Below are positions 1-64,000 of a DNA stretch of 64,000 nt, piece after piece (the first letter of the stretch is position 1; every line of letters begins with the position of its first letter). The stretch lies in NCBI GenBank assembly GCA_001898145.1, contig MKSR01000047.1, positions 434,001 through 498,000 on the forward strand, written 5' to 3'. Made by a program: the position numbers and the translations under genes. The DNA is from Dyadobacter sp. 50-39 (GTDB lineage: Bacteria; Bacteroidota; Bacteroidia; Cytophagales; Spirosomataceae). Under the pieces are notes generated by a model. It did no database searches. It was not told where the DNA came from and saw nothing but the letters and a program-made list of their open reading frames with translations.

Positions 1-1899
1 TTCCGTGACGAAGTAAGTGCGGCTGCTATCGTAGGGAATGCGAAGTCCAACGACAGGAAACTTGGTACGGCGGTAGCCAAAGGAAGTGGTTAGGATGCCC
101 TTGTAGACATGCGATAGTTTGAAACTATTGGCGTATTCAGGTTTTAGGAAGGGGTTGCCTTTGGCATACACCAGTTCATCGATGCGGTATTCAAACGGGT
201 TCAGGTTCTGGTAGCTCGGGCGGTTGATGCGGCGACTGTAATTCAGGTTCCAGGTGTGATTCTTGGATGCCCTGAAAGAGATGGCGCCGCTGGGAAAGAA
301 GTTGAGATAGGTCGTGTCGACTTTGTCGAGATCGTTGTGTTTATAGCTGGTCAGGTCGCCCAGGGATTTGGTGTGTTCCACACGGAGCCCTGCTTGCAAG
401 TCCCACTTTTTGCCCAATGAAATGTTGTAGTTTAAGTAGGCCGCATAAACGCGCTCAAGGTATTTGAAGCGGTTGCTTCGGTTGGTGTCGATCACCTCGA
501 CGTTTTGCAGGACATTAAAGAAATTGAATGTGTTGTCTGATTTCACATCCGATAGTTTTACACCATATCCCAGCTTGCCTTTCTTGAATGGCTGTTCATA
601 ATCAGCCTTGAAAGATTTTATGGTAATGTCGACAGGCGTTTTGGAAACGTAGTTCCGCTCGATAGGCTCATCGCTGCTGGTCTGGAAATGGTATTTGTTG
701 GGTTGATAGCTGATCCCACGTGATGAGAACCGGCCGTAATCGGCATCCATGTTCAATTCATGGCCTGATGTATCGGCATAACGGTAATTGACATTCACAT
801 TAAGGTTCTTGTTCCGCTCTGGGTTGGAAGTGCGCGAGGAAAGGATCAGCGAGTCGGCACTAAGGTTGTTTCGTTTGCTGATGAATGTCTCGCTTTCTCC
901 ACCGCCATTGTGGTTGCTGACGCGGCCGTTGGCGCTGAAACCCAGCGTGTGCCTGGAATTGATAAAGTAATCGGCACCGATTTTTGCACTGTGCGTGGTA
1001 TCGCGCCAGATGCCGTGCCACACCTTGTTGTAGGCAACATTGTTAAGGATCTGATCGTCATAGGTTGTGTTATGCCAGGCGCCCTGGTTAAAACCGTAGT
1101 TGCCGAACACATTCAGCTTCTTGTCGCGGTGGTTCAGGTTTACAGACGCGTTGTATTTTGGTGTAATGCCAAACATGCCTCCCAGGCTCACATTACCATT
1201 GGTGCCCAGTTTGGCATTCTTTTTCAGGCGGATGTTGATGATACCCAGGTCGCCGGCCGCGTCGAACTTGGCAGAAGGGTTGGTAATGATTTCAATGGCT
1301 TCGATGTCGGCCGAATTCATGCTCTTTAACGTGTAGGCAAGGTCTTTGCCGGCCAGCGGTGAAGGACGTCCGTCAATGTAGATGCGCACGCCGGTTTTGC
1401 CCCGGACCAGGATGTTTTCGTCGCGGTCGATCTGCACGCCCGGCGAGCGTTGCAGCAAGTCGAGTGCATTGGAGCCGGTGGCATTAATGCTGGCTTCCAC
1501 ATTGAAAACCACCCGGTCGTTTTTTACTTCGATCAGCGGTTTAGCAGCGGTTACCTTCACTTCGTTCAATTGTTTCGCTTCCGGGACCATGGATATGACT
1601 GGCAGATTTACATCCTTCCCCGCCACATCGAAGGCTGGCGAATGGTATAATTGCTGGCCGACCGCGGAAATGCGGATAAAATACTTGCCGTCCGGAATGC
1701 CGGCAATTTTGAATGCGCCTTTTTCATCGGCGACGTCGGCTTTTACCAGGGTGGAATCTTTGGATTGGTTCACCGAGACGGCTGCAAAGCCGACGGCCTC
1801 ATTTTGCTGGTTAGTTACAAGGCCACTGACACTGACCGTCTGGGCGAAGCCAGCAGTGGAAAGTCCATGAACCAGCAGGGTGAGTAGTATTTTTTTCAT
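1..1899 (-). CDS. TonB-dependent receptor, outer-membrane beta-barrel family (3' end beyond window)
   Basis: The minus strand carries an uninterrupted reading frame of 633 codons from an ATG at 1899 to the left edge, so the C-terminus is missing. The first 20 residues form a signal peptide ending in FAQ. Residues about 24-100 look like a carboxypeptidase-regulatory-like domain. A plug-like segment follows (motifs LLQRSPGVQID, VRIYIDGRPSPL, IEIITNPSAKFDAAGDLGIINI). The rest alternates polar and aromatic residues, as in a beta-barrel, with motifs such as WNLNYSRRINRPSYQNLNPF that are typical of the outer membrane beta-barrel (OMP_b-brl_3) group. Such proteins import ligands through the outer membrane using TonB energy. 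The substrate cannot be inferred. It is transcribed divergently from the hybrid kinase at 2024, which could control it. Confidence 0.9.
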   Translation of the reverse strand, partial: MKKILLTLLVHGLSTAGFAQTVSVSGLVTNQQNEAVGFAAVSVNQSKDSTLVKADVADEKGAFKIAGIPDGKYFIRISAVGQQLYHSPAFDVAGKDVNLPVISMVPEAKQLNEVKVTAAKPLIEVKNDRVVFNVEASINATGSNALDLLQRSPGVQIDRDENILVRGKTGVRIYIDGRPSPLAGKDLAYTLKSMNSADIEAIEIITNPSAKFDAAGDLGIINIRLKKNAKLGTNGNVSLGGMFGITPKYNASVNLNHRDKKLNVFGNYGFNQGAWHNTTYDDQILNNVAYNKVWHGIWRDTTHSAKIGADYFINSRHTLGFSANGRVSNHNGGGESETFISKRNNLSADSLILSSRTSNPERNKNLNVNVNYRYADTSGHELNMDADYGRFSSRGISYQPNKYHFQTSSDEPIERNYVSKTPVDITIKSFKADYEQPFKKGKLGYGVKLSDVKSDNTFNFFNVLQNVEVIDTNRSNRFKYLERVYAAYLNYNISLGKKWDLQAGLRVEHTKSLGDLTSYKHNDLDKVDTTYLNFFPSGAISFRASKNHTWNLNYSRRINRPSYQNLNPFEYRIDELVYAKGNPFLKPEYANSFKLSHVYKGILTTSFGYRRTKFPVVGLRIPYDSSRTYFVTE

Positions 1900-1947
1900 A
1901 AATGGCTAATATTCGTACAGCGCAAGGAGTAAGAACCGGCTTAAATG

Positions 1948-1977
1948 TTGCATTAGGGCATAATTTTTCTACATTTA
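1948..1977 (+). promoter_or_regulatory. Possible Bacteroidota-type promoter for the hybrid kinase
   Basis: A TTG at 1948-1950 is followed after 19 bases by TACATTTA (1970-1977), one base off the TAnnTTTG -7 element of Bacteroidota. It lies 46 bases before the chosen start of the kinase gene in a 124-base divergent spacer. Pattern match only. Confidence 0.35.
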
Positions 1978-2023
1978 ATCCGTAAATCGACGTTCCCTCT
2001 TACCCAGAATTGACAAGGTGCCC

Positions 2024-5000
2024 ATGAAAGCGATCTTTTACAGGGCTGTGCTGCTATATATCCTATGCTTTCAGCAAGTCACCGCACAGGTGTTTGCACC
2101 ACGGTTTCGGCGGCTCACTACCGACCAGGGACTCTCGCAAAGCCATGTAAGTGCCATTCTGAAAAGCAGCCGCGGTTTTATGTGGTTTGCGACCGAAGAC
2201 GGCCTTAACCGTTTTGACGGCTACAAGTATATCCATTACAAACATGACCCGGCAAACCCGGCTTCGATCCATGACAGTTTTGTATTGGCGCTCCTGGAAG
2301 ACGAGGCTGCTCAGATGTGGGTTGGAACCTCCACCGGGCTGGACCGCTACGACAGAGACAAGAACAGCTTCGTGCATTATCCGCACCCTCGGCTTAACCT
2401 GGCCATCAATACGATTTTTCGCGACAGCAATAACCGGGTTTGGCTGGGGACCGATCAGGGGCTTTACCTGTTTGATCGCGCCCGCGGCACCTACCAGCTG
2501 TACCGCTACATGGGGCCTGATGCCGGTTCGGGCAGCGAGTTCGTAACCAGTATTGCGGAAGGCAAAGGATATGTTCTCTGGGTCGGAACTGAAAAGGGGC
2601 TTTATAAACTGGATGTCAGGTCGGGGGTATTTACCGCATATAAGCACAACGCCCCCGCGCCGACAGGACTGAAATCCGACTGGATCAAAGTGCTGCATTT
2701 CGATAAGCAGGGCAATCTGTGGGTTGGTACGCACGGAGGTGGCATTTCGGTTATGGACGGGTACGGCAACATCGTCCGCCACTTTGCGCACCACCCCGGA
2801 GATCCTGCAAGCCTTGGACACAATCACGTTCTGTCTATGGCGACGGACGGCGCAGGAAAGATTTGGATAGGGACAGAAAATGGGGGTATAAGTATCTATG
2901 ATCCGGTAACTGACCGCTTCAAGTCGGTGCGCAACGATCCCGATGACCGGTTTTCGCTCAGTAACAATTCCGTGTACTCGATTTACTGCGACAGTGCGAA
3001 GAATATGTGGATTGGCACCTACGCCGGCGGCGTGTCTTTCCTGCCCAATTTTGGCCCCAAATTTGATTCTTACCGTCGGGCGATAAGCAATCCAAACAGC
3101 CTGAGTAACAATACAGTGCTGGCTATTTGTGGCGACAACGAGCGGGATGATATCTGGATTGGTACCGACGGGGGAGGCCTTAACCGTTTCAACCGCAAGA
3201 CAAAGAATTTTACTTTTTACCGGCATCGGGAGGGAGACCCGAATTCGATTGCCAACGATTATGTGATTTCAGTGATTTGGGTCGCTAAGGACATACTCGG
3301 TCTGGGCTTTCACAATGGAGGCTTTGATTTCTTCAATGTGGTGACAGGTGCGGTTGAGCACCATCTTCCCCAAAAAGACAATCCCAACAGCCTCTCGATC
3401 TCGGACGTTAACAACATGACGCGTGACCGTGACGGTAACCTGTGGATTGGCACCTGGAAAGGAGGGCTCGACTTTTATGACATGAAGACGAAAAAGTTTA
3501 CGCACTATCGCCATCGCAGTGATGACCCCAACAGTATCAGCGGGGACATTGTCACTACCATATTTCAGGATAAAAAAGGAGATATCTGGGTAGGCACTTT
3601 TAACGGCCTTGATCTGCTGTTGCCCGATCGCAGCGGATTCAAGCATTTCCGCAATATCCCCAATGACCCGGCCAGTATCTCTCACAACAAGGTGCAGTCG
3701 ATCCTCGAGGCTGAAAACGGCGATCTTTGGATTGGGACCGTGGGCGGCGGACTTTGCTATTTTGATCGGAAGAAGGCAGTATTTAACTCGTTCAGCGAGA
3801 AGGACGGGCTGGCCAGCAATGTGGTGTTCGCCATTCAGAAAGACAAAAAGGATAATCTGTGGCTGAGTACCAACAAGGGTCTTTCAAAACTGAGTCTTCT
3901 CACCAAAGGCTTTCGTAACTACGGAATTTCCGACGGTCTTCCCGGTAACGAATTCCGCGACAACTCCCGTTTTCAAATGGCCGACGGGCAGATGTATTTC
4001 GGTGGCATTAATGGTTTCATTAGTTTTTATCCCGACAGCCTGAGGTATAACGACTTTGTTCCACCTGTTTTCATTACAGGTTTTCAAATATTCAACCGGG
4101 AGGTGGTAACCGGCGCCGACGACCACATTCTTCATGAGCAGATCAGTGAGGCCAAAACCATTACCATCCGCCACGACCAGTCGGTCATTACCTTCGAATT
4201 CGCTGCGCTGAGCTACACTGTATCGGAAAAGAACCAGTACGCCTACATGTTGGAAGGTTTCGATGTGAACTGGAACTATACAGGCAACAAGCGGACAGCC
4301 ACATACACGAATCTGGACCCTGGCACTTATATATTTAAGGTAAAAGGCTCTAACAACGACGGTCTTTGGAACGACAAGGGGGTCTCTATCGAGCTGATTA
4401 TCACGCCGCCTTTCTGGTTGACCTGGTGGTTTCGATTGCTGACCGCACTAGTGATTGTTGCGCTGATTGCGGCTCTTTTCAAAATCAGGACCTATACGAT
4501 CCGTAAGCAACAGCGAATTTTAGAGCAGCAGATCCTGGAGAGGACCAAGCAGCTTGAACATGCGATCGAAGAGCAGCAAAAGGCTGTGGAAAAAGCAGAA
4601 CTGGCAAACAGGGCTAAAAGTGCCTTTCTGGCCACCATGAGCCATGAGATCAGAACGCCGATGAACGGGGTGATCGGACTTGCCTCACTCCTGGCCGAAA
4701 CCGAGCTCACCGATGAGCAGCGGAATTTTACCAAGTCTATCCAGACTTCCGGGAAGGATTTGCTCAATGTTATCAATGACATTCTCGATATCTCCAAGAT
4801 TGAATCGGGGAACATGGAGCTGGAAGAAAAGGAATTTGCCTTGAAGAGTTGCATCGCAGAGGTGATGGACCTTTTTAGAGCCAAAACGGCTACCCAACCC
4901 CTCGAACTGACGTTAAAAATCGAGGAGGATATGCCCTCACGCATTGTGGGGGATCGTTTGCGGCTGGGACAGATTCTGACCAACCTGGTGGGCAACGCCG

Positions 5001-5776
5001 TCAAATTTACGCCCCGTGGCGAGGTGCATGTGCATGCATTCGTAATCGGACGGGAAGGAGAAGACGCCACAATCGGGTTTGAGGTGACCGACACAGGTAT
5101 CGGTATTGCCGAAGATAAGCTGGACAAGCTATTCAAGCCTTTTTCGCAGGTTGATTCGTCGACGACCCGAAAATATGGCGGTACCGGGCTAGGATTGGTG
5201 ATTTGCGAAAAGTTGGCCAGGTTAATGGGCGGCAGTATCGAAGTCAGTAGCGAGCTGAATAAGGGCAGTACTTTCCGGTTTTCGATTGCCGCTAAAATTG
5301 CTCCGGATTTACAGGAGCCAGACGGCGCTACTCCGAACAGCTCCGATTCCGAACGGAAATTGCAGGCGGACTTTGCACACCGGTATCCCATGACGATTCT
5401 GGTGGCCGAGGATAATAAGGTAAACCAGATCGTGATCATGAATACATTGCGCAAGCTGGGCTACTTGGCCGACCTGGCCCAAAATGGCCTTGAAGTGCTT
5501 GCTATGGTGGAGAAAGTGGATTATGACCTCATTCTGATGGACATGCAGATGCCTCAGATGGATGGCCTGGAAGCGACGCGGCAAATCAGGGCGCAGCATA
5601 TCGCGCATCCTTTTATCATCGCGATGACTGCCAATGCATTGCAGCAGGACAAGGAAAAGTGTTTTGAGGCGGGCATGGACGATTATCTCAGTAAACCGGT
5701 GATTTTGGACGATCTGGTAGTGTTGCTTCAAAAGTGGGCCTCGCGCCTTGAAACACGCGCCCAAAACAATGTGTAG
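2024..5776 (+). CDS. Hybrid two-component sensor kinase with reg_prop propellers, Y_Y_Y domain, kinase and receiver
   Basis: The protein has about 1250 residues. A signal peptide (residues 1-22) is followed by many reg_prop repeats (motifs like LWVGTxxGGL) that would form two periplasmic beta-propellers, then a Y_Y_Y domain (near [16 protein letters not shown]) and a membrane helix around the [12 protein letters not shown] segment. A coiled coil leads to HisKA with phosphoacceptor H874 in MSHEIRTP, an HATPase with [11 protein letters not shown] and GGTGLGLVI, and a C-terminal receiver with D1173 in LMDMQMP. Family members often end in an AraC DNA-binding domain. This one stops after the receiver, so output must pass to another protein. 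I chose ATG 2024 over the GTG two codons upstream because the signal peptide then starts with a lysine. The gene is divergent from the TonB receptor. Confidence 0.93.
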
Positions 5777-5801
5777 CTTAAAAGAAGACCCTGAACAAGC
5801 A

Positions 5802-5829
5802 AAAAGAGCAGCTTTGGGGCTGCTCTTTT
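5802..5829 (+). terminator. Rho-independent terminator
   Basis: An 11-bp stem (AAAAGAGCAGC pairing with GCTGCTCTTTT) closes a short loop and ends in a T-run. It lies 25 bases after the kinase stop and before the end of the convergent small gene, and the flanking A and T runs would let it serve both strands. Confidence 0.8.
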
Positions 5830-5875
5830 GCGTCTGTATATGATGAAGTGTTAAATAAGCCGTGGTTTTGGTTTA

Positions 5876-6058
5876 TTATTGACGAGACCTTAAAAAATCC
5901 GTTCCAACCATTTTTGTATCCGGAGCAGCCTCCATGCGTTTGACAAAGGCCGCTGCATCATCGGCAAGCAGCTCTTTGAGATGTTTACCTCCGAATTCAT
6001 CATAATACCAAATCCATACCATCTTTTCGGAAATGATCGTATAATGCAGGCTTTCCAT
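5876..6058 (-). CDS. Small hypothetical protein (60 aa)
   Basis: I do not recognise the family. The product is a soluble, acidic 60-residue protein with an aromatic patch (MVWIWYYDEFGG) and no membrane segment or signal peptide. The frame stays open upstream to an ATG at 6121, but those extra 21 codons would be built from a perfect AT-rich inverted repeat (6088-6121) that looks like an operator or hairpin. I therefore prefer the ATG at 6058. The gene lies downstream of the ytxJ-like gene on the same strand, 115 bases away. A real gene is likely but unproven. Confidence 0.55.
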   Translation of the reverse strand: MESLHYTIISEKMVWIWYYDEFGGKHLKELLADDAAAFVKRMEAAPDTKMVGTDFLRSRQ

Positions 6059-6087
6059 AGGCTTTTTTTGTTGATGAGTCAAATATA

Positions 6088-6121
6088 ATGGATTATATCC
6101 ATTTATTAGGATATAATCCAT
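6088..6121. promoter_or_regulatory. Perfect 13-bp inverted repeat, operator-like
   Basis: ATGGATTATATCC (6088-6100) and its exact complement (6109-6121) flank an 8-base AT loop, 29 bases upstream of the small gene that starts at 6058. The position suits a regulator binding site or a 5' leader hairpin. There is no T-run on the minus strand to make it a terminator. Confidence 0.55.
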
Positions 6122-6173
6122 ATAAATATTTTTATCAAACGAATCTTACCACATAGCTTGCATAGCCGAAGGT

Positions 6174-6506
6174 CTAATTCAGAGACGCCAGGGAATCTTT
6201 CAGAGATACATCCTCATGGGATGCGTCGTAAATGCATTGTCCGGCCTTAACGACCAGGAGCTGGGGTGATTCATGCTCAACTCCAAAAGTATTAGCAATG
6301 GCCTGAGACTCTTTTCGGTTCTGAATCACATCTACCAGGTAGATGGGTATATGGATATGTGAAGCCGCACTTACCTCGGATTTAAGCTGCCGGTAAGCCA
6401 TCAGGCTAGTCATACACCGGGGGCTGTGTTTATAAATAATGGAGTAATCTGCCGATTGATAAATATGATCCACTTCTGCCTCACTACTAATCGTAATCCA
6501 ATTCAT
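6174..6506 (-). CDS. ytxJ: Bacillithiol-system redox protein, YtxJ-like monothiol bacilliredoxin
   Basis: The product is a 110-residue cytoplasmic thioredoxin-fold protein. It matches YtxJ in length and in the active-site segment IYKHSPRCMTSL, where a single cysteine (C31) replaces the CxxC of thioredoxins. The C-terminal half has the usual ESPQLLVVKAGQCIYDASH stretch of beta strands and helix. YtxJ proteins are proposed to remove bacillithiol from mixed disulfides, and bacillithiol is known in Bacteroidota. No bacillithiol synthesis gene lies in the window. The gene is monocistronic or runs on into the small gene at 6058. Confidence 0.8.
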   Translation of the reverse strand: MNWITISSEAEVDHIYQSADYSIIYKHSPRCMTSLMAYRQLKSEVSAASHIHIPIYLVDVIQNRKESQAIANTFGVEHESPQLLVVKAGQCIYDASHEDVSLKDSLASLN

Positions 6507-6607
6507 AACCTTTGAAAATTTGTCGAATTATTTGCAACAGGTTAAACAACACAAAAACCACGGGTTTTCATTCCCTTGGAGTTGAAAAAGTGACATTTTA
6601 GGGTGAA

Positions 6608-7534
6608 TTAGCCTTTTTTCTCCACCGGAACAATGATGAAGTTGAACAGCTCCGTGTGCCGGACCACCGAAATATCGGTCATGCCTAGCACATCGCGGGT
6701 GGTTAATGCCTTGAACAGTTCGTTTGAATTGCCAACCGGCTTGCCATTGAACGAGACGATAATGTCACCTTCCAGAAGCTGGGAGCGGGACGCCGGGGTA
6801 TCAGGTTCGATACGGGTGATGAAGATGCCATGATGATTGGGCAGCCTGTGATGCTGGCGGACCCGCTCGTTGAGCGTTACATCCTGCAATTGCACCCCCA
6901 GATACGCCTTGAAAACCCTTCCGTCGCGGATCAGCTGCCGGGCAATCTCCTTAGCGGTATTGATATCCACAGAAAAGCTCAGCCCCTGCGCACCTTGAAT
7001 GACGGCCGTGTTGACGCCGACTACTTCACCGTCGGTGTTGATCATGGGGCCGCCCGAGTTTCCCGGATTTAATGCCGCGTCCGATTGAATCACATTATCC
7101 ACGAATCGTCCCGACTGGGTCTGCAAAGTCCGCCCGAGCGCGCTCACAACACCCGTGGTGACCGTATGCTGGTATCCGTAGGGGTTCCCGATCGCAATCA
7201 CAAACTGGCCGATCTGTAACGCTCCGGAATCTCCCAGCCTGGCGACAGAGTACCCTTGGGCATATATTTTCAGGATAGCGAGGTCGGTATCTGGATCCTT
7301 CCCTATCAGCGTAGCTTCGATCTCATTCTCATTCAGCAGGCTCACCATGATTTTCTCCGCGCCATCCACCACGTGGCTGTTGGTGAATATCAGCCCGTCG
7401 GAAGAGAATATGAACCCGGACCCGGACCCGGCTGGCCGCATTTTTCCATTGATCGCTTTGAATATATCGATTTTTACAACGGCGTTTTTGATCTGATCAA
7501 CCGCGCCGATGATCATACTTGAAAAGGTGTCCAT
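6608..7534 (-). CDS. Trypsin-like serine protease with PDZ domain (DegP/HtrA family)
   Basis: The 308-residue protein carries the complete S1C catalytic triad: H54 in TNSHVV, D84 in DTDLAIL and S160 in NPGNSGGP. One PDZ domain follows (about residues 210-300, with IEPDTPASRSQLLEGDIIVSFNGKPV). It lacks a recognisable signal peptide, unlike periplasmic DegP, so it may act in the cytoplasm. The frame is open further upstream to a GTG at 7627, but that extension would translate half of the perfect palindrome at 7591-7634, so I chose the ATG at 7534. It cleaves unfolded or damaged proteins by family analogy. Single-PDZ soluble Deg proteins occur in many bacteria. Confidence 0.88.
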   Translation of the reverse strand: MDTFSSMIIGAVDQIKNAVVKIDIFKAINGKMRPAGSGSGFIFSSDGLIFTNSHVVDGAEKIMVSLLNENEIEATLIGKDPDTDLAILKIYAQGYSVARLGDSGALQIGQFVIAIGNPYGYQHTVTTGVVSALGRTLQTQSGRFVDNVIQSDAALNPGNSGGPMINTDGEVVGVNTAVIQGAQGLSFSVDINTAKEIARQLIRDGRVFKAYLGVQLQDVTLNERVRQHHRLPNHHGIFITRIEPDTPASRSQLLEGDIIVSFNGKPVGNSNELFKALTTRDVLGMTDISVVRHTELFNFIIVPVEKKG

Positions 7535-7590
7535 AGTTGCTGGTATCGTTTGAGCAGCACAGCTCAAAAAGCTATCCAGAGAATTGCAAA

Positions 7591-7634
7591 TGCCAAAGTG
7601 GCGTGTTGCAGATCTGCAACACGCCACTTTGGCA
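7591..7634. terminator. 44-bp perfect palindrome, probable terminator hairpin of the upstream esterase gene
   Basis: Two 22-base arms (from TGCCAAAGTGGC to GCCACTTTGGCA) are exactly complementary with no spacer. The palindrome lies 6 bases after the stop codon of the minus-strand esterase and before the protease start. Only a short TTT follows on the minus strand, so a hairpin terminator or an mRNA-end stabiliser is more likely than a classical U-tract terminator. Confidence 0.6.
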
Positions 7635-7640
7635 GCAAGA

Positions 7641-9638
7641 CTATTTCACAATTTTAATCTCCCGGCCATCTACTGATATGACGTAAAGCCCCTTGGGTAG
7701 ATCAGCGATGTTGAGCCGCATGGTTTTTTCTCCGCTGAGCACGCGTTGTACCAGCTTACCGTTGCTGCTAAAGATTTCGATACGGTTCAACGCATTCGCT
7801 GACTCCACGGTGAGCAAGTCTGTGGCAGGGTTCGGGAAAACGCGTACCGTTTCATTCCCGTCCACGCGGACGCTGACAATGCGCGTCATTTCTGACTTGC
7901 CATCGAAATCCACTTCGTTGAGGCGATAGTAGTAAATGCCTTTCGGGAGAAACTCGTCTTCAAAGCCGTAGTAAGAACTACGCGGCGAATTGCCTGTCGC
8001 ATCCATGACTTTAATGGTTGCAAACGTCCGTGAATTGTTGCTGCGCTGTATTTCAAAGTGTGACGCATTGACCTCCGAAGATGTCGACCAATCGAGCTTC
8101 ACGCGCCCGTTACCGCCCATGCGCGCGCTGAAAGATTGCCAGGTTACAGGCAGCGGCGTGGAAGATACATTCAATGCAGGCGAGAAGACGGTGTTGCTGT
8201 TAGGATCGATCACTTTGAGCTTGTACACGCCGGCCCCTACCGTCCATTGCTGAGCGGTGCTTTGTACCTGATTGCAATTGCCGTTGTTGAGCCAATTGTA
8301 CTGGTAACCGCCCGGCAGCGACGGGCCGGTAAATGTAATCTGCGAGCTACCCGGAACGTTCGCAGCACCCACAGCCGGAGGCGGGGTAGCCGCATAAGGA
8401 TTCGATTGGCTAAGGAAATCGGGCGTGATCTTATCAGCCCAGAAGCCTGCCAGGTAGATTAGTCCGGAATAGATTTGGCCGTCGGGCGAAGTTGTGACGC
8501 CGTCGCCGCGAAAATGGATCTCATCGTGGCGATATTCGATGGAATAGAAGGGGTCCGTGTCGGGGCCCTGAAATACATGCGGATAGAGCCCATCATTGTT
8601 GATCAGTTCGTTTTGGACATTCACTACATTAGCCGAAACGCGCGTGGCACCATTGACGGTAAAACGCGAGGCGCGCGCTACTACCCAGCCCAGGTTGGGT
8701 TTGCCGGTCAGATTCCTGCTCGCGTTGATGACATCCCAAAGCGCAGATAGATAGCGGTTATAGGTATTGTCTCCGGGTTGTTCAAGATAATTGTCTGTCT
8801 CACCCTGATGCCACAGGACGGCCCTTACACCCAGTTGGGCGATGTAGTTATTTAATGCAAGACGCAAATGCCCGAAGGGGAGCCCGGCCGGAAACGTATA
8901 ACCGAAGGCACTGGTGGTTGAGGCATTCGGGTCAACAGTTTGTTTCCAGTTGTCGATGCCCGTGCTGGACCATCCACCGTTAAATATCATCACCGGTACC
9001 CGCAGCTTTTCATAAATTTTATCACCGAAAGAGCCCCAGCACCAGGCATAGTTGCCAAACGGGGCTGTTTTCACACCGGCGTCCAGGTGAACAAATTCGG
9101 GACAGGGGAGCTGTACATTAGGGTAGGGGGTAACAGTGGAGGTTGCCGGGTCAACATTTTGAAAGTTGACACTGTTGACCTGGTCGTAGGCCGCGCCGGG
9201 GCCATTCGGATTCGAATCGCCACCTGTCGCGTTGGACTGTCCGGCGACAACAAATACCTCACCCACTCCCACGCGTGCCAGCGTTGCGATCGACGATGTA
9301 CCGCTACCTGAAACGCCACGGGCCTCCAGTTGGTACCATCCCCCTTTCAGATGTACTGAGCCATAGAACTGGCCGGCCGAAATCTGGTCGTCAAGCAGGG
9401 CCCAGCCGCCGCCGGCCGGAAAGGATTCGCCTTCGCCAGCCACCCTTGGTGTGAGACGTACCTCGATCTTCTGATAGGTTTGGGTAATGTACCCTCCTAT
9501 ATATACGTCGGCCTCATTTGCATTGTTCCGCTGGAAGACAGCGCGCTCGGTCGGAAATGTTACTACAACCTGAGAATGTGATTTGTAGGAGGTTGTTAGA
9601 ATTAATAGTAATACTAGGAGTGATAAATTTCTTCTCAT
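7641..9638 (-). CDS. Secreted SGNH-type esterase (sialate O-acetylesterase-like) with T9SS sorting domain
   Basis: The product has 665 residues with a signal peptide at 1-22. An N-terminal beta-sandwich precedes a SASA/DUF303-type esterase domain: S135 in VAGQSNATGG, the WHQGETD block (276-282), and D382/H385 in HDEIHF complete a hydrolase triad. A proline-rich linker and Ig-like region follow, then a module around PLPVTWQSFSAR and a C-terminal T9SS type A sorting domain (VFPNPATDLLTVES to KGLYVISVDG). The protein should be exported by T9SS and act on acetylated sugars at the cell surface. Sialic acid as the real substrate is not shown. I used ATG 9638 rather than an upstream ATG because the signal peptide begins there. 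Confidence 0.88.
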   Translation of the reverse strand: MRRNLSLLVLLLILTTSYKSHSQVVVTFPTERAVFQRNNANEADVYIGGYITQTYQKIEVRLTPRVAGEGESFPAGGGWALLDDQISAGQFYGSVHLKGGWYQLEARGVSGSGTSSIATLARVGVGEVFVVAGQSNATGGDSNPNGPGAAYDQVNSVNFQNVDPATSTVTPYPNVQLPCPEFVHLDAGVKTAPFGNYAWCWGSFGDKIYEKLRVPVMIFNGGWSSTGIDNWKQTVDPNASTTSAFGYTFPAGLPFGHLRLALNNYIAQLGVRAVLWHQGETDNYLEQPGDNTYNRYLSALWDVINASRNLTGKPNLGWVVARASRFTVNGATRVSANVVNVQNELINNDGLYPHVFQGPDTDPFYSIEYRHDEIHFRGDGVTTSPDGQIYSGLIYLAGFWADKITPDFLSQSNPYAATPPPAVGAANVPGSSQITFTGPSLPGGYQYNWLNNGNCNQVQSTAQQWTVGAGVYKLKVIDPNSNTVFSPALNVSSTPLPVTWQSFSARMGGNGRVKLDWSTSSEVNASHFEIQRSNNSRTFATIKVMDATGNSPRSSYYGFEDEFLPKGIYYYRLNEVDFDGKSEMTRIVSVRVDGNETVRVFPNPATDLLTVESANALNRIEIFSSNGKLVQRVLSGEKTMRLNIADLPKGLYVISVDGREIKIVK

Positions 9639-9865
9639 AGGTTTCTTTTTATAGTGATGGATAAAACTAATTCGACAAACTTTGGCTTCTGAAATGCGCA
9701 AAATGCCCCTTACATTCCTGTTTGGAGTGCATACGTCGTTTTCGGCAAGTTATGGAAGGACGAATTGTTACCGAAAGTTAGGTAAATAAGTGATGGGAAA
9801 TGCATGCGGCGTTAATTGCATTTATTTTGTGGCGCCCGGGCGCTACGCTGCCCGAACAAAAAGTC

Positions 9866-9873
9866 TAAATTTG
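9866..9873 (+). promoter_or_regulatory. -7 promoter element, near-leaderless start of the DUF2958 gene
   Basis: TAAATTTG matches the Bacteroidota TAnnTTTG -7 element exactly and ends only 4 bases before the ATG at 9878. The mRNA would be leaderless or almost so. No TTTG -33 box stands at the usual distance. The remainder of the 239-base divergent spacer (9639-9877) holds a GC-rich CGCCCGGGCG palindrome and nothing else I can identify. Confidence 0.5.
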
Positions 9874-9877
9874 CCGC

Positions 9878-10264
9878 ATGTCAAAAATGATTCCTCAAAA
9901 CCTGATCGAAATTATGGTCCACAATGCGCAAGAGGTACAAAACCAGCTCGCGAAGGACCACGCTCCTGTTGTGAAACTGCATTCCAAATATGGTAAGGCC
10001 ATATGGTTGCTGTCCGAGCTCGATCCTGTCAATAACATTGCCTTCGGCCTGTGCGATCTCGGCCAGGGTAGCCCCGAGCTCAGCTACGTGTCGCTTTCGG
10101 ATTTGGCGAGTCTCAAACATGCCCGCTTGAAGGTACCGATGGTGGAAGCCGATCCGGCATTCGAAGGGAAATATCCGATGAGTGTTTACCTGAAAGCGGC
10201 CAGTTCAGCCGGAAGGGTGGTGGAGGATGACGCGGTCTTAAGCCTGATAAGTCCGCTCGAATAA
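9878..10264 (+). CDS. DUF2958 domain-containing protein
   Basis: This 128-residue soluble protein matches DUF2958 along its length. It has the characteristic block with FGLCDLGQGSPELSYVSLSDL, and an upstream strand (AIWLLSELDPVNN) similar to the TWLLTELDP stretch of the family. The function of the family is unknown. Members are frequent on conjugative elements, but here no mobile-element gene is adjacent and the base composition looks like that of the neighbours. It seems to be a single-gene unit, with the -7 element directly before the start codon. Confidence 0.75.
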   Translation: MSKMIPQNLIEIMVHNAQEVQNQLAKDHAPVVKLHSKYGKAIWLLSELDPVNNIAFGLCDLGQGSPELSYVSLSDLASLKHARLKVPMVEADPAFEGKYPMSVYLKAASSAGRVVEDDAVLSLISPLE

Positions 10265-10321
10265 TTTTTCAAATTCCGTTTTTCTTGTCCTAGTTCAATG
10301 CCCTGCCCCTGCCCGGGAGTG

Positions 10322-10329
10322 TACCTTTG
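10322..10329 (+). promoter_or_regulatory. -7 promoter element of the dioxygenase operon
   Basis: TACCTTTG is an exact TAnnTTTG match and lies 40 bases before the dioxygenase start. This would give a leader of roughly 35 bases. No clear -33 TTTG is seen at 17-23 bases upstream. Confidence 0.5.
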
Positions 10330-10369
10330 TATCATCAAAAACAAAGAAACATCTTAACTGGACAAGACA

Positions 10370-11308
10370 ATGGAAAATACAATCAATGGTATCCACCACA
10401 TCACAGCCATCGCTGGTGACGCGAGAACCAACTACGATTTTTACACAAGGGTATTAGGCCTGAGAATGGTGAAAAAAACCGTCAATTTTGACGATCCTAA
10501 TACATATCATTTCTACTACGGCGATGAAAACGGCACGCCTGGTTCTATCCTGACCTTTTTTCCCTGGGGAAATCAGATCCCTGCCGGCCGCCGCGGTACC
10601 CGCCAGGCTACGGAGATAGGTTATTCGGTACCCGAAGGCAGCCTGGATTTTTGGTTGAAGAGATTGGAGGCGAATAAAATAACCTACAACAAACCCGCTG
10701 AGAAGTTCGGGGAGCAATATCTGACTTTTCTGGATCCCGACGGTTTGAAATTTGAGTTGACTGTGCCTAAAATCACCGACAACCGCATTCCGTGGACAAC
10801 TCCCGAGGTGACTGCTGATTTTGCGACCCGTGGCTTTCATAATGTGACGATTACCACGAACAACATTGAGGAGACAGCCAAAGTGCTGACGGACATTTTC
10901 GGTTACCGCCTGGTTGAGCAGCATGTAAACCGTTTTCGTTTCGTGACGGACGCCGTGGAGAATGCAAACATCGTTGATCTGGTAGAGGCTCCCGGTGAAA
11001 GGGCCGGCCATGTAGCCAAAGGGTCAGTCCACCACATTGCCTTCCGCGTAGCCAATGATGACATTCTGATGGAGTTCCGCAAAAAAGTGCTTGACGCCGG
11101 TTTGCAGATCACGGATAAGATCGACAGAAACTACTTTTATTCGCTCTATTTCCGGGAACCAGGGGGTGTATTGTTCGAGATTGCAAGTGATAACCCCGGC
11201 TTTGCGACCGATGAAACAGTGGAACAATTGGGCTCAGGCTTAATGCTGCCTCCTCAATACGAACCTCGCAGAGAGCAGATCGTAAAAGTGTTGCCGGTAC
11301 TTAATTAA
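10370..11308 (+). CDS. Ring-cleaving dioxygenase of the VOC (glyoxalase/MhqO-like) family
   Basis: The 312-residue protein has two vicinal-oxygen-chelate modules. The first begins GIHHITAIAGD (about residues 7-17). The second begins RGFHNVTITTN at about residue 155 and includes KGSVHHIAFRV and GGVLFEIAS, giving the two-histidine, one-glutamate metal site expected of extradiol-type enzymes. Bacillus MhqO, a homologue by overall layout, protects against quinones and catechols. The next two genes encode a carboxylesterase/phospholipase and a pirin, so the context matches an mhq-like or quinone-detoxification operon. Substrate is inferred. Confidence 0.88.
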   Translation: MENTINGIHHITAIAGDARTNYDFYTRVLGLRMVKKTVNFDDPNTYHFYYGDENGTPGSILTFFPWGNQIPAGRRGTRQATEIGYSVPEGSLDFWLKRLEANKITYNKPAEKFGEQYLTFLDPDGLKFELTVPKITDNRIPWTTPEVTADFATRGFHNVTITTNNIEETAKVLTDIFGYRLVEQHVNRFRFVTDAVENANIVDLVEAPGERAGHVAKGSVHHIAFRVANDDILMEFRKKVLDAGLQITDKIDRNYFYSLYFREPGGVLFEIASDNPGFATDETVEQLGSGLMLPPQYEPRREQIVKVLPVLN

Positions 11309-11312
11309 TGTC

Positions 11313-11369
11313 GAATGATTGAATGATTGAATGACTGATTAAAAAAGTTATTCAATCATTCGATCATTC
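11313..11369. repeat. GAATGATT-type inverted repeat between dioxygenase and hydrolase
   Basis: Two and a half copies of the octamer GAATGATT (from 11313) face an inverted copy at 11350-11369. The 20-base arms pair with one mismatch and the loop is A-rich. It begins 5 bases after the dioxygenase stop. The same octamer family occurs at 30276-30465. A transcript hairpin could tune expression between the operon genes. Confidence 0.7.
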
Positions 11370-11384
11370 AAAATTCAAATCATC

Positions 11385-12014
11385 ATGTACACCCATAGCA
11401 AACAATTCATCACAAGCGGATTACCCATTCAGCAGGCCAAAAAGGCGGTTATTATGCTGCATGGCCGGGGTGGGACTGCCGCTGATATAATTGCTCTTCA
11501 AAATGTTTTGAAACTGGACGAGATGGCGATTTATGCGCCGCAGGCGACCAACCACAGCTGGTATCCGTACAGCTTTATGGCGCCGGCGGAGGAAAACCAG
11601 CCCGCGCTGGATTCTGCGCTTGCGCTCGTCGGAGGGGTGGTTGCCGAAATAGAGGCCGCTGGAATACCTGCCGACCAGATTTATTTCGCCGGTTTTTCCC
11701 AGGGAGCTTGCCTTACCCTCGAATATACGGCACGCAATGCCCGGAGATATGGCGGTATCATTGCTTTTACAGGCGGATTGATAGGCAAGGAGCTGGTGAC
11801 AAATCACTACAAGGGAGACTTCAAACAGACACCGGTATTTATTTCTACCGGGAATCCTGATCCTCACGTGCCTGTATCAAGGGTGCAAGAGAGTGCGACA
11901 GTTCTGGAAGATATGAATGCGACGGTGAATCAGGTGATCTATCCCGACCGGCCGCATACCATTTCAGCGGGGGAGATTCAATTGGTGAACAACACGATTT
12001 TGAAGCAATTATGA
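11385..12014 (+). CDS. Alpha/beta hydrolase, carboxylesterase/phospholipase family (MhqD-like)
   Basis: This 209-residue cytoplasmic alpha/beta hydrolase has an oxyanion-hole region (MLHGRGG), the nucleophile elbow FAGFSQGACLTLEYTA (GxSxG) near residue 105, the acid region NPDPHVP and the catalytic histidine in RPHTIS. Length and motifs fit the small carboxylesterase group that includes Bacillus MhqD. It lies 76 bases after the dioxygenase, and its last four bases overlap the pirin start (ATGA), so the two are probably translationally coupled. Confidence 0.87.
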   Translation: MYTHSKQFITSGLPIQQAKKAVIMLHGRGGTAADIIALQNVLKLDEMAIYAPQATNHSWYPYSFMAPAEENQPALDSALALVGGVVAEIEAAGIPADQIYFAGFSQGACLTLEYTARNARRYGGIIAFTGGLIGKELVTNHYKGDFKQTPVFISTGNPDPHVPVSRVQESATVLEDMNATVNQVIYPDRPHTISAGEIQLVNNTILKQL

Positions 12015-12727
12015 AAAATTCCGTAATGCATCCCGCCGCATCGCGCCATTATGCCGACCATGGTTGGCTCCAAAGTGCGCAGACTTTCAGTTTTCACGGG
12101 AATTACGATCCTCTACGCATTCAATTTGGTGCGTTGAGGGTTTTAAATGACGATACCGTCAATGGCGGCAAGGGCTTTGGCCGGCACCCACACGACAATA
12201 TGGAGATCATCTCGATCCCGTTGGAAGGTACGCTCGAACATCAGGATAGTATAGGAAATGTAGCGGTAATCCGCCGCGGCGAGATTCAGGTAATGAGTGC
12301 GGGAACGGGTGTTTATCATACCGAGTTCAACAAAGATCCGGATGAGCCTGTTACCTTTCTTCAAATCTGGCTGTATCCCAAAAAACTGAATGTAGCGCCT
12401 CGTTATGACCAGATGGAATATGCTTCGGGCGACCGGCACAACCGGTTTCAGCAAATCCTTTCACCGGATCCTGATGATGAGGGTGTCTGGATTAATCAAG
12501 ATGCCTGGTTTCATTTGGCAGAATTGGATGAGGGCTTTGAAACCACTTATGAGCTCAAAACTGCCGGAGACGGTGTGTACGTATTTGTCATTGAAGGAAA
12601 TGTGACGGTTGACGGCCAGCTCCTTTCATCGCGCGACGGCTACGGTATCTGGCCTGATTCGGAGGTGTCTGTAAAAGCGCTGGGAAAGAGCTCGTTACTG
12701 GTGATTGAGGTGCCTGATCAATGGTAA
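12011..12727 (+). CDS. Pirin family bicupin protein
   Basis: The 238-residue bicupin shows the pirin metal site in GRHPHDNMEIISIPLEG and the matching histidine/glutamate near MSAGTGVYHTEF. Bacterial pirins such as YhhW have quercetin 2,3-dioxygenase activity, while others sense iron redox state. The start overlaps the upstream hydrolase stop by 4 bases. Joint transcription with the dioxygenase and hydrolase points to aromatic or quinone metabolism. A small hairpin (12735-12751) follows before the next gene. Confidence 0.88.
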   Translation: MKNSVMHPAASRHYADHGWLQSAQTFSFHGNYDPLRIQFGALRVLNDDTVNGGKGFGRHPHDNMEIISIPLEGTLEHQDSIGNVAVIRRGEIQVMSAGTGVYHTEFNKDPDEPVTFLQIWLYPKKLNVAPRYDQMEYASGDRHNRFQQILSPDPDDEGVWINQDAWFHLAELDEGFETTYELKTAGDGVYVFVIEGNVTVDGQLLSSRDGYGIWPDSEVSVKALGKSSLLVIEVPDQW

Positions 12728-12767
12728 GTCGCACGCCGGCCTGTGACCGGCATAATCATTTGTAAAT

Positions 12768-13073
12768 ATGTCGCAAACCAAAATACTGGCCATAGCCTAC
12801 CACGCCGAGATACTGGAAACGATAATCCGGTTGATCAATCAGAACGAATCATGGCATGGGATTTCAGCAGGTTCATTGGAAGAAGCCGAGGAGCAGCTAC
12901 GTTTAAATTCGATCGATTTAGTACTTTTGGGCGTCGGCGTGGATGAACAGGCGGGTGCGAAAATCAACGCGCTGTGTCAGTTTATCGACCCGCGGATCGT
13001 CTGCTTGCGCCACTTCGGGGGCGGTAGCGGGCTGCTTTATTCGGAGATCCGGCACGCGTTGGCCGGAGGCTAA
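12768..13073 (+). CDS. Small receiver-like protein without phosphoacceptor aspartate (pseudo-receiver)
   Basis: This 101-residue protein has the alternating strand/helix pattern of a receiver domain: KILAIAYHAEILETIIRLI, then a helix, then SIDLVLLGVGV. The position that normally carries the phosphorylated Asp (as in DLVLLD) is glycine, and the acidic pocket after strand 1 is also absent. It therefore probably cannot be phosphorylated. I could not place it in a named family. It lies 40 bases after pirin and 15 bases before the Crp-like gene on the same strand, so it may work with that regulator. Confidence 0.6.
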   Translation: MSQTKILAIAYHAEILETIIRLINQNESWHGISAGSLEEAEEQLRLNSIDLVLLGVGVDEQAGAKINALCQFIDPRIVCLRHFGGGSGLLYSEIRHALAGG

Positions 13074-13088
13074 CTCGTAATCAAGATC

Positions 13089-13670
13089 ATGTTCGAAAAC
13101 ATTAACAACTATGCTTTGAGGTGCCTGCCTTTTACCCGGCAGGATCTGGAATATTTCGATTCGCTGCTTCAATTCAAAGCATATCCCAAAAAGACATTTC
13201 TGTTGCAGCAAGGCGAGGTGTGCCAGTTTGAGGCTTACATCCTTAAAGGCTGTATTCGCACCTATTATATTGACAGTGCCGGCGCCGAAGTTACTTTGCA
13301 ATTTGCAGTGGAAGATTGGTGGGTCAGCGACATAACCAGTTTTCATAACCAGACGCCGAGCCATGTCTATATAGAAACACTGGAAGATTGTGAGGTGCTG
13401 ATACTCACACCGGAAACGAAAGAAAAGCTGCTTTCGACAGTGCCAGGGTTTGAGCGGATGTTCCGCCTGATGGTGCAGCGCAATCTGGCGCAAACCCAGG
13501 AACGGCTGTTCAGGACGATCTCCACCAGTGCAGTTGAAAAGTATCTCGATTTTTTGAATCGGTACCCGGCAATTCCCCAGCGGGTTGCGCAACACTATAT
13601 AGCGTCCTACCTGGGTTTTTCTCCCGAATTTCTAAGTAAAGTGAGAAGGAAATTAAGCGAACAGCAATAG
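13089..13670 (+). CDS. Crp/Fnr family transcriptional regulator
   Basis: The 193-residue protein begins with a cyclic-nucleotide-binding fold (about residues 20-125, including KKTFLLQQGEVCQFEAYILKGCIRTYY). A dimer helix and a short C-terminal helix-turn-helix end in YIASYLGFSPEFLSKVRRKL. This layout is the usual one for Bacteroidota Crp/Fnr regulators. The ligand is unknown, since the typical phosphate-binding arginine/serine set of cAMP sites is not evident. It closes a same-strand run that starts with the dioxygenase and may be its regulator. Confidence 0.85.
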   Translation: MFENINNYALRCLPFTRQDLEYFDSLLQFKAYPKKTFLLQQGEVCQFEAYILKGCIRTYYIDSAGAEVTLQFAVEDWWVSDITSFHNQTPSHVYIETLEDCEVLILTPETKEKLLSTVPGFERMFRLMVQRNLAQTQERLFRTISTSAVEKYLDFLNRYPAIPQRVAQHYIASYLGFSPEFLSKVRRKLSEQQ

Positions 13671-13703
13671 CCTTGCAATCATTAAGCGGCTGGAAAACTG
13701 CAT

Positions 13704-13755
13704 ATACGGCGCAAAAACCTCCCCAGATCAGGCCTTAAATCAGGCCTGGCCGTAT
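13704..13755 (+). terminator. Probable terminator after the Crp-like gene
   Basis: A nested hairpin is possible: an outer stem ATACGGC/GCCGTAT and an inner stem CAGGCCT/AGGCCTG, followed by TTTTAT. It lies 34 bases after the Crp stop codon and 58 bases before the next gene. Confidence 0.5.
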
Positions 13756-13812
13756 TTTATGCGGTTGGAACGATAGTTTTTACAGGTGCCGCATCACTAA
13801 TCATGAACAATC

Positions 13813-14277
13813 ATGGCACAAAATGCAGCAATCATAGAAGCACTGAATGACTTGATCCTGATCAATAATGACCGAATCGCCGGCTATGAAAAGGCTTATG
13901 ACGAAACGGAAACCAGCGACACCGACCTTCGCTCGCTATATAACAGTCTTGCCAATCACAGCCGCGATAATGTGCTTGAATTAAGCGGTGAGGTTACCGC
14001 ATTGGGCGGCGAACCCGCTACCGGCACCATGGTTTCTGGTAAGTTATACCGGGTATGGATGGATGTCAGGGCCGCATTCAGCAGTGACGGTCGCAAGACT
14101 TCCCTGGAAAATTCTGAGTTTGGTGAAGACGCCGCGCAAAAGGCGTACGATACGGCGCTCGAATCCGATGAACTCACGCCCGAGCTCCGCGCATTGATTA
14201 TGCGTCAGAAAGCTGCGCTGAAAAGCGGGCACGACACGATCAAACGGCTCCGTGATTCCGAGAGAGCTTATCATTAA
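13813..14277 (+). CDS. DUF2383 four-helix-bundle protein (PA2169 family)
   Basis: The 154-residue, highly helical acidic protein has no cysteines or membrane segment. It matches the PA2169/DUF2383 family in length and in the opening (IEALNDLILINNDRIAGYEKAYDET), the central ELSGEVTALGGEPATGTMVSGKLYRVWMD-type segment and the ending with LRDSERAYH. These ferritin-like four-helix bundles are stress-associated. No metal-binding role has been proven for them. The gene stands alone and is followed by a strong terminator. Confidence 0.82.
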   Translation: MAQNAAIIEALNDLILINNDRIAGYEKAYDETETSDTDLRSLYNSLANHSRDNVLELSGEVTALGGEPATGTMVSGKLYRVWMDVRAAFSSDGRKTSLENSEFGEDAAQKAYDTALESDELTPELRALIMRQKAALKSGHDTIKRLRDSERAYH

Positions 14278-14312
14278 GGACAAAAAGCAAATTGCATTTC
14301 ATCATCAAACAG

Positions 14313-14339
14313 AAGCGGCCGGTAATTTACCGGCCGCTT
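14313..14339. terminator. Bidirectional terminator
   Basis: A 13-bp perfect stem (AAGCGGCCGGTAA and its complement) has a single-base loop and is followed by T-rich sequence. It separates the plus-strand DUF2383 gene from the convergent lipoprotein gene. Confidence 0.85.
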
Positions 14340-14351
14340 TCGTTTGTCTGC

Positions 14352-14612
14352 CTAGTCGTCATGTTTTTTTCGCGTGGAATCAGCATTCAGATTGGACTGG
14401 TTGCTAGGATAACCGAGCGAATCGTTCTGATTGTCAGCACCAACACCGATATCCTTCCGGCTCTCCGCACCACTGCTATCGTTAGGTGTGGTTTCTGACG
14501 TGCTTCCCGAGCCTTCCACTGTCTTCTCTCGGTTATTGGTGGTATCACATGATGAAAACATGAGTGCTATGCCCATGCCGAGCGTAATGAGTTTGGCTGT
14601 TAATCGGTTCAT
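14352..14612 (-). CDS. Small putative lipoprotein (86 aa)
   Basis: The product starts with a positively charged, hydrophobic leader ending in a lipobox (LMFSSC, cysteine at about residue 22). A low-complexity tail rich in Ser, Thr, Asn, Asp and Gly follows, with no recognisable domain. It should be a membrane-anchored lipoprotein with a disordered exposed region. I chose the ATG at 14612, because an upstream ATG (14687) would bury the leader behind 25 extra residues. It is the last gene of the minus-strand group with the 82-residue protein and CinA. Function unknown. Confidence 0.6.
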   Translation of the reverse strand: MNRLTAKLITLGMGIALMFSSCDTTNNREKTVEGSGSTSETTPNDSSGAESRKDIGVGADNQNDSLGYPSNQSNLNADSTRKKHDD

Positions 14613-14662
14613 ATGGATTTGTGTTTGTTGACAGCGGCCATTGATCACAAAAATGATACCTG

Positions 14663-14911
14663 TCATGCGCGGCCCTTGGCATCCCAATGATCTTTGATCA
14701 CTTTTCCGTCCGGACCGCGGGCGATGACCCTGGTGAACCGGTTGCCGGAAATGCGGCCATTCGAATCACGCACGCCGATAAACAGCGAGATCGCATTTCC
14801 GTCTCGATCTGTGCGGAATGTAAGGTCATACCTGCCAAACCTCTTATCGATTGTGCTTTCCGGCTCGTAACGTTTCGAGAGCTCTTTCAGCAGTTTATCT
14901 CCGATTTTCAT
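14663..14911 (-). CDS. Hypothetical protein (82 aa) coupled to the CinA-like gene
   Basis: I do not recognise the family. The 82-residue basic protein is soluble, with a helical N-terminus (KIGDKLLKELSKRY) and a beta-rich middle (GRYDLTFRTDRDGNAISLFIGVRD). The ATG at 14911 overlaps the stop of the CinA-like gene in an ATGA, which fixes the start and implies translational coupling. Similar small proteins with a strand pattern of this sort are common next to housekeeping genes in Bacteroidota, but I can offer no function. Confidence 0.65.
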   Translation of the reverse strand: MKIGDKLLKELSKRYEPESTIDKRFGRYDLTFRTDRDGNAISLFIGVRDSNGRISGNRFTRVIARGPDGKVIKDHWDAKGRA

Positions 14912-15399
14912 GGCTGGCCGGCGACGGGTATTTCCGAGAGCACAAACTCGGCGATCCGATCGATACACCGGAGTACAATCTGTTCGGGCTCTCCGGAGAA
15001 AGTTTCACGAATGCCGACGGACTTGCCGCGCATGCACAGATGTACGAACATGGTGCCTACTGGCTTGGCGGGTGTCTCGCTGCCACCAGGGCAGGTGAGT
15101 CCTGTCACTGCAACGTGAATATCGGCGGGAATATATAATTGCAGCCTTTCGGCAAGCTCGCGTGTGACCTCTGCACTTTCGGGTGTGAAATGGCGCAGCA
15201 TGTCCTTGGGTACATGCAGGATACTTTCTTTGAGCGAAGCATCATAGCAGACCAGCCCCCCTTTCAATATGCTTCCCGATTCGGGACACATGGAAAACTC
15301 GGCGGCAAGCCGACCGGCAGTGGCACTCTCTGCAAACGCGACACTCAGCTGACTTTCAGCAAGTGCGCGGCCGCATTGCATTACAATTGTTGATGGCAT
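14908..15399 (-). CDS. CinA family protein, nicotinamide-nucleotide amidohydrolase domain
   Basis: This 163-residue protein corresponds to the C-terminal domain of CinA (PncC-type). It shows the conserved AESATAGRLAAEF motif near the start, GGLVCYDASLKESILHV, PESAEVTRELAER and the glycine-rich VTGLTCPGGSETPAKPVGTMFVH. Stand-alone domains of this kind deamidate nicotinamide mononucleotide in the NAD salvage route. The family GP-rich loop is changed here (TCPGGSET), so activity is likely but not certain. It is the first gene of a short minus-strand group. Confidence 0.86.
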   Translation of the reverse strand: MPSTIVMQCGRALAESQLSVAFAESATAGRLAAEFSMCPESGSILKGGLVCYDASLKESILHVPKDMLRHFTPESAEVTRELAERLQLYIPADIHVAVTGLTCPGGSETPAKPVGTMFVHLCMRGKSVGIRETFSGEPEQIVLRCIDRIAEFVLSEIPVAGQP

Positions 15400-15453
15400 A
15401 GTTAGCGTGGTGGTTTTTAGCCGCGTTGATCAAAAACTTTGCCAGATGCCTCT

Positions 15454-15845
15454 TTACTCCTTATAAGTCGTTATCAGAATTTCCGAGTCGGCCAAAGCCG
15501 TAATCGAATGCGCCAGATGAGCATGGAAGGACATCATCTGTCCGCTGGTCGTGTAAAATACCCGGCCTTCCGTCTCGACTTTCAGCTCTCCGGACAATAC
15601 CTGAAACGTAAGGCATTCACCAATCGAATGGTCATTGACCATCGCTCCCGATTTGAGGATCGCTATTACAATGGTGATTTTGTCGGATTTGTAGACGGTG
15701 ATTGCATTACGGTCATTTTTTACCCATGATTTTTCCGATCTGAGCTGTTGGAGGTACATGGGAATATCGGTGAATACGTAAGGCGCATCCAGGATACGGT
15801 CCCCTCAGGACGGTTTCCGGTTGAGTGATTGGATTTGATTTCCAT
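15454..15845 (-). pseudogene. Cupin-domain protein disrupted by a one-base frameshift
   Basis: The main frame (15759 down to 15454, 101 codons) encodes a cupin: KNDRNAITVYKSDKITIVIAILKSG, then HSIGECLTFQVLSGELKVE and GQMMSFHAHLAHSITAL. Related cupins begin with a conserved stretch like RPEGDRILDAPYV. That stretch is present but split: an ATG at 15845 opens 15 codons ending in NRPEG, and the next residues (DRILDAPYVFTDIP) lie in another frame behind a TGA. One extra G in the GGGG run (15801-15804) would join them into a 131-residue protein. The gene is therefore broken by a one-base deletion or by a sequence error. A downstream restart at ATG 15759 is possible. Confidence 0.6.
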
Positions 15846-16105
15846 GGATATTGGGAATAAGAGTTGATCAATACATTCAAAATGCAGGAAAACCATCCCA
15901 CTTGGGTATGAGCAATTATTGAATAAATTTTATAAAAAAAACCTGTTAAAGCAACCCCTCTTTCTGCTGGCACGGCCGGTATGTATGGTGCATCTGAATA
16001 GCTTTTTACCGGGAAATTGTTGGCTCAAACAAATGACTTTTGCCTTTTGATCACAAGATCGACCGTTCAATAACTGAAATGGTACTTTTTTTAGAGTTAA
16101 TCCAT
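15846..16105. other. AT-rich intergenic stretch, nothing recognised
   Basis: This 260-base stretch lies between the broken cupin gene and the promoter of the membrane protein. Short reading frames on the minus strand have no plausible composition or start. I see no RNA gene or repeat. Confidence 0.5.
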
Positions 16106-16113
16106 TAATTTTG
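16106..16113 (+). promoter_or_regulatory. -7 promoter element of the small membrane protein gene
   Basis: TAATTTTG is an exact TAnnTTTG match and stands 29 bases before the ATG at 16143. The -33 region is T-rich but has no exact TTTG. Confidence 0.4.
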
Positions 16114-16142
16114 GGCATCACACTCTTAAATAAAATCTAGCT

Positions 16143-16514
16143 GTGGAATTTAATAATAGGGAAATCGGCGCTACACTCATTCTGGTATGCATGGTAGCTT
16201 TTTGGACTTTATCGTCCATTCGCAGGCGGCTTGCAGAGGAGAGGAAGAAGAAGATTCTTAAACAAGGCGTTCAGGCGAACGCTACTGTTCTGGCCATCCG
16301 GCCTACGGGCGAATACCTCAACAACCTTCCCGAATTTCAGGTGCAGGTGAAGGTGAAGCCCAAAGCGGGTAACGATTTTGTAACGGAGATGCGGGAGGTG
16401 CTTCCTTTCGCTAAATATGATTCCCTTCGCAAGGGCACGCAAGTACTCGTCAAATACGACCCCGAATACTACAAGAGGGCAATTTTCCTGCAAATGGCAG
16501 AAACGATGATCTAA
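16143..16514 (+). CDS. Single-pass membrane protein, DUF3592-like
   Basis: The 123-residue protein has one N-terminal membrane helix (about residues 8-27, IGATLILVCMVAFWTLSSIRRR), with positive charges after it that suggest a cytoplasmic C-terminal domain. The soluble part (ANATVLAIRPTGEYLNNLPEFQVQVKVKPKAG to GTQVLVKYDPEYYKRAIF) resembles the DUF3592 or OB-like beta-barrel of small membrane proteins of unknown function. It is a single gene with its own -7 element and a strong terminator. Confidence 0.65.
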   Translation: MEFNNREIGATLILVCMVAFWTLSSIRRRLAEERKKKILKQGVQANATVLAIRPTGEYLNNLPEFQVQVKVKPKAGNDFVTEMREVLPFAKYDSLRKGTQVLVKYDPEYYKRAIFLQMAETMI

Positions 16515-16530
16515 ACTTTACTAAATACGA

Positions 16531-16560
16531 AAAAAGGGCCCCCAGCGGGGGCCCTTTTTT
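16531..16560 (+). terminator. Rho-independent terminator
   Basis: An 8-bp GC stem (GGGCCCCC/GGGGGCCC) with a 3-base loop is flanked by an A-run and a T6 run. It starts 17 bases after the membrane protein stop codon. Confidence 0.9.
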
Positions 16561-16853
16561 CGTTGATCATCGCAAAAACTAAAAAAGCGTGTGCATAGCG
16601 TTTTACGAATAGGAGTGTGTGTAGTAAAATCAGTGTGTGCAGGTTCAGAGTGACTGTACAAATCAAACACTCAAAATCAACGTTCCCAAAGTTGATGATT
16701 GACTGGCAAGCGTTAATGAGCCATCGGTAAATCGGCCTGCGAATACCCGTGATTTCTGCCCGAGATGATTTTTTGAAAAAAAAACATAAATCGTTTAGGG
16801 GTTTGCGTAAGATGTTTGACTATACATGCAGATCCGAGTAATGGAGCACCCTG
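16561..16853. other. Spacer upstream of the ECF sigma gene with GTGTGTG motifs
   Basis: This 293-base spacer holds three GTGTG-type motifs (near 16589, 16615 and 16633) similar to the core of the ordered array at 56425-56564, but without its 20-base spacing. A homopolymeric A stretch lies near 16775. No coding frame or RNA gene is apparent. The sigma promoter must be here, but I cannot place it. Confidence 0.4.
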
Positions 16854-17408
16854 ATGAATAAAATTTTAACCGACGAACAGCTGATAGTACAGCTCCGCGA
16901 AGGCAACAAGCGTGCTTTCGAGGAAATCTACGACCGGTACTGGTACAAGCTGTTCTGCATTGCCTATCATCAGGTAGGGTCGCGGGAGGAGTCGGAGGAA
17001 CTGGTGCACGACATATATGAAAGCCTTTGGAACAATCGGCAGAAGACAGAGATCCGCAGCCTGAGTACTTACCTGGTGATCGCGATGAAGTATCGGATCA
17101 CCAATTTTATCAAATCGCAGATCACCTGGCGCCGGTATCAGGAGTATCTAATCCTGAATAAGATACAAGAGACGTATTCGGCCGACGAGATCGTGCAGTT
17201 CTCGGACCTTTCGCGCGCTGTGGACGAGGTGATGCGCAAGCTGCCGGAAAAAACGAGCCGCGTATTCCAGTTAAGCCGTTTCGAAAACCGGCCTGTAAAA
17301 GAAATCGCCGACGAACTTAATATCTCCGAAAAAGCCGTCGAATACCACATTACCAAATCACTGAAAGCATTAAGAGAAAATCTCTGGATGTATTATTCCA
17401 GCAACTAA
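16854..17408 (+). CDS. ECF (extracytoplasmic function) RNA polymerase sigma-70 factor
   Basis: The 184-residue protein has sigma region 2 (NKRAFEEIYDRYWYKLFCIAYH to ESEELVHDIYESLW) and region 4 with a helix-turn-helix (NRPVKEIADELNISEKAVEYHITKSLKAL), with no region 1 or 3. This is the Bacteroidota ECF type that partners with FecR. The FecR gene begins 22 bases downstream and an STN-containing SusC follows. In the FecIRA paradigm, ligand binding at the outer membrane is relayed through FecR to this sigma, which then transcribes the susC operon. Confidence 0.92.
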   Translation: MNKILTDEQLIVQLREGNKRAFEEIYDRYWYKLFCIAYHQVGSREESEELVHDIYESLWNNRQKTEIRSLSTYLVIAMKYRITNFIKSQITWRRYQEYLILNKIQETYSADEIVQFSDLSRAVDEVMRKLPEKTSRVFQLSRFENRPVKEIADELNISEKAVEYHITKSLKALRENLWMYYSSN

Positions 17409-17430
17409 AACCTATACACGCCTCCGCAAA

Positions 17431-18426
17431 ATGACGCATGAGAATTACGAGAAACTGATGGAGAAATACATCGCCGGCGAAACCACGTCGGAGGAGGATC
17501 TGCGGATGGAACAATACCTGCACGACAACCCAATGGATGACTCGGAGGTGCTGTTGTCCGAAAAGCAGGAAATCGGTGGTCGCATAAGGCAAAAGCTATT
17601 GGCGGCCACCACAAGAAAGCCGGTCAAAATAGGATGGTGGGCTGCCGCTGCCGCGTCAGTGGCTTTGCTGGCAGCGCTTTTCTGGTACAGCGCTCCAAAG
17701 CAATCCGACTATTTACCGGCATTTAGTTCGATCTGGCCAAAGGCCGACGGGAGTTTCGCAGTGAGCAATACCTCGCATAAACCTCAGCGGCTCACTTTGG
17801 AGGACGGCAGTGTGGTAATCCTGCAACCCAATAGCCGGATCAGTTACCCGGAGCATTTCGGCGAGCGCAAAAGAACCGTTTATCTGCATGGCGAAGCTTT
17901 TTTTCAAGTAAAAAGAGATGTGACGAAGCCATTTATCGTATCAACCGGAAATTTGGCTACCCAGGTGCTCGGGACAAGTTTTAATGTGAAATCCTATGAC
18001 GGCGCCGGTTCGATCGAGGTACAGGTAGCTACCGGGCGTGTTTCTGTTTATGAGACTTCCGACAGCAAGACAGCCAGCAAAAACGGGTTTATACTAACCC
18101 CTAACCAAAAGGTGGTGTTTGACAAGGAATCCCGGAAAATGGAATTGGGAATTGTGAAAAATCCGGCAGTGGTGAAGCCGGCTGCGTCTGCCACGTCGTT
18201 TGAATTTGCTGAAACGCCGGCAAACGATGTACTGGCACTACTTGAAAAGACTTACGGGATTGACATCGTTGTGGAGGGCGATGTACTGCGGAATTGCCTT
18301 TTTACCGGTGACCTGAATGAACTGCCCATGTTTGACCAGCTCGACCTGATCTGCAAGGCAGTGAATGTGGAATATGAGCGCCGTGGCGCTTCGCTCTTTG
18401 TCTCGGGCGAAGGCTGTCGCAATTGA
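17431..18426 (+). CDS. FecR-family anti-sigma factor
   Basis: The 331-residue protein has a cytoplasmic N-terminal part of about 65 residues (contains EKYIAGETTSEEDLRMEQYL), one membrane helix near residues 69-88 (WWAAAAASVALLAALFWY), then a periplasmic FecR domain (RLTLEDGSVVILQPNSRISYP to GEAFFQVKRD and TQVLGTSFNVKSY) and a C-terminal DUF4974-type domain (FEFAETPANDVLALLEKTYGIDI). It should hold the sigma encoded just upstream until signalled by the STN domain of the SusC encoded downstream. Confidence 0.92.
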   Translation: MTHENYEKLMEKYIAGETTSEEDLRMEQYLHDNPMDDSEVLLSEKQEIGGRIRQKLLAATTRKPVKIGWWAAAAASVALLAALFWYSAPKQSDYLPAFSSIWPKADGSFAVSNTSHKPQRLTLEDGSVVILQPNSRISYPEHFGERKRTVYLHGEAFFQVKRDVTKPFIVSTGNLATQVLGTSFNVKSYDGAGSIEVQVATGRVSVYETSDSKTASKNGFILTPNQKVVFDKESRKMELGIVKNPAVVKPAASATSFEFAETPANDVLALLEKTYGIDIVVEGDVLRNCLFTGDLNELPMFDQLDLICKAVNVEYERRGASLFVSGEGCRN

Positions 18427-18556
18427 TGAAAGTAAGCACGATAAGTTTTATAAAATGCCGGCCATGCGCTAACATGTCCGGCCACTTTGATACCCTTCCT
18501 GGCAGAAGGATACAGTTTGTTTTTGAGTTGTTCAATTCACAAAAACCTTTAAAATT

Positions 18557-21500
18557 ATGCATAAAAAAATACCCTACAAAAGGGTTGTTTACAAAGTCAT
18601 GAGCGCTACCGCTAAACAACTTTTGCTTGCTTTGATATGCTGCGGGATTTCCATGGCGCATGGCGTTTATAGCCAGGAGTTGCTCAACAAGGAGATTTCG
18701 CTGAAAGTCGAGTCTTTGGAAATCCGCCAGGTATTGCGCCAGATCGAGCGGCAGGCCGACGTCAAGTTTATATACAGCTCGGGCAGCCTTTCCGGCAGAA
18801 GCACGGTTGCCGCCAAACAACTACAGGGCTCACTGAACCGCGTGCTTGATCAACTCCTTACACCCCTGAACGTATCCTACGAGGTGGTTGGCAATTCCAG
18901 AATCCTGCTAAGAAAAAAGGGCGACCCGCAAACCGCAGCACCTTTTAGCGCGGGGAATGCGGGAACCATGGCCGACAGGACCATCACCGGGAAAGTCGTT
19001 GACGAGAAAGGCGACGGCCTTCCGGGCGTGAACATTCTCATTGTCGGAAGCCAGCAAGGCACTACGTCGGATCAGAACGGCCAGTATCAGCTTATCGTGC
19101 CCGACAACGGCGCAACACTGCGTTTTTCTTTTATCGGTTACGTAAGCCAGGATGCCGTCGTTTCCAGCGGTTCTGTCATTAATATCACAATGGCCCCGGA
19201 TGTGAGCGCCTTGAAAGAAGTGGTGGTGGTAGGCTACGGTACCCAGGAGAAAAAGGATGTGACAGGTGCGGTATCTTCGGTGAAGGGTTCTGATTTCCAG
19301 AATCTTCCGTCGGGAGGTGCCCAGCAGGCATTGCAGGGGAGGGCCGCAGGCGTGAACGTCATCCGTAATGGCGGCGCGCCCGGCGACGCCGGTACGATAC
19401 AGATCCGCGGGTTCGGAACCGTAAACAATGCTGATCCGCTCGTTGTCATTGACGGCGTACCTGCCGGGTCTATGAACGATGTGAACCCGAATGACATCGA
19501 GTCTATCGAAATCCTCAAAGATGCTTCCGCGTCGGCTATTTACGGGACGCGTGCAGCCAACGGGGTGGTGATTATCACAACTAAACGCGGGACTTTCGAT
19601 CACCCGATTGCTGTGACGGTCAATGGATATGCGGGCATCAGCAACCGGATCAAGACATTGGATATGCTGCAAGCACCGGACCTGGCCGCATTGAAACGGG
19701 AGGCATACAAAAACGATGGCTTGCCCGTGCCGGCCATATGGGAAGACGCCCAATACCAAACCCAGAAAACAAACTGGCAGGATGCGCTGCTCAAGCAAGG
19801 CGTCACCCAGAACTACGATGCCGCCATTCGCGGCGGTGGAAAGTATTCATCGTTCTCTATTTCAGGTGGTTACTACAATGAAAAGGGTATTATAGGAAAG
19901 TCCTACTATAAAAGATATACGTTCCGTGTCAACTCGGACCACAAAATCGGGTCGAGACTGAAAATAGGGCAGAACCTGCAATTTACGAACACGCACAACA
20001 CAGCGCCGAACACCACTTCCTCGCAGACCGGTTTGCTTTGGAGTGCGATCCGTTTCCATCCCGGCCTGCCGATCCGTAACGCCGACGGCTCTTACAGCTC
20101 TACCAAAGGAATCGGCGCGTTCGGGGATATCAATAACCCCATATTCACTGTCGACACGCAGGATCAGAACAATATCCGGAACCGCATACTGGGCAGCCTT
20201 ACCGGCGAACTGGAACTACTGAAAGGCCTGAAACTGCGGGCAAACCTGGCCATGGACGCTACGTTCTCGGAAAGCAACACTTTTGAGGTAAAAATCAATG
20301 ATCAGTTCCGTACCAATTCCTATAACCAGCTAGACCTCACCCATGGTAAGTATTGGTCGTTCTTGCAGGAATATTTTCTTTCTTACGATAAGAAATTCGG
20401 TGCGCACAACCTAAGCCTGGTTGGCGGGTATACCTCGCAGACATTCAACAGCATTTCTTCCAGACAACGCGGCCGCGATTTTGCGAGCGAGGACCCGACC
20501 TTGCGTTACCTTCAATATGCAGGTACGATCGTATCGGTGGCGGGCGAGGACGGAAACCGAAGCTATGATGCGCTCGCTTCGTGGTTCGGGCGCGCGAACT
20601 ATTCGCTCTTGGACCGCTATTTGCTCACGGCCACATTCCGCGCTGATGGGTCTTCCAAATTTGCGCCAGGTAACCGCTGGGGCTATTTCCCTGCATTCTC
20701 GCTAGGCTGGCGGCTTTCGGAAGAGGATTTCTTTAAAAATGCGTTGCCTGTATTCAGCAATTTCAAGCTGACAGGCGGCTGGGGACAGTTAGGTAACCAG
20801 AATGTAAATTCACTGCAATACCTGGCATTGATCAACTCTTCCTACCGTTACGCACTAGGCTCGGGTGGCATACAAAACCCGATTTCAGGTGCCGCGCAAA
20901 GCCGATTGGCTAACCTGCAAATCGGCTGGGAAACGGCGGAAATGAGCAACTTCGGCGTAGAAGCGGGGCTTTGGAAAAATGCATTATACCTTTCGGTTAA
21001 CTATTTTATCAAAGACACGAAGAAAATGCTGCTCGCTCCGCCATCGGTCGGAACGATCGGTACATCCATTATTCCCGATCAGAACATCGGTCAGTTGCGT
21101 AACAGGGGCGTGGAGATCGAAGCATCATACCGTCATTCCTTCGGCGATCTCACATTTAATGTAAGCGGGAATGCTACTTTGATCAAAAACCGCATTACCC
21201 AGCTTGCCACGCCGGGAGGCTTCCTTGCCTCGCAGCTTTACGGCCGCGGCCAGCAAGAGATCGTGCGCACGTACGAGAACAATCCCTATGGCACTTTTTA
21301 CGGATATAAGACCGACGGGCTGTACCAAAGCCAGGGTGAAATCGATGCAGATCCCAACATTGCCAATGACTCACGCAAAACCAATGGGCAGATTCACCCG
21401 GGAGATGTTCGATTCGTCGATCTGAATGGCGACGGAATTGTCGACGACAAAGACAGGACCATTCTCGGAAGCCCGCAGCCCAAGATCAACTACGGTCTCA

Positions 21501-21994
21501 ATGCCGGCTTGAACTACAAAGGTTTTGATTTTAATCTGTTCTTTGTGGGTGTGGGTGGCGTGAAGATTTTTAATGCTGACCGCATGCAGGGACTTGATGC
21601 GAGCTATTCGTTTAACCTTTATCGGGAGGCCAGTGACCGCTGGAATGGAGCGGGTACCAGCAACACCGTGCCACGCATGAGCATCGACAACCCGAACCGC
21701 AACTTCCGCCCTTCCGACTTGTTTATCGAGAAAGGGGATTTTTTCCGCCTGAAAAACTTCACACTAGGTTACAGCATTCCAAAAGCGGTGATCGAGAAGG
21801 TGAAACTGACGCAGGCCAGAATTTACATTACCGGTCAGAATGTGTTTACGATCACGAAATATACCGGCCTGAACCCGGAGTTGGGTTATGTAGGCGGTGA
21901 TAAGGCGGCAGGGTTGTACAACCAGCTGAATGTGGACTACGCGCAATACCCGCAGGCCCGTACCTGGACCATCGGAGCAACCCTGTCATTCTAA
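18557..21994 (+). CDS. SusC/RagA-type TonB-dependent transporter with STN signalling domain
   Basis: The 1145-residue outer-membrane protein has a long signal sequence (about residues 1-40). An STN domain (about 48-122, ISLKVESLEIRQVLRQIERQ) is followed by a carboxypeptidase-regulatory-like domain (about 143-225) and the SusC signature VVVVGYGTQEKKDVTG. The plug domain includes LQGRAAGVNVI and YGTRAANGVVIITTKRG, and the beta-barrel ends in an aromatic strand (ARTWTIGATLSF). SusC imports oligomeric ligands together with the SusD lipoprotein encoded 39 bases downstream. The STN domain marks it as a transducer that talks to FecR. No carbohydrate enzyme is adjacent, so the ligand remains unknown. 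Confidence 0.95.
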   Translation: MHKKIPYKRVVYKVMSATAKQLLLALICCGISMAHGVYSQELLNKEISLKVESLEIRQVLRQIERQADVKFIYSSGSLSGRSTVAAKQLQGSLNRVLDQLLTPLNVSYEVVGNSRILLRKKGDPQTAAPFSAGNAGTMADRTITGKVVDEKGDGLPGVNILIVGSQQGTTSDQNGQYQLIVPDNGATLRFSFIGYVSQDAVVSSGSVINITMAPDVSALKEVVVVGYGTQEKKDVTGAVSSVKGSDFQNLPSGGAQQALQGRAAGVNVIRNGGAPGDAGTIQIRGFGTVNNADPLVVIDGVPAGSMNDVNPNDIESIEILKDASASAIYGTRAANGVVIITTKRGTFDHPIAVTVNGYAGISNRIKTLDMLQAPDLAALKREAYKNDGLPVPAIWEDAQYQTQKTNWQDALLKQGVTQNYDAAIRGGGKYSSFSISGGYYNEKGIIGKSYYKRYTFRVNSDHKIGSRLKIGQNLQFTNTHNTAPNTTSSQTGLLWSAIRFHPGLPIRNADGSYSSTKGIGAFGDINNPIFTVDTQDQNNIRNRILGSLTGELELLKGLKLRANLAMDATFSESNTFEVKINDQFRTNSYNQLDLTHGKYWSFLQEYFLSYDKKFGAHNLSLVGGYTSQTFNSISSRQRGRDFASEDPTLRYLQYAGTIVSVAGEDGNRSYDALASWFGRANYSLLDRYLLTATFRADGSSKFAPGNRWGYFPAFSLGWRLSEEDFFKNALPVFSNFKLTGGWGQLGNQNVNSLQYLALINSSYRYALGSGGIQNPISGAAQSRLANLQIGWETAEMSNFGVEAGLWKNALYLSVNYFIKDTKKMLLAPPSVGTIGTSIIPDQNIGQLRNRGVEIEASYRHSFGDLTFNVSGNATLIKNRITQLATPGGFLASQLYGRGQQEIVRTYENNPYGTFYGYKTDGLYQSQGEIDADPNIANDSRKTNGQIHPGDVRFVDLNGDGIVDDKDRTILGSPQPKINYGLNAGLNYKGFDFNLFFVGVGGVKIFNADRMQGLDASYSFNLYREASDRWNGAGTSNTVPRMSIDNPNRNFRPSDLFIEKGDFFRLKNFTLGYSIPKAVIEKVKLTQARIYITGQNVFTITKYTGLNPELGYVGGDKAAGLYNQLNVDYAQYPQARTWTIGATLSF

Positions 21995-22033
21995 ACAAAT
22001 CCGGATCGAAAGTATTTCAAAAGAACACCCGAT

Positions 22034-23476
22034 ATGAAAAAAATATATGTATTGGCCGGATGGCTTTTCCTGATGGCCGTAAGCAGCTGTAACGACGACC
22101 TGCTGGAAAGCACGCCCTACGGGCAGGTAACCTCCCAGCAGTTTTGGCGCAACGGCGATGATGTGGTGGCCGCCACCAACGCCATCTACGCACCGTTGTT
22201 GAACGAGGATGGTTTCGCGCACACCGAATATACCTTCGACAACTGCTCCGACGACATGAACCGTGCCGGCGACCATTCCGATGAGACTTCCCTGGAAATG
22301 TTCACTTTCGATGCGGCCAACTCTCACATCCTGGCGACCTGGTCAACCAAGTACGAGGTAATCTCACGAGCCAACGCCGTGCTGATCAATGCGCCGAAAG
22401 TGACCATGGATGAGGCGTTGCGCAATCGCAGCATGGGTGAGGCATACTTCCTGAGAGGATTTGTCTATTGGCGCCTTTCTCTGATTTATGGCGAAGTCCC
22501 CATTATTCTCGAAGACGACGCCCTGAATAACAACTACAACAAACCCAAAGCCACTCTTGCCGAAGTTCGGGCACAAGCCGAATCGGATTTCCAGAAGGCG
22601 GCGGCCCTGCTGCCTGTGAGCTACGCCGATGCAGATGCCGGTCGGGTAACGCAAGGCTCTGCGAATGGCTTTCTTACAAAACTGTATGTTTACCAGGAGA
22701 ATTGGGCGAAAGCGATCGAAGCCGGGCAGAAAGTGATCGGTAATGCGGCCTACAAGCTGGCAGGCAGTTATGACGATAATTTCCAGCTTACTACCGAGAA
22801 CAATCCGGAAATCCTCTTCTCGCTGCAATATGAAACCGGCTGGACAACCGATAACTCGCCCACCTTTTACCACACTCCACAGGCATTTGGCGGCTGGGGC
22901 TTCCATGAGCCAATTGAAGACCTGGTGCAGGAGTTCGAAAAAGGGGACCCGCGCCGCTCATACTCGATTTACAGTCCGGGCGACAAGGTGCAGCGGGGAT
23001 CGGCCGGAACCACGACTTTCGCAGCCAATATGACCCGCGTAACAGGGTACTCGTTCCGCAAATACACCAGTTTTACCGACGCCGGCGACATGAGTCAGAG
23101 CCTGAATGCGCCTTTCCTGCGCTCGGCAGATGTGTATCTGCTTGTGGCAGAAGCGAAAATCCGTTCGGGACAAAGCGGCGACACCGAGCTCAATGCAGTG
23201 CGTAAACGTGCCGGACTGACAGCTAAAACGGCCGCTAAAATGGCCGACATCATGCACGAGCGCCGTGTGGAGCTGGCAGGTGAAAACGAGCGCCATCAGG
23301 ACCTGATGCGCTGGGATAAGGCTGGCCTGATAGACATCTCCGCCCACTATAAAATTGCCCGTGGGCCATTCAAGCCAAGCCGCAATTTTATCAAGCCCAA
23401 GCATTACTATTTCCCGTTGCCGCAGCGTGAAGTGGATTTGAGTAACGGGGTTTTAAAGCAGAATTCAAATTACTGA
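22034..23476 (+). CDS. SusD/RagB family nutrient-binding outer-membrane lipoprotein
   Basis: The 480-residue protein has a lipoprotein leader (LMAVSSC, cysteine near residue 20). The SusD N-terminal signature SQQFWRNGDDVVAATNAIYAPL, tetratricopeptide-like helices in the middle, and the C-terminal region (FLRSADVYLLVAEAKIRSGQ, LNAVRKRAGL and RRVELAGENERHQDLMRWDKAG) are all present. SusD proteins form the lid over the SusC pore and capture the ligand. It lies between susC and a small lipoprotein gene (5 bases further) in the same operon. Confidence 0.95.
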   Translation: MKKIYVLAGWLFLMAVSSCNDDLLESTPYGQVTSQQFWRNGDDVVAATNAIYAPLLNEDGFAHTEYTFDNCSDDMNRAGDHSDETSLEMFTFDAANSHILATWSTKYEVISRANAVLINAPKVTMDEALRNRSMGEAYFLRGFVYWRLSLIYGEVPIILEDDALNNNYNKPKATLAEVRAQAESDFQKAAALLPVSYADADAGRVTQGSANGFLTKLYVYQENWAKAIEAGQKVIGNAAYKLAGSYDDNFQLTTENNPEILFSLQYETGWTTDNSPTFYHTPQAFGGWGFHEPIEDLVQEFEKGDPRRSYSIYSPGDKVQRGSAGTTTFAANMTRVTGYSFRKYTSFTDAGDMSQSLNAPFLRSADVYLLVAEAKIRSGQSGDTELNAVRKRAGLTAKTAAKMADIMHERRVELAGENERHQDLMRWDKAGLIDISAHYKIARGPFKPSRNFIKPKHYYFPLPQREVDLSNGVLKQNSNY

Positions 23477-23481
23477 TAGCA

Positions 23482-23958
23482 ATGACCCATTCACAAAAGA
23501 TGCTGCTTGTCGTTCTTTTGGCTTCCGGCCTCGCAAGTTGTAATCTTTCGTCCAGCACGCATGCGCTGGAAGGAACCTGGCGTACCGACTCGATCCGCAA
23601 CTTTGTGAATGGGTTCAGTTTTACCAATAATACCTTCGATGAGCATTGGTCGACTTTCGAATATGGTACTGACGGCGTGATGACAGAACGGAAAAAGGAG
23701 AAGTTCAGAAAATACCGCTACCTGTTGCCCTCCGCCGATTCGCTGGTCTACACCGATTCGACCGGCCATCGCCTAAGCAGTTTCAGGATTGTAAAGCTTA
23801 CCAACGAGCAGCTGATATTGAAGAAGGCACAAAAGCCCTATCTTCCAGGCAAAAACCAGGAGCTGTATGAGGTCCGGTTTTTCTCCAAAATTCGTGCGGC
23901 AGGCGCCCCTGCGGCAGGCGAATCTGCGGCAGGCGACCCTGCGGCAGGATTGCAATAA
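23482..23958 (+). CDS. Small lipoprotein of the SusCD operon with a C-terminal Ala/Gly repeat
   Basis: The 158-residue protein has a lipobox (ASGLASC, cysteine at residue 20). A short beta-rich domain follows (LEGTWRTDSIRNFVNGFSF to RLSSFRIVKLTNEQLILKKAQ) that resembles lipocalin-like domains of Bacteroidota, but I cannot assign a family with confidence. The last 20 residues are a tandem repeat, AAGxP-like, encoded by 15-base units (23895-23954). The gene begins 5 bases after susD and is followed 11 bases later by the VCBS gene, so it is clearly part of the operon. Function unknown. Confidence 0.75.
   Translation: MTHSQKMLLVVLLASGLASCNLSSSTHALEGTWRTDSIRNFVNGFSFTNNTFDEHWSTFEYGTDGVMTERKKEKFRKYRYLLPSADSLVYTDSTGHRLSSFRIVKLTNEQLILKKAQKPYLPGKNQELYEVRFFSKIRAAGAPAAGESAAGDPAAGLQ
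23895..23954 (+). repeat. In-frame 15-bp tandem repeat at the end of the lipoprotein gene
   Basis: Three units start TGCGGCAGGCG, with four changing bases, at 23895, 23910 and 23925. A fourth, diverged unit runs to 23954. Each unit adds five residues, so copy-number change keeps the frame. Confidence 0.85.
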
Positions 23959-23969
23959 TTGTATTTGCC

Positions 23970-26900
23970 ATGACCCGCCCACTCACCCTGTTTCTCTGCA
24001 TTGCCTGGCTCGCAAGTGCATGTACATCTAAGAAGGAAAGCAAAAAGCTGTTTGAACTGCTCCCATCCGGGCAGACGGGTGTCCATTTCATCAACCGGCT
24101 TCACGAGGATGACCAGCTTAACATCCTGACCTACGAATATTTTTATAATGGCGGCGGGGTAGGGGCCGGCGACGTCAATAACGATGGGCTTACCGACTTG
24201 TTCTTTACAGGTAATATGAGTGAGAGCAAGCTTTATATCAATCAAAGCAAAGATCAGAAAATTCAATTTGAGGATATTACCACGCAATCCGGCATTCATA
24301 TTCCCGGGGGCTGGGCAAGGGGCGTAGCCATGGTGGATATCAATGCGGACGGCTTCCTGGATATTTATGTCTGCCGGGCAGGTCCCGCACAGGCTGGTGC
24401 GCTGCCGAACCTGCTTTTTATCAATCAGAAAAACAACACCTTTAAAGAGCAAGCGAAGGCCTACGGGCTTGATTTCAGCGGCAACACCACCCAGGCTGCA
24501 TTCTTCGATTATGACCACGACGGCGACCTGGATGCCTACCTGGTTACGAATGTGATGAACATGCGGGGGCCGAACAACATCAGGCCGAAAGTCAGCGACG
24601 GCACTTCCCCCAACGCCGACAGGCTTTTCCGCAATAATGGAAACGGCACATTTACAGACGTTTCCCAGGCAGCAGGCATTCTCGAAGAAGGCTACGGCTT
24701 AGGTATTGCTGTCACCGACGTCAATCGCGATGGCTGGCCGGATGTTTACATTTCAAACGATTATGTTTCAAATGATTTGCTCTATATCAACCAGCAGGAC
24801 GGCACATTCAGAAACGAAATCGCTTCCTATTTCAAGCACCAGAGCTACTCGGCGATGGGAAATGATGCGGCCGATATAGATAATGACGGGTTGGTCGATT
24901 TTATCACTGTGGATATGCTGCCGGAAGACCCGGTCCGCCGTAAAAATATGTTTGGCCTGATGAATTACGACCGGCATTTGTCGGAGCTGCGGATGGGGTA
25001 TGAACCCCAGTTTATGCGGAATACCTTGCAGCACAACGAAGGCGCTGCGCCGGGCATAAATCATCCCATTTTTAGCGAAATAGGCCGGTACTCGGGCGTG
25101 GAGGCCACCGATTGGAGCTGGGGAGCGCTGTTCGCTGATTATGACAATGATGGTTTTCGCGACTTGATGATCACTAACGGCTACCCGAAAGACATCACAA
25201 ACAGGGATTTTGTCATTTACCGCATGGCCGAGTATGAAATGCTGGTGCGGACTGGCCAGGGTGATAACCGGCGGCTGGCCGAGGCATTAAAAAAGGTGGA
25301 GGGAGCCCACGTACCCAACTACCTTTTTGCCAATAATCGTGACCTTACTTTCGCCAACAAATCAGCGGAATGGGGCTTTGATATTCCCTCGTTTTCCAAT
25401 GGTGCAGTCTATGCTGATTTTGATAACGACGGCGACCTGGATATTGCAATGAACAACATTGACCGGGAGGCTTTTTTATATGAAAACCACTCCGAGCAAA
25501 CGCCGGAACAACGATCGCTGACTGTAAACCTGAAAGGTCCCGCGGCAAACCGCGATGGTTTCGGCGCAAAAATCTGGCTTTGGACAGCCCATGGCAAACA
25601 ATATGCCGAGCATTCGCCTTACAGGGGTTACCAATCGACGACCGAACCACGGCGCGAGCACTTCGGCCTGGGTAATTCGGCGCAGATAGACAGCCTGGTA
25701 GTCCTGTGGCCCGATGCCCGCATGCAGGTTTTGAGCAATGTGCAACTGGGAAAGGTCCTGGATCTGGATTATGCAACGGCTCGGGCCGGCAACGGTGGCG
25801 CTCATCAAGGCTACCCGGATAGAATGGATGATGCGCCATTATTTACAGGGATAATGGGGAACGGGATCGACTTCAAGCACAAAGACGAGTTGTACATCGA
25901 TTTTAAAATACAGCCTCTGTTACCTCATTTGTTGTCGCAAAACGGCCCCGGTATTGCAGTAGCGGACGTGAATGGGGACGGGCTCGACGATTTCTACATT
26001 GGAGGCGCATTCAATCAGTCGGGGCGTGTTTTTGTTCAGGGCAGCCGGCAGCAGTTCAGTGCCAGGGAATTGGTCCAGGGGGAGAAGTACGAGGAGGATA
26101 TGGGTAGCCTGTTTTTTGACGCGGACGGGGACGGTGATACGGATTTGTATGTCGTGAGCGGCAGTAATGAATTCGAAGCAGGTTCGAAATACTACCAGGA
26201 CAGGTTATACGTCAATGATGGAAAAGGCCACTTCACTAAAAGCGCAAATGCATTGCCTGCACTTTCGGGCAGCGGCTCTTCTGTGAATGCCGCCGACTTC
26301 GACCGTGATGGCGACCTTGACCTTTTCGTGGGAGGCCGGCTATCTCCGGGCGCCTATCCAATGCCGGGTGAGAGTTATCTGCTGCGAAACGACGGGGGAA
26401 GGTTTGTAGATGTAACGCAGCAAGTTTGCCCGGAAATCAGGAATGCAGGTATGGTTACGACCGTGCTGTGGACAGACTTCGACCAGGACGGCTGGACGGA
26501 CCTGATCATCGCCGGCGAGTGGATGCCCATTGTTTTTTATAAGAATAATAACGGCAAGCTGGTAAATGTGAGCGGCCAGACCGGCTTGAAAAACACCACC
26601 GGCTGGTGGAACAGCATCGTTTCCGGAGACTTCGATGAGGACGGCGACACCGATTATGTGCTGGGTAATGTGGGTCTGAACAGCGAAGGAAAGCCTTCCA
26701 ATGAAAAGCCTGTGACGCTGCTGGCCAAGGACTTTGACAAAAGCGGAACAATGGACCCGGTGATCACCAGGTATATTAGTAACGACCTTTACCCCATCCA
26801 CCCGCGTGATGAGATGACAAGTCAGATGAATTTTCTCAAAAAGCGATTCATCTATTACGCAGATTATTCCAAAGCGAAGATTACCGATGTTTTCAAATCC

Positions 26901-27515
26901 GACGAGTTGCAAGGCGCGACCAGGCTTGTTTGTGAAATGATGCAATCGGTAATGCTTGAAAACAAGGGGAATGGACGGTTTGAAATCAGGTATCTGCCCC
27001 CTGCGGCTCAAATGGGCGCTGTGTATGGCATTTTAGCCGATGACTTCAACCACGACGGCCATCTCGATTTGATGCTTTCAGGCAACAGCCATGCAACCGA
27101 GTCCATCAGCGGACGGCTGGACGGGTTGAATGGGCTATTGATGTTAGGCGACGGAACGGGTAAATTTAAACCCCTGATTGCTGCCCAAAGCGGTGTTTTT
27201 ATACGCGGCGATGCGAAGGGAATGGCGCAACTGCGGCTCGGAAATGGCCGGTCACTGATCCTTGCCGCACAGAATAATGCGCCTTTGCTGGCATTTGCGG
27301 GCGGCGCAGGAGAAGAAAATATCAATATTAAACCCATGTCGCTGGATGCCGTATTGGTAGCGACTTATAACGACGGCCGTTCAAAGCGTTTTGAATTAGC
27401 CTACGGTTCAGGCTATTTATCGCAATCCGCCAGGAACGTAGCATTGTCGCGGAAAGGATTGAAAAAAGTTGTGTTGACCAATTTCCGCGGACATATGCGC
27501 GAGGTTGCGTTTTAG
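23970..27515 (+). CDS. Large VCBS/FG-GAP repeat lipoprotein with ASPIC/UnbV domain
   Basis: The 1181-residue protein has a lipobox (LASAC, cysteine near residue 18). Many FG-GAP/VCBS repeats carry calcium-binding loops of the form DxNxDGxxD (for example DVNNDGLTDLFF, DINADGFLDIYV, DVNRDGWPDVYI). An ASPIC/UnbV-type stretch lies near residues 515-590 (REHFGLGNSAQIDSLVVLWPD), and a second propeller follows. Such proteins fold as beta-propellers and often sit at the end of susCD operons in Bacteroidota. It is probably a surface protein that binds or processes the imported ligand. Role is inferred. Confidence 0.9.
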   Translation: MTRPLTLFLCIAWLASACTSKKESKKLFELLPSGQTGVHFINRLHEDDQLNILTYEYFYNGGGVGAGDVNNDGLTDLFFTGNMSESKLYINQSKDQKIQFEDITTQSGIHIPGGWARGVAMVDINADGFLDIYVCRAGPAQAGALPNLLFINQKNNTFKEQAKAYGLDFSGNTTQAAFFDYDHDGDLDAYLVTNVMNMRGPNNIRPKVSDGTSPNADRLFRNNGNGTFTDVSQAAGILEEGYGLGIAVTDVNRDGWPDVYISNDYVSNDLLYINQQDGTFRNEIASYFKHQSYSAMGNDAADIDNDGLVDFITVDMLPEDPVRRKNMFGLMNYDRHLSELRMGYEPQFMRNTLQHNEGAAPGINHPIFSEIGRYSGVEATDWSWGALFADYDNDGFRDLMITNGYPKDITNRDFVIYRMAEYEMLVRTGQGDNRRLAEALKKVEGAHVPNYLFANNRDLTFANKSAEWGFDIPSFSNGAVYADFDNDGDLDIAMNNIDREAFLYENHSEQTPEQRSLTVNLKGPAANRDGFGAKIWLWTAHGKQYAEHSPYRGYQSTTEPRREHFGLGNSAQIDSLVVLWPDARMQVLSNVQLGKVLDLDYATARAGNGGAHQGYPDRMDDAPLFTGIMGNGIDFKHKDELYIDFKIQPLLPHLLSQNGPGIAVADVNGDGLDDFYIGGAFNQSGRVFVQGSRQQFSARELVQGEKYEEDMGSLFFDADGDGDTDLYVVSGSNEFEAGSKYYQDRLYVNDGKGHFTKSANALPALSGSGSSVNAADFDRDGDLDLFVGGRLSPGAYPMPGESYLLRNDGGRFVDVTQQVCPEIRNAGMVTTVLWTDFDQDGWTDLIIAGEWMPIVFYKNNNGKLVNVSGQTGLKNTTGWWNSIVSGDFDEDGDTDYVLGNVGLNSEGKPSNEKPVTLLAKDFDKSGTMDPVITRYISNDLYPIHPRDEMTSQMNFLKKRFIYYADYSKAKITDVFKSDELQGATRLVCEMMQSVMLENKGNGRFEIRYLPPAAQMGAVYGILADDFNHDGHLDLMLSGNSHATESISGRLDGLNGLLMLGDGTGKFKPLIAAQSGVFIRGDAKGMAQLRLGNGRSLILAAQNNAPLLAFAGGAGEENINIKPMSLDAVLVATYNDGRSKRFELAYGSGYLSQSARNVALSRKGLKKVVLTNFRGHMREVAF

Positions 27516-27569
27516 CAGTAGGTGGAAGATTTTGCTACCAATGTTATATCGCAAAGCGACTTTTGACCT

Positions 27570-30254
27570 TTAGCCCGCGGTGACGTCCAGTTTTGCGATT
27601 ACTTCTTCAAGGTCGATGCCCTCACCCAAAACAGGCTTGAAAAGATCACCCTCGCGCTGAATCCGGTCCATGGCGTTGTAGATGGTGAAATCGCTCAATT
27701 GCAGTCCGGCTTTCACCTCGTCCCAATGCAGCGGCATGGATACAGTAGCCCCCGGTTTTGGCCGTACGGAGTAGGGGGCCGCTAGCGTGGCTTTGGGGCG
27801 GTTCTGCAGGTAGTCGATGTAAAGTTTGCCTTTGCGGTTTTTGGTCATGCGTTCCACACTCGTAAAATCCGGGAGCTGCTGCTGCACCTGGCCCGCCACC
27901 CATTCGGCGAATAGCTGGCACTGATCGTAGGAATACCTGGCGCCGAGCGGAATGTAAATATGCAAGCCGGTCGAGCCGGACGTTTTGCAGTAGGAAGGCA
28001 CATTGAGCGAGTCTAGCAGCGCTTTAATGGCGCGGGCCGTTTCGATGACCTGCTCAAAGGTGTTGGTAGTGTCCGGGTCCAGGTCCAGCAGGCACCAGTC
28101 GGGATTATCGGGCATTTCGATGCGGCTGTTCCAGGGGTTCAGGTCGATGGCGCCCAGGTTGGCCATGTACAGTAACGTCGCCTCATCGTTGCAAAGCATA
28201 AAATTCTTGTTCTCGCCTTCGGAAACATAAGGGGTGGTCTGGATCCATTCGGGAACTTTGCCGGTCACGTCTTTCTGGTAGAAACTCTTGCCTTTGATAC
28301 CGTTTGGAAAGCGGTTGAGTGATAACGGCCGGTTTTCGAGATAGGGCAAAATGAACGGCGCGACCTGGTAGTAATAGTTGATCAGCTCACGCTTCTGTAT
28401 TTTGTCGTCCGGCCAATAGAGTTTACCCAAATTGGAGAATTTTACTTCATGCCCGCTGATCTTTCGAACCTGCGTTTCTTCCTTCGGGTTCAGAAGCGTC
28501 TTCCTCTTCGCTTTTGCAGGCTTTTTAATAATTGCTTGGTTGTCCTCGTGTACTTCCTCAACCACCTCCTCTGTCGATTTTTCCACTTCTCGAACGACCT
28601 CTTTCGCTGATTTGTCCTCCCGCATACCCTCAAATGACGGGTGCCGGAACACGCCGTCGGAGGTGATTTCGGTGAAACTGATTTCGCATACCAGTTCCGG
28701 TTTCAGCCAGGTCGCATTCGCGTGCGGCGGGTTCGGACGGAAACGCGAGGGCTTATTGTAGTCCGGTGTTTCCTTGAACGGGCTTTTTTTGGTAATCAAT
28801 GATTTAAAAAGCGCCATCATCTCTTTCTGCTGCTTCTCTTTGAAACCGGTCCCTACTTTGCCTACATATACCAATTCGCCTTTGTCGTATGCTGCAAGAA
28901 GTAATGCGCTGAAAAGTTTGGAGGAACCTTCATTGAGCGTGTAGCCCGCGATGATTACCTCCTGTCGTTTGTTGATCTTGATTTTCAGCCAGTCGCGGGT
29001 GCGGACGCCCGGATAGTACTCGCTGTCGGATTTTTTTGCGATAATGCCTTCCAACCCCATTTTTTGTGCTGCTTCGAAAAATGCATTGCCGTCGGCCTCG
29101 ACGCTGTAACCGAGTTGTACCGGGCTGTTGTCGTCAACAATGCTTTGCAATACTGCTTTCCGCTCGGATAGCGGCAAATGGATCAGGCTTTTACCTTCGA
29201 GCCAGAGAATGTCGAACGCATAGTAAACCAGCTCCCCGTCCGCCTCACTCCGCCAGTTTTGCAGCGCATTGAAATCGGAAAGGCCGCTCTCGTTAATCAC
29301 GACGATCTCCCCGTCGATCACCGCATTGATCTTCCATTGCTGCAACTGCTGGTAGATTGGATAAAATTTGTCGTTAAATGACTTTTTGTTGCGCGATTGC
29401 AGGCTCACATCGCCATTGCTAAGATATGCCAATGCCCTGTAACCGTCCCATTTAACCTCATATTCCCAGCCCGGATCATCAAATGGCCCGTCCACGAGCG
29501 TAGCGAGCATGGGTTGCAGATCATCCGGCTGTTTTTGCTTTTTGCCCTTTTTCAGAATCGCCGGAACGTTTGCGTCCGGACTTTTTTTTTCAGCCTTAAT
29601 ATCTTCCGCAGGATCTTTCGCCTCGGTTTTGGCATTACTTTCCCAAACCGCATCACCATCCTTTTCAATACCAGCCAATGTCCTTCGAGACACGGCCGAG
29701 CGGTCTTTTTCGGTAATATCGTCTTCGGACGCATACTTGTCGCGGTGCTTAATAAGCAGCCATGCATTTTCCTCCATTCCCTTGGTTTTCACCAAAGCAT
29801 ATTCCCCTTTCACTTTCTTGCCGTTGAGCCGCACTTTCAGCGAGCCCGAATCCAGTTCTTTTAATGCCAGTTTTTCCTGGGCTTTTTTGCCCTTCACCGC
29901 TTTCAACTCACCTTTTTTCACCTCTTCGAGCGGTTCATAGGTGCCGTAATCCCACACCATCACCGTTCCTGCGCCATAGTTTCCTCCCGGAATGATGCCT
30001 TCAAAATCCTTATAGTCGTAAGGGTGGTCCTCCACCATCATGGCCAGTCGCTTCACCGAAGGGTCGGTCGATGGCCCTTTCGGTACGGCCCAGCTTTTGA
30101 GCACCCCGTCCATTTCCAGCCTGAAATCGTAATGCAGGCGGCTGGCGTCGTGTTTCTGGATGACGAAAATGAGCTTGTCTTCATCAGCCTTGCCTCCTTT
30201 CGGCTCGGGTGTTTTGTCGAAGGAACGTTTTTCGTTGTATTTGGAAAGTGTCAT
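27570..30254 (-). CDS. ligD: ATP-dependent DNA ligase D (phosphoesterase, ligase, polymerase)
   Basis: The 894-residue protein holds the three activities of LigD in the Pseudomonas order. The 3'-phosphoesterase is first (about residues 1-180, with HDASRLHYDFRLEMDG and EDHPYDY). The ATP-dependent ligase follows, with the adenylated lysine K268 in YEVKWDGYRA. The primase-polymerase is last (about 610-890, with LLDLDPDT and GSTGLHIYIPLG). It repairs double-strand breaks by non-homologous end joining with Ku. No ku gene is present in the window. A lysine/glutamate-rich linker (about 210-245) separates the first two domains. It converges with the VCBS gene. Confidence 0.95.
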   Translation of the reverse strand: MTLSKYNEKRSFDKTPEPKGGKADEDKLIFVIQKHDASRLHYDFRLEMDGVLKSWAVPKGPSTDPSVKRLAMMVEDHPYDYKDFEGIIPGGNYGAGTVMVWDYGTYEPLEEVKKGELKAVKGKKAQEKLALKELDSGSLKVRLNGKKVKGEYALVKTKGMEENAWLLIKHRDKYASEDDITEKDRSAVSRRTLAGIEKDGDAVWESNAKTEAKDPAEDIKAEKKSPDANVPAILKKGKKQKQPDDLQPMLATLVDGPFDDPGWEYEVKWDGYRALAYLSNGDVSLQSRNKKSFNDKFYPIYQQLQQWKINAVIDGEIVVINESGLSDFNALQNWRSEADGELVYYAFDILWLEGKSLIHLPLSERKAVLQSIVDDNSPVQLGYSVEADGNAFFEAAQKMGLEGIIAKKSDSEYYPGVRTRDWLKIKINKRQEVIIAGYTLNEGSSKLFSALLLAAYDKGELVYVGKVGTGFKEKQQKEMMALFKSLITKKSPFKETPDYNKPSRFRPNPPHANATWLKPELVCEISFTEITSDGVFRHPSFEGMREDKSAKEVVREVEKSTEEVVEEVHEDNQAIIKKPAKAKRKTLLNPKEETQVRKISGHEVKFSNLGKLYWPDDKIQKRELINYYYQVAPFILPYLENRPLSLNRFPNGIKGKSFYQKDVTGKVPEWIQTTPYVSEGENKNFMLCNDEATLLYMANLGAIDLNPWNSRIEMPDNPDWCLLDLDPDTTNTFEQVIETARAIKALLDSLNVPSYCKTSGSTGLHIYIPLGARYSYDQCQLFAEWVAGQVQQQLPDFTSVERMTKNRKGKLYIDYLQNRPKATLAAPYSVRPKPGATVSMPLHWDEVKAGLQLSDFTIYNAMDRIQREGDLFKPVLGEGIDLEEVIAKLDVTAG

Positions 30255-30275
30255 GGCGCTTTGATGATTAGTGAT

Positions 30276-30465
30276 GAATGATTGAATGGTTGAATGAGTG
30301 AATGATTGAATGATTGAATGAGTGAATGAGTGAATATTTTAAAATCAGTATTTTCAGAACAGTATAGTCCAGCGACAATTATTATACGAAATTATAAAGC
30401 ACAACCCCTGACCACACCTGACTATTCACTCATTCACTCATTCAAAATTCAATCATTCACTCATT
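30276..30465. repeat. GAATGAKT octamer repeat cluster with an inverted copy
   Basis: Seven and a half tandem octamers (GAATGATT, GAATGGTT or GAATGAGT) run from 30276 to 30335. An inverted set follows at 30423-30465, with 20 bases exactly complementary to the end of the first block. About 87 AT-rich bases lie between. The right block overlaps the last codons and stop (TGA) of the DUF72 gene. The rest of the 198-base gap has no gene. Confidence 0.75.
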
Positions 30466-31214
30466 ACATCTTCCCTCACGCTTACCAGTTCCTGTAACCG
30501 TTTTGCATTATTCAGCGCATGGCCGCCTATGTCGTTGTTGAAAAATACCCAGACCTCGTGACCTTCCTCGGCCCAGGTGGTGAATTTTTCGGCATAGTCG
30601 TCCAGGATGTCGTTGGAATAGGAAGAGCTGTACAGGCTTGTTGGGCCGTGGAAGCGCAGGTAAATGTCTTTGGCGGTGATTTCTTCATGGTAAGGGAAGC
30701 GGTCGGCCTGCGAAAAGACGAGCGTAATGCTGTGCCTTTTCATCAGATGAATGCTTTCCTCTGAAAACCATGACGGGTGCCGCACTTCAAGGGCGAAACG
30801 GTAGCCTTCATACCGGTCGGCTTCCTCGTAAAATGCCTCTGCGACTTCGCTTTTGAAGCGGGAGTTGGCCGGAAGCTGGATCAATATCGGGCCAAGGTGT
30901 TGCCTGAAAGGCGCGAAAATGTTGAAAAAACGCTCCAATGGTTCTTGCGGGTCATGCAGTTTCTTTAAATGGCTCAGGTACCGGCTCATTTTGGGACAAA
31001 AAACAAAGTCATCCGGCACCATTTCGGTCCATTTGGCTACTATTTCCCTGGTGGGAAGTTTATAGAAGCTATTGTTGATCTCCGAAACGTGGAAATGTCG
31101 GGCATAAAATGTCAGGTATTCCGCAGGTTTAACCTCATTTGGATAGAAAATGCTCTTCCAATGTTTGTAGCTCCAACCCGACGTGCCAATGTGTATCTTT
31201 TGCTTCACTTTCAT
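30453..31214 (-). CDS. DUF72 domain-containing protein
   Basis: The 253-residue TIM-barrel protein matches the DUF72 family by its start (IHIGTSGWSYKHWKSIFYP), the EINNSFYKLP motif, FALEVRHPSWF and the C-terminal VWVFFNNDIGGHALNNAKRL. The biochemical role is unknown. DUF72 genes are repeatedly found beside ligD in Bacteroidota and here the two lie on the same strand, with the repeat cluster in between. The last residues and stop codon (MSE, TGA) are formed by the repeat units. Confidence 0.88.
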   Translation of the reverse strand: MKVKQKIHIGTSGWSYKHWKSIFYPNEVKPAEYLTFYARHFHVSEINNSFYKLPTREIVAKWTEMVPDDFVFCPKMSRYLSHLKKLHDPQEPLERFFNIFAPFRQHLGPILIQLPANSRFKSEVAEAFYEEADRYEGYRFALEVRHPSWFSEESIHLMKRHSITLVFSQADRFPYHEEITAKDIYLRFHGPTSLYSSSYSNDILDDYAEKFTTWAEEGHEVWVFFNNDIGGHALNNAKRLQELVSVREDVMSE

Positions 31215-31330
31215 TTTCAGTTCGTTGTGGAGCGATTAAGAGCAATAATCATACCGCACGAAAGGAGCTGGTGCCCGCAGGATAATGGGAATGGTTTTTG
31301 ATTTTAACAACCCAAACAAAACAGAAACCA

Positions 31331-31690
31331 ATGGCGATTATTGATATTGCCGGCGACCAGGAGGAAACCCTGGGCACGGCCGACGACATTCGTGAAGAAG
31401 TGGTGCTCGACATTATGCAGCAAGAGATTGTGGGCAGCATGGTCAAAATAGAATTTGAGACTTCCATGGGGCTCTGCACAGGCTACTACCTCTCGACCGA
31501 ACTCGGTCATGAAGAGATTAATCTCGAGGCGGAATCCTTCGAGCGGCTGCGGCAACTCTTTCCGGCATGTAATGGCGCCTTCGTGCACCCCCGTAACCGC
31601 GACTGGGTAGAAGTCAGCCTTGCAGAGGTAACCGGGGGGCTGCCCGAGTATAAGATTTACATGCGGATCGTGACAGGAGGGATCGTATAA
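31331..31690 (+). CDS. Hypothetical protein (119 aa)
   Basis: I do not recognise this family. The 119-residue acidic protein has no membrane segment. It has two helix-rich parts and a beta-rich middle (VKIEFETSMGLCTGYYLSTELGHEEI), ending in PEYKIYMRIVTGGIV. A minus-strand frame covers the same bases, but the plus-strand protein has the more natural composition. I took the ATG at 31331, because the in-frame ATG at 31298 adds a poor 11-residue stretch. It is 97 bases before the cyclic-nucleotide-domain kinase and may belong to that operon. Confidence 0.5.
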   Translation: MAIIDIAGDQEETLGTADDIREEVVLDIMQQEIVGSMVKIEFETSMGLCTGYYLSTELGHEEINLEAESFERLRQLFPACNGAFVHPRNRDWVEVSLAEVTGGLPEYKIYMRIVTGGIV

Positions 31691-31787
31691 AGCCGTGATT
31701 TCGTTGTCCATTTGACAGGTTCACGCAAAAAAGTCCGCGTTTATGTCGAAATTGGCCCATTAACCAGCATCATCACCGCGTTCGCTC

Positions 31788-33188
31788 ATGAGAGATATCA
31801 GTGTTCAGGATCTACTTGCCATCGAGGTTTTTAAGGATGTGCCTGAAAATCAGCTGCAATGGATGATCGACCGCAGCCAGCATTACGAATTGCCGGAGGG
31901 GGAGCTGATGACCCGGCCCGGCGAGCCGCTTTCGGGTACACATGTCATCTTTTCCGGCCGCATCGAGCTGTACAGGGTCCAGAATAATACCAAACACATT
32001 ATTTCGCAGCTTGGGCCTGGTACGGTCACCGGCCTGCTACCTTTTTCACGTGGGAAAATCGGCATTGCCTATGGTGTATGCCTCGAAGCGAGCCAATTGA
32101 TGACCTTTCCCAAGGAGCTTTTGAAGGAGCTGATCATTTCACATTACGAGCTCACGCAGGCGCTGGTGGTGGTAATGACATCGCGCGTGCGGGAGTTTAC
32201 CGAGCTGGAACAGCAAAATGAGAAGATGATGGCCTTAGGCAAGCTCTCGGCAGGACTGGCGCATGAACTGAATAACCCCGCAGCGGCCATCGTCCGCAGT
32301 TCAGCTTCGCTCAAAGAGCATTTGCTGATGCAACCCGATTCGTTCAAGTCATTGCTCTCCATTCATTTGTCGCATGAGGAAATCGATCTTTTAAATGACA
32401 AAATGGTGAGTTTGCTCAACAACACCAACCGCCCGGTGCTTTCGATGATGAAACGGTCCGAAAAGGAGGACGAGATCCTGGACTGGCTCGACATCAATCA
32501 TATCGCCGGCTGCGAGGACATTGCAGATAACCTGGTCGAGTTTGGGATAGGGGAAGCCGACCTGGAAGAGCTAAAAACCAAGATTAACCACACCGACCTT
32601 TCACCTGTGCTGACCTGGATCAACAACAGCCTGACGACCGAGCGTATGGTAGCAGACATTCAGGAGGCGTCCAAGCGTATTGCCGAACTGGTGGGCTCGG
32701 TAAAAACCTTTACGCATATGGACCGCGGTGGCGAGCGCGAGTACGTGGATATCCACGTCGGCATCCGCAACACGCTCATTATGCTGAATTACAAGCTGAA
32801 AAAGGGAAATATCAAAGTGACCGAATATTTCGACTTCTCCCTGCCGCCGGTCAAGGCAATGGTAGGAGAGCTCAATCAGGTGTGGACGAACCTGATCGAC
32901 AACGCGATCGACGCGCTGGAAGGACGGCCGGATGCGGAACTAACGCTCATTACCCGACGCGATAAGGAATTTGTGAAGGTTACAGTGTGTGACAACGGTA
33001 CCGGCGTGCCCGCCGACATCCGTTCCAGGATCTTTGATCCGTTTTTTACCACCAAATCGGTGGGGAAGGGCACAGGCCTGGGACTTGACGTGGTGAACCG
33101 GATCGTGCGCCAGCATCACGGAACGGTAACCCTGCATTCGGAGCCGGGCCGAACCGAGTTTGTAGTATGTTTCCCGTTTAATGGATAA
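31788..33188 (+). CDS. Histidine kinase with N-terminal cyclic-nucleotide-binding domain
   Basis: The 466-residue cytoplasmic protein starts with a cyclic-nucleotide-binding-type domain (about residues 10-130, [17 protein letters not shown] to [18 protein letters not shown]). A HisKA-like helix with phosphoacceptor H159 in [20 protein letters not shown] follows. A helical middle leads to an HATPase with N-box [15 protein letters not shown] and G-boxes [19 protein letters not shown] and [10 protein letters not shown]. There is no membrane segment, so it senses something in the cytoplasm. The downstream gene encodes a receiver fused to a reductase, its likely partner. Confidence 0.9.
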
Positions 33189-33223
33189 CTTTAATTCTCA
33201 ACCAACTCTTAATAGAAGCTCTC

Positions 33224-34885
33224 ATGGCTTTGCCCATCATATTTTCAATTGACGACGATCCACAGGTGCTTCGGGCAATCAGCCGCGACCTGAAATCCCA
33301 CTACCGCGAAAAATACAGGATATTGAGCACTACCTCCGTGGCCGAAGCGATGGAGAGCCTGCTAGAATTACAGAACCGGGGCGACGAGGTGGCTATGTTC
33401 ATCTCCGACCAGCGGATGCCGGAAATGCAGGGCGTGGACTTTCTGCAAAAGGCGATGAAAATGTTCCCATTTGCGAAAAGGGTGCTGCTAACCGCTTATT
33501 CCGACACGGAGGCGGCTATCAAGGCGATCAATGACGTGCAGCTCGACTATTACCTGATGAAGCCCTGGGACCCGCCGGAAGAAAAGCTGTTTCCGGCCAT
33601 AGACGAGCTTCTTCGTGACTGGCAAGGCAACTACCGCCCCGATTTCAAGGGCATTAAAGTGATAGGTTATCAATTCTCACCGAAAGCGCACGAAATCAAA
33701 GACTTCCTTGCCGGTAATCTGGTGCCTTACCTTTGGCTGGATGCAGAATCGAACGAATCGGGCCGGCAGATTTCTCAGAATAACAACCTTTGTCCGGTCG
33801 ATTTCCCCGTCGTGATCTTTGAAGACGGCTCGCTGTTGAAAACACCTTCGTTGATTGACATTGCAGGGCGCATCGGGCTGAACCCCAAAACGAAGCAGCA
33901 AATTTACGACGTGGTGATCATAGGTGCAGGGCCGGCGGGGCTGGCCGCTTCTGTGTATGGCGCTTCGGAAGGTTTGAGTACTTTGCTGATTGAGCGTAAA
34001 GCACCTGGTGGTCAGGCAGGTACAAGTTCGAGGATCGAAAATTACCTTGGCTTTCCGACTGGTTTGAGCGGCGCCGAACTGACCCGCCGAGCGATCACCC
34101 AGGCGACGCGCTTCGGTACCGAATTTCTCTCACCGCAATTTGTTAAAGAGATCAAGTTAAAGGATAAGTACAAAACCGTTGTACTGGGCGACGGGAACGA
34201 GGTAAATGCCAAGGCGGTAGTGATTACCACCGGCGTGGATTACCGGAAGCTGGAAACGAAGGGAATTGAAGATTTTACCGGTAAGGGCATTTACTACGGC
34301 GCAGCCAGTACCGAAGCCAGTTCTTGTGGAAATAAGGACGTGTATGTGTTAGGTGGTGGCAATTCTGCCGGCCAAGCTGCGATGTATCTTTCCAAGTTTG
34401 CTCGAAATGTGAATATTCTCGTCCGAAAAAACGACCTGACCTCCTCAATGTCATCCTACCTGATCGACCAGATCGCCGGAACGGAGAACATCGCCGTTTT
34501 AGGCTGTACCGAAATCGTCGAAGCGCAAGGGGACGGGCACCTCGAAAATCTGAAACTGATCGATTTGAATACGAATCAGGAGCGGATGGTTCCTGCCGAC
34601 GCATTGTTCATTTTCATTGGCGCCAAACCATACACCGAGTGGGTAGGGCTGGAAATCATCAAGAATAAGAAGGGTTTCATCGAGACCGGGCGGGAAATGA
34701 AGAATTATGACAACTTCAAGGAAATCTGGAAGGCTGACCGCGACCCATACCTGCTTGAAACGAGCTCGCCCGGGATCTTCGCCGCAGGCGATGTGCGTGC
34801 GGGCGCAATGAACCGGGTGACGTCCGCCGTGGGAGAAGGGTCGATGTCGATCAGTTTTGTTCACCAATATTTAAGCGAAGTTTAA
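33224..34885 (+). CDS. Receiver / thioredoxin-like / thioredoxin-reductase-like fusion protein
   Basis: The 553-residue protein has three parts. Residues 1-130 form a receiver with phosphoacceptor D62 (SDQRMPEMQG) and conserved K112. Residues about 140-220 look like a thioredoxin/glutaredoxin fold (KVIGYQFSPKAHEIKDFL to FPVVIFEDGSLLKTPS), but the position of the CxxC has no cysteine. Residues 225-553 form an FAD/NAD(P) oxidoreductase of the thioredoxin reductase type (VVIIGAGPAGLAAS, VLGGGNSAGQAA, FAAGDVRAGAMNRVTSAVGEG). The usual redox-active CxxC is replaced by EASSC, with a single cysteine C367. Related reductases carry a cyclic-nucleotide domain instead of a receiver. Phosphorylation by the upstream kinase may control the reductase. 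Confidence 0.9.
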   Translation: MALPIIFSIDDDPQVLRAISRDLKSHYREKYRILSTTSVAEAMESLLELQNRGDEVAMFISDQRMPEMQGVDFLQKAMKMFPFAKRVLLTAYSDTEAAIKAINDVQLDYYLMKPWDPPEEKLFPAIDELLRDWQGNYRPDFKGIKVIGYQFSPKAHEIKDFLAGNLVPYLWLDAESNESGRQISQNNNLCPVDFPVVIFEDGSLLKTPSLIDIAGRIGLNPKTKQQIYDVVIIGAGPAGLAASVYGASEGLSTLLIERKAPGGQAGTSSRIENYLGFPTGLSGAELTRRAITQATRFGTEFLSPQFVKEIKLKDKYKTVVLGDGNEVNAKAVVITTGVDYRKLETKGIEDFTGKGIYYGAASTEASSCGNKDVYVLGGGNSAGQAAMYLSKFARNVNILVRKNDLTSSMSSYLIDQIAGTENIAVLGCTEIVEAQGDGHLENLKLIDLNTNQERMVPADALFIFIGAKPYTEWVGLEIIKNKKGFIETGREMKNYDNFKEIWKADRDPYLLETSSPGIFAAGDVRAGAMNRVTSAVGEGSMSISFVHQYLSEV

Positions 34886-34887
34886 AA

Positions 34888-35154
34888 ATGGGAGAGATTT
34901 GTAATCATATCGAAGCTATTCAGCAGATTAAAGTGGCCAATGAACTGGTTTGCGAAGAATGCGTGAAAGTCGATGGCCGTTGGGTGCATTTGCGCACCTG
35001 CCAGACCTGTGGCGCCACACTCTGCTGTGATAGCTCGCCTGCCAAGCACATGACCAGGCACTTCCATCACACCGGCCACCCGGTTGCTTCTTCCGCAGAG
35101 CCCGGAGAGCAATGGTTGTGGTGTTATGCCGACGAAGTGTTTGTAGAGTATTGA
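34888..35154 (+). CDS. UBP-type zinc-finger protein (88 aa)
   Basis: The 88-residue protein is made almost wholly of a UBP-type zinc finger: CNH near residue 5, CEEC (23-26), RTCQTCGATLCC and HMTRHFHHTGHPV. The Cys and His spacing matches the family that in eukaryotes binds ubiquitin C-termini. In bacteria the ligand is unknown, although bacterial UBP fingers are found near reductases. The gene starts 2 bases after the reductase stop and ends 18 bases before the AraC gene, so it is the last gene of the redox operon. Confidence 0.88.
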   Translation: MGEICNHIEAIQQIKVANELVCEECVKVDGRWVHLRTCQTCGATLCCDSSPAKHMTRHFHHTGHPVASSAEPGEQWLWCYADEVFVEY

Positions 35155-35168
35155 TTTTCGTAACTTTG
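35140..35168 (+). promoter_or_regulatory. Consensus Bacteroidota promoter of the AraC gene, near-leaderless
   Basis: TTTG (35140-35143) and TAACTTTG (35161-35168) are separated by 17 bases, an exact match to the -33/-7 consensus. The ATG follows after 4 bases, so the message would be leaderless or nearly so. The -33 box lies inside the end of the zinc-finger gene. Confidence 0.65.
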
Positions 35169-35172
35169 CCCT

Positions 35173-36081
35173 ATGAAGAAGGTCGCAACGATTGAGCAGT
35201 TTTACAAGGACATTTCGATGCTGATTCCAGAGCCTGTTCAAAAGGAGGTTGGGCATTTTAATATTTTCAGGACGGACGAGCTTTACCGTGTAGCTGCCAA
35301 AAACCGCGTGATGCCCTATAATCGGAGGGCTTACTACAAAATAAGCCTGATTATGGGCCGCAACAGGGCGGAGTACGCGGACAAAGTGATTAATATTGAG
35401 CACAATGCATTGCTTTTTGCCACGCCGCTGATCCCGTATAACTATGTGCCGCTGGATGAAAACCAGTCCGGCTTCTTTTGTATTTTCTCAGAAGATTTTC
35501 TCACGCAGGACAATAGCGGCGTTCGTCTGCGGGAACTGCCCGTGTATAAGCCGGGTGGAAATCCGGTCTTTTTCCTGAATGATGAGCAGCTCCATGACAT
35601 TAAGTACATTTTCGGCAAGATGTTCCGGGAAATCGAGTCTGACTATGCATTTAAATATGATCTGCTGCGCAATTATGTGATCGAGCTTATCCATTTCGGC
35701 CAGAAATTGCAGCCTGCTACATCACTATTCACCGAAACCAATGCCTACAAGCGCGTTTCATCGCTTTTCATCGAGCTGCTTGAACGCCAGTTTCCGGTGG
35801 AGCCGCCGCACCAGAAGCTTGGTCTGCGCTCCGCGAAAGACTACGCCGATCAGCTCTCGATTCACGTCAACTATCTCAACAAAGTTTTGAAGGAAATTAC
35901 CGGTAAGACCACCACCGAACTGATTACCGACCGCATTATCAAGGAATCCAAAATACTCTTGAAGCATACTGACTGGAATGTTGCAGAGATTGCATACAGT
36001 CTGGGCTTTGAGGAACCTTCACATTTCAATAACGTTTTCAAGAAGCATACAGCGCTTAGCCCTCGCGCTTTCAGGTCGTAG
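35173..36081 (+). CDS. AraC family transcriptional regulator
   Basis: The 302-residue protein has an N-terminal cupin-like sensing part and a C-terminal double helix-turn-helix (KDYADQLSIHVNYLNKVLKEITGKTT, then NVAEIAYSLGFEEPSHFNNVFKKHTALSPRAF). This is the usual AraC layout. The SDR gene follows 92 bases later on the same strand with its own -7 element, and AraC/SDR pairs of this kind are common in Bacteroidota, so the SDR is the likely target. The ligand is unknown. Confidence 0.9.
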   Translation: MKKVATIEQFYKDISMLIPEPVQKEVGHFNIFRTDELYRVAAKNRVMPYNRRAYYKISLIMGRNRAEYADKVINIEHNALLFATPLIPYNYVPLDENQSGFFCIFSEDFLTQDNSGVRLRELPVYKPGGNPVFFLNDEQLHDIKYIFGKMFREIESDYAFKYDLLRNYVIELIHFGQKLQPATSLFTETNAYKRVSSLFIELLERQFPVEPPHQKLGLRSAKDYADQLSIHVNYLNKVLKEITGKTTTELITDRIIKESKILLKHTDWNVAEIAYSLGFEEPSHFNNVFKKHTALSPRAFRS

Positions 36082-36138
36082 ATTTGAATTTCGTAAGTTT
36101 TGATTTGATACCCGCAAATTCGGGGGCAACACGCCCGG

Positions 36139-36146
36139 TATCTTTG
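36139..36146 (+). promoter_or_regulatory. -7 promoter element of the SDR gene
   Basis: TATCTTTG is an exact TAnnTTTG match 27 bases before the SDR start. The upstream region contains a TTTG, but about 32 bases away, which is too far for the consensus. Confidence 0.45.
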
Positions 36147-36173
36147 TTCCATCAATTTTAAACAGCAAAAAAG

Positions 36174-36938
36174 ATGGAATCAGCAAGTAAAATAGCATTG
36201 GTTACCGGTGGCAGCCGGGGTTTGGGAAAAAATATGGCGCTGCGCCTGGCAGAAAAAGGGAATGACGTGATTGTCGTTTACCGCAGTAGAGAGCAGGAAG
36301 CGAACGAGGTGGTTGCGGCCATAGAAGCTTTGGGCCAAAAGGCGGTCGCCATCCAACTCGATACCGCGCTTGTAAAGTCCTTCGACGGTTTTTTTACGAA
36401 GCTTTCCGGGATACTAAAAGATAAATGGAACCGCACTACTTTTGACTTTCTCATCAACAATGCAGGCATTAGCCGCCCATCAGCGTTCGCTGAAACCAGC
36501 GAGGATGACTTTGACGATTTGCTGAATGTGCATTTCAAGGGCGTGTATTTCCTTTCTCAAAAAGCATTGCCCCTGCTTGCCGGCGGTGGGCGCATCGTGA
36601 ACCTTTCGACCGGCCTTGCCCGCTTCTCTACGCCCGGATACGCCGCTTATGCGTCGATGAAGGGTGCCATCGACACGTTAACACGCTATATGGCGAAGGA
36701 ACTCGGTGGTCGTGGTATCACGGTGAATGCACTGGCTCCCGGTGCGATCTACACTGACTTTAACAGCGCCTCGTTCGACAGCCATCCAGGCATGACAGAA
36801 TTCATCAGCAGCATTACCGCGCTGGGCCGCGTTGGTGAGCCGGATGACATTGGCGGCGTGGTAGCATTCCTATGTTCAGAAGATGCGCGCTGGATCACCG
36901 GTCAGCGGATCGAAGTGTCGGGAGGGATGTTTTTGTAA
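36174..36938 (+). CDS. Short-chain dehydrogenase/reductase (SDR)
   Basis: The 254-residue enzyme shows the classical SDR features: the nucleotide-binding TGGSRGLGKNMALRLAEKG at the start, NNAGISRPSAF, and the catalytic YASMK (YxxxK) with a serine in NLSTGLARF. It ends with the usual WITGQRIEVSGGMFL, and the PGAIYTDF motif is present. It would oxidise or reduce a small alcohol/ketone with NAD(P). The substrate is not determinable. It is probably controlled by the AraC regulator encoded upstream. Confidence 0.93.
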   Translation: MESASKIALVTGGSRGLGKNMALRLAEKGNDVIVVYRSREQEANEVVAAIEALGQKAVAIQLDTALVKSFDGFFTKLSGILKDKWNRTTFDFLINNAGISRPSAFAETSEDDFDDLLNVHFKGVYFLSQKALPLLAGGGRIVNLSTGLARFSTPGYAAYASMKGAIDTLTRYMAKELGGRGITVNALAPGAIYTDFNSASFDSHPGMTEFISSITALGRVGEPDDIGGVVAFLCSEDARWITGQRIEVSGGMFL

Positions 36939-36946
36939 AATTAAAG

Positions 36947-36994
36947 AGGTTGAATGCACGGATTGCGATCAATGGGCACCGTTGCATTCAACCT
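36947..36994. terminator. Terminator-like hairpin between SDR and YceI genes
   Basis: AGGTTGAATGC (36947-36957) pairs exactly with GCATTCAACCT (36984-36994), and the loop can form an inner ACGG/CCGT stem. It stands between two convergent genes and could end both transcripts. Confidence 0.5.
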
Positions 36995-37021
36995 GCCTGT
37001 GTTTTAGGCCACTTTCTGTTA

Positions 37022-37648
37022 TTACATTTTCTTGCCCGCGAGTTTGAGGTGCACATCGATACCCGGCTTGATGGAGGCATCGTCCGGCAGGCCGGGCTCT
37101 GTGGCATAATTCATTCCCCACAATGTGCGGTCGAATGTGGCAAGTGCCTCCAAAGTGAATGAATCGCCATTCAAACTGATACGGGCCGGAAATGTGACCG
37201 GATTGCTTTTTCCTAACAGCGTTAAATGGCCTGTCACCTCAAAATTTGCACCCGAAATAACGCCTGGCGCACTGCCTGAGTACGGCGAAACGCTCATGAT
37301 TTCGAACGCCACGTTTGGGTGGAGCGCCATATTGAAAAAATCGGCGCTTTGCAGGTGATGCACCAACTGGTGCTTCAACTCATCGGTCGGAAGGTTGAAG
37401 TTGACGATCGAGGAAAGCGGGAGCGTGAATGACCCGCTTTTTACTTTTCCATCCTCGACAAGCAGACTGTTGCTTTCCACGCCGATCGAGCCCTCGTTAA
37501 AGTAGCCCGTTTTGAGGTAGCCTTTCCATTGTGCTATGGAAGTCTCGTCCAGGCGATAGCTCGTTGCGCTGGTCGGTTCGTCGTGGTCGGTGCAACTGGC
37601 TGTAAAAAGTGTGGCAAGTGTTAACAGTGTTAGAAATTGCTTTTTCAT
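37022..37648 (-). CDS. YceI family lipoprotein
   Basis: The 208-residue protein has a lipobox near residue 19 (ATLFTASC). The YceI lipid-binding beta-barrel follows, with SSIVNFNLPTDELKHQLVHHLQSADFFNMALHPNVAFEI, VTGHLTLLGKSNPVTFPARI and the closing GIDVHLKLAGKK. YceI proteins bind isoprenoid lipids and are often secreted or periplasmic. I chose ATG 37648 over the ATG six codons upstream because the leader then starts MKKQF. No neighbouring gene tells more of its role. Confidence 0.9.
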   Translation of the reverse strand: MKKQFLTLLTLATLFTASCTDHDEPTSATSYRLDETSIAQWKGYLKTGYFNEGSIGVESNSLLVEDGKVKSGSFTLPLSSIVNFNLPTDELKHQLVHHLQSADFFNMALHPNVAFEIMSVSPYSGSAPGVISGANFEVTGHLTLLGKSNPVTFPARISLNGDSFTLEALATFDRTLWGMNYATEPGLPDDASIKPGIDVHLKLAGKKM

Positions 37649-37837
37649 GACTGGATTTGTTTTCATGGCTGATTGTGATTCTGATGCAAAAGTACGGGCA
37701 GGTTAGCATGCTCCGCCTACGCCGAACGGATCGAAAACTACGCAATACGGATTTTGGGGCTTACGCGGGAGATTGGTATTGGGAGCATTTATTACGTTAT
37801 TTGCAACCGGATTTCAGTCATTAATTCTGCCCGGGCA

Positions 37838-38263
37838 ATGTCAATCAGAGGACCCATTATTTCGATCGAGGACGACGCGGATGATCAGTTTTTAATCAAG
37901 AGTGTCGTTGAGGAGCTTGACATACCCAACGAGCTATTATTTTTCAACAATGGTGTCGAAGCGCTGCTTTACCTGGAAACCACACGTGAGCAGCCATTTT
38001 TGATCGTTTGCGATATCAACATGCCGGTGATGAATGGCTTGGAGTTGCGCGAGCGAATCGAGCGGAACGAGTACCTGCGGCAAAAATCAATCCCGTTCGT
38101 ATTTCTGAGCACCGCCGACAATCCCCTGGTGATCCAGACAGCCTACCAAACGACAATTCAGGGTTTTTTTAAAAAAGAAAACAGCTTCGACGAATTTAAA
38201 GCGCGGCTCAAGGTGATGTACGACTACTGGTCGTATTGCCTGCATCCCAACCAGTATCACTGA
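37838..38263 (+). CDS. Single-domain response regulator (receiver)
   Basis: The 141-residue protein is a lone receiver domain: acidic pair in SIEDDADDQ, phosphoacceptor in CDINMPVMNG, switch T/S in FLSTAD and the lysine in FKKENS. It has no output domain and probably acts as a phosphorelay intermediate or a diffusible regulator. Receivers with the VISIEDD start and the QTAYQTTIQGFFKK end are frequent in Bacteroidota, next to hybrid kinases. An upstream in-frame ATG (37754) would add a poor extension. The NtrC-like gene starts 2 bases after its stop. Confidence 0.88.
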   Translation: MSIRGPIISIEDDADDQFLIKSVVEELDIPNELLFFNNGVEALLYLETTREQPFLIVCDINMPVMNGLELRERIERNEYLRQKSIPFVFLSTADNPLVIQTAYQTTIQGFFKKENSFDEFKARLKVMYDYWSYCLHPNQYH

Positions 38264-38265
38264 GA

Positions 38266-39603
38266 ATGAAAAAAATACTGATCGTCGACGACGAGGAAAA
38301 GCTCCGTGGCTTGATGGGCCGGGTAATCAAGCTGGAAGGCTTTGAGGTAATCGAGGCGGGCGATATTAAAAGCGCGTGGAAAAAGCTGGACCAGGCCGAT
38401 GTTGATGTGGTGCTGTGCGACGTAAAATTGCCGGATGGTAATGGCGTAGCGTTTTCGAAGGAACTGAAAGAAAAGTATCCGCTTCCGGAAGTGATCTTGC
38501 TCACCGCCTATGGCAATATCGCAGATGGCGTGCAGGCGATCAAGAACGGAGCATTTGACTATATCACCAAAGGCGACGACAACAACAGGATTATTCCGCT
38601 GCTTTACAAGGCACTTGAGAAGAGCGAACTAAACCGCCGGGTTATCAGCTTGGAAAAACAATTGGGCGAAAGGCGGTCTTTTGATGTGATCATCGGCAAA
38701 TCCAGAAACCTGCTAGCCTGTATTGACCTGGCGCGCCGTGTTGCGCCGACTGATACGACGGTTCTTCTGCTGGGAGAAACAGGCACAGGGAAGGAAGTGT
38801 TTGCGCAATCCATTCACCAGGCAAGTAACAGGGCCAAAAAGTCTTTTGTAGCAGTCAACTGCTCGGCCTTCGGGAAAGAGCTGCTCGAAAGTGAGATGTT
38901 CGGTCATAAGGCAGGAGCTTTTACCGGTGCGGTGCGCGATAAAAAGGGGCTTTTCGAAGAGGCAAATAACGGGACTATTTTCCTGGATGAAATCGGAGAG
39001 CTTGCGCCTGAATTGCAGGCGAAACTGCTGCGGGTGCTCGAATCGGGTGAATTTATCAAAATAGGGGAAACACATCCGACAAAAGTCAATGTGCGCGTGA
39101 TCGCCGCTACGCACAGGGATTTACCTAAACAGATCGAAGCAGGCGAGTTCCGGAGCGATCTGTTTTACAGGCTTTCGGTTTTCCAGATTACATTACCGGC
39201 ATTACGGGAGCGTGTGGCCGATATCGGACCGCTCGCCAAGAGTTTCGCCGCACAGTTTGCTTTGAAAACCAACAAAAAAATCATCGCATTAGCGCCGGAG
39301 TTCGTCGCCGCATTGGAAACGAATCCATGGCACGGTAACATCCGTGAGCTCAAGAACGTCATCGAGAGAAGCGTGATCCTCACCGACGGTCCAGTCCTGA
39401 ACGTTGAGAGTCTTCCGTTCGAAATGCAGCATCCCAGGCCGCAAGGGGGTAAAAATCTGTCTGCATTTTCCCTGGACAGTGCTGAAAAGCTGCACTTGCA
39501 GAAAGTACTGAATTATACCAACGGCAACAAAGCAGAAGCTGCGCGGCTGTTGGAAATAGGCATTGCCACCCTCTACCGCAAGATCGACGAGTACAAGCTC
39601 TAA
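38266..39603 (+). CDS. NtrC-type sigma-54-dependent response regulator
   Basis: The 445-residue protein has a receiver (about residues 1-115, DD pair in LIVDDEEKL and phospho-Asp in LCDVKLPDGNG). A sigma-54 AAA+ domain follows, with Walker A GETGTGKE, the GAFTGA loop that contacts sigma-54 (HKAGAFTGAVRD) and Walker B TIFLDEIGEL. A Fis-type helix-turn-helix sits at the end (NGNKAEAARLLEIGIATLYRKIDEYKL). The cognate kinase is probably the HAMP kinase encoded 8 bases downstream. It should activate sigma-54 promoters. I saw no strong -24/-12 promoter in the spacers nearby. Confidence 0.95.
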   Translation: MKKILIVDDEEKLRGLMGRVIKLEGFEVIEAGDIKSAWKKLDQADVDVVLCDVKLPDGNGVAFSKELKEKYPLPEVILLTAYGNIADGVQAIKNGAFDYITKGDDNNRIIPLLYKALEKSELNRRVISLEKQLGERRSFDVIIGKSRNLLACIDLARRVAPTDTTVLLLGETGTGKEVFAQSIHQASNRAKKSFVAVNCSAFGKELLESEMFGHKAGAFTGAVRDKKGLFEEANNGTIFLDEIGELAPELQAKLLRVLESGEFIKIGETHPTKVNVRVIAATHRDLPKQIEAGEFRSDLFYRLSVFQITLPALRERVADIGPLAKSFAAQFALKTNKKIIALAPEFVAALETNPWHGNIRELKNVIERSVILTDGPVLNVESLPFEMQHPRPQGGKNLSAFSLDSAEKLHLQKVLNYTNGNKAEAARLLEIGIATLYRKIDEYKL

Positions 39604-39611
39604 GCATTGAA

Positions 39612-40994
39612 ATGAAGATCAAAACCAAACTAAGGCTCGGTATCGGCCTGCTTTTCGCCATGATTACGGTGTTGGCGGTGGTGGGGATCCGGCAGGTGAG
39701 CCTGCTCTCGGCAGATTCGCGGAACATCGTTATCGCCAATCACAATTCCTTAGAATATACACGCCAGATGCTTGCAGCACTCGACGAGCTGGAAGTGCAC
39801 GCGGGTGCATTGGATGTATTTAAAAGGAACCTGGAAGCGCAGCAGGGAAATATCACCGAGGAAGGTGAGAAGGACCTCACAATGCAATTGACCAAACATT
39901 TCGGGCGGCTGAAATTAAATGTCCGAGACAAGGAGGCAGCGGCTCTCATCCGCGTGAATGTGCTTGAAATTATGCGCATTAACCTTGCAGCGATTAACCG
40001 GAAGAGTCACATTGCCGGTCAGACGGCCAAGAGCTCGATGGTGTGGATCGGAATTACCGGCACGCTGTGCTTTATCATTGCGTTCACCCTGTTTGTAAAC
40101 CTGCCGGGAAATATTGCCAATCCGATCCGTGAGCTGACCCGGAGTATCCGCCAGATCGCTAACCAGAACTACAAGGAACGCGTACATTTTGGTAGCCGAG
40201 ATGAATTTGGAGAGCTTGCAAGCTCGTTCAACATCATGGCAGGGAAGCTGGAAGAATATGACAACAGTAATCTGGCCAAATTAATGATCGAGAAGAAGCG
40301 GGTGGAGGAACTGGACATTGCTAAAACCAATTTCATCGCCAATGTCTCACATGAATTCAAGACGCCTATTGCGTCTATCAAAATCACCCTTGATCTGCTC
40401 GGTGACGAACGGATTGGCAATACCAATGAGGAACAGCGCAGCCTTTTTGAGAGTATCCGGCAAGATGCCGACCGGCTTTTGAAGATCACCAGCGAACTGC
40501 TCAATATTACACAGGTAGAAAGCGGTAAAATACAACTGAACATAGCTGCAACGACACCTGAGGAAATTGTACGGTATGCGATGGCAGCGATCGAATCCCA
40601 GGCTGAAAGCCGCAATATCAATGTTGTGGTAGAAGACAACGGCGTGCGGTCGGACGTGCTGGTTGACTCGGAAAAGACCGCGTGGGTGCTTACCAACCTG
40701 GTTTCCAATGCCGTCCGCTATTCCGACGACCATTCCACCGTCCGTATTGCCCTTCACGAGGATGCAGCGGCTGTCTATATAGCGGTTGCAGATAGCGGGC
40801 AGGGCATTTCAGCGGAATACAAGGACAAAATCTTCGACCGCTACTTCCGTGTGCCCGGCTCCGCCAAAGAAGGTACCGGGCTGGGCCTTGCGATCAGCCG
40901 TGAATTTATCGAGGCACAGGACGGAACGCTCACTGTGCAAAGCGAACTCGGAACTGGCAGTACTTTTACGATCGCATTGAAAAAGCACGTATGA
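39612..40994 (+). CDS. Membrane histidine kinase with HAMP domain
   Basis: The 460-residue protein has two membrane helices (about residues 8-28 and 136-160) around a short periplasmic sensing part. A HAMP domain (SIRQIANQNYKERVHFGSRDEFGELASSFNIMA) is followed by HisKA with the phosphoacceptor in NVSHEFKTPIASIKI and HATPase motifs VLTNLVSNAVRYS, DSGQGISAEYKDKIFDRYF and GTGLGLAISREF. It is the second gene of a two-component pair with the NtrC-like regulator, 8 bases apart. The signal is unknown. Confidence 0.93.
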   Translation: MKIKTKLRLGIGLLFAMITVLAVVGIRQVSLLSADSRNIVIANHNSLEYTRQMLAALDELEVHAGALDVFKRNLEAQQGNITEEGEKDLTMQLTKHFGRLKLNVRDKEAAALIRVNVLEIMRINLAAINRKSHIAGQTAKSSMVWIGITGTLCFIIAFTLFVNLPGNIANPIRELTRSIRQIANQNYKERVHFGSRDEFGELASSFNIMAGKLEEYDNSNLAKLMIEKKRVEELDIAKTNFIANVSHEFKTPIASIKITLDLLGDERIGNTNEEQRSLFESIRQDADRLLKITSELLNITQVESGKIQLNIAATTPEEIVRYAMAAIESQAESRNINVVVEDNGVRSDVLVDSEKTAWVLTNLVSNAVRYSDDHSTVRIALHEDAAAVYIAVADSGQGISAEYKDKIFDRYFRVPGSAKEGTGLGLAISREFIEAQDGTLTVQSELGTGSTFTIALKKHV

Positions 40995-41105
40995 GTGCAC
41001 TACTCAGCCTGTATCGATAAAGCAAGCGACCGCTCATCACATGCGTGTTGGAGTTCTTATACTGGTACTGTATATTGCATAGTACCTTGTAAAACAATTC
41101 TAGCT

Positions 41106-41477
41106 ATGAAAATTAAATCGTTATTACTTTTCCAGATCGCGGTTGTTGCAATGCTCATTTCGTGTAACAATGGCGATGTAAACGTTGCCGTAAAGGATGC
41201 GGATGACTACTACCGGTTTAAAGCCCATTTCGACGAAAACCTGTCGCCGGATGTCAGTGGGTTTCTGAACGAACACATTTCGCCTATTCGGATCGATCCG
41301 GAGCGTGACTCGAAGATCGTCACAGTGTTGCCTGATCAAACCAGACTCACGATCGAGTCGTCGCCGGGTGAAGTGATGATTTACCTGGATAAGGAAGAGA
41401 ATAGCCGTGATTCCTACCACCGTGTCAAAAATCTGTGCGAGGGCGTCAAGGATGTAATTTTAAGACATAACAAATAG
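41106..41477 (+). CDS. Small putative lipoprotein (123 aa)
   Basis: The 123-residue product has a lipoprotein leader ending in AMLISC (cysteine near residue 19). A mostly polar domain without known motifs follows (DDYYRFKAHFDENLSPDVSGFLNEHI, a repeated VTVLPDQTRLTIESSPGEVMIYLDK strand pattern). The start at 41106 is preferred to the one at 40995, which would add 37 residues of unlike composition. It follows the kinase gene on the same strand after 111 bases with its own possible promoter. Function unknown, perhaps an envelope protein controlled by the upstream system. Confidence 0.65.
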   Translation: MKIKSLLLFQIAVVAMLISCNNGDVNVAVKDADDYYRFKAHFDENLSPDVSGFLNEHISPIRIDPERDSKIVTVLPDQTRLTIESSPGEVMIYLDKEENSRDSYHRVKNLCEGVKDVILRHNK

Positions 41478-41566
41478 CGTCTGGAAAAAGCGCTCCCACC
41501 TTGTGCTGCTGACCTCGAAATTCCGCTGCGGCCATTTTCTATAAAATTAAAACTAATACTACGCGT

Positions 41567-41632
41567 AAGGGTTTGTGATCCAAAGCTTTTTAGCTATAAT
41601 CGCCTGAAAATCTTTCGGAAACACAAACCCTT
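41567..41632. repeat. 11-bp perfect inverted repeat upstream of the leucine-rich protein gene
   Basis: AAGGGTTTGTG (41567-41577) and its complement (41622-41632) flank 44 bases, and the second arm ends 7 bases before the GTG start at 41640. Both arms are in the 162-base spacer after the lipoprotein gene. In the mRNA they could fold into a hairpin that hides the start. Confidence 0.5.
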
Positions 41633-41639
41633 CCTTTCC

Positions 41640-44003
41640 GTGAAAAAACTCTACTTTTTGCTGGTAGCGCTGCTGCCGCTTTCTGCGCTCGCGCAATGTC
41701 CCACCGACCTTCTGATCACCGATCAGGCGACACTGGATAACTTCGTTTCCAATAACCCCGGCTGCGTTAACCTGCCTGGTAATCTGGTGGTGGAAGGTGC
41801 TGATATTGTAGATCTTGGGTCGCTGTCCGCGCTTGCAAGCGTAGGTGGAAGTATCACCATCCGCAATAATCCGATGCTGACGACGCTTACCGGCCTTGGA
41901 GGCATTACTTCTGTGGGTGCTTCGGTCAAAATATATAGTAATACGTCACTGGAAAGCCTGGCCGGATTCGAAGGGCTCACGGCGGTAAACGGTAGTCTGG
42001 TGATCGACACCAACGCGGTACTGAAAGATCTTGCAGGGATCAAAAACATCGCATCCGTGGCCGACTCACTGGTGATTTCCCAGAGCGATTCTTTGAAATC
42101 GATTGGAGAGCTCACCATTACTTCGGTTGGCTCGGTAGTTCAGATATACCATAACCCGGCCCTGGAAAGCCTTGCCGGTCTTGAAGGCCTCATTGCAGTC
42201 CCCGGCGACCTGATCATCGACGGTAACCTGGCGCTCAGAAACCTTGCCGGCGTGAAAAATATCACTTCGGTAGGCGGTTCTCTGGTAATCGGCACAACCG
42301 ATTCGCTCACCTCGATCAGCGATCTCTCGGTTGTTTCGGTCGATAATTCCCTGCGGATCGGCTTTAATACCAATCTTGCTTCGCTGACAGGGCTGGAAAG
42401 TATTCAACAGCTCAACGGCGATCTTGAAATCACGAATAATTATTCTATTAAAGATCTCACCGGACTCAACGGACTGACGGCAGTAGGAGGGAATGCGTTT
42501 CTGGATTTCAATGATAGTCTATTGAACCTGCAAGGCATCAACCAATTGACTTCGATCGGCGGCGAGCTTTTTCTGGAATATAACCTGTTTCTGCAAAACC
42601 TCGGCGGGCTCGACCAGCTGACATCCATTGGCGGGAGCCTCACCATTGGGGATAGCGACAGTTTGACCAGCATTTCGGCATTAGGCAACCTTTCTTCGGT
42701 GGGTGGCGGCTTTTATTTGTATGCCAACTCATCGCTCAAAACCCTGGATGGTTTGCAAAACGTGCCGTCCTTCGGAAATGAAATGGTAATCACGCTCAAT
42801 CCTGCGTTGGAAAACCTAGATGGGCTGAACGGGCTTACTTCTGTAGGGGGAATGGGTGTACAGATTGCCCTGAACTTCTCACTGCAAAACCTGGATGCCT
42901 TATCCTCGCTCACAGCGATCGATGGCGACCTTATATTGATCTATAATTTTTCACTGACGAGCCTTTCAGGACTGAGCAACCTGCAATCTCTCGGCGAGTT
43001 TGGTTCGCTGGCGATAGCGGCAAATCTATTGTTGCCCGATTTGCAGGGATTAAACGGACTGACCACGGTTAGCAGGCTGTTTATCGAAGCAAATTTGAGC
43101 CTTAAATCACTGGCTGGTCTGGATAACATTACCTCCATCACGGATTCGCTGTCAATCACTTACAACGACAGCCTGGCGAATCTTAATGGCCTGTCTGCAT
43201 TGCAGAGTATCGGCAGCGGGCTCCTGATAGCCGGGGATTCGCTGCTGACAAGCCTGAACGGTTTAAGCAGTCTCGACGCGATAGGCGGAACAATCACCAT
43301 AGTCGACAATGCGGCACTGGAAACCTGTGCCAGCACCAGGTTCTGCGCGATATTGAAAACTAAAACCGAAGAAGAAGTCCTGATCGAGAACAACCTGGGC
43401 GATTGTGAGACGCGCGAAATGGTGGATTTGGCGTGTATTCAGCTACCGGTCACCCTGGTCTCTTTTGCGGCAAAGAAAGAAGGGCGGACCGCGCTGCTGC
43501 AATGGTCGACCAGCGAGGAAAGCAATAGCGACTATTTTGAGATACAACAAAGCAATGGCGGCGGTAAGTCTTGGGTGGTCGTAGGTAAAGTCGCTGCTGC
43601 CGGCGAAAGTGCTGCGGTCAGAACCTACGCTTTTACCCACGAAACTCCCCAGAACGGAACCAATCTATACCGGCTGAAAATGGTCGATCAGGCGACGGAT
43701 AACCGGCCGGGGAGTTATGCATTCAGCAGTATACAATCCGTGCGGTTTGATGACCTGCCGATGATTGAAATTTATCCTAATCCGGTTGCTGCCAGCCTTA
43801 TGATCCGCAATGCGAGTGGGGCTATCCGGGAAGTTACCGTGTACAATGCGGCCGGTCAATGTGTGAAAATCAAGTCGCTGGCTTCGGCAAAGTTCCCGGA
43901 GCCAACCACGATCGACACGAGCCAGCTGCCAGCCGGATCGTATATTGCCAAGGTTTTCTATTCGGACGGCATGGTGCATACGGGCAGGTTTATCAAAAAA
44001 TGA
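41640..44003 (+). CDS. Secreted leucine-rich-repeat / receptor L-domain protein with T9SS sorting domain
   Basis: The 787-residue protein begins at a GTG and has a signal peptide ending ALAQ. About 20 degenerate leucine-rich units of 22-25 residues (such as NLxGLxxLTSVGGSLxIxxN) fill residues 30-560 and resemble receptor L domains. A cysteine pair region (ETCASTRFCAIL) closes the solenoid. A linker domain (LVSFAAKKEGRTALLQWSTSEESNSDYFEIQQS) and a T9SS type A sorting domain follow (IEIYPNPVAASLMI to LPAGSYIAKVFY). It should be displayed on or released from the surface, for protein or sugar binding. The role is unknown. Its stop lies 3 bases from the convergent gene. Confidence 0.85.
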   Translation: MKKLYFLLVALLPLSALAQCPTDLLITDQATLDNFVSNNPGCVNLPGNLVVEGADIVDLGSLSALASVGGSITIRNNPMLTTLTGLGGITSVGASVKIYSNTSLESLAGFEGLTAVNGSLVIDTNAVLKDLAGIKNIASVADSLVISQSDSLKSIGELTITSVGSVVQIYHNPALESLAGLEGLIAVPGDLIIDGNLALRNLAGVKNITSVGGSLVIGTTDSLTSISDLSVVSVDNSLRIGFNTNLASLTGLESIQQLNGDLEITNNYSIKDLTGLNGLTAVGGNAFLDFNDSLLNLQGINQLTSIGGELFLEYNLFLQNLGGLDQLTSIGGSLTIGDSDSLTSISALGNLSSVGGGFYLYANSSLKTLDGLQNVPSFGNEMVITLNPALENLDGLNGLTSVGGMGVQIALNFSLQNLDALSSLTAIDGDLILIYNFSLTSLSGLSNLQSLGEFGSLAIAANLLLPDLQGLNGLTTVSRLFIEANLSLKSLAGLDNITSITDSLSITYNDSLANLNGLSALQSIGSGLLIAGDSLLTSLNGLSSLDAIGGTITIVDNAALETCASTRFCAILKTKTEEEVLIENNLGDCETREMVDLACIQLPVTLVSFAAKKEGRTALLQWSTSEESNSDYFEIQQSNGGGKSWVVVGKVAAAGESAAVRTYAFTHETPQNGTNLYRLKMVDQATDNRPGSYAFSSIQSVRFDDLPMIEIYPNPVAASLMIRNASGAIREVTVYNAAGQCVKIKSLASAKFPEPTTIDTSQLPAGSYIAKVFYSDGMVHTGRFIKK

Positions 44004-44006
44004 GTC

Positions 44007-46118
44007 TCATTGGATGGCCAGTTTCTTGACCGTACTACGGCCATTGATGCTCACTTTCAGAAAATAAATGCCGGTTATCAGCTGGCCGGGCAGAAAAGGA
44101 GCCGCAACCGGGCTGATCGTCATCTTCCGGGAATCGAGTATCCTGCCCGAAACGTCGGTGAGTGTCAGCTCGGCGATTTGCGTTGTTTGCCCGGCTATCC
44201 GGATCTGCATCTGGCTTGCCGGGGAGGGGTTGGGAATGATCTCGATCAAAAGCGAAATGTCCGGCTCTGATCCCAGGATGAGCTCCTTGATCACCACCGA
44301 TTTTACAGGCGAGTAAACCTTCCGGCCGTCCAGCGCGACAGCCACGAGACGGTAATAGAAGGTTTGGGCAACCGGCGACGGCTGGACCTGTGTATCGCTG
44401 AATGAATATGCCCGTACCACCTGGGAGTTGGGACCCCCTGCTACCCTGGCGATTTCGGCGAAATTTTTCGCGTCATCCGAGCGTTCAACGAGATAGTGTG
44501 AAAGCTCGGTTTCTGTTTCACTTGTCCATTTGACCAGCACCACGCGGGCAGCATCCCAGTCGGCCGAGAAGCTGGTGACTTTCGCCGGGTCAGGTTTAGG
44601 GGCAGGTACTGTTACACGAAAAATATCCTGTATACAGTTTTGCGCGTCTTTAACGGTGTAGTCAGTGCTTTCGGCTGGCTTCACCGTGATTGTCCTTGTT
44701 TTCGAGCCATTGTTCCATATGTAATCGCCTACAAACGACGCTTTCAGTTCCACGGACTGATCACGCGCTATTTCAAGTGTCGTTTCCTTGCTTACGCCTT
44801 TTTCCATCGTAAACTTGTCGCGGATGACGCCGTCCGCTGCGATCCATTTCAAGTCGAGCCGGTTACCCTCCACTTCCAGCATAACCCCGCCTCCATGCTG
44901 GGCGTCGGAATGGTACATGGCTTTGTGTGGAAAATCCGGTTTGGTACTACCCAGCTGGCCACCCGACCCGGCTACCACGTATACGGTCCCGCGGGTTTGC
45001 GGTGTGTTTTTGATGTAAGGGCAGGAATTTTCCGAACCATCGTACCGTGCCGACGAACCGTCGATAACATGCTTTGCAGGATCAAAGGTGTTGGCATACC
45101 CGTAATGCCCGGCCATCATGCGCGAGCGCTCGTAGACGTGGCTGTGACCACAAATGATCAGATCCACACCCAGCCGTTCGAGAATACGAATGAAATTCTG
45201 CCGGATCGCCGTCATTTCAGGATCGCCATCCGACTCGCGCGAACCTTTTGAGTACGGCGGGTGGTGCCAGTAAGCGATCACCCAATCCTTATTTTTATTG
45301 GCGGCCAGATCCTTTTTGATCCACTGTACTTGCCTTCCGAGCGTGTCATAGAGGCGGGTTGCGTTATCTTCCCTGCCATAGGAATCCAGTGAAAGGAAAT
45401 GCACATTACCGTAGTCGAACGAGTAAAAAGCTTCCGTTCCGGAAGGTTCACCGCCGGCCTCCCCTTGGGCAGACATGGTGAACACATCGTAATAGGGAAC
45501 TTTATGGTCGTCCTGGCGTGCCGGGTTGTCGTTATCGTAGTCATGGTTTCCAGGCGCAGGAAACAAGGGGTATTGTTTGAGCAGATTGTCCTTGTAGCGG
45601 TTGAAAAAGTTAGACTGGTATTCGGCATCCCGACCAAACGAATAGGCATTGTCGCCAAGCAGCAGCCATGCATTCATATAATCATTCCCGAGGTATTCCA
45701 TCATCCTTGCCCGCACATCATCCTGTATGACCGAATTGGTGCCGCAGTCGCCCAATACTCCGAAACGGTATTTTCCCGCCTTGCCTGCTACGGCCGCAGT
45801 CTGGAAATAATTATGGTCTCCCGATTGCAACACCGTGGATTGAGAGCCGATCGAGTAATAGTAGCGCGTTTCAGGCTGCAACCCTGTGATCTTCAACTCG
45901 TGGTCGGTAGTAGCCGCGTTGTCGCTGAATGTCTGGTTGAGTGTTTGAGCTGTGCCTCCTATTTTTACGAATGAGTCGGTGGGCTTATCGGTTCGCCATC
46001 GGATCACGATGCTGGTGGGGGTCACCACTTGCAGGTAAGGGCCGCGCAGGAGTGTAGCCTGGCCGTGGGCCGTGATCAGCGAAATTAATAGCAGGAGAGC
46101 GAGTAAATATGGTTTCAT
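44007..46118 (-). CDS. Secreted metallophosphatase (purple acid phosphatase-like) with T9SS sorting domain
   Basis: The 703-residue protein has a signal peptide, a fibronectin-like N-domain (ITGLQPETRYYYSIGSQ) and a calcineurin-like phosphoesterase domain. Metal motifs are GVLGDCG, LLLGDNAY, PGNHDYDND, WHHPPY and CGHSHVYERS. A beta-sandwich region and a T9SS type A sorting domain (IEIIPNPSPASQMQI to ITGIYFLKVSINGRS) follow. It should release phosphate from organic esters outside the cell. The start overlaps the stop of the upstream peroxidase gene by 4 bases, so the two genes are coupled. Confidence 0.92.
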   Translation of the reverse strand: MKPYLLALLLLISLITAHGQATLLRGPYLQVVTPTSIVIRWRTDKPTDSFVKIGGTAQTLNQTFSDNAATTDHELKITGLQPETRYYYSIGSQSTVLQSGDHNYFQTAAVAGKAGKYRFGVLGDCGTNSVIQDDVRARMMEYLGNDYMNAWLLLGDNAYSFGRDAEYQSNFFNRYKDNLLKQYPLFPAPGNHDYDNDNPARQDDHKVPYYDVFTMSAQGEAGGEPSGTEAFYSFDYGNVHFLSLDSYGREDNATRLYDTLGRQVQWIKKDLAANKNKDWVIAYWHHPPYSKGSRESDGDPEMTAIRQNFIRILERLGVDLIICGHSHVYERSRMMAGHYGYANTFDPAKHVIDGSSARYDGSENSCPYIKNTPQTRGTVYVVAGSGGQLGSTKPDFPHKAMYHSDAQHGGGVMLEVEGNRLDLKWIAADGVIRDKFTMEKGVSKETTLEIARDQSVELKASFVGDYIWNNGSKTRTITVKPAESTDYTVKDAQNCIQDIFRVTVPAPKPDPAKVTSFSADWDAARVVLVKWTSETETELSHYLVERSDDAKNFAEIARVAGGPNSQVVRAYSFSDTQVQPSPVAQTFYYRLVAVALDGRKVYSPVKSVVIKELILGSEPDISLLIEIIPNPSPASQMQIRIAGQTTQIAELTLTDVSGRILDSRKMTISPVAAPFLPGQLITGIYFLKVSINGRSTVKKLAIQ

Positions 46119-47899
46119 AGGCGATCGGTGAGCGATTGTAAAAAGCCAATAATATCGTTTTTTTCCTCATCGGAAAGATTGAGCGGCGCTGCGGGCAACG
46201 TTTGATAGGGTATGTCAAGGCCCAGCCCCGAGCCGCCGCCCTTATCGTAAAATTCCATCACCGTTTCCAGGTTTGCGAATGCGCCGTTGTGCATATAGGG
46301 CGCACTTACGGCGGCATTGCGGACGGTAGGGGTTTTGAATGCGCCCCGGTAATAGGGGGTAGGGCGGGTTTCGAAGCGGCCCTGGTCCGGGTCAGCTCTC
46401 GGTTTCAGCAAATCTCCGCCCGCGGTCGTACCCAGTATTTCAAATTCCGTGAGCGCGTAAGCAGGCGGTACAAGCCCGTTGAACAGCGGCACGAAATGGC
46501 AGGTGCCGCATTGGCCCTTGCCCATAAAAAGGTTGAAGCCATTCACCTGACGCTCTGTGAGTGCGGTTTTATCTCCTGCCATATATTTGTCAAAATCGGA
46601 GCTGAAAGGCTGCAACGTGCGTACATACGAAGCAATAGCCTTATAGATGATGGTGTCATCAAGCACCTTGCGGCGGGGAAATGCTCTTCGCAGCAGGCGG
46701 CGGTACTGCCGCTCTTTTACCAATTTCCGGATAACCTCAGCCGGTTGTCCGTTCATTTCCACGCTGTCCCGGATAACGAGGCGAATTTGCTCTTCCAGTG
46801 TTCCGGCACGTCCGTCCCAGAACTGAGCGTGTTGAAATGTGCTGTACAATAGCGTCGGCGCATTGCGCCTTGTCAGCTGGCCGGGGTGAACGCCTATGCT
46901 CTTGGGAAGCCCGTCCGTAAAATACAACGCCGGGTTGTGGCATGAGGCGCAGCTGCGGCTGCCGTCGGACGACAGCCGTGTTTCGAAGAAGAGTTTTTCG
47001 CCCAGTTTGTTCAGCGCCGCCTGCGGATTTTCAATACCGTCAAAAGCGGATTTAGCAAACGCGTCCGGGCTGAAAATGTTTTTTGCATTATAGTTTAGAA
47101 TGCCCTTTTGGTTAACCTCCAAACCCATTTCGCGGATCATCTGGCCCAGGCTTTCCTGCAATGGCAATGCATGTCGGGTCAGGAAACTGAGCCGGTCAAA
47201 ATTGTCAAAGCTGTCGCTTTTATAGAGCGAGGCCTCACAGGATGCCAGCAGTTTTCGCACGGTGTCACTATCCGAATGGGTCATGTAGGGTTTCAACACG
47301 GCATCTATCGTTTGAAGGGAAACGAACGCCTCCTGAAGTCCGCTTTTGAGCAAAGGCGCGTCGAAGCCGGTAATGCTGAGCGTCATCACCCTGACCAGCT
47401 CAATGCGGACGCTTTCCAGGATCTGAGCGTCGGTTGCTTTAAAGTTGTAGAGCAACGCAGGCAAATCTTCCGCCGCAGTATGGAGAAACCGGCATTGTCG
47501 TACTATTTCCTCCTGATGCTTTTCCGGATTTTCGAAAAGAAGCGCCTCTATGTATTGCAGCCCGGTGGGAGCGGCGTATTCCAGGTGTGGTTCTTCGATT
47601 TCGTTTTTCGGGGGACGGTTGTAAATGCGTGAAGAGGTAAAAAAGAAATAGTCCAGAAAAAAGGCGATGCGTTTGTAGGCCAGTCGCGCACTCTTCAGCT
47701 TTCCTTTGGCGTGCTCGATGCTTTGGGAATCGGCAGGATCAATTTGTTGCACCGCAGCGCATAGCTGTGTCATGCTCCGGGAGAATGCTTTGGCGTCTTT
47801 ACGGAAGTTATCCGTGCAGTTTTGCACACCAATCGTTTCCTGCCGGGAAGCAGCAGCCAGCAGCAACAGCGCAAAAGACAAAGCAATCGCTCTCCACAT
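46115..47899 (-). CDS. Di-haem cytochrome c peroxidase (MauG/CCP-like) with N-terminal imelysin-like domain
   Basis: The 594-residue protein has a signal sequence (about residues 1-18). A helical N-terminal half with an imelysin-like signature (PTGLQYIEALLF, near residue 111) is followed by a peroxidase half with two haem-binding motifs, CASCH (317-321) and CGTCH (464-468). The MauG/CCP-type features RRNAPTLLYSTFQHAQFWDGRAGTLEEQ and RGAFKTPTVRNAAVSAPYMHNGAFANLETVMEFYDKGGG are present. It would reduce hydrogen peroxide or oxidise a partner in the periplasm. The gene ends overlapping the metallophosphatase start, and the AraC gene is divergent upstream. Confidence 0.9.
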   Translation of the reverse strand: MWRAIALSFALLLLAAASRQETIGVQNCTDNFRKDAKAFSRSMTQLCAAVQQIDPADSQSIEHAKGKLKSARLAYKRIAFFLDYFFFTSSRIYNRPPKNEIEEPHLEYAAPTGLQYIEALLFENPEKHQEEIVRQCRFLHTAAEDLPALLYNFKATDAQILESVRIELVRVMTLSITGFDAPLLKSGLQEAFVSLQTIDAVLKPYMTHSDSDTVRKLLASCEASLYKSDSFDNFDRLSFLTRHALPLQESLGQMIREMGLEVNQKGILNYNAKNIFSPDAFAKSAFDGIENPQAALNKLGEKLFFETRLSSDGSRSCASCHNPALYFTDGLPKSIGVHPGQLTRRNAPTLLYSTFQHAQFWDGRAGTLEEQIRLVIRDSVEMNGQPAEVIRKLVKERQYRRLLRRAFPRRKVLDDTIIYKAIASYVRTLQPFSSDFDKYMAGDKTALTERQVNGFNLFMGKGQCGTCHFVPLFNGLVPPAYALTEFEILGTTAGGDLLKPRADPDQGRFETRPTPYYRGAFKTPTVRNAAVSAPYMHNGAFANLETVMEFYDKGGGSGLGLDIPYQTLPAAPLNLSDEEKNDIIGFLQSLTDRL

Positions 47900-47996
47900 G
47901 GGGGAAGAAGGGTTTGGGAAACATCCGCAAGATACAGAACAGGTGTCAAATCATGAATAAGCATTAACTTGCCGCCTTACCCAATTACGCAATGCC

Positions 47997-48869
47997 ATGC
48001 ATGGTTCCTTTCCAAGGCTTGATATCGGTCCGCTTTCAGAATACCGCGAAGACCACATTATGATCGCCAGGTTTTCGGATTATGTTCACGAACACCAAAG
48101 CCTCGTTTTTCCCCACCGACACAGTTTTTACCACCTGGTACTTTTCACCGAAGGCAGCGGTCGGCATACGATCGATTTTCATCATTTTCAGGCTGCTCCT
48201 TATCAGATATATTTCATGATACCCGGGCAGGTGCATACCTGGGATTTTGGAGAAGGGATGCAAGGTTACGTCGTAAATTTTTCGGATTCCTTTTTTAAAT
48301 CCTTTTTACTGCAACCCGAATACCTTGATTCGTTTTCCTTCCTCGATCAGGATAGCAGTAATAACGTGCTGATGCTCTCGGAGGTAATCCGGGCGCGCAT
48401 TTGCGGATTGTTTGAAGAATTGCTCGATCAGAATGCCCGTGCTACCATGTGGCGCGACGATATGGTGCGGGTGTTACTGCTGCAAATATTCCTGCTGATC
48501 GAGCAGAGCGATTCGGTGGACCGGAAAAAAAGTGCTGCAAAAGGGAAAAATGCGACTGTACGTAATTTCATCCGTCTGATCGACAAGAATTATGACCGGC
48601 TGAGGTTGCCGGGGCAATATGCGGAGATGCTTAACGTGACGCCCAATCACCTGAATGCCTTGTGCAAGGAACATCTGGGTATCCAGGCCGGCGAGGTAAT
48701 CCGCAGCCGGATCGTGTTGGAAGCGAAAAGGCTGCTGATCAACCTAGACCTGACCGTTTCGGAAATCGCCTACAAACTGAATTTTAACGATAATTCGTAC
48801 TTTACCAAGTTCTTCCGGAAAGAAACCGGCATGACACCGGAAGATTTCCGGAAGAGCCCGGCTGCGTAA
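47997..48869 (+). CDS. AraC family transcriptional regulator
   Basis: The 290-residue protein has an N-terminal cupin (VHEHQSLVFPHRHSFYHLVLFTEGSGRHTIDF) and a C-terminal double helix-turn-helix (LPGQYAEMLNVTPNHLNALCKEHLGI, then LTVSEIAYKLNFNDNSYFTKFFRKETGMTPEDF). It is divergent from the peroxidase/phosphatase pair, with 97 bases between the starts, and may control that operon. The next gene is convergent, 5 bases beyond its stop. The effector is unknown. Confidence 0.9.
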   Translation: MHGSFPRLDIGPLSEYREDHIMIARFSDYVHEHQSLVFPHRHSFYHLVLFTEGSGRHTIDFHHFQAAPYQIYFMIPGQVHTWDFGEGMQGYVVNFSDSFFKSFLLQPEYLDSFSFLDQDSSNNVLMLSEVIRARICGLFEELLDQNARATMWRDDMVRVLLLQIFLLIEQSDSVDRKKSAAKGKNATVRNFIRLIDKNYDRLRLPGQYAEMLNVTPNHLNALCKEHLGIQAGEVIRSRIVLEAKRLLINLDLTVSEIAYKLNFNDNSYFTKFFRKETGMTPEDFRKSPAA

Positions 48870-48874
48870 ATGCC

Positions 48875-49255
48875 CTATGCGTGTTCCTTGGTGGAAACCG
48901 GCTTGATGAACAATGCAAGCCAGCTCCGGCGCGCCATGCGGTAAAACAGCGGCGTGAGAATAACCAGGATCGGGATAATGCTGGCCAGGAAGTAATCGAG
49001 GTATTGCCGGAAGAAATTGACGAAAATCAGGAAGTAAATCACCATGAATGCTACATAAAATGCGTAGCTGATGTACAGTGCACCCTGATAAAAGCCAGGC
49101 TCCGGGACGAAATCGGCACCACAATTAGGGCAGCGGCGGTTCATTTTGTCGAAGTTCCTCAGGTTATAGGCGCTTTTGGTAATGAAAAAGTCACCCTCGC
49201 CACATTGGGGGCATTTGTTAAATAAAACGCTGTATATTTTGCTGGGCTTTGCCAT
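48875..49255 (-). CDS. DUF983 domain-containing membrane protein
   Basis: The 126-residue protein has a double zinc-ribbon start (CPQCGEGDFF and CPNCGADFV), then two membrane helices (about residues 52-75 and 80-105). This is the DUF983 layout. The function is unknown; members occur near respiratory genes in other bacteria. I chose the ATG at 49255 over the one 12 codons upstream because the family usually starts close to the first ribbon. No neighbour explains it here. Confidence 0.82.
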   Translation of the reverse strand: MAKPSKIYSVLFNKCPQCGEGDFFITKSAYNLRNFDKMNRRCPNCGADFVPEPGFYQGALYISYAFYVAFMVIYFLIFVNFFRQYLDYFLASIIPILVILTPLFYRMARRSWLALFIKPVSTKEHA

Positions 49256-49357
49256 GATCTTACTGTTTAAACGCTCTACAAATCTCCTCATTTACCGGTT
49301 TAAAAAGAAAGACTGGTTCTCGCTTTTGTGGTAAAAATCAACGATCGCTAATAAAAA

Positions 49358-49939
49358 TCATACCAATGAGTTGATGAAAGCGGCCATTTGTATGGTGTCG
49401 AAGACGTGGTCGATGGCAAGGTGGGTGAGCGCGTAGTGTGGCATGAAGGGCATTTGAGCAGTGTCCGGATTTTGAACTACCGCCCTGCCGCCGGCGCGTT
49501 TCACAGCCATAAGGCCGCCAGTCCCATCTTCGTTAGCCCCTGAAAGCAGTATCCCCACCAGTCCCGGCCCATAAATCTCCGCCGCCGATTCGAAGCTCAC
49601 ATCGATGCTGGGGCGGCTGAAATTGATTTTTTCAGAATAATCCAATGAAAAAGTCCGGTCTTGTTCGATCAGCAAATGGTAGTCGGCGGGCGCCAGGTAA
49701 ATCGTTCCTGGGGTAATGGGCTCTTTGTCCTCTACTTCCTGGGTTGGGTTCAGCGTCTTGGAGCCCAGCAGTTCAGCCAGCGACGAATCACTGGAATTGC
49801 GCCGGTGCAACACCAACGCCACAGGAAACGGCAGATCAGGGCGCAATAGTGGCAGCAGCCGGAATAGCACTTCCAGGCTCCCGGCCGAACCTCCGATCAT
49901 CAGAAATTCACAGGTATGATCTACATGATTTTCTTCCAT
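49358..49939 (-). CDS. CheB-type protein-glutamate methylesterase domain protein
   Basis: The 193-residue protein is a CheB catalytic domain without a receiver. The triad is visible: Ser in MIGGSAGSLEVLF, His in VLHRRNSSDS and Asp in LLSGANEDGTGG. The end matches CheB (PDTAQMPFMPHYAL). It removes methyl groups or deamidates glutamines on chemoreceptor-like proteins. The gene overlaps the CheR gene by 19 bases. No chemoreceptor is encoded in the window, so the substrate is unknown. Confidence 0.92.
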   Translation of the reverse strand: MEENHVDHTCEFLMIGGSAGSLEVLFRLLPLLRPDLPFPVALVLHRRNSSDSSLAELLGSKTLNPTQEVEDKEPITPGTIYLAPADYHLLIEQDRTFSLDYSEKINFSRPSIDVSFESAAEIYGPGLVGILLSGANEDGTGGLMAVKRAGGRAVVQNPDTAQMPFMPHYALTHLAIDHVFDTIQMAAFINSLV

Positions 49940-50730
49940 ATTTTTTCCCGGTTCAGCTGCTTGAACTTGTTATGTACGGCCGAGAATTTCAATGTTTCTT
50001 TGGTTCCCAATGCAAGGTAACCCAAAGTTCCGAGGCTTGCGTCGAAAAGGTTTAATACGCGATCCTGCAAGTCCTTATCAAAGTAGATCAAAACGTTCCG
50101 GCACAGGATCAGGTCGAATTCATTGAACGAGCTGTCGGACACCAGGTTATGGGTCGAAATAATGATCTTTTCGGAAAGCTCATTATCGAATTTGGCCTGG
50201 CCGTACTGGGCGGTGTAGTAGCTTGAAAAATCGTGCGTTCCCCCGGAGGCAATGTAGCTTTCAGAGTACTGCTTCATCAATGCGAGGGGAAATATGCCTT
50301 TTCTCACTTTTTCCAGTACACTCGGGTTCAGGTCGGTGGCATACAGCAGCGACCGCCGCAGCAGGTTGGCCTCTTTGAGCAGGATAGCCATCGAATACAC
50401 CTCCTCGCCCGTAGAGCAGCCAGCGTGCCAGATTCGAATAAACGGCTTGGTGCCCAGCACGGGAAGTACTTCCTCGCGCACCGACTTGTAAAATGCCGGG
50501 TCACGGAACATTTCGGTAACATTCACGGTAACCTCCTCCACAAAGCGTTTGAGGTATTGCGGATCGCTGCGCACACGGTAACGAAGCTCGGCAAAGCTGG
50601 GGAATTTGTCGAGCGAGCATAGCCGGACGATCCGTCTTTTAAGCGATGCTCTCGAATACCGCGTGAAATCGTATCCGTAAAGATCGAACAGGTCGTTCAG
50701 CAAAAGATCGATGTCTTCCTCGTCAATCAT
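49921..50730 (-). CDS. CheR-type protein-glutamate O-methyltransferase
   Basis: The 269-residue enzyme has the CheR N-terminal helical domain (DLFDLYGYDFTRYSRASLKRRI), the SAM-binding HAGCSTGEEVYSMAILLKE and the FDLILCRNVLIYFDKDLQ loop. It methylates receptor glutamates and is the partner of the overlapping CheB. The receiver gene ends 4 bases upstream. It is probably part of the same transcript as the two large kinases. Confidence 0.93.
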   Translation of the reverse strand: MIDEEDIDLLLNDLFDLYGYDFTRYSRASLKRRIVRLCSLDKFPSFAELRYRVRSDPQYLKRFVEEVTVNVTEMFRDPAFYKSVREEVLPVLGTKPFIRIWHAGCSTGEEVYSMAILLKEANLLRRSLLYATDLNPSVLEKVRKGIFPLALMKQYSESYIASGGTHDFSSYYTAQYGQAKFDNELSEKIIISTHNLVSDSSFNEFDLILCRNVLIYFDKDLQDRVLNLFDASLGTLGYLALGTKETLKFSAVHNKFKQLNREKIWKKIM

Positions 50731-50734
50731 GGAA

Positions 50735-51100
50735 TCAGATATTACTAAGTATCCTCAAAAGCTTGTCGACGTCGATCGGTTTGGAGATATAATCATTGGC
50801 TCCGGCGTTGAGACACTTCTCGCGGTCACCCACCATGGCCTGTGCAGTGACGGCGATGACCGGCACCATTTGCCTGTTATCCAAGTCTTTAATGAGCGGT
50901 ATGGCCTCATAGCCGTCCATTTCAGGCATCATCATGTCTATCAGCACCGCGTCCACAGGCTCATCGCTCCGCAGGATATCGAGGGCGTCCGTAGCGGCCG
51001 AACAGGAAATGCAATCAAAGCCCTTCGATTTCAGGGTCGCTTTGAGCGCGAATATATTCCGGGCATCGTCGTCCACGATCATGATCTTTTTCTTTTCCAT
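50735..51100 (-). CDS. Single-domain response regulator (receiver)
   Basis: The 121-residue protein is a lone receiver with acidic pair in MIVDDDARN, phosphoacceptor in LIDMMMPEMDG, switch threonine in AVTAQAM and the lysine in SKPIDVDKLL. It closely resembles the last receiver of the upstream triple-receiver kinase, so it may be its phosphotransfer partner. I took the ATG at 51100, 8 bases after the kinase stop. Confidence 0.92.
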   Translation of the reverse strand: MEKKKIMIVDDDARNIFALKATLKSKGFDCISCSAATDALDILRSDEPVDAVLIDMMMPEMDGYEAIPLIKDLDNRQMVPVIAVTAQAMVGDREKCLNAGANDYISKPIDVDKLLRILSNI

Positions 51101-51108
51101 TGCGAGGG

Positions 51109-54100
51109 TCAGGATTTTTCGTAAAGCCACACGCGCAGCAGCGACATCAGCTGGTCGATATCCACGGGTTTGGTAATATAGTCAGAAGCGCCTGCATTAA
51201 TGCATTTCTCCCGATCGCCCGTCATCGCTTTCGCGGTAACGGCAATCACGGGAAGGTTACGCCATTGCGGATTCTCGCGGATGCGCTTAGCGGTTTCGTA
51301 GCCGTCCATTTGAGGCATCATCATGTCAAGCAGCACTACGTCAACTTCCGGGTTTTCTTGTAGCTTCTGAAGTGCCTCCTTGCCGTCCAGGGCCGTAAGT
51401 ACATTCATCTTGTAGTTTTCCAAAGACTTTGAAAGCGAAAAGATGTTCCGTACATCGTCGTCGGCTATCAGTACGGTTTTGTTGTTCAATATTTCGCCCA
51501 GTCCTCCCAGTTTGCGTGCCTCGGTTCCCGGCTTTGTATTTTTCTTGTTTTCTTCCACAACATGCAGGAATAGCGACACCTCGTCGAGCATGCGCTGGTA
51601 GGAGTGTGCGGTTTTTACGATGATCGAATCCGCGTATTGCTTGATCCGCAATTCTTCGGTCATCGAAAGGCTCTTTCCGGTGAAAATAATAATGGGCACA
51701 TGTTCAAAGCCCGGATTCTTCTTCGCCTCTTCAAGCATATCATATGCCTTTTTGTCGGGGATGCCCATGTCCAGGATCACGCAGTCTACCTCGTTATTGG
51801 ATAGCGCGCTGATGCCCTCGTTGATATCGCTTTTCAGCTCCGAATGAATATCGAATGTACCCAGGTAGTAGGCCAATGCCTTCGCGTGCATAGAGTTGTC
51901 TTCTACGATGAGCACTTTTTTGGACTTCTTACTGATCACATACTCGATTTTCCGGAAAATCTCGTCCATTTTTTCGATCGCCACCGGCTTGTCGATGAAA
52001 TCAACAGCGCCTTTTTGCAGGCTCTCATTTCTCATCCTGTGTGACGACATGATGTGTACCGGAATGTGGCGTGTTTCAGGATCCTTTTTCAACTGGTCCA
52101 TCACCTCCCAGCCGCTGAGAACCGGCAACTGAATATCCAGTAAAATGCCCATCGGCCGGAACGTCCTTGCAAGTTCCAGTCCTTCATCGCCCCGCACGGC
52201 CACAATGCCTTTGTATCCCTGCTTGCGCGTGTAATCCAGCAGAGATTTGGCGAAGAATGTGTCGTCCTCTACAATGAGGATCGTTTTAGCGGCGTCGCCG
52301 ATCGTCGATCGGTCGTCGGGAATGCTCTGCGGGATGATCGTGCTGATGAATTTGCTGGGCGCGGCAGGTACGGCCCCGGAGACCGGCTCTTCGGGGTAAT
52401 GCTCGAAGAGGTGGGCCTTTTCGGGCTCGGTTTGACCGTCGGATGGCTTTGCGGGAACAAAAAGTATGAATTCGCTGCCCTGGCCCACGACGCTGGTGAG
52501 CGATATTTCGCCGCCCAGCAGTTTTGCAAGCTCCCGGCTGATGGATAATCCCAGTCCCGTGCCGCCGTATTTGCGCTTGGTCGAACCGTCTGCCTGCTGG
52601 AATGCTTCGAAAATGTGGTGCTGCTTTTCAGGCGCTACTCCGATGCCTGTATCGCGTACCACAAAACAAAGCATATTGTCGTTACTGTCGTGCAGCTTGA
52701 CAATGATCCCGACCGAACCTTGCGCGGTAAATTTAAGTGCATTGGAAATCAGGTTTTTCAGAACCTGCTCCATGCGCATTTTGTCGGTCTCTATTACCGG
52801 CGGAACGCCGTTTGCGACATCAATGGAAAAGTCGAGACCTTTCTCCCGTGCGATCGGCGCAAAGAGGCCTCTTAGGTCATCGCAGATCTCTTTGATGGAA
52901 ACCGTCACGTAGTCCAGTTCCATCTTTCCGGCTTCTATTTTCGACAAATCCAGTATTTCATCAATCAGGCCCAATAACCCGTTGCCGGAGGATTGGATAA
53001 CTGTTGCATATTCGATTTGCTCGCTGGTCAGGTTCTGGTCGTCATTTTCTGCCAGCAATCGGCTTAGCAGCAGGATCGAGTTCAACGGTGTGCGCAACTC
53101 GTGCGACATATTGGCCAGGAACTCGGATTTGTAGCGGGTGGTTAACTCCAGTTCTTCCGCTTTTTTCTGTATTTCAATGTTCTTTTCTTCCAATAGCCCG
53201 CTCCGCTCTTCCAGCTCTTCGTTGGTCTGCTGCAATTCTTCCTGCTGTACCCGCAGCTCTTCTTCGGAAGCCTGTAACTTCTGCGATTGTGCTTCCAGTT
53301 CCGCATTCAGGTTTTCGAGCTCGTTGTGCTGGGTTTGAAGTTCCTCCGCCTGGGCCTGTGTTTCTTCCAGGAAGTTCTGAAGCTTCACGTAATCCAGTGC
53401 AGAATTGATTCCGCTGGCGATGGTTTCCAGGTTCTCTTCCAGGAAGCGCATGGTGAGCTCGTCGGGCGTTTTCAGGAAACCCAGCTCGATTACGCCAATG
53501 CACTCATAGGAATACACGAGCGGCAGGATCGCAAGGGCTGCGGGACTGGTTTCACCAAGGCTGGATGACACTTTCAGATAGTTGGCCGGTACCTCACGGA
53601 CCAGCAACGGCTTTTTGGTTTCAATCACCTGCCCGCACAAGCCTCCTCCGGCAACTACCGTTTCGGGCGCATTCTGTATGGCAAAGCTGCCTGTGAGTCT
53701 GAAATTCCAGTCGCTATCCAGAATGTAAATCGTGCCAAGGTTAGCACCTGAATAGGCAGTAATGGTATTGATCAGCTTCGCGGCAAGTTTTTTGAGCACC
53801 CGCTCACCTCGGATGGCATCGTTGATCTGCACATCGCCGGCCTGTAACCAGTTTTGAATATTCAGATCGTTAAAAGTCTGTTCAAGCGATGTGGCCATTT
53901 TGTTAAGCGCTGTCGAAATCCGGCCCAGCTCATCATCTGTTGCATCCTGGCTGCGCGACGAATAGTCCCCTTCCGAAACGCGCTGTGTCACCTGTTCTAT
54001 GTGGCCTATGCGGCGGATGGTATCGGCATATTTTTCTTCATCCAGGCGCTGCTGTTCGATCCGCTTGCTAATGTCGCCCCGGATGCGCAGGTAGGAGGAT

Positions 54101-54711
54101 ATCGTGATCAGTATCGAAATCAATGCCGCGGCAACGAGCAGGATGGGGGTGTACTTGATGTAAATCTGCTGCTGTTCAAGGCGTTGTGCGAGCCTGGTGC
54201 TCTCTTCCTCTTTGATGCGCTCGGTGGTAAGCCGCAAATCGTCCATGATTTTTTTGCCCCTGATCATCTCCCGCAGGCGCGCGTCGGTATCGCCTACGAA
54301 GTTCGAATTCTTTTTGGCCATGTCAATGATGTTCTGCATTTGCCCGAATTTCGCTTCATACAGCGCCTTCACCTCCCGAAGGTTCTTCTGCTGCACGGGG
54401 TTATCGGCGGTCAGGTCCACCAGGTTGTTATAGCTATCCGTCGTTTTCTGGTAAGCACCTTCATAGGGTTGGAGAAACTGCGGATCGGTGGTAATCAAAT
54501 AGCCCCGCTGACCCGTTTCGGCGTCCTTCATGTGCGAAATGATCGCCTCGGCCTGAATGAGTACTTCGTTGGTATGGTTTACCAGTTCTGAATTATTGAT
54601 CAGCTTCTGGGTACTGTAATACGAGGCCAGAAGGCTAAAGAAAAGAAGCAGGATGGAGAAGGAGAAAACGATCTGCAATTGCTGAATGATCGAATTGGAA
54701 ACTTTCTTCAT
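51109..54711 (-). CDS. CHASE3-HAMP-GAF hybrid histidine kinase with three receivers
   Basis: The 1200-residue protein has a membrane helix (11-31), a CHASE3 sensor (about 40-180), a second helix (188-207), HAMP (208-285), GAF (290-440), a long coiled coil (441-525), HisKA with phosphoacceptor H537 in MSHELRTPLN, and HATPase motifs DTGIGVAPEKQH and GGTGLGLSISREL. Three receivers follow (LIVEDDTFF, LIVEDNSMH and LIADDDVRN). The last matches the free receiver encoded next. Such multi-receiver kinases run phosphorelays, and with CheR and CheB this cluster resembles a chemosensory-like adaptation module. The gene begins 13 bases after the upstream REC-PAS kinase stop. Confidence 0.93.
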   Translation of the reverse strand: MKKVSNSIIQQLQIVFSFSILLLFFSLLASYYSTQKLINNSELVNHTNEVLIQAEAIISHMKDAETGQRGYLITTDPQFLQPYEGAYQKTTDSYNNLVDLTADNPVQQKNLREVKALYEAKFGQMQNIIDMAKKNSNFVGDTDARLREMIRGKKIMDDLRLTTERIKEEESTRLAQRLEQQQIYIKYTPILLVAAALISILITISSYLRIRGDISKRIEQQRLDEEKYADTIRRIGHIEQVTQRVSEGDYSSRSQDATDDELGRISTALNKMATSLEQTFNDLNIQNWLQAGDVQINDAIRGERVLKKLAAKLINTITAYSGANLGTIYILDSDWNFRLTGSFAIQNAPETVVAGGGLCGQVIETKKPLLVREVPANYLKVSSSLGETSPAALAILPLVYSYECIGVIELGFLKTPDELTMRFLEENLETIASGINSALDYVKLQNFLEETQAQAEELQTQHNELENLNAELEAQSQKLQASEEELRVQQEELQQTNEELEERSGLLEEKNIEIQKKAEELELTTRYKSEFLANMSHELRTPLNSILLLSRLLAENDDQNLTSEQIEYATVIQSSGNGLLGLIDEILDLSKIEAGKMELDYVTVSIKEICDDLRGLFAPIAREKGLDFSIDVANGVPPVIETDKMRMEQVLKNLISNALKFTAQGSVGIIVKLHDSNDNMLCFVVRDTGIGVAPEKQHHIFEAFQQADGSTKRKYGGTGLGLSISRELAKLLGGEISLTSVVGQGSEFILFVPAKPSDGQTEPEKAHLFEHYPEEPVSGAVPAAPSKFISTIIPQSIPDDRSTIGDAAKTILIVEDDTFFAKSLLDYTRKQGYKGIVAVRGDEGLELARTFRPMGILLDIQLPVLSGWEVMDQLKKDPETRHIPVHIMSSHRMRNESLQKGAVDFIDKPVAIEKMDEIFRKIEYVISKKSKKVLIVEDNSMHAKALAYYLGTFDIHSELKSDINEGISALSNNEVDCVILDMGIPDKKAYDMLEEAKKNPGFEHVPIIIFTGKSLSMTEELRIKQYADSIIVKTAHSYQRMLDEVSLFLHVVEENKKNTKPGTEARKLGGLGEILNNKTVLIADDDVRNIFSLSKSLENYKMNVLTALDGKEALQKLQENPEVDVVLLDMMMPQMDGYETAKRIRENPQWRNLPVIAVTAKAMTGDREKCINAGASDYITKPVDIDQLMSLLRVWLYEKS

Positions 54712-54724
54712 AAAGTTGCGTCAG

Positions 54725-56320
54725 CTAAAGGTCGGTTTTGATAGTTGCAAGAGCCTGTTCCTGCACGAATGGAAGTATGATGATGAACTCGGAACCTTGA
54801 TTCTCCGAGCTCCGGGCGGAAATAAGTCCGTTATGTTTGTCCATAATTTTCTTGGCGATCGCCAGGCCGATCCCCGTGCCCTCGTAAGCATTAATATTGT
54901 TTAGCCGCTGGAAAATGACAAAGATCCGGTCGAGAAACTTCTCGTCAAACCCGATGCCGTTGTCGGCAATAGTGATCCTGCAATAGGGGCCATCCGGTGA
55001 TAACGGACTGTTAACGTCCTTCTGGTTTATAGTCTCGCAGCGGATATCGATCACAGGGGCAACGTCGGGCCTTGAAAATTTCAACGCGTTGCTGATCAGA
55101 TTCTGGAACACCTGGCGTATTTGGCTGGGGATGGTGGGCACCACAGGCAGAGGATCTTTTCGGATGTTCGCTTTTTTCTCGCGTATCGTTTCGTCGAAAT
55201 CTGCCAGAAGCTCTTCAATAAGCGCATTCAGATCGGTAGGCTGGAAGTGAGCCGTCACAGACAAGCGTGAGTAATCGAGCAAATCACTGATCAGCCGCGA
55301 CATGCGCGCCGAAGAACTGATCGACCGGTCGAGATACGAAATTGCCTCGTCGTTACCAGTCAGGTATTTTTCTTTGATTAAATTGCTGAATGTCTGGATT
55401 TTGCGAAGCGGCTCCTTTAAATCGTGCGATACTACCCAGGCGAATTGCTGCAATTCGTGGTTGGTTGTTTCCAGCTCAGAATTTTTATCGACCAACTCTT
55501 TGGTGCGCAAGTCTACCTTGTGTTCCAGTAGTTCGTTCGCTATTTTCTGCTGGTGAATATCGGTGAAAGTGCCCACCCACCGTACAATCCCCCCGTTTTG
55601 CAACACGGGAATGATTTTGAGTAAATAATATCGGTAATCGTCAGAATCGAGCTGTTTTAGTCGCGCTTCACCGGAGAACTCCACGCCCTGGAGGAAATGC
55701 TCATTCCACTGCGCATACGTAGGGTCGTCAGGATGGGTCTCCGGGAAAGCCTGTGCGTGCGTAGCATATTGAAACCAATGCTTGTTTACGTACTCGATCC
55801 TGCCGTCCGTGCGGATTGTAAATGCGATTTGGGGAAGTGATTCGAGAATGAAGCGGAGCTCGTCCATCCGTGCGGCAAGTTCTTCCTGAGCGTGTTGCCG
55901 GATGTCAATCTCATTGCGAAGCGACTCTTGGATGGCTTTCAGTTCCTGCTGCTGCTCGAAAAGCCGATAGAAAGTTTTTACCTTCAGTAAAAGAATATCG
56001 GGGTCGACCGGCTTGGTCAGGTAATCGATGCCGCCAGAGGTGTAACCTTTGGTAATAAATTTTTTTTCTTTGTTGACCGCAGAGAGAAAGATAATGGGGG
56101 TGTCCCTGGCCTTACCGAAGCCGGCGATGGCCTCCGCCACCTCGAATCCGTCCATACCCGGCATCTGCACGTCTAGAATGATAACGGAATAAGTCGTTTT
56201 CAGCACCTTTTTGAGTGCTTCTTCTCCCGACTCTGCGGTGTCAGTCTTGAAATTGTGCAGTTCCAGGATTTTTTTAAGCGGTAAGATGTTTTCCGGCCTG
56301 TCGTCGACAATAAGGATCAT
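54725..56320 (-). CDS. Response regulator-PAS-histidine kinase
   Basis: The 531-residue protein starts with a receiver (residues 1-115, LIVDDRPENILPLKK, LDVQMPGMDG and LTKPVDPD). A coiled coil leads to a PAS domain (about 150-270, PQIAFTIRTDGRIEYVNKHWF) and then HisKA (VSHDLKEPLRKIQTFS) and HATPase (NGIGFDEKFLDRIFVIF, GTGIGLAIAKKIMDKH). It has no membrane helix. It is the first gene of the minus-strand operon that ends with CheB and probably passes phosphate to the other receivers. The ATG at 56320 is preferred over the one 9 codons upstream. Confidence 0.9.
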   Translation of the reverse strand: MILIVDDRPENILPLKKILELHNFKTDTAESGEEALKKVLKTTYSVIILDVQMPGMDGFEVAEAIAGFGKARDTPIIFLSAVNKEKKFITKGYTSGGIDYLTKPVDPDILLLKVKTFYRLFEQQQELKAIQESLRNEIDIRQHAQEELAARMDELRFILESLPQIAFTIRTDGRIEYVNKHWFQYATHAQAFPETHPDDPTYAQWNEHFLQGVEFSGEARLKQLDSDDYRYYLLKIIPVLQNGGIVRWVGTFTDIHQQKIANELLEHKVDLRTKELVDKNSELETTNHELQQFAWVVSHDLKEPLRKIQTFSNLIKEKYLTGNDEAISYLDRSISSSARMSRLISDLLDYSRLSVTAHFQPTDLNALIEELLADFDETIREKKANIRKDPLPVVPTIPSQIRQVFQNLISNALKFSRPDVAPVIDIRCETINQKDVNSPLSPDGPYCRITIADNGIGFDEKFLDRIFVIFQRLNNINAYEGTGIGLAIAKKIMDKHNGLISARSSENQGSEFIIILPFVQEQALATIKTDL

Positions 56321-56424
56321 GGTTTCGGGTAAAATGGGCACTAACACGAATTCGTCGCCGCACTGGTTCGTCAGTTACCGTAATGTATATACGGCGGAAT
56401 TGAGATATCACATTAAAAATTTTA

Positions 56425-56564
56425 GTGTGTGTACCAGTGCTGCGGTGTGTGCATGAGTGCTGCAGTGTGTGAATAAGTGCTATCGTGTGTGTACCAGTGC
56501 TGCCGTGTGTGCAAGAGTACTATTGTGTGTGTATGAGTGTCTCCGTGTGTGGTAAGGTCAATCC
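56425..56564. repeat. Tandem array of 20-bp units with GTGTGTG cores
   Basis: Six full units and a partial seventh start exactly every 20 bases (56425, 56445, 56465, 56485, 56505, 56525, 56545), each with GTGTGTG and, in most, AGTG about 11 bases later. The middle of the unit varies. The array lies between the starts of the divergent sensor-kinase and glgX genes. There are no unique spacers as in CRISPR. It suggests a cooperative protein-binding array. Reading frames through it are artefacts. The remainder of 56321-56846 holds only a -7 element. Confidence 0.8.
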
Positions 56565-56725
56565 ACAAAAATTATACCAGAATAGGGTCTCTGGCTGGTT
56601 TTTTACTAAGATTCTGACCAAGAATGGGAAGTGTCCTTTTGTAACTATGCAGCGGTCGCTTTTCTTGCAGCAATTCAGGTGCAACTGGGGAATTTCTTCC
56701 CGGCTCTGTCCAGGTACCATTGGCA

Positions 56726-56733
56726 TAATTTTG
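56726..56733 (+). promoter_or_regulatory. -7 promoter element of the glgX gene
   Basis: TAATTTTG matches TAnnTTTG exactly and lies 113 bases before the chosen glgX start (53 before the alternative ATG at 56787). It is 162 bases downstream of the 20-bp array. Confidence 0.4.
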
Positions 56734-56846
56734 TATCACAGCGTGTACTAATGCCATTTTCAGATGAAAAGAAATGCTGACAGCGCATGACGAACTCGTG
56801 CATATGGGCTGGGGAAATGGCGAAATTTCCATTCAAACGTACTGAT

Positions 56847-59027
56847 ATGAAGAAGATTGCCAATAAGAAACTTGTAGATCAATCACATGAAAGCAGCATC
56901 CAGGTCTTTCCCGGCGAGCCCTACCCATTGGGGGCGGTATGGGATGGAAAAGGGGTGAATTTTGCGCTGTATTCCGAGAATGCCACAGGTGTGGAACTAT
57001 GCCTTTTTGATAGCGCCGACGCTAAAAACGAACATATTAAAATACAGATCAAGGAAGTGTCGCATTATGTGTGGCACGCGTACGTTCCGGGCTTGAAACC
57101 CGGCCAGCTTTACGGCTACCGGGTACATGGTCCTTACGAGCCTACCGTGGGGCTGCGTTTTAATCCGAACAAACTGCTGATCGATCCTTACGCGAAGGCT
57201 ATCTCCGGCACTGTGCAGTGGCACGATGCGTTGTTTGGCTACAACATCGGAGATCCGGAGGAGGATTTGAGTTTCAGCGAGCAAGACAGCGCGCCCTATA
57301 TCCCCAAATCGATCGTAGCAGATCACCTGTTCGATTGGGAAGGGGTGGAGCCACCAGGGATTCCCTATCACGACACGATCATCTATGAATTGCATGTGAA
57401 AGGGTTCAGCTGCATGCATCCCGACGTGCCCGAGGAAATTCGCGGAACGTATGCCGGACTGGCACACCCCAGCAGCATCGCCTACCTGAAAAAGCTAGGT
57501 ATCAACGCGGTGGAGCTGATGCCTGTGCACCATTTTATTTCTGACAGGCATCTCCAGGAACGAGGCCTGTCTAACTACTGGGGCTACAACTCTATCGGCT
57601 TTTTCGCTCCCGATGTTCGGTACAGCAGTTCGGGGACAAACGGGGAGCAGGTCAAGGAGTTCAAAAACATGGTCAAAGAGCTGCATAAGGCTGGTATCGA
57701 AGTGATTCTGGATGTGGTTTACAATCACACAGGGGAAGGCAACCACCTCGGACCGACGTTATCATTCCGGGGAATCGACAATATGGCCTATTACCGCCTG
57801 ATGGACGGACGCTATTATATGGATTATACCGGTACTGGTAATACGTTGAACGCCAGACTGCCCAGTGTCTTGCGGCTGATCATGGATAGTTTGCGTTACT
57901 GGATTACCGAAATGCATGTGGACGGGTTCCGTTTTGACCTTGCATCGACGCTTGCACGCGAGCTGCACGAGGTCGACCGGCTAAGCGCCTTCTTCGATAT
58001 TATTCACCAGGACCCTGTAATTTCGCAGGTTAAGCTCATTGCAGAACCCTGGGACATCGGTTATGACGGCTATCAGGTGGGCAAGTTTCCCATTGGCTGG
58101 GCCGAATGGAACGGCCGCTACCGCGACTGCATGCGCGATTACTGGCGCGGGGCGGACAGTATGCTTGCCGAATTTGCCGAGCGCTTTACCGGCAGCTCGG
58201 ACCTGTACAAAGGCGAAGACCGTTTTCCAACCGCCAGCATTAACTTCATCACGGCGCACGACGGATTCACATTGAACGACTTGGTTTCGTATAATGAAAA
58301 GCGTAACGATGAAAACGGGGAGGAGAACCGCGACGGGGAAAGCCATAACCGTTCCTGGAATTGTGGAGAGGAAGGCCCCACAGAGAATGCGGAGGTTGTG
58401 GAGCTGCGCGACAAACAGAAACGCAATTTTCTTACTACACTCTTTCTGTCGCAGGGCGTGCCCATGCTGGTGGCCGGTGACGAATGGGGACGTTCGCAAA
58501 ACGGGAATAACAATGCCTACTGCCAGGATAACGAAATTTCCTGGCTGAACTGGGACAAAGTGGATAAGAAGCTGCTGGCATTCACCCAGAAGTTGATCGC
58601 ATTTTGCAAGGCCCATCCCACCTTCCGGCGCAAACATTGGTTTCGCGGAATGCCCATCAAAGGGATTGGCCTGGAAGACATTGCCTGGTTTTTACCAAAC
58701 GGCCAGGAAATGCCCGACGAAAACTGGAACCATGACTATGCCAAGTCGCTGGGTATTTTCCTGAATGGAAAAGGGATCCGGCACATGGACCCGAAAGGTG
58801 AGCCCATCTATGACGACAGCTTTTATATGATTTTCAATGCACATTATGAACCTGTTGAATACACACTGCCTCCCGAAAAGTACGGCAGCGAATGGCGGAA
58901 AGTAATAGACACTGCCGATTCGTGCGTAACCGACGACGGCGTCGTACTGAAACCGGGCGATAGTTTCACGGTCGAAAGCCGTTCGGTGGTGGTGTTCAAA
59001 CATGCATTGGAGGAGCAGAAAATATGA
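56847..59027 (+). CDS. glgX: Glycogen debranching enzyme (GlgX-type)
   Basis: The 726-residue enzyme has an N-terminal CBM48-type domain (YPLGAVWDGKGVNFALYSENATG), a GH13 barrel with nucleophile D364 in VDGFRFDLAS, acid/base E400 in LIAEPWD and the TAHDGFTLNDLVSYNEKRNDENGEENRDGE stretch that is diagnostic of GlgX, and a C-terminal beta domain. It removes short branches from phosphorylase-trimmed glycogen. The start is uncertain: the frame is open to ATGs at 56787 and 56817. I prefer 56847. The treZ start overlaps the stop by 4 bases, so the two are coupled. Confidence 0.93.
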   Translation: MKKIANKKLVDQSHESSIQVFPGEPYPLGAVWDGKGVNFALYSENATGVELCLFDSADAKNEHIKIQIKEVSHYVWHAYVPGLKPGQLYGYRVHGPYEPTVGLRFNPNKLLIDPYAKAISGTVQWHDALFGYNIGDPEEDLSFSEQDSAPYIPKSIVADHLFDWEGVEPPGIPYHDTIIYELHVKGFSCMHPDVPEEIRGTYAGLAHPSSIAYLKKLGINAVELMPVHHFISDRHLQERGLSNYWGYNSIGFFAPDVRYSSSGTNGEQVKEFKNMVKELHKAGIEVILDVVYNHTGEGNHLGPTLSFRGIDNMAYYRLMDGRYYMDYTGTGNTLNARLPSVLRLIMDSLRYWITEMHVDGFRFDLASTLARELHEVDRLSAFFDIIHQDPVISQVKLIAEPWDIGYDGYQVGKFPIGWAEWNGRYRDCMRDYWRGADSMLAEFAERFTGSSDLYKGEDRFPTASINFITAHDGFTLNDLVSYNEKRNDENGEENRDGESHNRSWNCGEEGPTENAEVVELRDKQKRNFLTTLFLSQGVPMLVAGDEWGRSQNGNNNAYCQDNEISWLNWDKVDKKLLAFTQKLIAFCKAHPTFRRKHWFRGMPIKGIGLEDIAWFLPNGQEMPDENWNHDYAKSLGIFLNGKGIRHMDPKGEPIYDDSFYMIFNAHYEPVEYTLPPEKYGSEWRKVIDTADSCVTDDGVVLKPGDSFTVESRSVVVFKHALEEQKI

Positions 59028-60871
59028 GCTACGAAGATTTGATGCATATGCGGCCAGGCGTTAGGTTTAGCGCGGACGGCGAAGCACGGGTGCTCGTCTG
59101 GGCGCCGAAGGCAGCCAATGTCCAACTGCAATTCGCGGAGGATGCCAAGGTACTGGATATGGAGCCGAACGATTATGGCTTCTGGACCCTGCAAACACGG
59201 GCTTTGTGGCCGGGTGATCGTTACGGTTTTCTGCTGGACGGCAAGGGCCCGTTTCCCGATCCGGCAACACTTTACCAGCCCGAGGGCGTCCATGGCCGCT
59301 CAGGGGCATTCGACGTGCGGCAGTTTGTTTGGTCGGACGACGGTTGGAAGAACCCGCTCATGAAGGATTACATTGTTTACGAGCTGCATACCGGGACGTT
59401 TACAAAGGAGGGCACGCTGGAGGCGATCGAATCAAAGCTGGATCATCTGGTACATCTGGGTGTTAATGCAGTTGAAATCATGCCCATTTCGCAATTTGCG
59501 GGGGCGCGCAACTGGGGTTATGACGGCGTGTTCCCATACAGTGTTCAGGATTCATATGGCGGGCCCGCGGCCTTGCAGCATTTGGTTAATGCATGCCATG
59601 AAAAGGGAATTGCCGTTATTCTCGATATGGTCTACAATCACCTGGGCCCGGAAGGAAATGTCATGGGGCATTTCGGTCATTATTTTACCGACAAATACCA
59701 TACACCCTGGGGAGACGCAATCAATTTTGATGATGCCTGGTCGGATGCGGTGCGGCAGTACTTTGTGCAAAATGCGTTGATGTGGTTTCGTGATTTCCAT
59801 GTAGATGCGTTGCGACTCGATGCCGTGCATGCCATCAAGGACTTCGGCCCGGTCCACATCCTGCAACAGATCAGGGAAGAGGTGGATGTGCTGAGCCGGC
59901 GGACCGGTAAAGCGCACTACCTGATCGTTGAAATGGATTTGAACGACACCCGTTTTGTAAAACCCATCGCCGCGGGAGGCTATGGCATGCATGCGCAGTG
60001 GATCGACGAGTTCCATCATGCATTGCGCGTAAGCGCGGGGCAGGAGCGGAGCGGTTATTATTCTGATTTCGAAGGTGTGACATCGCTGGCGAAGTCAATC
60101 AGGGATGCTTATGTGTTCGATGGCGTTTACTCGGATCACCGCAAAAGGAAGTTCGGTATGAAGGCCGACGGAATACCGGGCGATCAGTTCATCGTTTTTT
60201 CGCAGAACCACGACCATATCGGCAACCGTATGCTGGGTGAGCGTACAAGCCGGCTGGTGAGCTTCGAAATGCAGAAGCTTTTAGCCGGAGCAGTGTTTGT
60301 AAGCCCCTTCGTACCATTGCTTTTCATGGGTGAAGAATGGGCTGAGACCAATCCGTTTCAGTATTTCGTAAGTCATACTGAACAGGAACTTGCCGAAGCG
60401 GTGCGAAAAGGCAGGAAAAGCGAATTCGCTGCATTTCACCTCGAAGGCGAGGCCCCTGACCCGGTTGCAGTTTCCACATTTGAGGATTCAAAACTGCAAT
60501 GGGCGCTTACGGATCAGCCGTCACACCGTACTATGCTGGATTATTATCGTAAATGGATTGCACTGCGGAAGGAGCAGATGGTGCTGCACGAATGTGACCG
60601 GGACGGCTTGTCAGCGGAAGCATATGAAGATAAGCAGCTCGTAGTCATCCAGCGAGTTTGGGGCAGGCAGCATTTAGTTGCTGTTCTCAATTTTTCCAAA
60701 TCGCCGCAGGAAGTATCGCTGCCTTTTGAACACCTTGTCTGGCATAAGTTGATCGCCTCCTCGGACCCGGCCTGGGGCGGCTCTCAGGAAATGCACCAAC
60801 AGGCAGGCGCAGGCGCACTCACCATCTCACCGGAGTCCATTGTGGTGTATGTGAATGCTATAAATTCCTGA
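59024..60871 (+). CDS. treZ: Malto-oligosyltrehalose trehalohydrolase
   Basis: The 615-residue GH13 enzyme has an N-terminal CBM48-like domain (VRFSADGEARVLVWAPKAANVQLQF), nucleophile D266 in VDALRLDAVHAI, acid/base E303 in LIVEMDLND and the QNHDHIGNRMLGERTSRL segment typical of TreZ. It releases trehalose from maltooligosyl-trehalose in the TreY-TreZ pathway. treY is not in the window and must lie elsewhere. The start overlaps the glgX stop, so glycogen-derived chains could feed trehalose synthesis. Its end overlaps the convergent lipoprotein gene by 14 bases. Confidence 0.92.
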   Translation: MSYEDLMHMRPGVRFSADGEARVLVWAPKAANVQLQFAEDAKVLDMEPNDYGFWTLQTRALWPGDRYGFLLDGKGPFPDPATLYQPEGVHGRSGAFDVRQFVWSDDGWKNPLMKDYIVYELHTGTFTKEGTLEAIESKLDHLVHLGVNAVEIMPISQFAGARNWGYDGVFPYSVQDSYGGPAALQHLVNACHEKGIAVILDMVYNHLGPEGNVMGHFGHYFTDKYHTPWGDAINFDDAWSDAVRQYFVQNALMWFRDFHVDALRLDAVHAIKDFGPVHILQQIREEVDVLSRRTGKAHYLIVEMDLNDTRFVKPIAAGGYGMHAQWIDEFHHALRVSAGQERSGYYSDFEGVTSLAKSIRDAYVFDGVYSDHRKRKFGMKADGIPGDQFIVFSQNHDHIGNRMLGERTSRLVSFEMQKLLAGAVFVSPFVPLLFMGEEWAETNPFQYFVSHTEQELAEAVRKGRKSEFAAFHLEGEAPDPVAVSTFEDSKLQWALTDQPSHRTMLDYYRKWIALRKEQMVLHECDRDGLSAEAYEDKQLVVIQRVWGRQHLVAVLNFSKSPQEVSLPFEHLVWHKLIASSDPAWGGSQEMHQQAGAGALTISPESIVVYVNAINS

Positions 60872-61430
60872 TTTTGATTCGGATATCGTGGGGAGCAACC
60901 TCATCACCGCCGAAATACGGAAGTAGCTTGTACGCAACGCCTACGCCTCCGGAACAATGGCGCGGCATGACGGTTTCCATACCACGGTAAGTGAATACGT
61001 ATGAGTTGTCGCGCAAATCGATGCGGAAACTGTTGATCTCGTTGAGTTCTGCAGTGCCCAGCTCGCGCTCCTGGCGCACGCCATTCACATAAATGTACGC
61101 GTAGATGCGCAGCGCCCCTTCCCGCCAGTTCCAGCCGAAGCGGGCGCTATTGCTTTGGTGCTGAGAGCTGCAATCCGAGAAGCCATACAGCTTGTTAATA
61201 TCGTTCTGGTTCTCGGGAACCAAAGTTTTATAGACACAACTGCTATCGAAAACAGCCTGGAAACGCAAGGAAGATGCGGTGAACAGCGTATTCAGGTTGC
61301 GTTCCACTTCGTGATTGCCCTTTTTAATGTCGTAGGTGATAAAGTCGTCCCCGAAGCTTGGCGTATTGCCGATCCAGTCGCAGGAAACAGCGCCGGTCAG
61401 CAGGATAAGCGCCATCAGATATCGTCTCAT
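60858..61430 (-). CDS. Putative lipoprotein (190 aa)
   Basis: The 190-residue protein has a lipoprotein leader (LLTGAVSC, cysteine near residue 17). The rest is a beta-rich extracellular-like domain with five cysteines besides the lipidated one (FDSSCVYKTL, GFSDCSSQHQ, PRHCSGGVG) and no known motif. A strand pattern (ALRIYAYIYVNGVRQERELG, FRIDLRDNSYVFTYRG) suggests a beta-sandwich. The gene overlaps the end of treZ by 14 bases on the other strand. The family is unknown to me. Confidence 0.75.
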   Translation of the reverse strand: MRRYLMALILLTGAVSCDWIGNTPSFGDDFITYDIKKGNHEVERNLNTLFTASSLRFQAVFDSSCVYKTLVPENQNDINKLYGFSDCSSQHQSNSARFGWNWREGALRIYAYIYVNGVRQERELGTAELNEINSFRIDLRDNSYVFTYRGMETVMPRHCSGGVGVAYKLLPYFGGDEVAPHDIRIKIRNL

Positions 61431-61589
61431 GGGTTCTGATTTTTTTATACAATGTCGGCAGAGTGGCCGGAATCAGCATAAAAACGCATGTTTATCCCGA
61501 AAATTGGATGAGTAGTCAGCATTCGCCTCGGAAATGCGACGGTACAGTCAAAAAAACGAAGTCCGGACGAAGGTTCGTGCGAATTTGGA

Positions 61590-62753
61590 TCAATTCCTTC
61601 TTGAACCCTCATAGAGCTCGTATTCAAGTAGCCTGCAATCTATTTTTCCGGAATAGAACTCTATCCTGCGTTTGGCTTTCAGGCCGATTTTCTTAGCCAG
61701 ATCCAGATTTCCGGTGAACACATAGCCGTGATATCCTCCACACTTCTGTTTCATAAAATCGCCAATCCGCCCATAAGTTTGTTCAAGTTCGCTGATTTCT
61801 CCCAATCGCTCGCCGTATTCCGGGTTTATGAAAAATACCCCCTTATTATCCTGCGGCACCTCGGTATCCGCGAAATCGCATATCCCGAACTCAATCATAT
61901 CCGCTACTCCGGCTGCAATCGCATTCTTTTTGGCATTGGTAACGGCATTCTGATCGTGGTCCGTAGCGATAATGCGTGCATGAGGCGCTTCGATGATCTG
62001 CGCTTCCAGCTCATCCTGGGCATTGAAATACACTTCCTCATCATACCCGAGCAAATGCATGAATGAATAATTGTCCCTGAAAAGGCCAGGACGGCTATTG
62101 GTGGCGATCAGGGCGGCTTCGATCGCGAGCGTGCCTGAGCCGCACATCGGGTTGATGAATGCCGAGTTACGGTTCCATTGGCTGGCCAGAATAGTAGCCG
62201 AGGCAAGCGATTCGAGCATGGGGGCTGCACCAGGGATTTTGCGGTACCCGTGCCGCGCGACCGTTTCGCCGGAAGTATCGATGAAGATCTCCGCGCGGTC
62301 GTCCTTCCAGAACAAATGCACTACCGCGCCTTTCAGCTCCGAGCCGGTCGAGGGGCGTGCGCCCTTTTGGTCGCGCAGCCGGTCCACGATGGCGTCCTTC
62401 ACACGGAGGTTCGCGAACATGGAATTATTCACGGTCGCGGTCATCACGTTGCTGGTCACCGAGAAATAAGCATCGTCCGCGAGGAAATCCTCCCATTGCA
62501 TTTTGGACAAAAACCGGTACACGTCGTCGGGATGCCGGGCGCTGAATGTGCCGAGGCTGTACAGTACCTGGCTGGCGCAGTAGAGGTTCAGATTCAGCTT
62601 GATACAATCATTCATCGTACCACGCAGCTGCACACCTGTGGCGAATGTCTCTTCCACCCGGTAGCCAAGTTCGGTCACCTCCTTTTCAAGAAATGGCGCA
62701 AGGCGTTTGTAACAAGTAATGGTAATGGGGGCGGTGGTTTTGAATAGGGACAT
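61590..62753 (-). CDS. THUMP-domain class I RNA methyltransferase (RlmL-like)
   Basis: The 387-residue protein has an N-terminal THUMP region (about residues 50-155, with SNVMTATVNNSMFANLRVKDAIVDRLRDQKGARPS) and a Rossmann methyltransferase domain with the SAM motif FINPMCGSGTLAIEAALIA and the catalytic INPEYGERLG (replacing NPPYGERLG). It is related to the N-terminal half of RlmL, which makes m2G in 23S rRNA. The second A/P in the catalytic motif is Glu, a difference worth noting. It is separated from the flanking genes by 159 and 99 bases and probably forms its own unit. Confidence 0.88.
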   Translation of the reverse strand: MSLFKTTAPITITCYKRLAPFLEKEVTELGYRVEETFATGVQLRGTMNDCIKLNLNLYCASQVLYSLGTFSARHPDDVYRFLSKMQWEDFLADDAYFSVTSNVMTATVNNSMFANLRVKDAIVDRLRDQKGARPSTGSELKGAVVHLFWKDDRAEIFIDTSGETVARHGYRKIPGAAPMLESLASATILASQWNRNSAFINPMCGSGTLAIEAALIATNSRPGLFRDNYSFMHLLGYDEEVYFNAQDELEAQIIEAPHARIIATDHDQNAVTNAKKNAIAAGVADMIEFGICDFADTEVPQDNKGVFFINPEYGERLGEISELEQTYGRIGDFMKQKCGGYHGYVFTGNLDLAKKIGLKAKRRIEFYSGKIDCRLLEYELYEGSRRN

Positions 62754-62785
62754 TGTTTAATACGGTAACCTGTAAGCGATAGGCC

Positions 62786-62816
62786 ATAAGCTTAAAGCCT
62801 GAGGCGCAAAGCTTAT
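62786..62816 (-). terminator. Possible terminator hairpin after the FAD oxidoreductase gene
   Basis: ATAAGCTT (62786-62793) pairs with AAGCTTAT (62809-62816), with an inner GCC/GGC pairing in the loop. It lies 36 bases beyond the stop of the minus-strand oxidoreductase. There is no clear T-run, so the assignment is weak. Confidence 0.35.
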
Positions 62817-62852
62817 AGGATCAGGCAAAGCTACCGCATTTACAAGAAGCAA

Positions 62853-63761
62853 TTAATACTCTTCGCTGATTAATTCGTGATTAAGCCTCGCGCCTGCGAC
62901 GGTCCCTGCGGCCATGGCACCAGTTAACCCCCTGAATGCGCCGCTGTTGTCCCCTGCTGCGTAAATCCCTGCCATGGTCGTTTTTTGCGCCTCATCTACT
63001 TTAATGAAACCCTGGGGATTGAGCTCGCAGCCAAATTCCTGGGGTAGTAAGCAATGCTGAACGAAGGCAGGCCGATGGTAGAGCGCAGTAATTTCGCGCG
63101 CGGTGCCGTCGGTCAGGTGAAGCATTTTAAGATAGCCGTTTTCGTGATCCAGCCGCGCTATGGGAGTTTCGACGATTTCTGCGCCGAATGCGAGCATCTT
63201 CTCGCGCGCCGCCTGGTCAAATTCCGCCGAACCATTGGTGTATAAGGTTAGGTCAGCAGTCCAGTTGCGGATCATTTTCAGGTATTCCAGTGCCATTTCA
63301 CCGTTTATGAGCACGCCTGTGCGGGCCTCGCTGTATTCGTAGCCGTGACAATAGGGGCAGTGTATGGCGCTAATGCCCCAGCATTGAGAGAAACCTGCGA
63401 TTTCCGGCATGATATCCCTGATGCCAGTAGTGAAAATCAGTTTTTTTGCCTCTAAGTTCTGTCCTTCCTCGGTCATGACGGTAAATGCGCCATCTTTGCC
63501 CATCACTTTTATGACAAGCCCCGCGTGCATATGAACGGTCGGGTAAGCGAATACCTGCTCGCGTGCGAGTGCGGAAATTTCGGCTGGCGTTTTGCCGTCG
63601 TGGGTAATGAGGTTGTGCGAATGCGGCGTTTGGCGGTTGCAAGGTTTGCCGCTATCAATAACCACTACCTGGCGCCGGGCGCGGCCCAATGTCATCGCCG
63701 CCGACAAGCCGGCGTAGCTGCCGCCGATGATGGCGACGTCGAATTTGTACGGTTTCTGCAT
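62853..63761 (-). CDS. FAD/NAD(P) oxidoreductase of the thioredoxin reductase type
   Basis: The 302-residue flavoenzyme has the FAD-binding AIIGGSYAGLSAAMTLGRARR, the redox-active CPYCHGYEY (CxxC) and an AAGDNSGAF FAD site at the C-terminus. These are thioredoxin-reductase-like features. The second nucleotide-binding region is GVLINGEMALEYLKMIRNW, which lacks the usual GGG pattern, so NADPH may bind differently or not at all. I chose the ATG at 63761: the frame stays open another 35 codons, but that part covers an operator-like palindrome (63787-63809). The substrate is unknown. Confidence 0.88.
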   Translation of the reverse strand: MQKPYKFDVAIIGGSYAGLSAAMTLGRARRQVVVIDSGKPCNRQTPHSHNLITHDGKTPAEISALAREQVFAYPTVHMHAGLVIKVMGKDGAFTVMTEEGQNLEAKKLIFTTGIRDIMPEIAGFSQCWGISAIHCPYCHGYEYSEARTGVLINGEMALEYLKMIRNWTADLTLYTNGSAEFDQAAREKMLAFGAEIVETPIARLDHENGYLKMLHLTDGTAREITALYHRPAFVQHCLLPQEFGCELNPQGFIKVDEAQKTTMAGIYAAGDNSGAFRGLTGAMAAGTVAGARLNHELISEEY

Positions 63762-63786
63762 TTTGTGAAAATAGGTTGGTTGGTTA

Positions 63787-63809
63787 TTTATGCAACAATG
63801 TTGCATAAA
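63787..63809. promoter_or_regulatory. 23-bp palindrome upstream of the FAD oxidoreductase gene
   Basis: TTTATGCAAC (63787-63796) and GTTGCATAAA (63800-63809) are exact complements with a 3-base centre. The site lies 26-48 bases upstream of the gene start, where the promoter should be. This is the size of a dimeric regulator operator (MarR, TetR and similar classes). The regulator is not in the window. Confidence 0.65.
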
Positions 63810-63870
63810 AACTTGTTTCAGGCAAAGCGCAATTTTTTTCTTCAAATGGTTACTTCTGCCATGCAAAGAA

Positions 63871-63900
63871 AAAAAGACGCCCCCCTCGGAGCGTCTTTTC
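63871..63900 (-). terminator. Rho-independent terminator of the right-edge gene
   Basis: AAAAGACGC pairs with GCGTCTTTT around a 10-base loop. On the minus strand it follows the partial gene at the right edge by 23 bases and ends in a T-run. Confidence 0.8.
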
Positions 63901-63922
63901 GCCTAAAATCAACAACATACCA

Positions 63923-64000
63923 TCAAATGCCATTCAGCTCGGCTTCGGTGAATGCTTTCTCACGGCCGGTGAGCTTGGTGCGAACTTTGGTCACTTCCTC
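63923..64000 (-). CDS. Partial gene, C-terminal 25 residues only
   Basis: An open frame from the right edge ends with TGA at 63923-63925. The visible residues (ending KAFTEAELNGI) are too few to identify the family. A terminator follows at 63900-63871, which supports a real gene end. The 5' part lies outside the window. Confidence 0.6.
   Translation of the reverse strand, partial: EEVTKVRTKLTGREKAFTEAELNGI

Follow-up and report, generated by a model that had tools for sequence, protein, structure and literature searches.

What could join a soluble histidine kinase, a flavoprotein of the thioredoxin-reductase fold and a small zinc finger into one functional unit? The question is raised by three genes of Dyadobacter sp. 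50-39, located in the window (the whole stretch of 64,000 nucleotides analysed here) and lying on the + strand, as do all features given below: HK (466 aa, 31788..33188), RT (a receiver/pseudo-glutaredoxin/NAD(P)H-FAD oxidoreductase of 553 aa, 33224..34885) and UBP, a UBP-type zinc finger protein of 88 aa (34888..35154), each called from its ORF and Pfam matches. The first-pass annotation had described a same-strand row with gaps of 35 and 2 bases, and the ORF coordinates bear this out. Our leading answer, to which we give about an even chance, is that the three products form one cytosolic signalling module, in which a phosphorelay acts on a thiol-free flavoprotein and UBP serves as the coupling partner, with an antiporter entering the scheme elsewhere.

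The trio is common to Dyadobacter frigoris, the nearest named relative, and to two Mucilaginibacter, and the flanking genes differ among them; the comparison across Bacteroidota that had been proposed as a check therefore found the three genes kept together even in different surroundings. The AraC gene at 35173-36081 and a 130-aa ORF upstream were rejected as parts of the module, since neither has a counterpart in three loci (L085, L087 and L089). A promoter scan of the window genes returned 3 sites against 4.1 expected from shuffles, none above background. A scan for terminator-like consensus matches over the genes and their surroundings gave 10 against 5.3 expected (sd 2.3), four of them on the + strand and inside HK or RT, and this excess counts against the reading of the genes as one module.

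HK carries both a phospho-His motif and an ATPase domain, as expected of a two-component kinase. The predicted phospho-His, H159 (codon 32262..32264, in the motif HELNNP), lies where the first-pass annotation placed it and is invariant in all 39 HKs of set A (a sample of 296 genomes from the window's phylum). The HATPase_c domain spans residues 362-464 (32871..33179; Pfam E 6e-24), and the Pfam HisKA match is weak (23 bits vs a cut-off of 26.9). The earlier description of HK as cytoplasmic agrees with its hydropathy, which reveals no transmembrane-like stretch (max KD19 1.16). Residues 35-117 (31890..32138) match the CRP-like cNMP_binding family above its cut-off (PF00027, E 2.8e-9); among 24 HKs scanned with Pfam, HATPase_c was matched by all and cNMP_binding by 23. 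The cyclic-nucleotide-type domain is thus present as annotated, but a nucleotide as its ligand is doubtful. When compared by eye, the window HK exhibits GxLPFSR at the site of GE...R, which we take to be the canonical phosphate-binding cassette with its Glu and Arg, and G82, L84, P85, S87 and R88 are kept in 38 of the 39 set A HKs. With the phosphate-binding motif apparently replaced in this manner, the ligand of the window HK is, on sequence grounds, probably not cAMP. Some Actinomycetota HKs (L108, L225) retain a GE..R-like cassette, and the exclusion of cAMP therefore does not extend to every member of the HK family.

The receiver domain of RT (residues 6-119, 33239..33580; PF00072, E 5e-13) has an intact active site (D10, D11, D12, D62, T90 and K113), with all of the acidic residues, phospho-Asp, Thr and Lys of a response regulator. 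D62 (codon 33407..33409), the predicted phospho-Asp, is found at the position previously assigned and is invariant in a 13-row alignment (A1). Residues 228-539 (33905..34840; Pyr_redox_2, E 8e-35) adopt a thioredoxin-reductase (TrxR)-like fold with FAD and NAD(P) sites; the FAD motif is retained in the RT family, and R401 occurs in 121 of 126 members. The place of the TrxR CxxC is occupied in the window by GAAS (residues 359-362, 34298..34309, by alignment), and this thiol site is absent from all 126 RT-family proteins compared, the window RT included. RT is therefore not a working thioredoxin reductase, and its TIGR01292 score is 233.5 bits vs a cut-off of 343.45. The reported fusion of a receiver to a TrxR-like protein stands as regards architecture and fold, but a thioredoxin-type reductase as the switched target is not supported.

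Between these two parts lies a domain overlooked in the first-pass annotation (residues 144-216, 33653..33871). Its predicted order, beta-alpha-beta-alpha-beta-beta-alpha, is glutaredoxin-like, and Ser152 occupies the expected catalytic Cys position, which is Ser in 105 and Cys in only 4 of the 126 proteins. The assignment is drawn from predicted secondary structure, since the structure search covered mainly residues 223-553; weak PF00462 matches to this domain were obtained in 2 of 34 relatives and, below the cut-off, in the RT of L225. In AhpF, thioredoxin-fold domains likewise precede the reductase. RT shares the FAD/NAD(P) fold with thioredoxin reductase and AhpF at about 30% identity, and differs from them in the missing CxxC, the Ser at the glutaredoxin-like site and the additional receiver. 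As judged from these sequence features, RT is an NAD(P)H-FAD protein of the thioredoxin-reductase/AhpF fold that has lost its thiol sites.

The fusion is less rare than had been supposed. Set A contains 41 receiver-RT loci, including that of the window, and the RT family is met in Bacteroidota, Actinomycetota, Cyanobacteriota, Acidobacteriota, Gemmatimonadota, Pseudomonadota and Deinococcota. A fusion of REC and a TrxR-fold domain in one protein, as in RT, was already named in archaeal metagenomes (PMC5847659), in passages that mention no kinase partner, finger or thiol loss. L136, which comes from a named Flavobacteriaceae, groups with family f7. Set B, which comprises named loci from many phyla (45 receiver-RT and 35 receiver-less RT), provides the cleaner count, because set A supplied the HMMs. 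An HK is located within 3 kb of the receiver-RT in 38 of 41 set A loci (37 on the same strand) and in 41 of 45 set B loci, compared with 0/5 and 0/35, respectively, for receiver-less RTs. Intact receivers have an HK nearby in 79 of 84 cases and degenerate receivers in none of 8. The five intact receivers without an HK within 3 kb are L037, L047, L077, L093 and L124; in L047 an HK occurs at 3.9 kb, and L124 is cut by the contig end. Corrected for phylogeny, the receiver/HK correlation comprises only 3 independent contrasts (p 0.25). In 26 of 34 receiver-less RTs scanned, the cNMP domain is on the enzyme itself. Plasmid records list such a protein as "Cyclic nucleotide-binding domain-containing thioredoxin-disulfide reductase", which shares the oxidoreductase part with RT (43-46% identity, named rows) and differs in having no receiver and no nearby HK. 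UBP lies within 3 kb of 6 of the 35 receiver-less set B loci, and adjoins the reductase gene on Rhodococcus and Agrobacterium plasmids.

The genes appear in the orders HK-RT-UBP, UBP-HK-RT and RT-HK-UBP, in one case as RT-HK::UBP, with UBP fused to HK beside RT, and together with an antiporter as Kef::UBP-HK-RT and RT-Kef::UBP-HK. Pfam identifies Na_H_Exchanger, TrkA_N and zf-UBP in single proteins of L045, L046, L048 and L058, and further UBP-antiporter fusions in L175, L178 and L184; an HMM search of Actinomycetota sampled without selection added three more (L198, L217, L220). The Pfam label of the Actinomycetota fusions is Na_H_Exchanger, and we presume them to be of the "CPA1" or "CPA2" type. 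KefC ranked first in NCBIfam for the antiporters of L079 and L046, the only two scanned. UBP is situated at the C terminus of the antiporter or adjoins its gene, and the three phylum genomes that have an above-cut-off UBP and no RT (G042, G085, G286) all carry it beside, or fused to, a Na_H_Exchanger-type antiporter. In set A, such links are restricted to families f23, f29 and f41 (mostly f23), all outside the window's class; within that class UBP is either next to RT or solitary. No antiporter gene accompanies the window trio, and the genome's Kef-type matches, which lie on a different contig, are remote (25-34%).

In the proposed module, HK would sense a cue through its CRP-like domain and phosphorylate D62 of RT, as the association of the genes and their joint loss suggest. 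Since the trio is conserved and HK co-occurs with an intact receiver, the simplest interpretation is that the phosphorelay ends on the flavoprotein. Phosphorylation may then shift the NAD(P)H-FAD state or the conformation of RT, and UBP, as a protein partner of HK and RT, could relay that state, a role suggested by adjacency and the HK::UBP fusion. In several other lineages the finger forms the C-terminal part of a monovalent-cation/proton antiporter or is encoded next to one, and there the antiporter appears to be what the relay acts on; for the window organism this step would be an extrapolation. The module would then resemble the Kef K+/H+ antiporter, which has KefF as its flavoprotein subunit, and would add a phosphorelay to that scheme. 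PMC10224563 describes KefF as required for full Kef activation, reports zinc ions at the KefC-KefF interface and presents KefF/KefG as flavoprotein partners of the antiporter. KefF is small and reduces quinones with FMN as cofactor, whereas RT is of the FAD type with a receiver, and UBP is found on the antiporter in some lineages; RT has the TrxR fold rather than the flavodoxin-like FMN fold of KefF/KefG, and the likeness is one of working only.

The strongest alternative, possible though in our view somewhat unlikely, is that RT is itself the switched enzyme, perhaps one that reduces quinones or oxygen with NAD(P)H, with UBP as a scaffold for HK and RT and no antiporter involved in this organism. 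The retained FAD motif and R401 speak for it, and the RT model is close to a TrxR structure titled FR, with an rmsd of 2.0 A (5mh4), compared with 8.0 A (5mjk) and 5.8 A (5w4c) for structures titled FO. In the FR form of TrxR, the nicotinamide reaches the flavin. The HK::UBP fusion next to RT also favours this alternative, as does the lack of an antiporter near the window trio or by UBP in its class in set A. This alternative, however, leaves unexplained both the UBP-antiporter fusions and the UBP genes adjoining an antiporter in genomes without RT (L059, L060).

The finger could also be a mere passenger of the same stress islands, with HK and RT an ordinary two-component pair. UBP is indeed within 3 kb of the receiver-RT in only 20 of 41 set A and 14 of 45 set B loci (52 of 86 lack it overall), and many UBPs are located elsewhere: in 18 of 30 UBP loci read in the Actinomycetota sample, the flanks out to about 1.5 kb contain neither HK nor RT nor an antiporter. 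Among the neighbours of 20 Actinomycetota UBP loci classed as "other", one recurrent cluster emerged, in two loci (L207 and L223) that each have a CPA1-type ORF on the other strand as well. Three long UBP-bearing ORFs (L180, L182 and L186), out of six scanned, match zf-UBP alone. We nevertheless consider a passenger improbable, in view of the HK::UBP fusion, the tight spacing (2 bases in the window, 0 in L085), the several gene orders across distant phyla, the sharing of the trio amid unshared flanks, and the joint occurrence of UBP and RT in 28 of 296 phylum genomes vs 5.0 expected. Of 44 named genomes with a receiver-RT, 35 have a UBP at some location, compared with 31 of 149 sampled Actinomycetota and 33 of the 296 phylum genomes.

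A further reading makes RT a genuine thiol reductase whose cysteines are supplied by a partner, for instance UBP or a thioredoxin, in a phosphorylation-controlled thioredoxin system. This reading has the TrxR fold, nearby thioredoxin/DsbA-type genes (L079, L165) and C368 (present in 88/126) in its favour, but is highly improbable given the universal lack of CxxC, the prevailing Ser at the glutaredoxin-like site, and a C368 that is unpaired and replaced by Phe in 19/126.

Equally little credence is due to the binding of a ubiquitin-like C-terminal tail, after the manner of eukaryotic ZnF-UBP domains. The window protein does possess the zf-UBP domain first reported (Pfam E 5e-11), with its fold and Cys/His zinc ligands, but the position that corresponds to the Arg in "CGRY" of HDAC6, a residue which we assume holds the ubiquitin tail, is Ser in 24 and Gln in 2 of 26 fingers. 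R36 could substitute for this Arg. The closest relative with a solved structure is bacterial, and the C-terminal tails of nine RTs reveal no obvious common motif for the finger to read. Compared with the HDAC6/USP domains and RPA1320 of Rhodopseudomonas palustris (PDB 2ida), the present fingers do not conserve the HDAC6 Arg position, and they occur next to, or fused to, signalling proteins and antiporters. Of the suggested role as adaptor or target reader, the adaptor part gains from the HK and antiporter fusions, but reading of the ubiquitin type does not.

Returning to the signalling module, its broadest form is also the more tentative: a thiol-free pseudo-thioredoxin-reductase, set by the phosphorelay, would serve not as an enzyme but as a sensor of NAD(P)H and flavin, and its state would reach cation/proton antiporters through UBP. 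This would constitute a widespread, undescribed and direct two-component control of cytoplasmic pH and potassium without transcription, a proposal that we regard as rather doubtful. No description of the whole HK-RT-UBP module was found among the listed titles and abstract openings of open-licence PMC papers.

The RT family scores, or is named, as thioredoxin reductase in some records, yet none of the 126 members compared has the thiol site. Bacterial UBP fingers in annotated plasmid rows are labelled with the domain name only or as "hypothetical protein", and the module supplies concrete candidate partners for them, namely HK/RT and antiporters. If the proposal is correct, it would represent a two-component system that acts through redox or ion control instead of gene expression, and it would indicate a non-ubiquitin role for bacterial ZnF-UBP domains.

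The first-pass annotation had proposed a redox phosphorelay encoded by three consecutive plus-strand genes, and its open reading frames were recovered at matching coordinates: a 466-residue soluble histidine kinase (HK; 31788-33188), a 553-residue receiver joined to a thioredoxin reductase-fold flavoprotein (RT; 33224-34885) and an 88-residue zinc-finger protein (UBP; 34888-35154). Its domain assignments were upheld by the Pfam scan, which identified cNMP_binding and HATPase_c in HK, Response_reg and Pyr_redox_2 in RT, and zf-UBP in the finger protein; the predicted phospho-acceptors, H159 of HK and D62 of RT, are both present where it had placed them. A scan of the HK sequence detected no transmembrane-like stretch. 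The genome contains a single zf-UBP and a single RT (E ≤ 1e-60), and the AlphaFold2 models of UBP and RT have mean pLDDT values of 90 and 87.6, respectively. Ten terminator-like hairpins (5.3 expected) occur in the scanned stretch around the trio, including four weak ones on the plus strand inside HK and RT (33028-34852). Nearby, a second signalling cluster (37754-40994) comprises consecutive genes for a stand-alone receiver, a response regulator resembling NtrC and a kinase of the HAMP type, and the minus strand (27570-30254) codes for an 894-residue LigD-like protein, a bacterial end-joining enzyme type, with ligase, phosphoesterase and polymerase parts (domains by eye in both).

Linkage was assessed around 46 RT matches (E ≤ 1e-60) from 45 of 296 Bacteroidota genomes (set A) and around the best 80 of at least 147 RT relatives from named genomes (set B), using HK and UBP profiles built from set A to search 3 kb around RT. 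HK accompanies receiver-bearing RTs at 38 of 41 loci in set A and 41 of 45 in set B, and receiver-less RTs at none (0/5 and 0/35, respectively); the corresponding counts for UBP are 20/41 and 14/45 with a receiver, and 2/5 and 6/35 without. Within the 296-genome sample, 28 of the 33 UBP genomes (two with matches under the family cut-off) also carry RT, versus 5.0 expected. Among named genomes, 35 of the 44 that have a receiver-type RT and 24 of the 35 whose RT is receiver-less contain UBP at some position, compared with 31 of 149 genomes (40 matches) in an Actinomycetota sample.

The order HK-RT-UBP is found in the window and at L032, L035, L085, L087 and L089, UBP-HK-RT at 14 loci, all in family group f23, and RT-HK-UBP at 11 loci of set B; the last order was found on a plasmid of Streptomyces fungicidicus. 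Fused forms (::) are Kef::UBP-HK-RT (L045), RT-Kef::UBP-HK (L046, L048) and RT-HK::UBP (L225). When window ORFs of at least 85 residues (22-44 kb) were compared with 17.7-kb loci from D. frigoris and from two Mucilaginibacter, the trio gave the sole matches besides antisense-ORF ones and weak ones of other two-component genes (27-37% across 54-142 residues, including one in L089 that falls outside the trio). The idea that the three genes stay together in relatives is thus favored, the trio being matched without its flanks in these species.

The receiver active site is kept in 84 of 92 receiver or receiver-like N-termini and degenerate in eight; HK is nearby for 79 of the 84 intact receivers versus none of the eight (naive Fisher p = 1.4e-8). 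On the RT tree (103 of 126 proteins; 23, mostly near-duplicates, were omitted by a hand list), there are only three independent contrasts, all of which run in the expected direction (p = 0.25). The trend is suggestive of a phosphorelay rather than proof. The degenerate-receiver relatives without a nearby kinase are L121, L127, L133, L138, L139, L142, L143 and L149.

A cNMP-type domain resides on the enzyme itself in 26 of 34 receiver-less RTs (of 35 such loci in set B), and on the kinase in 23 of 24 HKs, these being selected set B kinases and the window HK. We read this sequence pattern as the same input type, which may be wired into RT directly or via the kinase. The two architectures form largely separate clades on the RT tree, which argues for an old split with no repeated swapping. 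In set A HKs, GxLPxSR replaces the usual cNMP cassette (compared by eye with the canonical motif), and G82, L84, P85, S87 and R88 are each kept in 38 of 39; Actinomycetota HKs differ from this pattern, a few (L108, L225) being canonical-looking. An F.GE motif appears in 19 of 34 receiver-less N-termini.

The closest solved relative of the window finger is R. palustris RPA1320. The Cys/His columns are invariant in all 26 stand-alone fingers of set A, and C5, H7 and C79 are missing in several Actinomycetota fingers. Where HDAC6 has the Arg of CGRY, the finger has Ser/Gln. A Pseudonocardia MAG (G313, genome of L103) has eight zf-UBP matches, and the cyanobacterium Aliterella has HK and UBP less than 2 kb apart (L191), separate from its RT locus (L093).

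UBP is also associated with antiporters. It is fused C-terminally to a Na_H_Exchanger and TrkA_N protein at four Bacteroidota loci (L045, L046, L048, L058), with KefC the top-scoring profile for L046. In f23 it shares one row with such a protein, and this row often also includes VOC, esterase and DsbA-type proteins; L079 (304-7598) contains the seven-gene row VOC protein, esterase, Kef-type antiporter, DsbA-type protein, UBP, HK and RT. Pfam upheld exchanger fusions at L175, L178 and L184 of Actinomycetota, the last also matching a Kef profile, and found zf-UBP alone in the long UBP ORFs L180, L182 and L186. Among the 30 Actinomycetota UBP loci read, three show the exchanger fusion, two an adjoining opposite-strand exchanger, five an adjoining or fused HK and two an adjoining RT; within about 1.5 kb, 18 have no HK, RT or exchanger. 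Plasmid pDK2 of Rhodococcus sp. DK17 (L165, 1-8402) carries a stress island containing a UBP/RT pair, in the row dnaK-grpE-J protein-cbpM-clpB-trxA-UBP-FAD oxidoreductase-DUF1931. The set A families with UBP-antiporter links (f23, f29, f41) all belong outside the window's class. The Kef-type matches in the window's genome are distant and located elsewhere than the trio, and the antiporter step is therefore the weakest part of the mechanism for this organism.

Receiver-TrxR proteins were noted previously (PMC5847659), and database names exist for the finger and the cNMP-reductase. Titles and abstract openings of the open-licence papers retrieved by targeted searches yielded no description of the HK-RT-UBP module.

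The nearest working analogy for the module is KefC-KefF, in which, according to PMC10224563, full antiporter activation needs the oxidoreductase subunit and the interface carries zinc ions. The Pseudomonas allicin-resistance region, where kefC, kefF, dsbA and trx occur together (PMC7119367), would fit an electrophile/thiol-stress setting for the f23 row. In the proposed mechanism, HK would act as the sensor, RT would take the phosphoryl group with a shift in its NAD(P)H-flavin state, and UBP would link the state of RT to a target.
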